NCBI GenBank assembly: GCA_018725485.1
Contig: QLUP01000012.1
Coordinates: 1-14,677 of the forward strand
Reading direction: 5' to 3'
DNA length: 14,677 nucleotides
Origin: Candidatus Lithacetigena glycinireducens
GTDB lineage: Bacteria; Coprothermobacterota; HKB111
The position numbers were made by a program, and so were the translations under genes. The notes beneath the pieces were generated by a model that saw only the letters and a list, made by a program, of their open reading frames with translations, made no database searches and was not told the DNA's origin. Within the stretch, counting starts at the first letter, position 1, and every line of letters starts with the position of its first letter. This document shows positions 1-14,677 of this stretch, piece by piece.

Positions 1-75
1 TTGATTGTTTTCCATAACACAAGATTACTCTATTAATTAGAGATACTTTGTGTCCAAGATTTGGGGTACCTCTCA
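1..75 (-). mobile_element. 5' end of an IS3-family element, cut by the window edge
   Basis: These 75 bases recur exactly, in the same orientation, at 14526-14600. There they lead into a recognisable IS3-family transposase remnant. Read on the minus strand the end starts TGAGAGGTACCCC and continues through TTGGACA, which resembles the TG-starting, TACCCC/TTGGACA-containing ends of IS150-type IS3 elements. The two copies diverge immediately beyond 75/14600, which places the element boundary between 75 and 76. The body of this copy lies to the left, outside the window, so I cannot tell whether it is intact. Confidence 0.75.
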
Positions 76-165
76 TGAACTTCACATAGCGGATCCCCTT
101 CCTTTTTGCCCGCCTGCTTGGGCTTCGCCCCCAAAACTTTTCGGCGGGACGGCGGGACTAATGCA
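76..165. other. GC-rich structured intergenic stretch downstream of the operon
   Basis: This is the gap between the IS end and the stop codon of the megasynthase. It holds CCCGCC at 109-114, able to pair with GGCGGG at 143-148 or 151-156. A small inner hairpin GGGC-TTC-GCCC sits at 120-130, and the 8-mer GGCGGGAC is tandemly duplicated at 143-158. RNA from the operon would fold here, but no U-tract follows the stem on the minus strand, so it is not a canonical intrinsic terminator. It may still end or protect the operon mRNA. Nothing in it looks coding. Confidence 0.5.
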
Positions 166-3100
166 TTATAACCTACGAATATTTTTTAATAAACAATCTA
201 AATACCTTTTAGCCCAATTTTGTACTTGTATTTCCGTGAATCTATGAGATTGATACCAAAAATTAAACCTCATCTCTCCATTATAGTAGTCAATGATTAG
301 AAATAGCCCCGCTATTTCATTAAGCGTTTCGGAAGTCAGATCCGGCAGTTCTTCTTTCATTATTGGCCCCAGAGATTCGAGCACTTCCACTCGTGGTTGA
401 ATATTGGATTCGCGAGGATAGTTATTAAGCATGATAAATGGATCGGTGAAGTATGTATCAATGTCCATACCTCTGAATGCAGTTATGTGATTGACCATAT
501 CCGCAACAGGATATCTGCTTCTATCGTTTATTTCCGTAATTAAATCGTGAGTATCTAACATCATTTTTCTTAAATCATCAACGATTGAGAGCTTTAGTGG
601 GAACGGTTGCACAAAAGGGCCAATAGTTCTATCAAATTCAGACGAGGGCCTGCTACTGACGATTGTTCCCACCACGACTTGATTTTGTCCTGTAATCTCA
701 CTGATGAGTTGTCCATAGGTGGCGCAAAGTATAGCAAAGGGAGAAACTTTAATATTTTTCCCAACTAATTGAAGATTACTCCACAAATTTTTTATTTGCT
801 TCGGCGTATAACAAGCAGACGGATAACTTTCAGTAGCTTTGTATCCGGAGTGGTTTGGCAGGAGCGTTGGCCCACTCACACCAGAGAACAATTTCTCAAA
901 GAACTCTCTATCCGCAACGATATCGGAGTTTATGTAATTTGTCTGCCATTTTACATAATCGGAATATTGAATAGATGGTAAATAGGTAACATCAATATCT
1001 TTAATAAGAGCAGAGTAGATTTGTCTTAAATCATCCACAAAAATTGATACCGAAGCCCCATCAAACTCTAGATGTTGGGTATGAAGTAGTACAAGAAACA
1101 TCTCTTGATCTAGTTTTATGCATTTGATTGTCCAAGTTGGCCTCTTGTTTGGATCAGGAGGAGAAGATCGCAACATGTCCGTTTGTTGTATGATAATTTG
1201 CGCACCTTCTTTGTTATCTGCATCTGTAAACAATTCCCGGTCGCTCGGCAGAACATCGCTCATTTCAACAAGAATTGCACTATCGTTAAAAAATTTATAT
1301 CTAAGTACTTCATGACGAAGAATGACTTGTTCTAAGGCGGATCGAAAGATCGCTTTATCTAAACTGGTATAGAACACAATAGGTATCAATAATCGTCCAT
1401 AATTTTTCTTGGCGAGTAGGAGCCATCTCTTTTGTTGCATTGATATCTGCCTTGTGTTCGATAAAGAAATTTGTTTTTTCGTTTTATTGTTGGTAACAGG
1501 TTGGGAAGTATCAATTTGGAGAACGCCAGCAAGATATGCGGAGAGCTTTCGTACTGTGGAATACTTATATATAATGGCTGGATGTAGTGAGCATTTAAAT
1601 TCTGATTGCAGATTGTTTCTAAGTTGAATTGAAGTGAGGGAATCCATGCCGTAATCGAAAAAGTCCTCATCCTTGATACCATCAGTCTGTTTAAGACCAA
1701 GGAATAGGTTAATGTGTTGCAACACTCTCTCTTGTATAAAAGAGATTTTATCGGTATTAGATAAATACTTGATTCTTGAAATAAAGTCGTCCGCCGTTAA
1801 TCGTTCTTTCTGCGATAATTTGTGTTGATTAGTTTCCAATAAAGAAAAGAAGCGATCGCCATTCAATTTGTTTGAATGTATGAATTGTTCCCAGTCAACA
1901 GGTGCATATATTGTTGAACGAACATGGTTTTTTAAAACAAGATCCAGCGCTTTTATGCCGTCCTCTGGCCGTATTAAGTTGATTCCGATTGCTCTTAGCT
2001 TCTCTACCACTTCCGGATATCTCACTAATGTACCTATATCCGACCAAGCACCCCATTGAATTACCGTGGCTGGCAAATTAAGAGATTTACGATAAGACAC
2101 CAGACTATTCATGAAACTATTCGCGGAAGCATGATTTGATTGACCAACATTGCCAATCGTACTCACAACCGAAGAAAATAACACAAAGAAATCAAGGTCT
2201 AGGTTTTCTTCCAGAGATAGAATGTGCAGGTTCCAAGAACCCAATACTTTGGCGCAGGCAGTAGTTAGAAATCTTTCGATGTTCTGTTGTAATATTATTC
2301 CATCATCAATTGCACCGGCCGCATGGATAATACCTCTCACTTGCACTGTTTTATTTAAATCCTTAAATAATTTCTTTAAGGATTCGTAGTCTGACACGTC
2401 GCCTTGAACGACATGCACATTTACACCCTTACTTCTGATTAAATCCACCTTTGTGCGTGTTACATCATCGATGGATGAATTCCTTCCCACGAGGACGATG
2501 TGTTGAGCACCGACTTGAGACATCCATTCGGCGACTTTCAGACCAATACCGCCAAAACCGCCGGTTATCACATATGCGCCATCATTTCTGAATTGTAATG
2601 AGTGATTACCTTTTAAAAAAGTATCTACTTTTTTATGGCTGAGACGCAGTGTATATCTCGTACCTTCCTTTAATACTATTTGACTTTCTTGATCAGATGC
2701 AAACATCTCATCAAGAAGGGACTCCGTTTGTGCCTCCGATTCTATATCAATTAACTTACAAAATAATTCCGGATGCTCAATCTCTATAACGCGGCACATT
2801 CCCCAGATTGATGCTTGGACAAGCGCCCCAGGACATGCTTGCTTATCTAGCATTTGCACGCCCTGAGTGATCACAAAAAGAGCTGGCGGATTAGACAGTC
2901 GGTTAACTATCGACTTCACGGCGTTTAATAATCCCCCGCAAGTTCTTAGATACTGGTTTTTGATAGTTGATGTATTCGAAGCCTCGTCTACTTTCTCATT
3001 CAAAGACCATAAGTAGAGAACCTTTTCAATAGGCTGTTTTATGTGGTCGAAAAGAATATCAAATTCTTCTGGTTTGATAGTATTCACTATATATTCTCTG

Positions 3101-6100
3101 CCAGCAACCACTTCTTTAAAGCTTTCTCCTTGTTTGACTACAACGCACTGTTTGTTGTTCGTTTCGAGTTTAGCTATTAAAGAATCACTAACGCCGGAAT
3201 TGTCAGCAAAAACAAGCACATTTTCAGCTGTTGTCTTGTCGGGTTCGGCGGTATATTTTGCAAAAATGATCGCTTGCGGCAACCCGCCACTAAGACTAAT
3301 TGATGAGCCGATGTCGTTCGACGAAAGAATGGAAATTTCCCCAAAGCCAAGATTCTTCAAAGTAGATTTCCACTGTTCGGGTGATAAAAGGGGGTAGTTT
3401 TTCCTCAAATCATAATCAGTAAAATTCCACCAACCGTCTGTCAGCCCAAAAGTGATATCAACCCAGCGTACAGGCGCAGTTCCTTCAAGGAGAATCATCA
3501 TGCCACTGGGTGCCAATATCTTTTTGATATTTTCAATGGTTTTTCTTAAATCTTTAGTTGCATGCAAAACATTTGTTGCTACGATGATATCGAATTTGTC
3601 TGTTTCTAATTTTTGACTTACCGCGTCCTTTTCCACATCAAACTGTGCATACGAAATAAAAGAGTAATCTGAAAAATTATCTTTTGCTTCCGATACGAAT
3701 CTACCGGAGATATCGGTAAACGTGTATAAAGATCGGTCCTGCGATAACTTCCCCAAAATCGATGTTGTAGTGCTGCCTGTTCCCGCGCCGATTTCAAGAA
3801 TTCTTATACCAATCCTTTTAGGAAGACTATTCTGTAGTTGATTTAGAGCTTCGGCAATGAGCATGTTCATCGCCTTTAGTGTGGGAGATTTGGTATACAA
3901 TTTCTTTAAAAGAGCAACATCGCCATTTGGAAATATCAAATCAAGCGGATTTACCTCACCTCGCAAAACTTTGGCAAGCCTGAGGCCGCACCGGTTGAGT
4001 AATTCAAATTCGGCTAAATCGTTACTGTTGTCCTGTATCGAAATCTCTCTTGTACGGGGTTTGTCAATAACTTTCCAACTATCGTTGTCTCGAGACAAAA
4101 CCCCTTCTTGCTCAAGAATCTCAAAAAATAATCTAACGAGCTTCTTATATCGCGGGGCGATGTTGAATTTCATTACAAAATCATCTGTCCGGATATCTTT
4201 TTGATCAAATGTAAAACCTAATTCATAAAAAGCATTTACTATAAATTGATAGGATAAGCGATCTAATTTATCCAGTTTGTCTTGATAACATCCAATATTG
4301 GTCGAAATAGCAACCTCGCTCGATTTTGTGTTAAGAACTTTCTTTAGATGTTGCGCGGTTGGAAAATATTTTGGGGCATTTCTATACTTAGGATGTTCCT
4401 TGTAGATGACTTCGTAAAAATGGTCGAGCCAATTTTCGCCTATTTTTTCTGTTTCTTGAATTGAGACTGGCAACTGCTTTGGCTCTAACCAATATTCTTG
4501 CTGCTGAAAGGGATAGGTCGGTAAATGAACTCTATGCGCATTCTTATTTGCATACAAAGCGCTCCAATCCGGCATTCCTCCGGATTCATAGGCTTTCAGT
4601 AGAGAAACTAACTCTTGTGTGTTTTTATCGTCAGGCAGTTTTTCTTTTTTATCTCTTATTTTCTTGTATTCATCAATGGATTTGCATTTGAGAAACCCGT
4701 CGAGTTGTTTTTTGAGGTCAGATATAGATGATGAGATAAACCCAACTCTGTTTTCAAAGTGCATTCTTCCAATATTCGTAGTGTAACAAAAGTCAGACAA
4801 ATTAATATCTTTTACATCATTCAGAAAATTCAGATAACGTTTTGCTAAATCCTTCGTTACTTGTTCGCTTCGCGCACTGATTGTGCAGAGGCAGACGATT
4901 TCTTTTTTTATATCAGTAAAAGGATGTGCTGGATGCTCTGCGACGACAAGATGTGCATTTGTGCCACCAAGACCAAAAGCACTGACGCCCGCCACTCTTG
5001 GACTATCTGTACGCCAGGGAATAGTTTTGGTATTAACATAAAACGGCGATTCATCCAATTGAGTCTGCGGATTTGGATTTTTAAAATGAATTGTCGGGGG
5101 AATTTGTCTATGCTTCAATGCAAGCACTGTTTTAAAAAGGCCTGCCATTCCCGAAGCCCAGCCGAGATGCCCGATATTTGATTTGACGCTACCTATCGCG
5201 CAAGAATGTTTTTCGCTATTATTAAATACTTGTTTGAGTGCCGTTATCTCAATAAGATCACCAAGTTGAGTTGCTGTGCCATGGCACTCAACAAAACTCA
5301 GATCTCTTGGTTCAATATCTGCTACTGCCAATGCTTCTGCTATAACGGCAGCTTGGCCATCTACACTCGGCGCTGAATACCCAATTTTGTTCAGTCCATC
5401 ATTATTCACTGCTGTTCCTTTGATTACCGCATATATCGCGTCCTTGTCGCGGATAGCCTCAGACAGCTTTTTGAGCAGGATCACGCCAACGCCACTGCCG
5501 AAAACGGTTCCCCGGGCCTCCGAGTCAAAAGGACGGCAATGGCCATCCGGAGAGAGAATCATGTCTTGCTGATACAAATATCCTGTCTTTTGCGGGCAAA
5601 GAACTGTCACAGCACCCGCGAGTGCCATATCGCATTCTCCATTTATAATACTTTGACAAGCGAGGTGTATCGCCACTAATGCCGTAGAGCAAGCTGTTTG
5701 TACATTAATACTTGGTCCTCGCAGATTGAGTTTATATGCAACACGAGTAGCGAGATAGTCTCTATCGTTTGCGGTCAAGAGTTGCAACTCGTTTATTGAT
5801 TCAAGGAACGTACGGTTGGGATGATATCCTATGTTTGGGTGGACATTATTGATGAGATACGTACTAAATCCTGAGCCAGCAAATACGCCAATGCTTCCTT
5901 TGAATGTATATGGATCATACCCGCCATCCTCCAAAGCTTCCCACGAACACTCCAAAAATTTTCTGTGTTGGGGATCTAAAATCTTCGCATCATATTCAGA
6001 AAAACCGAAGAATTGAGCATCAAAGGATTTCGCATCTTCCAATACGGATCCAGCTTTAACAAAATTGGGATCTTTAATTAATTTTTCGTCGCCATTTTCT

Positions 6101-6252
6101 AGTTCTTCGTCGTTAAAAAATGAGATTGATTCTTTACCGTTCTTCAAATTATTCCAAAACTCGGTAGCGTTCTTCGCTCCTGGAAAGCAACAAGCCATAC
6201 CTACGATGGCAATGTCATTCTCGAAATTTTTTTGTTTAAATCTATCTTTCAT
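166..6252 (-). CDS. Hybrid PKS-NRPS megasynthase: KS-cMT-KR-ACP-C, no AT domain
   Basis: This 2028-residue protein extends and releases a polyketide/peptide chain. The KS (about 13-440) has the catalytic triad Cys188 (in QTACST), His324 (ECHGTA) and His362 (NIGHL). Residues 450-590 are a KS-to-AT type linker running straight into the post-AT signature LPTYPFQQQEYWL, so the roughly 300-residue AT is absent. A C-methyltransferase (about 605-990) carries the SAM motif LEIGAGTGSTT at 819-829. A KR structural half (about 1005-1215) precedes the catalytic KR (1224-1460), with GGFGGIG and LFSS; the usual catalytic Tyr is His1374 (in GQSNHASAN). The ACP attachment Ser1538 lies in YGMDSL. The C-terminal condensation domain (about 1597-2028) has QHLEFDG, keeping the catalytic second His1727 of HHxxxDG. 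There is no thioesterase. The start overlaps the A-T gene by 11 nt. The domain calls are secure. The substrate, the KR activity and the release partner are inferred. Confidence 0.93.
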   Translation of the reverse strand: MKDRFKQKNFENDIAIVGMACCFPGAKNATEFWNNLKNGKESISFFNDEELENGDEKLIKDPNFVKAGSVLEDAKSFDAQFFGFSEYDAKILDPQHRKFLECSWEALEDGGYDPYTFKGSIGVFAGSGFSTYLINNVHPNIGYHPNRTFLESINELQLLTANDRDYLATRVAYKLNLRGPSINVQTACSTALVAIHLACQSIINGECDMALAGAVTVLCPQKTGYLYQQDMILSPDGHCRPFDSEARGTVFGSGVGVILLKKLSEAIRDKDAIYAVIKGTAVNNDGLNKIGYSAPSVDGQAAVIAEALAVADIEPRDLSFVECHGTATQLGDLIEITALKQVFNNSEKHSCAIGSVKSNIGHLGWASGMAGLFKTVLALKHRQIPPTIHFKNPNPQTQLDESPFYVNTKTIPWRTDSPRVAGVSAFGLGGTNAHLVVAEHPAHPFTDIKKEIVCLCTISARSEQVTKDLAKRYLNFLNDVKDINLSDFCYTTNIGRMHFENRVGFISSSISDLKKQLDGFLKCKSIDEYKKIRDKKEKLPDDKNTQELVSLLKAYESGGMPDWSALYANKNAHRVHLPTYPFQQQEYWLEPKQLPVSIQETEKIGENWLDHFYEVIYKEHPKYRNAPKYFPTAQHLKKVLNTKSSEVAISTNIGCYQDKLDKLDRLSYQFIVNAFYELGFTFDQKDIRTDDFVMKFNIAPRYKKLVRLFFEILEQEGVLSRDNDSWKVIDKPRTREISIQDNSNDLAEFELLNRCGLRLAKVLRGEVNPLDLIFPNGDVALLKKLYTKSPTLKAMNMLIAEALNQLQNSLPKRIGIRILEIGAGTGSTTTSILGKLSQDRSLYTFTDISGRFVSEAKDNFSDYSFISYAQFDVEKDAVSQKLETDKFDIIVATNVLHATKDLRKTIENIKKILAPSGMMILLEGTAPVRWVDITFGLTDGWWNFTDYDLRKNYPLLSPEQWKSTLKNLGFGEISILSSNDIGSSISLSGGLPQAIIFAKYTAEPDKTTAENVLVFADNSGVSDSLIAKLETNNKQCVVVKQGESFKEVVAGREYIVNTIKPEEFDILFDHIKQPIEKVLYLWSLNEKVDEASNTSTIKNQYLRTCGGLLNAVKSIVNRLSNPPALFVITQGVQMLDKQACPGALVQASIWGMCRVIEIEHPELFCKLIDIESEAQTESLLDEMFASDQESQIVLKEGTRYTLRLSHKKVDTFLKGNHSLQFRNDGAYVITGGFGGIGLKVAEWMSQVGAQHIVLVGRNSSIDDVTRTKVDLIRSKGVNVHVVQGDVSDYESLKKLFKDLNKTVQVRGIIHAAGAIDDGIILQQNIERFLTTACAKVLGSWNLHILSLEENLDLDFFVLFSSVVSTIGNVGQSNHASANSFMNSLVSYRKSLNLPATVIQWGAWSDIGTLVRYPEVVEKLRAIGINLIRPEDGIKALDLVLKNHVRSTIYAPVDWEQFIHSNKLNGDRFFSLLETNQHKLSQKERLTADDFISRIKYLSNTDKISFIQERVLQHINLFLGLKQTDGIKDEDFFDYGMDSLTSIQLRNNLQSEFKCSLHPAIIYKYSTVRKLSAYLAGVLQIDTSQPVTNNKTKKQISLSNTRQISMQQKRWLLLAKKNYGRLLIPIVFYTSLDKAIFRSALEQVILRHEVLRYKFFNDSAILVEMSDVLPSDRELFTDADNKEGAQIIIQQTDMLRSSPPDPNKRPTWTIKCIKLDQEMFLVLLHTQHLEFDGASVSIFVDDLRQIYSALIKDIDVTYLPSIQYSDYVKWQTNYINSDIVADREFFEKLFSGVSGPTLLPNHSGYKATESYPSACYTPKQIKNLWSNLQLVGKNIKVSPFAILCATYGQLISEITGQNQVVVGTIVSSRPSSEFDRTIGPFVQPFPLKLSIVDDLRKMMLDTHDLITEINDRSRYPVADMVNHITAFRGMDIDTYFTDPFIMLNNYPRESNIQPRVEVLESLGPIMKEELPDLTSETLNEIAGLFLIIDYYNGEMRFNFWYQSHRFTEIQVQNWAKRYLDCLLKNIRRL

Positions 6253-8101
6253 AACGTTTTCTTGCGATAATTCTTTTATCTGATAAAGAATTGCTGTGTT
6301 TTTGAGGTTGCCGGTTTGCTACTCCCGAAGATTCGTGCCTTTTTCTTGCTTCCAATGCTTTAGCCAAAGAGCCAACGGTCGGATATTGAAACAGGTCGAC
6401 AATTTCTACTTTAAACGGCAAGTGCTGCGAGAGTCTTTGGTGTATATAAGTAGCGAGCAATGAATTGCCCCCAAGTTCAAAAAAATTATCGTTTTCACCA
6501 ACTTCTTCCATATGGAGAACTTCTTTCCAAATTTGAGCTATTTCAATTTCTGTTTGTGCATGCGGTGGCACAAAGGCGGTCATCATTTGGGGTCTTTCTA
6601 ACGTTGGACTTGGAAGAGATTTTTTATCAATTTTTCCTGTTGGAGTAAGTGGCAACGATTCCAGAATTATAAATCGTGCAGGAATCATATATTCAGGCAA
6701 TTTCTCTTTGAGAAAAGATGTCCATTTAGCGTGCAGTGCTATAGATTTAAAATGTGGTCTATATTTATCTTTTAACACTACGTACGCCACCAACATAGTT
6801 TGGCCAGGAACGTTTTCTCTACCGTCAACAACACATTCTTTTATCGCTGAATGTTCAGATAATAGTGTCTCGACCTCTCCAAGTTCTACTCTATAGCCGC
6901 GTATCTTGACTTGACGATCTTTCCTGCCAACAAATTCAATGTCACCACTTGCAAGAAGGCGCACGAGATCTCCGGTCTTATATAATCTTTCGCCTATTAC
7001 AGGATGGTGAATAAAGACTGATTCAGTAAGAGATTGATTATTAATATACCCCTCTGCAAGACTTGCGCCGCCTATATACAGTTCTCCAACTTCACCTAAC
7101 GAGACATTGTTTAGTGAATCATCAAAAACATATGTCCGGACATTTTGTATAGGTTTTCCTATAGGAGGCAAGTTGGGCCAATTTTTGGGTGGCCCAGAAA
7201 GCTCATAAGCAGTAACAACATGAGTTTCTGTTGGGCCATATTGGTTGATTAACTTGCAATGAGGCAATGATTCAAAAAAATCTCTTATGGCAGGAGTGAT
7301 CCGTAATTGTTCGCCTGCTGTAATAACTTCTCGCAAGCAATTGAGGTGGCATTCTTCCAAACTCGCCAGCTGCTGGATGGCAACAAACGGCATAAAGATG
7401 CGCTCAATTCCTTGAGAAACAATAAGATCTGCCAATTTTCTCGGATCACGACGCGTTTCCTCATCGCACAAAACAAGCGTGCCGCCGCATGAAAGCGTTG
7501 AAAATATTTCCTGAAATGAGACATCAAAACCAATCGGGGCATACTGCAGAGTAATACCACCGAAGCAGTCCGATGATTGTTTTTGCCAATTGATCAGGTT
7601 ATCAAGCGCTTTATGTCTCATCGCCACCCCTTTTGGTTTACCGGTAGAGCCGGAAGTGTATATGACATATACTGTTTTTCCTTCGACAACGCTTGATTTT
7701 GTTCTTCGTGAGTGCACCGCATCGTCTACATTCACTACCTGCAGATTTGAATTATTGGGGATAAATTTGTGAATCAAGTTGTTGTTGGTAAGCAGAGTTT
7801 TCGTTCCAGAATCGGATAACATATACCTTATCCGATCTTTTGGAAATGAAATATCAAGAGGCACGTATCCTGCGCCCATCTTAATGACCGCCATCAGTGA
7901 AGCGATCAAATCGATTGATCGTGGGAGATATAGTCCTATTAGGATATTACTTTTTAGATCAGCAGCAGGAATCTTGTCAATAATGGCATTTGCTCGTTCC
8001 GCCAGTTCAGCATAACTGATTTTGCTATCGCGAAAAATAATCGCTGTTCTATTTGGCTCTTTCGAAGATATTTCAAAAAATTTACCAACTACATTAATCA
8101 T
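6242..8101 (-). CDS. Stand-alone NRPS loading module, A-T, predicted proline-selective
   Basis: This 619-residue protein would activate an amino acid as its adenylate and load it on its own carrier domain. A-domain core motifs are present in order: YVIYTSGSTGKPKG (145-158), NQYGPTETH (286-294), LYKTGDL (373-379), GRKDRQVKIRGYRVELGEVE (392-411) and the catalytic Lys490 in TPTGKID. The thiolation domain has LGGNSL with attachment Ser547. No condensation domain precedes the A domain, as expected of a chain-initiating module. By-eye alignment to GrsA gives the specificity residues D193, V194, Q197, F236, I260, A262, Q287, V295, V296, K490. This is close to the proline code DVQLIAHVVK, with Gln instead of His at the seventh position. 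A basic tail (about 585-619) may dock to the megasynthase, whose start it overlaps by 11 nt. A GGAG Shine-Dalgarno lies 12 nt before the ATG, inside the end of the previous gene. The A-T call is very sure; proline is probable. Confidence 0.93.
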   Translation of the reverse strand: MINVVGKFFEISSKEPNRTAIIFRDSKISYAELAERANAIIDKIPAADLKSNILIGLYLPRSIDLIASLMAVIKMGAGYVPLDISFPKDRIRYMLSDSGTKTLLTNNNLIHKFIPNNSNLQVVNVDDAVHSRRTKSSVVEGKTVYVIYTSGSTGKPKGVAMRHKALDNLINWQKQSSDCFGGITLQYAPIGFDVSFQEIFSTLSCGGTLVLCDEETRRDPRKLADLIVSQGIERIFMPFVAIQQLASLEECHLNCLREVITAGEQLRITPAIRDFFESLPHCKLINQYGPTETHVVTAYELSGPPKNWPNLPPIGKPIQNVRTYVFDDSLNNVSLGEVGELYIGGASLAEGYINNQSLTESVFIHHPVIGERLYKTGDLVRLLASGDIEFVGRKDRQVKIRGYRVELGEVETLLSEHSAIKECVVDGRENVPGQTMLVAYVVLKDKYRPHFKSIALHAKWTSFLKEKLPEYMIPARFIILESLPLTPTGKIDKKSLPSPTLERPQMMTAFVPPHAQTEIEIAQIWKEVLHMEEVGENDNFFELGGNSLLATYIHQRLSQHLPFKVEIVDLFQYPTVGSLAKALEARKRHESSGVANRQPQKHSNSLSDKRIIARKRYER

Positions 8102-8106
8102 ATGCT

Positions 8107-8949
8107 TTAGACACTCCGTTTCTTAAGTAGGAGAGTTTCGCTTAATTTGCTTGCTTGCACAGAACTACAGACGGTGAATAAATCTAATTGTGGTAATGTA
8201 TACAGATCTTCATACAAAATCTTACCCATTAAGATTGGATTGCGGGCAATAACTTCTACCGAGCTTTTAGAAGTATCGTAAATTCTTTGTAAAATTACTC
8301 CTTTATTCAAAAGTCCATTAGCAAGAAAAACGATATCGATCTTCTCGTAATTTAGCGTTTCGGCTATGGCAGATTCGATTTTCACATTTTCTATGTTTGG
8401 TAACGCTCTTTTAATAACCCTCTTGGCAATATCTCCGATCTCAGATCTTTTTTCTATACCGATCACCCGTTTGACTCCGTTATTGAGCTTATATATCTCC
8501 ATCAACGTTTCTGGAAATGGCCCGCATCCAAGCATGATCACGGTACAATCAGATAATGTCCGGGCTAACAGAGACAGCTCCTTATTGACTCCAACGTAGT
8601 CCTCTTCTGAAAGTGCGGAGTGAGTACTATTATGCAGACTCTTATCTGTTAAAAATTTGTTTGCTATACTAACCTCGATAAGGTTGATATACTCATGCCA
8701 TTTTCCGGCCAAGTATTTCTGTATCGTTGCGAAACGAATATCGTTTTGTAGTTTAGTTACAATATAATCGTTCTCAATAGAGGACAAAAACGCCCATAAT
8801 GATTCCATTACGGAGATAAACCTCTCTGACTGATCAGAAGGGATGAGTTCGATTTGACTTTCAAAATATTGGAGCTTATCCATGCATTTATCAACGCCGA
8901 TTTCATTATGAATTGTTACTTTTTTTAAAGATGAGTTATTCATAGTCAT
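8107..8949 (-). CDS. SAM-binding Rossmann protein, nicotianamine-synthase/methyltransferase-like
   Basis: This 280-residue protein has a helical N-terminal half (about 20-130) followed by a Rossmann core. The core has the glycine motif IMLGCGPFPET at 138-148, an acidic residue ending the next strand (RVIGIEK, 161-167), and IDIVFLANGLLNKG (204-217). The GCGPFPET stretch, preceded by a helical domain, resembles nicotianamine synthase and its relatives (GSGPLPLTS in plants). Those enzymes use SAM as an aminobutyryl donor, while ordinary N- or O-methyltransferases share the fold. I cannot choose between these activities from sequence. Its place between the PPTase (4-nt ATGA overlap) and the A-T gene (5-nt gap) implies a tailoring role, or supply of the amine accepted by the terminal C domain. 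There is no signal peptide or membrane segment, so it is cytosolic. Confidence 0.6.
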   Translation of the reverse strand: MTMNNSSLKKVTIHNEIGVDKCMDKLQYFESQIELIPSDQSERFISVMESLWAFLSSIENDYIVTKLQNDIRFATIQKYLAGKWHEYINLIEVSIANKFLTDKSLHNSTHSALSEEDYVGVNKELSLLARTLSDCTVIMLGCGPFPETLMEIYKLNNGVKRVIGIEKRSEIGDIAKRVIKRALPNIENVKIESAIAETLNYEKIDIVFLANGLLNKGVILQRIYDTSKSSVEVIARNPILMGKILYEDLYTLPQLDLFTVCSSVQASKLSETLLLKKRSV

Positions 8950-9755
8950 TTTTTTGTGATATTTATCTTAACATTTTCCGATGCGCCGAATAATTCAGCT
9001 TTTAGTCCTGTGAATAGTATTGGCTCATTATTTCTCGGATGTACAGAAATCGAAATGACATGGGAGCGATCAATTAAAAGGGTAGCGAATTGCCAGCGTT
9101 TCGAGGCGTGATTTGGTATATGACCATTCTGAAGTTTAATATCTTTATCATTACTCACATGAAACCAAAAACCATTTGATAAGCCACTAATTCCCTCCCC
9201 GGTACCCTTAAGAAAAGATTCTTTTAATGTCCAGTAAATTACCGCGCGTAAACATTTCTCTGATTTTGGCAACGATCTCACGTCTTCTGCTTCTCTCGGA
9301 TCGAGGATCGAAATATAATCATTGCGATTATCTAATGCGTTAAAATTTTCTATGTCAATCCCTATCGAAAAATCTGATAATGCGCAACAAACTATTTCTC
9401 GCGTACGAGACAGATTAAAATGCACCCTATTTGGTAAACTAATCTGTTCTGGTTTGCCTAACTGAGATTTGCGAAATATCCAATCTCTTGGGGATATAGG
9501 AAAATGTGAACTCAACGATGTTCGCAATAACGCATGGGCGGTGATAAAAGAATTTCTATCCTCAATAAATCTGAATGCTAATGCTTTTTTACGCTCATCT
9601 TCACATAAGACGCCAAAATATTCATCCCGAATGAGGTTAATAACATTTGGTACGCGAACAGCATACACGAATGTATGTCCAAGATCACGATCAAGGGCTT
9701 GATAACGACAAACCTGTTTGGAATTATATGCTAAATTCATTACCTGCATAACCAT
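8946..9755 (-). CDS. Sfp-type 4'-phosphopantetheinyl transferase
   Basis: This enzyme transfers phosphopantetheine from CoA to carrier-domain serines; here the likely targets are Ser547 of the A-T protein and Ser1538 of the megasynthase. At 269 residues it has the length of Sfp/EntD-class enzymes and the expected motif order: GKPE at 100-103, FNLSRT at 113-118, GIDIE at 132-136 with the Mg-binding Asp134 and Glu136, and WTLKESFLKG at 175-184 with Glu179 and Lys183. It overlaps the VanX-like gene by 32 nt if the first ATG is used. ATGs at codons 3 and 6 are alternatives, and no strong Shine-Dalgarno decides between them. Its presence makes the cluster self-sufficient for carrier activation. 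Confidence 0.93.
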   Translation of the reverse strand: MVMQVMNLAYNSKQVCRYQALDRDLGHTFVYAVRVPNVINLIRDEYFGVLCEDERKKALAFRFIEDRNSFITAHALLRTSLSSHFPISPRDWIFRKSQLGKPEQISLPNRVHFNLSRTREIVCCALSDFSIGIDIENFNALDNRNDYISILDPREAEDVRSLPKSEKCLRAVIYWTLKESFLKGTGEGISGLSNGFWFHVSNDKDIKLQNGHIPNHASKRWQFATLLIDRSHVISISVHPRNNEPILFTGLKAELFGASENVKINITKK

Positions 9756-10533
9756 AGAAAGCCACTGCTTGTTTACTGATTAAAGCCCACATCTGGTCTC
9801 CATAACTAAAATGCCACCACTCTTTAGGATGCTGAGTAAATCCTTCAGCACTCATGAGATGGTATAACAACCGCCGATTCTTTTGCGCCTCGATAATCGT
9901 AAAACTTTTATGATCTTGGCAGTTCTCAAAATAGGTTGAGTGTGATCTTTCTGTGATATCATCAAAAATTGAACCCATTTCTAACAGATGACCTGTTTCT
10001 TTGAAGCAAAGTGTTAAATCTACGGCCGCACCGGTAGAGTGTGGTGGAATTGAAGTGAGTAACCCCTCTTTATTTTTAGCGCCTTTTGCCCAATAAGAAC
10101 TGGCCTCTTTTTTAATCCATTCCTCATCTTTTTCTGGATATGTTGAACGTAAATATTGAGGAACCCACTGATGATAAAAATAGTTCTGGACTGCCAATGG
10201 TCGAAAGACATCAAAAATAAACAGCTCGATTCCAACAAATTTTAATTTCTCGTTAATCCGACTTAATTTTTCAACAACAGTTTTACGAGATCTCAATTCG
10301 GGTATCGAGCCAGGGATTGATTGGTAATACGGCGGATTAAATTGTGAGTGGTAGTAATTTACGCCCGTGATATCGAATTCACGTAAATCAACCAAAGTTT
10401 CTCTAGAAAGAGGGTTTTTATTATCGATTTTAATCATCTGATAATTACGAACAGATTCAATATCAAAATCAGGATTAGGTATAGGTACATCCTTCCATTT
10501 CAGTATGTCGTTGTAGGTATTATCCATTTTCAT
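9724..10533 (-). CDS. VanX-like D-alanyl-D-alanine dipeptidase (peptidase family M15D)
   Basis: This is a predicted zinc D,D-dipeptidase of 269 residues, longer than VanX (about 200). The zinc and catalytic residues are all present with VanX spacing: His165 and Asp172 in PPHSTGAAVDL (HxxxxxxD), Glu238 and His241 in EWWHF, and Arg111 in FDVFRPLAV, matching the transition-state arginine. No signal peptide is visible, so it acts in the cytoplasm as VanX does. The extra length is an N-terminal region of about 45 residues plus insertions around 120-160. It starts 2 nt after the proS stop and overlaps the PPTase gene. Within a biosynthetic operon it could trim the product, detoxify it, or alter cell-wall precursors as immunity. 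No VanH/VanA ligase pair is present, so glycopeptide resistance proper is not supported. The family is sure; the role is unknown. Confidence 0.9.
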   Translation of the reverse strand: MKMDNTYNDILKWKDVPIPNPDFDIESVRNYQMIKIDNKNPLSRETLVDLREFDITGVNYYHSQFNPPYYQSIPGSIPELRSRKTVVEKLSRINEKLKFVGIELFIFDVFRPLAVQNYFYHQWVPQYLRSTYPEKDEEWIKKEASSYWAKGAKNKEGLLTSIPPHSTGAAVDLTLCFKETGHLLEMGSIFDDITERSHSTYFENCQDHKSFTIIEAQKNRRLLYHLMSAEGFTQHPKEWWHFSYGDQMWALISKQAVAFYGYAGNEFSI

Positions 10534-10535
10534 AG

Positions 10536-11993
10536 CTAATAGGATTTGGCAAACAACACTCGCTTATCTGATGGTCTTCCGCTTTTCACGCATACACCTG
10601 CTTCTTTAGGTTGATCAAACGGAATGCAACGAATGGTGGCGCCAGTTTCTTCTTTGATTTGTTTTTCAACCTCCGCGTCACCGCACCAGTGCGTGAGGAC
10701 GAAATTACCATCGTTTATCGCACGCACGAAATCTTCCCATGAATCCACGTTTTTTGTATGCATGGTAAGACGCTCTTTTGAACGAGCAAAGAGATCACTT
10801 TGAATGGTATCAAGAAGTGTTGTAATTGCTTCTGGAAGAGAAGTAAGAAACACGGTCTGTTTCGCTCCGGTATCTCTGCGCGCAAGGATGGCGGAATCGC
10901 TTGTAATGTCTTTCGGCCCGAGTTCGATTCGCACTGGCACACCCTTTTTCTCCCATTCATAAAACTTTTCACCCGGGCGCAGTTCACGGATATCAAGCTC
11001 ACAACGAATACCGGCATCGTTTAATCTACGCGCAATCTCACGCGCCGCATCCGTGACTCGCCCCACATCAGCCCCATGACCTATGGTAGTGATTACAGCC
11101 TGTATTGGAGCGATGCGAGGAGGTAGTATGAGTCCCTTGTCGTCGCTGTGGGACATAATAAGACCTCCGATGGTGCGCGTGGAAAGTCCCCAACTGGTTT
11201 GCGAGGCATACTTACGTTCTCCTTTCTCATCCAAAAACATTACGTCGAATACCTTGGCGAAGTTTTCGCCAAGATTGTGCGATGTGGAGAATTGAAGCGC
11301 TTTGCCGTCTTGCATCATCGCTTCAATAGTGTATGTCTTGTACGCTCCGGCAAATTTTTCGGATTCCGATTTCATGCCTGGCACGACGGCGATTGCCATG
11401 ATATTCTCGGCAAAGTCACGGTATACTTCAAGCATGTCTCGCGCAAACGAGTCTGCTTCTTCCGGCATTGCATGCGCCGTGTGTCCTTCCTGCCAGAGAA
11501 ATTCGGTTGTGCGCAAGAAAAGCCGCGGACGCATTTCCCAACGCACCACGTTTACCCATTGATTGATGAGAAGCGGAAGATCGCGATACGATTGTATCCA
11601 GTTTGAAAAAGCGTCATATATGATTGTCTCCGACGTCGGACGCACAACAATCGGCTCCTCAAGCTCTTTGCCGCCAGCATGCGTCACCACCGCAACCTCT
11701 GGTGCAAATCCTTCAACGTGCTGCACTTCTTTTTTGAGAAACTTCTCCGGAATAAAGAGGGGAAAGTACGCATTCTTTACTCCAATCTTCTTGAAACGCA
11801 TATCAAGTATGCTTTGAATACGTTCCCAAAGCGCATATCCGTACGGCTTGATGATCATCGTGCCGCGCACGGGACCGTTTTCGGCCAAATCAGCCGCAGC
11901 GATTATATCCAAGTACCATGCTGAATAGTCTTCGTGACGAGGGGTAATCTTTCTCTCTTCATTTTTGTCTGTATTATTTTTGATCATAGTCAT
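10536..11993 (-). CDS. proS: Prolyl-tRNA synthetase, archaeal/eukaryotic type (class II)
   Basis: This enzyme charges tRNA(Pro) with proline. The 485-residue protein shows class II features: motif 1 region around 55-82, the TSE loop (RPTSET, 118-123), motif 2 (FLRTTEFLWQEGHTAH, 159-174) and motif 3 (about 268-296). An anticodon-binding domain follows from about 295, then a C-terminal domain ending in tyrosine (FAKSY). The short form without the bacterial editing insertion, together with the terminal Tyr, marks the archaeal/eukaryotic (ProS type 3) subgroup. Of the four zinc cysteines I recall for Thermus ProRS, Cys437 and Cys468 remain, while the others are Val442 and Ser471. The gene overlaps matB by 4 nt (ATGA) and ends 2 nt before the VanX-like gene. 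Its GC content looks higher than its neighbours' (sampled lines 45-55% versus 37-38%). It is either the host's housekeeping gene captured in the operon or a resistant second copy. No editing domain is seen. Confidence 0.96.
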   Translation of the reverse strand: MTMIKNNTDKNEERKITPRHEDYSAWYLDIIAAADLAENGPVRGTMIIKPYGYALWERIQSILDMRFKKIGVKNAYFPLFIPEKFLKKEVQHVEGFAPEVAVVTHAGGKELEEPIVVRPTSETIIYDAFSNWIQSYRDLPLLINQWVNVVRWEMRPRLFLRTTEFLWQEGHTAHAMPEEADSFARDMLEVYRDFAENIMAIAVVPGMKSESEKFAGAYKTYTIEAMMQDGKALQFSTSHNLGENFAKVFDVMFLDEKGERKYASQTSWGLSTRTIGGLIMSHSDDKGLILPPRIAPIQAVITTIGHGADVGRVTDAAREIARRLNDAGIRCELDIRELRPGEKFYEWEKKGVPVRIELGPKDITSDSAILARRDTGAKQTVFLTSLPEAITTLLDTIQSDLFARSKERLTMHTKNVDSWEDFVRAINDGNFVLTHWCGDAEVEKQIKEETGATIRCIPFDQPKEAGVCVKSGRPSDKRVLFAKSY

Positions 11994-13495
11994 TTGAATA
12001 AGTTATTGTATGTCGAACGTAATATGCTTTTTTGTACTTTGCCCATTGCGTTCTTCGGCAACGCGTCGGTAAATATTATCTTGAGCGGTACTTTATACTG
12101 CGCAAGATCTCTTTTTAGATCAGTTAGTAAATCGGGTTCTGATAAATTAAAAGTTTGTTTCGTAACTACTACTGCGACTACGCCTTCACCGAAATCATGA
12201 TGGGGTACGCCAATAACCGCACTCTCGATTACGCCAGAAATCTTATTTAACCGTTCCTCAACTTCTTTAGGATACACATTTAATCCGCAAGTGATAATTA
12301 AATCTTTTTGTCTCCCAACAATATGCAAGTATCCTTTCTGATCGATGAAGCCCAAGTCGCCCGTGATAAAAAAACCGTCGCTTCTAAATTCAACCTTAGT
12401 TTTTTCTGGTGCTTGCCAATAACCTTTGAATACATTAGGCCCCCTTACTTCGATAAGCCCAATTTTGCCATCAGGTAATATGTCGCCAGTGGATTGATCG
12501 GTGACTCGCACTGAAATACCATGCAAGGGGAAACCAACTGTGCCTGGAATACGCTCGCTGTCATACGGATTGGAAGTAATCATGCCTGTTTCCGTCATGC
12601 CATATCGCTCCAGTATTGTATGTTCTGTCCTCTTGAACCATTCTTCATGGGCATCCGCCAGCAGCGGGGCTGAACCCGAAATGAATAAGCGAATAGGTTT
12701 AACTAAATCTGGCATTAAGCACTCATCTTGCATTAATAATGTGTAATACGTTGGCACCCCCATCATCACCGTTGCGCTTGAAATGTGTTTGATTACCTCG
12801 TTAACATCAAATTTCTGCAAGAAGATCATCGACGAACCGGCGACCAAAGTTACATTGGTTGCGACAAATAATCCATGTACATGAAAGATAGGGAGAGCGT
12901 GCAGTAGCATATCTGGTTGAGAGAATTTCCAAGTTTTACAGAGAGCTTCAGCATTAGAACGCAGGTTTTCGTGCGTAATCATTGCTCCTTTAGATCTGCC
13001 GGTCGTCCCCGATGTATACACGATCGCGGCAAGATCATCATCTTTACATTTCGCATCTTTAAAGTTGACTGATTCTTTCTTTGCTTTCTCTAAAAAAGTT
13101 CCGGAAGTTCCGTCGTTGCCAAGAGTTTCTATGGAAATATCTAGTTTCCCGATTATTGATCGCACTAATTCTTTTTTATCAATATCAACAATAACAACTT
13201 TCGGTTGTGAGTCTTGAATAAAATATTCAAGTTCGCTCTTTGTATAGGCAGGGTTGATGGGCGTAAACACAAATCCTGCGCGCAGACAGGCGATATACAC
13301 GATAAGTGCTTCAGCGCTTTTCTCGGTATACATTATTACCCTGTCACCCTTTCGTACGCTTTTACTAATTAGTGTATTCGCAAATCGAGACGACAATGCG
13401 TTCATTTGGGCATACGTAATAACTGATCCATCGGGTCGGATAATAAAGTTGTTGTCTGAAACTAAAACTTTTTTATATTTGGTTAAAAAATTCAT
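11990..13495 (-). CDS. matB: Malonyl-CoA synthetase (MatB-like acyl-CoA ligase)
   Basis: This ANL-superfamily ligase is predicted to make malonyl-CoA from malonate, ATP and CoA, the extender unit needed by the KS. At 501 residues it matches MatB length. The P-loop is YTSGTTGRSKGAMITHENL (160-178). The stretch LPIFHVHGLFVATNV (201-215) and ERYGMTETGM followed by SNPYDSERIPGTVGFP (297-323) are the segments I associate with MatB rather than with acetyl- or fatty-acyl-CoA ligases. The hinge motif is GRQKDLI and the catalytic lysine is Lys486 in MGKVQK. It starts 2 nt after the regulator gene and overlaps proS by 4 nt, so it is early in the operon. A dedicated malonyl-CoA source would make sense in a host with little or no fatty-acid synthesis. 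The ANL family is certain. Malonate specificity is likely; methylmalonate or a related diacid is the main alternative. Confidence 0.85.
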   Translation of the reverse strand: MNFLTKYKKVLVSDNNFIIRPDGSVITYAQMNALSSRFANTLISKSVRKGDRVIMYTEKSAEALIVYIACLRAGFVFTPINPAYTKSELEYFIQDSQPKVVIVDIDKKELVRSIIGKLDISIETLGNDGTSGTFLEKAKKESVNFKDAKCKDDDLAAIVYTSGTTGRSKGAMITHENLRSNAEALCKTWKFSQPDMLLHALPIFHVHGLFVATNVTLVAGSSMIFLQKFDVNEVIKHISSATVMMGVPTYYTLLMQDECLMPDLVKPIRLFISGSAPLLADAHEEWFKRTEHTILERYGMTETGMITSNPYDSERIPGTVGFPLHGISVRVTDQSTGDILPDGKIGLIEVRGPNVFKGYWQAPEKTKVEFRSDGFFITGDLGFIDQKGYLHIVGRQKDLIITCGLNVYPKEVEERLNKISGVIESAVIGVPHHDFGEGVVAVVVTKQTFNLSEPDLLTDLKRDLAQYKVPLKIIFTDALPKNAMGKVQKSILRSTYNNLFK

Positions 13496-13497
13496 AA

Positions 13498-13710
13498 CTA
13501 TTTTATTAAATCCTCAATTGGAGCATTTAACGCTTTGGCAATCTTTTTCAAGGTTTCAATAGTAGGATTATCTTGCTTTCCTGCCTCAATGTTAATAAGT
13601 GTATTATTAGAAACATCAGCAAGACGAGCTAGTTTTTCCTGCGATAAGCCCGCTTTTTCTCGCAATCTCTTTACGGTTTTTGCTATGTTGTTTTTACTTG
13701 ACTCTGCCAT
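13498..13710 (-). CDS. XRE/Cro-family transcriptional regulator, probable autoregulator of the operon
   Basis: This 70-residue protein is a single HTH_3 domain. LREKAGLSQEKLARLADVS (16-34) forms helices 1-2, NNTLINIEAGK (35-45) contains the recognition helix, and TIETLKKIAKALNAPIEDLI (50-69) closes the fold. No sensory domain is fused, as in Cro/C-protein-like DNA binders. It is the first gene of the operon, 2 nt upstream of matB. Its start codon directly abuts a 26-bp imperfect inverted repeat that overlaps the predicted promoter, so repression or activation of its own operon is the natural inference. The start used is the first ATG in frame, and the protein is complete from there. Confidence 0.92.
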   Translation of the reverse strand: MAESSKNNIAKTVKRLREKAGLSQEKLARLADVSNNTLINIEAGKQDNPTIETLKKIAKALNAPIEDLIK

Positions 13711-13726
13711 AATTTATTGGTAATAT
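13698..13726 (+). promoter_or_regulatory. Candidate rightward promoter
   Basis: TTGACT (13698-13703), a 17-nt spacer and TAATAT (13721-13726) form a good sigma70-like arrangement reading right, starting near 13733. It sits inside the 5' end of the regulator gene and the left repeat arm. No convincing gene follows: an in-frame ATG at 13748 has no Shine-Dalgarno and its frame soon runs antisense through the transposase remnant. It could drive a short or antisense RNA, or be fortuitous in AT-rich DNA. Confidence 0.25.
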
Positions 13727-13790
13727 TAAATTGTGGTATACTTATATATGAACATCATCGCTTCCCACAATCTAATGTTACCAAAATATT
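13711..13790. promoter_or_regulatory. 26-bp imperfect inverted repeat, candidate operator
   Basis: The left arm 13711-13736 and the reverse complement of the right arm 13765-13790 agree at 22 of 26 positions. The inner 18 bases of the left arm are GGTAATATTAAATTGTGG, against GGTAACATTAGATTGTGG from the right arm. A 28-bp spacer separates the arms. The left arm touches the regulator's ATG (13708-13710). Long matched arms around a promoter, beside an XRE gene, suggest an operator bound at two sites or looped. An RNA hairpin is less likely because only the left arm would fall in the operon transcript. Confidence 0.65.
13741..13770 (-). promoter_or_regulatory. Candidate sigma70-type promoter of the operon
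   Basis: On the minus strand, TTGTGG (13770-13765) and TATAAG (13746-13741) are separated by 18 nt. The -35 is poor and the -10 matches the consensus at 5 of 6 positions. Transcription would start near 13735, about 25 nt before the regulator's ATG. The -35 lies in the right arm of the inverted repeat and the start point in the left arm, which suits control by the regulator. An alternative -10, TATATA, gives a 16-nt spacer. Confidence 0.4.
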
Positions 13791-13866
13791 TGATAATAGT
13801 CAAAGAAAAAGGGAGTAAAAATTCAAAAGCACGCGCACAGATCCGCTATGGCAAAAAGTCAACGAA
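13791..13866. other. Intergenic stretch between operator and transposase remnant
   Basis: Its left half is A-rich and its right half GC-richer, with CATAGCGGATC on the minus strand (13851-13841). It probably holds the join between old flanking DNA and the IS110-type fragment. I see no RNA gene or supported coding sequence. A short plus-strand frame from 13748 crosses it, but its first 40 or so codons match nothing I recognise. Confidence 0.35.
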
Positions 13867-14190
13867 TCATGGCTGTGGACATCGGTATTCAGTTCCGTGC
13901 TTTAGCATCATATACACAACGGTCACCATGTGCCGTCGCAGACACACCAGTGCTTGGCTCTTCGTCTTCCCCTCGGACACTTTCTTCTTGAAGTATGCGC
14001 GGGCAGCGTTGTTTCCGGTCGGCGATATCTGCGAGAGCGCCATGCGATGGAACGCGCAATTCAATCGTCGGTTGCCACTCTTGGTCTTTCGGTATCTCGT
14101 CGTCTTTCCGCTGGAATGTTCTCGAGGTGCACACCCCGCATATTTGGCAAGCGATGCCGGACTCTTGAAGCGTGCAATGTCGCCAATATC
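13867..14190 (-). pseudogene. IS110-family transposase, C-terminal fragment
   Basis: The minus strand reads an open frame of 107 codons ending in TGA at 13867. It begins IGDIARFKSPASLAKYAG, then APREHSSGK, SGNRRLNCAFHRMA and ARAYFKKKVSEGKTK, and ends LKHGTEYRCPQP. This order is the C-terminal Transposase_20 region of IS110 elements (GDI.RF.S...LA.YAGL.P....SG, then the helical SxN-R-L...A...A tail). The N-terminal DEDD nuclease part is missing, and the fragment joins directly to an IS3-type sequence. It is therefore a non-functional remnant. Confidence 0.75.
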
Positions 14191-14600
14191 AACCTTCCAG
14201 TTTCCATAGAATGACTCTTGATATCCATTCTGCCATGGTGCTTTTTAGACATTGATTGAGCAATTTTGAAGTTTGCAAGGATTGCACGGAACAGTTGCGA
14301 CCTCTCCTAGGTTTTATGCCAAACTTCTTCATGACCCTGAGGATAGGCTTGCGGTTCATCCCAAGCTCCATAGCAACTCGCTTGTGACCGTAACTGGGAT
14401 GCTTGTCGAGCACTCCCTCAATCTTTTCTCGGAGCGCCATGTCTCTCGGGTCGAGTAGCGAGGAATATCAGAATGTATTCTTTAACGTCTTTTGGCACAT
14501 GCACCCCCTTCTTGCTGACATATGTTTGATTGTTTTCCATAACACAAGATTACTCTATTAATTAGAGATACTTTGTGTCCAAGATTTGGGGTACCTCTCA
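14176..14600 (-). mobile_element. Decayed IS3-family element, right-hand copy
   Basis: The outer end (14526-14600) is identical to 1-75 and starts TGAGAGGTACCCC on the minus strand. The element then runs into transposase sequence and stops where the IS110-type fragment begins, near 14176-14190. Only about 425 bp remain of an element normally around 1.2 kb or more, so the catalytic core and the opposite end are lost. This copy cannot move by itself, though its intact end could still be used by a transposase supplied in trans. Confidence 0.75.
14190..14540 (-). pseudogene. IS3-family transposase, frameshifted and internally deleted
   Basis: Translation starts at ATG 14540 (MENNQTYVSKKGVHVPKDVK) and stops at 14418 after 40 codons. 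One extra base near 14452-14454 explains this: removing it restores ATDPRDMALREKIEGVL, followed by the HTH_21 region HPSYGHKRVAMELGMNRK and VMKKFGIKPRR. An internal deletion near 14300 then skips most of the DDE (rve) domain, rejoining at LFRAILANFKIAQSMSKK. A second frameshift in the T-run at 14242-14246 precedes APWQNGYQESFYGNWK, the conserved IS3 stretch around the last catalytic Glu. The frame then merges into the IS110-type fragment. It is clearly a pseudogene. Confidence 0.75.
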
Positions 14601-14677
14601 ACGCGCCGGAGCGTGCGCACGCGATCCTTTCCGATCTCAATGACGTGATCGCGCTTGAGGACGAAGATCAGCTTCAG
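14601..14677. other. GC-richer flanking DNA, possible partial gene
   Basis: This flank lies outside the IS end and is visibly GC-richer than the operon. One plus frame (from 14602, APERAHAILSDLNDVIALE and on) and one minus frame (entering from the right edge, LKLIFVLKRDHVIEIGKDR and on, running into the IS) are both open throughout. With 77 bases I cannot choose between them or name a family. If the minus frame is real, the IS would have interrupted that gene. Confidence 0.25.

What the first reader, a model, noticed from the sequence alone, without database searches (positions are those of the whole stretch)
166..13710. Compact, self-contained NRPS/AT-less-PKS operon with its own regulator, extender supply and PPTase
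Eight genes are packed with 2-5 nt gaps and 4-32 nt overlaps. They join a loading A-T protein, a KS-cMT-KR-ACP-C megasynthase, MatB, PPTase, ProRS, a VanX-like peptidase and a NAS-like SAM protein. I do not recognise this gene set as any characterised pathway. A plausible core product is a 2-methyl-3-(pyrrolidin-2-yl)-3-hydroxy (or oxo) propanoyl unit, similar to dolaproine, amide- or ester-linked to an unknown partner. If the host is a reduced-genome bacterium, such a cluster would be especially unexpected.
Basis: partly seen in the sequence, partly recalled or inferred. Interest (0 to 1): 0.88.

Follow-up and report, generated by a model that had tools for sequence, protein, structure and literature searches.

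The report
Mobile NRPS-PKS operon carrying extra prolyl-tRNA synthetase
A complete natural-product operon, kept in the same seven-gene order in a second genome (an ultra-small Patescibacterium), joins proline-type starter loading to one methylated polyketide step and carries a second, distantly related prolyl-tRNA synthetase, which suggests that it makes a proline-mimic toxin together with its own antidote.

Summary
The operon is real: eight tightly packed genes on the minus strand, with intact catalytic motifs. The window is a whole contig of a 1.24 Mb MAG, but its tetranucleotide signature rejects that MAG (r 0.08) and resembles Patescibacteria (r up to 0.83), so the contig is probably mis-binned or recently acquired. 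IS remnants flank it. The only relative found, in Patescibacteria MAG REEB413, has the same seven genes (MatB to KS-cMT-KR-ACP-C) in the same order at 42-72% protein identity, with identical 32-nt and 11-nt overlaps and saturated synonymous sites. It lies on a low-GC island beside a phage terminase gene and a serine recombinase gene. About 1,100 other Patescibacteria lack it. The regulator is not conserved. The A domain has a proline-type pocket. The operon ProRS is type I, while both genomes also encode a bacterial-type ProRS: the pattern of target-duplication self-resistance. The SAM enzyme belongs to the nicotianamine-synthase superfamily. Best reading: a proline- or azetidine-carboxylate-primed, C-methylated polyketide amide that mimics proline, with ProRS as antidote. 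Product, azetidine synthesis and resistance are inferred, not shown. REEB413 shows no acyltransferase and no CoaE, so 'self-contained' needs qualifying. MIBiG could not be searched.

The parts
13498..13710 (-). Small XRE/HTH_3 regulator (70 aa); not conserved in the relative
   Evidence: no counterpart in L003
11990..13495 (-). MatB, malonyl-CoA synthetase (501 aa)
   Evidence: NCBIfam PRK07514 742 bits, over its cut-off of 558; 67% identical in L003
10536..11993 (-). Type I (archaeal/eukaryotic-kind) prolyl-tRNA synthetase (485 aa), second ProRS of the genome, proposed self-resistance enzyme
   Evidence: TIGR00408 572 bits over cut-off; separate bacterial-type ProRS in both genomes; clade with L003 and G877 enzymes
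9724..10533 (-). VanX-like M15 peptidase (269 aa), R/H/D/E/H active-site residues present
   Evidence: PF01427 E 1.1e-27; HSTGAAVD and EWWH kept in both
8946..9755 (-). Sfp/HetI-type phosphopantetheinyl transferase (269 aa)
   Evidence: PF01648 E 1.9e-12, HetI E 2.8e-22; 43% identical in L003
8107..8949 (-). Nicotianamine-synthase-superfamily SAM enzyme (280 aa), proposed AZE synthase or aminocarboxypropyl transferase
   Evidence: CntL E 1.4e-6 and PDB CntL E 2.5e-5; homologue passes Pfam NAS cut-off; GxGPxPxT motif
6242..8101 (-). A-T loading protein (619 aa), proline-type pocket D V Q F I A Q V V
   Evidence: nearest pocket regions are gramicidin S synthase 2 and tyrocidine synthase 2
166..6252 (-). 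KS-cMT-KR-ACP-C synthase without AT (2028 aa): KS 4690-6219, cMT HTH 4075-4287, cMT 3499-3798, KR 2038-3225, ACP 1531-1728, C 184-1392
   Evidence: Pfam domains; 60% identical over 2023 residues in L003
13880..14600 (-). Decayed IS remnants: IS3-like orfA with HTH_21 and an IS110-like tail (the latter recognised by eye)
   Evidence: translations, HTH_21 E 2.2e-5
1..75 (-). IS end, identical to 14526-14600 and in the same direction; runs off the contig
   Evidence: 75-nt direct repeat, 100%
14526..14600 (-). IS end, second copy of the 75-nt direct repeat

Best explanation
A mobile seven-enzyme operon of Patescibacteria-type ancestry that makes a proline-mimicking hybrid small molecule and carries its own resistance gene. 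Proposed steps: (1) the PPTase arms the T and ACP domains; (2) MatB makes malonyl-CoA; (3) the A-T protein loads L-proline or the proline analogue azetidine-2-carboxylate (AZE), which the NAS-family enzyme may make by cyclising SAM; (4) the KS adds one malonyl unit, the cMT an alpha-methyl, and the KR may reduce the ketone; (5) the C-terminal C domain releases the 2-methyl-3-hydroxy(or oxo)-3-(azacyclyl)propanoyl chain onto an unidentified amine or alcohol; (6) the VanX-like peptidase trims, activates or detoxifies; (7) the product, or AZE itself, interferes with bacterial-type ProRS or with prolyl sites in proteins, and the operon's type I ProRS keeps the producer translating. Shown here: gene content, domain order, conservation, two ProRS classes per genome, proline-type A pocket. 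Inferred: product, AZE formation (about 0.35 by itself), target, resistance role.
For: Same seven genes, same order, in REEB413, under purifying selection. Proline-type pocket in both A domains. The operon ProRS is type I while the bin and REEB413 also have a bacterial-type ProRS; the related enzyme in G877 is also a second copy and sits beside ATP-grasp and DapF-like genes that look like another peptide pathway. Duplicate aaRS in clusters act as self-resistance in known cases (AcmD, SbzA; PMC12945691). The NAS-like gene belongs to a superfamily whose plant members form azetidine from SAM, and AzeJ-type AZE synthases occur in Patescibacteria, in a clade of a cluster type that carries aaRS genes, often bounded by mobile elements (PMC11794875). 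AZE is a ProRS substrate and toxic (PMC5741666).
Against: No product, no expression and no assay. Human type I ProRS also activates AZE, so the type switch alone gives no exclusion. The pocket residue Phe235 occurs in unrelated Patescibacteria enzymes. Type I ProRS occurs in 43 of 239 Patescibacteria. No detectable similarity of the NAS-like protein to AzeJ/VioH in PDB sequences. No AT in REEB413, so how the ACP is malonylated is unknown. The acceptor of the C domain is unknown.
Confidence: 0.5

Rival explanations
1. Opine-type metallophore: the NAS-like enzyme adds aminocarboxypropyl units, as CntL does, to the proline-derived polyketide or to the acceptor amine, giving a metal chelator. The ProRS is then not a resistance gene.
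For: The only named sequence match of the window protein is CntL, a D-histidine aminobutanoyltransferase; a polyketide-peptide with a free amine could accept such units.
Against: No opine dehydrogenase (CntM-like), importer or exporter gene in the conserved unit. It does not explain a second ProRS conserved in both operons.
Confidence: 0.2
2. The ProRS takes part in biosynthesis: it supplies Pro-tRNA or an activated prolyl unit, or has been repurposed like SbzA, and gives no protection.
For: tRNA-dependent steps by aaRS-like proteins are known in such clusters (PMC12945691); the gene is cotranscribed by position.
Against: The enzyme is a full-length, well-conserved ProRS (572 bits; 72% identical in L003), no tRNA-dependent ligase family was seen in the operon, and the A-T protein already activates the starter.
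Confidence: 0.12
3. The operon truly belongs to the MAG in which it was binned, as a recent horizontal acquisition, rather than being a mis-binned Patescibacteria contig. This is a rival on the host, not on the function.
For: It was binned there; GC is close (0.408 against about 0.39); IS sequence at both ends; the operon is on an island in REEB413 too.
Against: Tetranucleotide correlation with the bin 0.08, against 0.91-0.98 for most large bin contigs, and 0.83 with a Patescibacteria contig of similar GC. The IS end is found nowhere else in the bin.
Confidence: 0.3

Closest known systems
Operon in Patescibacteria group bacterium REEB413 (JAGWVF010000001.1, locus L003; not described in papers found)
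   Same: Seven genes in the same order, same domain string, same A-domain code, same 32-nt and 11-nt overlaps
   Different: 42-72% protein identity; no HTH gene; low-GC island with terminase and serine recombinase genes instead of IS flanks
AZE clusters (azetidomonamide AzeJ, vioprolide VioH, clipibicyclene; PMC11794875)
   Same: SAM-dependent enzyme beside NRPS genes; aaRS genes and mobile-element genes near relatives in Patescibacteria; proline-type building block
   Different: AZE synthases there are class I methyltransferase-like AzeJ/VioH; here a NAS-family protein; here AT-less PKS, MatB, M15 peptidase and ProRS in one operon
Cyanobacterial A-T-KS-AT-DH-cMT-KR-ACP module beside a glycine amidinotransferase gene (Dolichospermum plasmid, L146)
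   Same: A-T followed by KS, cMT and KR with the same His in the KR motif; about 40% identity
   Different: Single protein, has AT and a DH-like domain, no C-terminal C domain, no ProRS
aaRS self-resistance clusters (ascamycin AcmD, SB-203208 SbzA; PMC12945691)
   Same: Extra aminoacyl-tRNA synthetase inside a biosynthetic cluster
   Different: AlaRS and IleRS in Streptomyces; here a ProRS of another class, putative Patescibacteria host; protection untested
Staphylopine enzyme CntL / nicotianamine synthases
   Same: GxGPxPxT SAM-binding segment, weak but significant similarity
   Different: Very low identity, no opine dehydrogenase partner, NRPS-PKS setting

Membership tests
AT-less (trans-AT type) type I PKS | KS module without an integrated acyltransferase | tested here: met
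   No PF00698 in the 2028-aa protein; KS followed by CurL/RhiE-like linker, then cMT
AT-less (trans-AT type) type I PKS | A discrete acyltransferase acting in trans | tested here: not met
   None in the operon, none in REEB413 as held; the bin has a FabD-like protein at C122, but the contig may not belong to it
NRPS A-T loading protein for proline or a proline analogue | Proline-type specificity pocket and intact carrier serine | tested here: met
   D V Q F I A Q V V in both; nearest pocket regions in PDB are GrsB and TycB; GGNSL. Substrate itself not testable here
Nicotianamine synthase superfamily | Significant match to the NAS/CntL profile and GxGPxPxT motif | tested here: inconclusive
   CntL E 1.4e-6, below its cut-off; own Pfam NAS match absent, a homologue passes it; motif present; predicted model unusable
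AzeJ/VioH-type AZE synthase | Sequence relation to AzeJ/VioH | tested here: not met
   PDB profile search to E 10 returned CntL but no AzeJ or VioH chain
AZE synthase (function) | SAM to AZE plus methylthioadenosine | not testable with these tools
   needs an enzyme assay
aaRS target-duplication self-resistance | Second synthetase in the cluster besides a housekeeping one | tested here: met
aaRS target-duplication self-resistance | The extra synthetase is less sensitive to the product | not testable with these tools
   needs product and assay
MatB malonyl-CoA synthetase | Curated family cut-off | tested here: met
   742 bits against 558
VanX / D-Ala-D-Ala dipeptidase | Curated VanX equivalog cut-off | tested here: not met
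   60.6 bits against 320; M15 fold family met
Any characterised cluster (MIBiG) | Same gene set already described | tested here: inconclusive
   MIBiG not available; nothing found in paper searches, plasmids or one pattern scan of 84,980 genomes

The most novel reading that the evidence does not exclude
A nicotianamine-synthase-family enzyme has become a one-substrate AZE synthase, and Patescibacteria spread a mobile operon that builds an AZE-primed polyketide toxin with a class-switched ProRS as antidote. The PKS is malonylated without any acyltransferase, perhaps by MatB directly, and draws CoA and malonate from the host cell: a chemical weapon or tool of an episymbiont.
Probability: 0.2. 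Interest if true: 0.9.

Novelty: new variant of a known kind. Interest (0 to 1): 0.68.

Why it matters
Patescibacteria have tiny genomes and are mostly uncultivated episymbionts, and how they act on other cells is largely unknown. A conserved, mobile, complete PKS-NRPS operon with a resistance-type ProRS would give a concrete small molecule with a predicted target. ProRS is a drug target (halofuginone, PMC7916415), and a bacterial product that distinguishes its two classes would be useful. The operon also poses a clear biochemical question: how an AT-less PKS is loaded in a genome that shows no acyltransferase.

Tried and rejected
Phe235 next to the ProRS substrate Gln as a resistance mark: rejected, because three other Patescibacteria type I enzymes share it. 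KR inactive because Tyr is His: withdrawn, because a cyanobacterial synthase has the same His. AlphaFold model of the NAS-like protein: mean pLDDT 57, not used for a fold search. NAS-like homologues in viral contigs: none; in plasmids: none. IS remnant in plasmids: none. Anti-phage defence role: only one marginal PADLOC match. Rfam and tRNA scans of the window: nothing. Ten other type I ProRS neighbourhoods examined do not carry the other genes of this operon. A composite-transposon reading of the 75-nt direct repeats was kept only as 'IS-flanked', because the left copy runs off the contig.
Full report
Observation. Families: HTH_3, malonyl-CoA synthase, type I ProRS, VanX-like M15 peptidase, Sfp-type PPTase, a weak CntL/NAS match, A-T, and KS-cMT-KR-ACP-C without an acyltransferase. 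Active-site motifs are intact: KS TACST, HGTAT and N-x-GHL; methyltransferase EIGAGTG (EIGSGTG in L003); ACP GMDSL; T GGNSL; C QHLEFDG; M15 HSTG-x-AVD and EWWH; the relative keeps them.

Where it sits. The window is a whole contig, C24, of a 1.24 Mb, 204-contig, 83%-complete MAG whose phylum has only nine genomes held. Its ends share an identical 75-nt repeat, the end of an IS whose decayed ORFs lie at 13880-14600. The tetranucleotide profile does not fit the bin: r is 0.08, whereas most large bin contigs reach 0.91-0.98. It fits REEB413 better (0.66) and fits best a Patescibacteria contig of similar GC, from genome G877 (0.83). I think the contig is mis-binned or recently transferred and cannot decide which. 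A few other contigs of the bin also deviate.

Relative. A scan of 84,980 genomes with exact short peptides, sensitive only to close relatives, found one locus: Patescibacteria group bacterium REEB413, on a 150-kb contig. Seven genes follow in the same order at 60, 56, 53, 43, 68, 72 and 67% identity, from the synthase back to MatB. The 32-nt and 11-nt overlaps are the same. dN is 0.21-0.50 with dS saturated. The HTH gene is absent. In REEB413 the operon has GC 0.39-0.47 while the sampled rest of the genome has 0.54-0.58, so it is an island there too, with a phage terminase large-subunit gene on one side and a serine recombinase gene on the other. Samples of the class, order and phylum, together about 1,100 Patescibacteria, held no other copy.

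The ProRS. The operon enzyme belongs to family I. The bin and REEB413 each have another, bacterial-type ProRS. In a tree of 31 type I enzymes (the window plus 30 from Patescibacteria) the window, REEB413 and G877 form one clade with support 100/99. G877 too has a separate bacterial-type ProRS, and its type I copy lies beside a DapF-like gene, two D-Ala-D-Ala-ligase-like ATP-grasp genes and C39-like peptidases, which looks like another peptide pathway. Type I ProRS is not rare in Patescibacteria (43 of 239) and in some genomes only this type was detected. What marks the operon is therefore duplication and linkage, not the type alone. A pocket change was sought: residue 235 is Phe, but so it is in three others.

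Starter unit. The A-domain pocket reads D V Q F I A Q V V in the window and in L003 (read from the alignments at the standard positions). Over the pocket region the nearest solved A domains are gramicidin S synthase 2 and tyrocidine synthase 2, whose first modules take proline (established knowledge). The His-to-Gln change could mean a proline analogue.

NAS-like gene. The window protein matches CntL weakly. Two further Patescibacteria homologues were found, one of which passes the Pfam NAS cut-off, and all share GxGPxPxT. Plant nicotianamine synthases form an azetidine ring from SAM; the bacterial AZE synthases AzeJ and VioH cyclise SAM; AzeJ relatives in Patescibacteria form a clade within a cluster type that carries aaRS genes, and many such clusters are bounded by mobile-element genes (PMC11794875). 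AZE is charged by ProRS and is toxic (PMC5741666). An AZE route would tie together the SAM enzyme, the proline-type A domain and the extra ProRS. It remains an inference: AzeJ or VioH were not detected as relatives, and human type I ProRS does activate AZE.

Polyketide step. The nearest PKS relatives found are cyanobacterial modules, about 40% identical, with integrated AT and a DH-like domain. Here AT is missing, and REEB413 as held shows no PF00698 protein and no CoaE, though it has a second PPTase. How the ACP is malonylated is open: ACP self-malonylation, direct loading by MatB, or an unrecognised transferase. The KR has His for the catalytic Tyr in both operons, but so does the cyanobacterial module, so ketone versus hydroxyl is unresolved.

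Verdict. The operon is genuine, conserved and under selection. It is very probably a biosynthetic cluster with a proline-type starter; self-resistance through ProRS is the best explanation of the second synthetase. The AZE step, the product and the host remain open. Known kinds (hybrid PKS-NRPS; aaRS self-resistance) are combined in a way I did not find described, in a putative ultra-small host. BGCs in Patescibacteria have been reported before in general terms (PMC9927545).

Noticed in passing
L003:16118-24251: Directly downstream of the relative's operon lie a TrmB-type regulator, an aminotransferase, a 523-aa protein without a family, a ThiF-like protein, a nitroreductase, a methyltransferase-like protein and a histidine kinase, which look like a second metabolite cluster.
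   Followed up: partly
L119:8103-13814 (genome G877): A second type I ProRS, sister to the operon enzyme, sits beside a DapF-like epimerase, two D-Ala-D-Ala-ligase-like ATP-grasp genes and C39-like peptidases: another candidate ProRS-linked peptide cluster in Patescibacteria.
   Followed up: partly
G874:C3:297445-300439: Two type I ProRS genes in tandem in one Patescibacteria genome.
   Followed up: no
L144:9653-13803 (genome G905): A NAS-family gene next to a D-Ala-D-Ala ligase gene and what looks like a class I lysyl-tRNA synthetase gene.
   Followed up: no
L122:4728-9447 (genome G949): A reverse-transcriptase-domain gene, an archaeal-type SAM synthetase, an S51-like peptidase and a second type I ProRS in a row.
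   Followed up: no
L038, L040, L042, L050 (contigs C8, C16, C23, C156 of the bin): Other contigs of the same MAG also have deviating tetranucleotide profiles (r 0.34-0.66), so the bin may hold more foreign or mobile DNA; C156 carries two KS-like genes.
   Followed up: no
G009:C3:12798-13076: REEB413 has a second PPTase outside the operon although it shows no acyltransferase and no CoaE.
   Followed up: no
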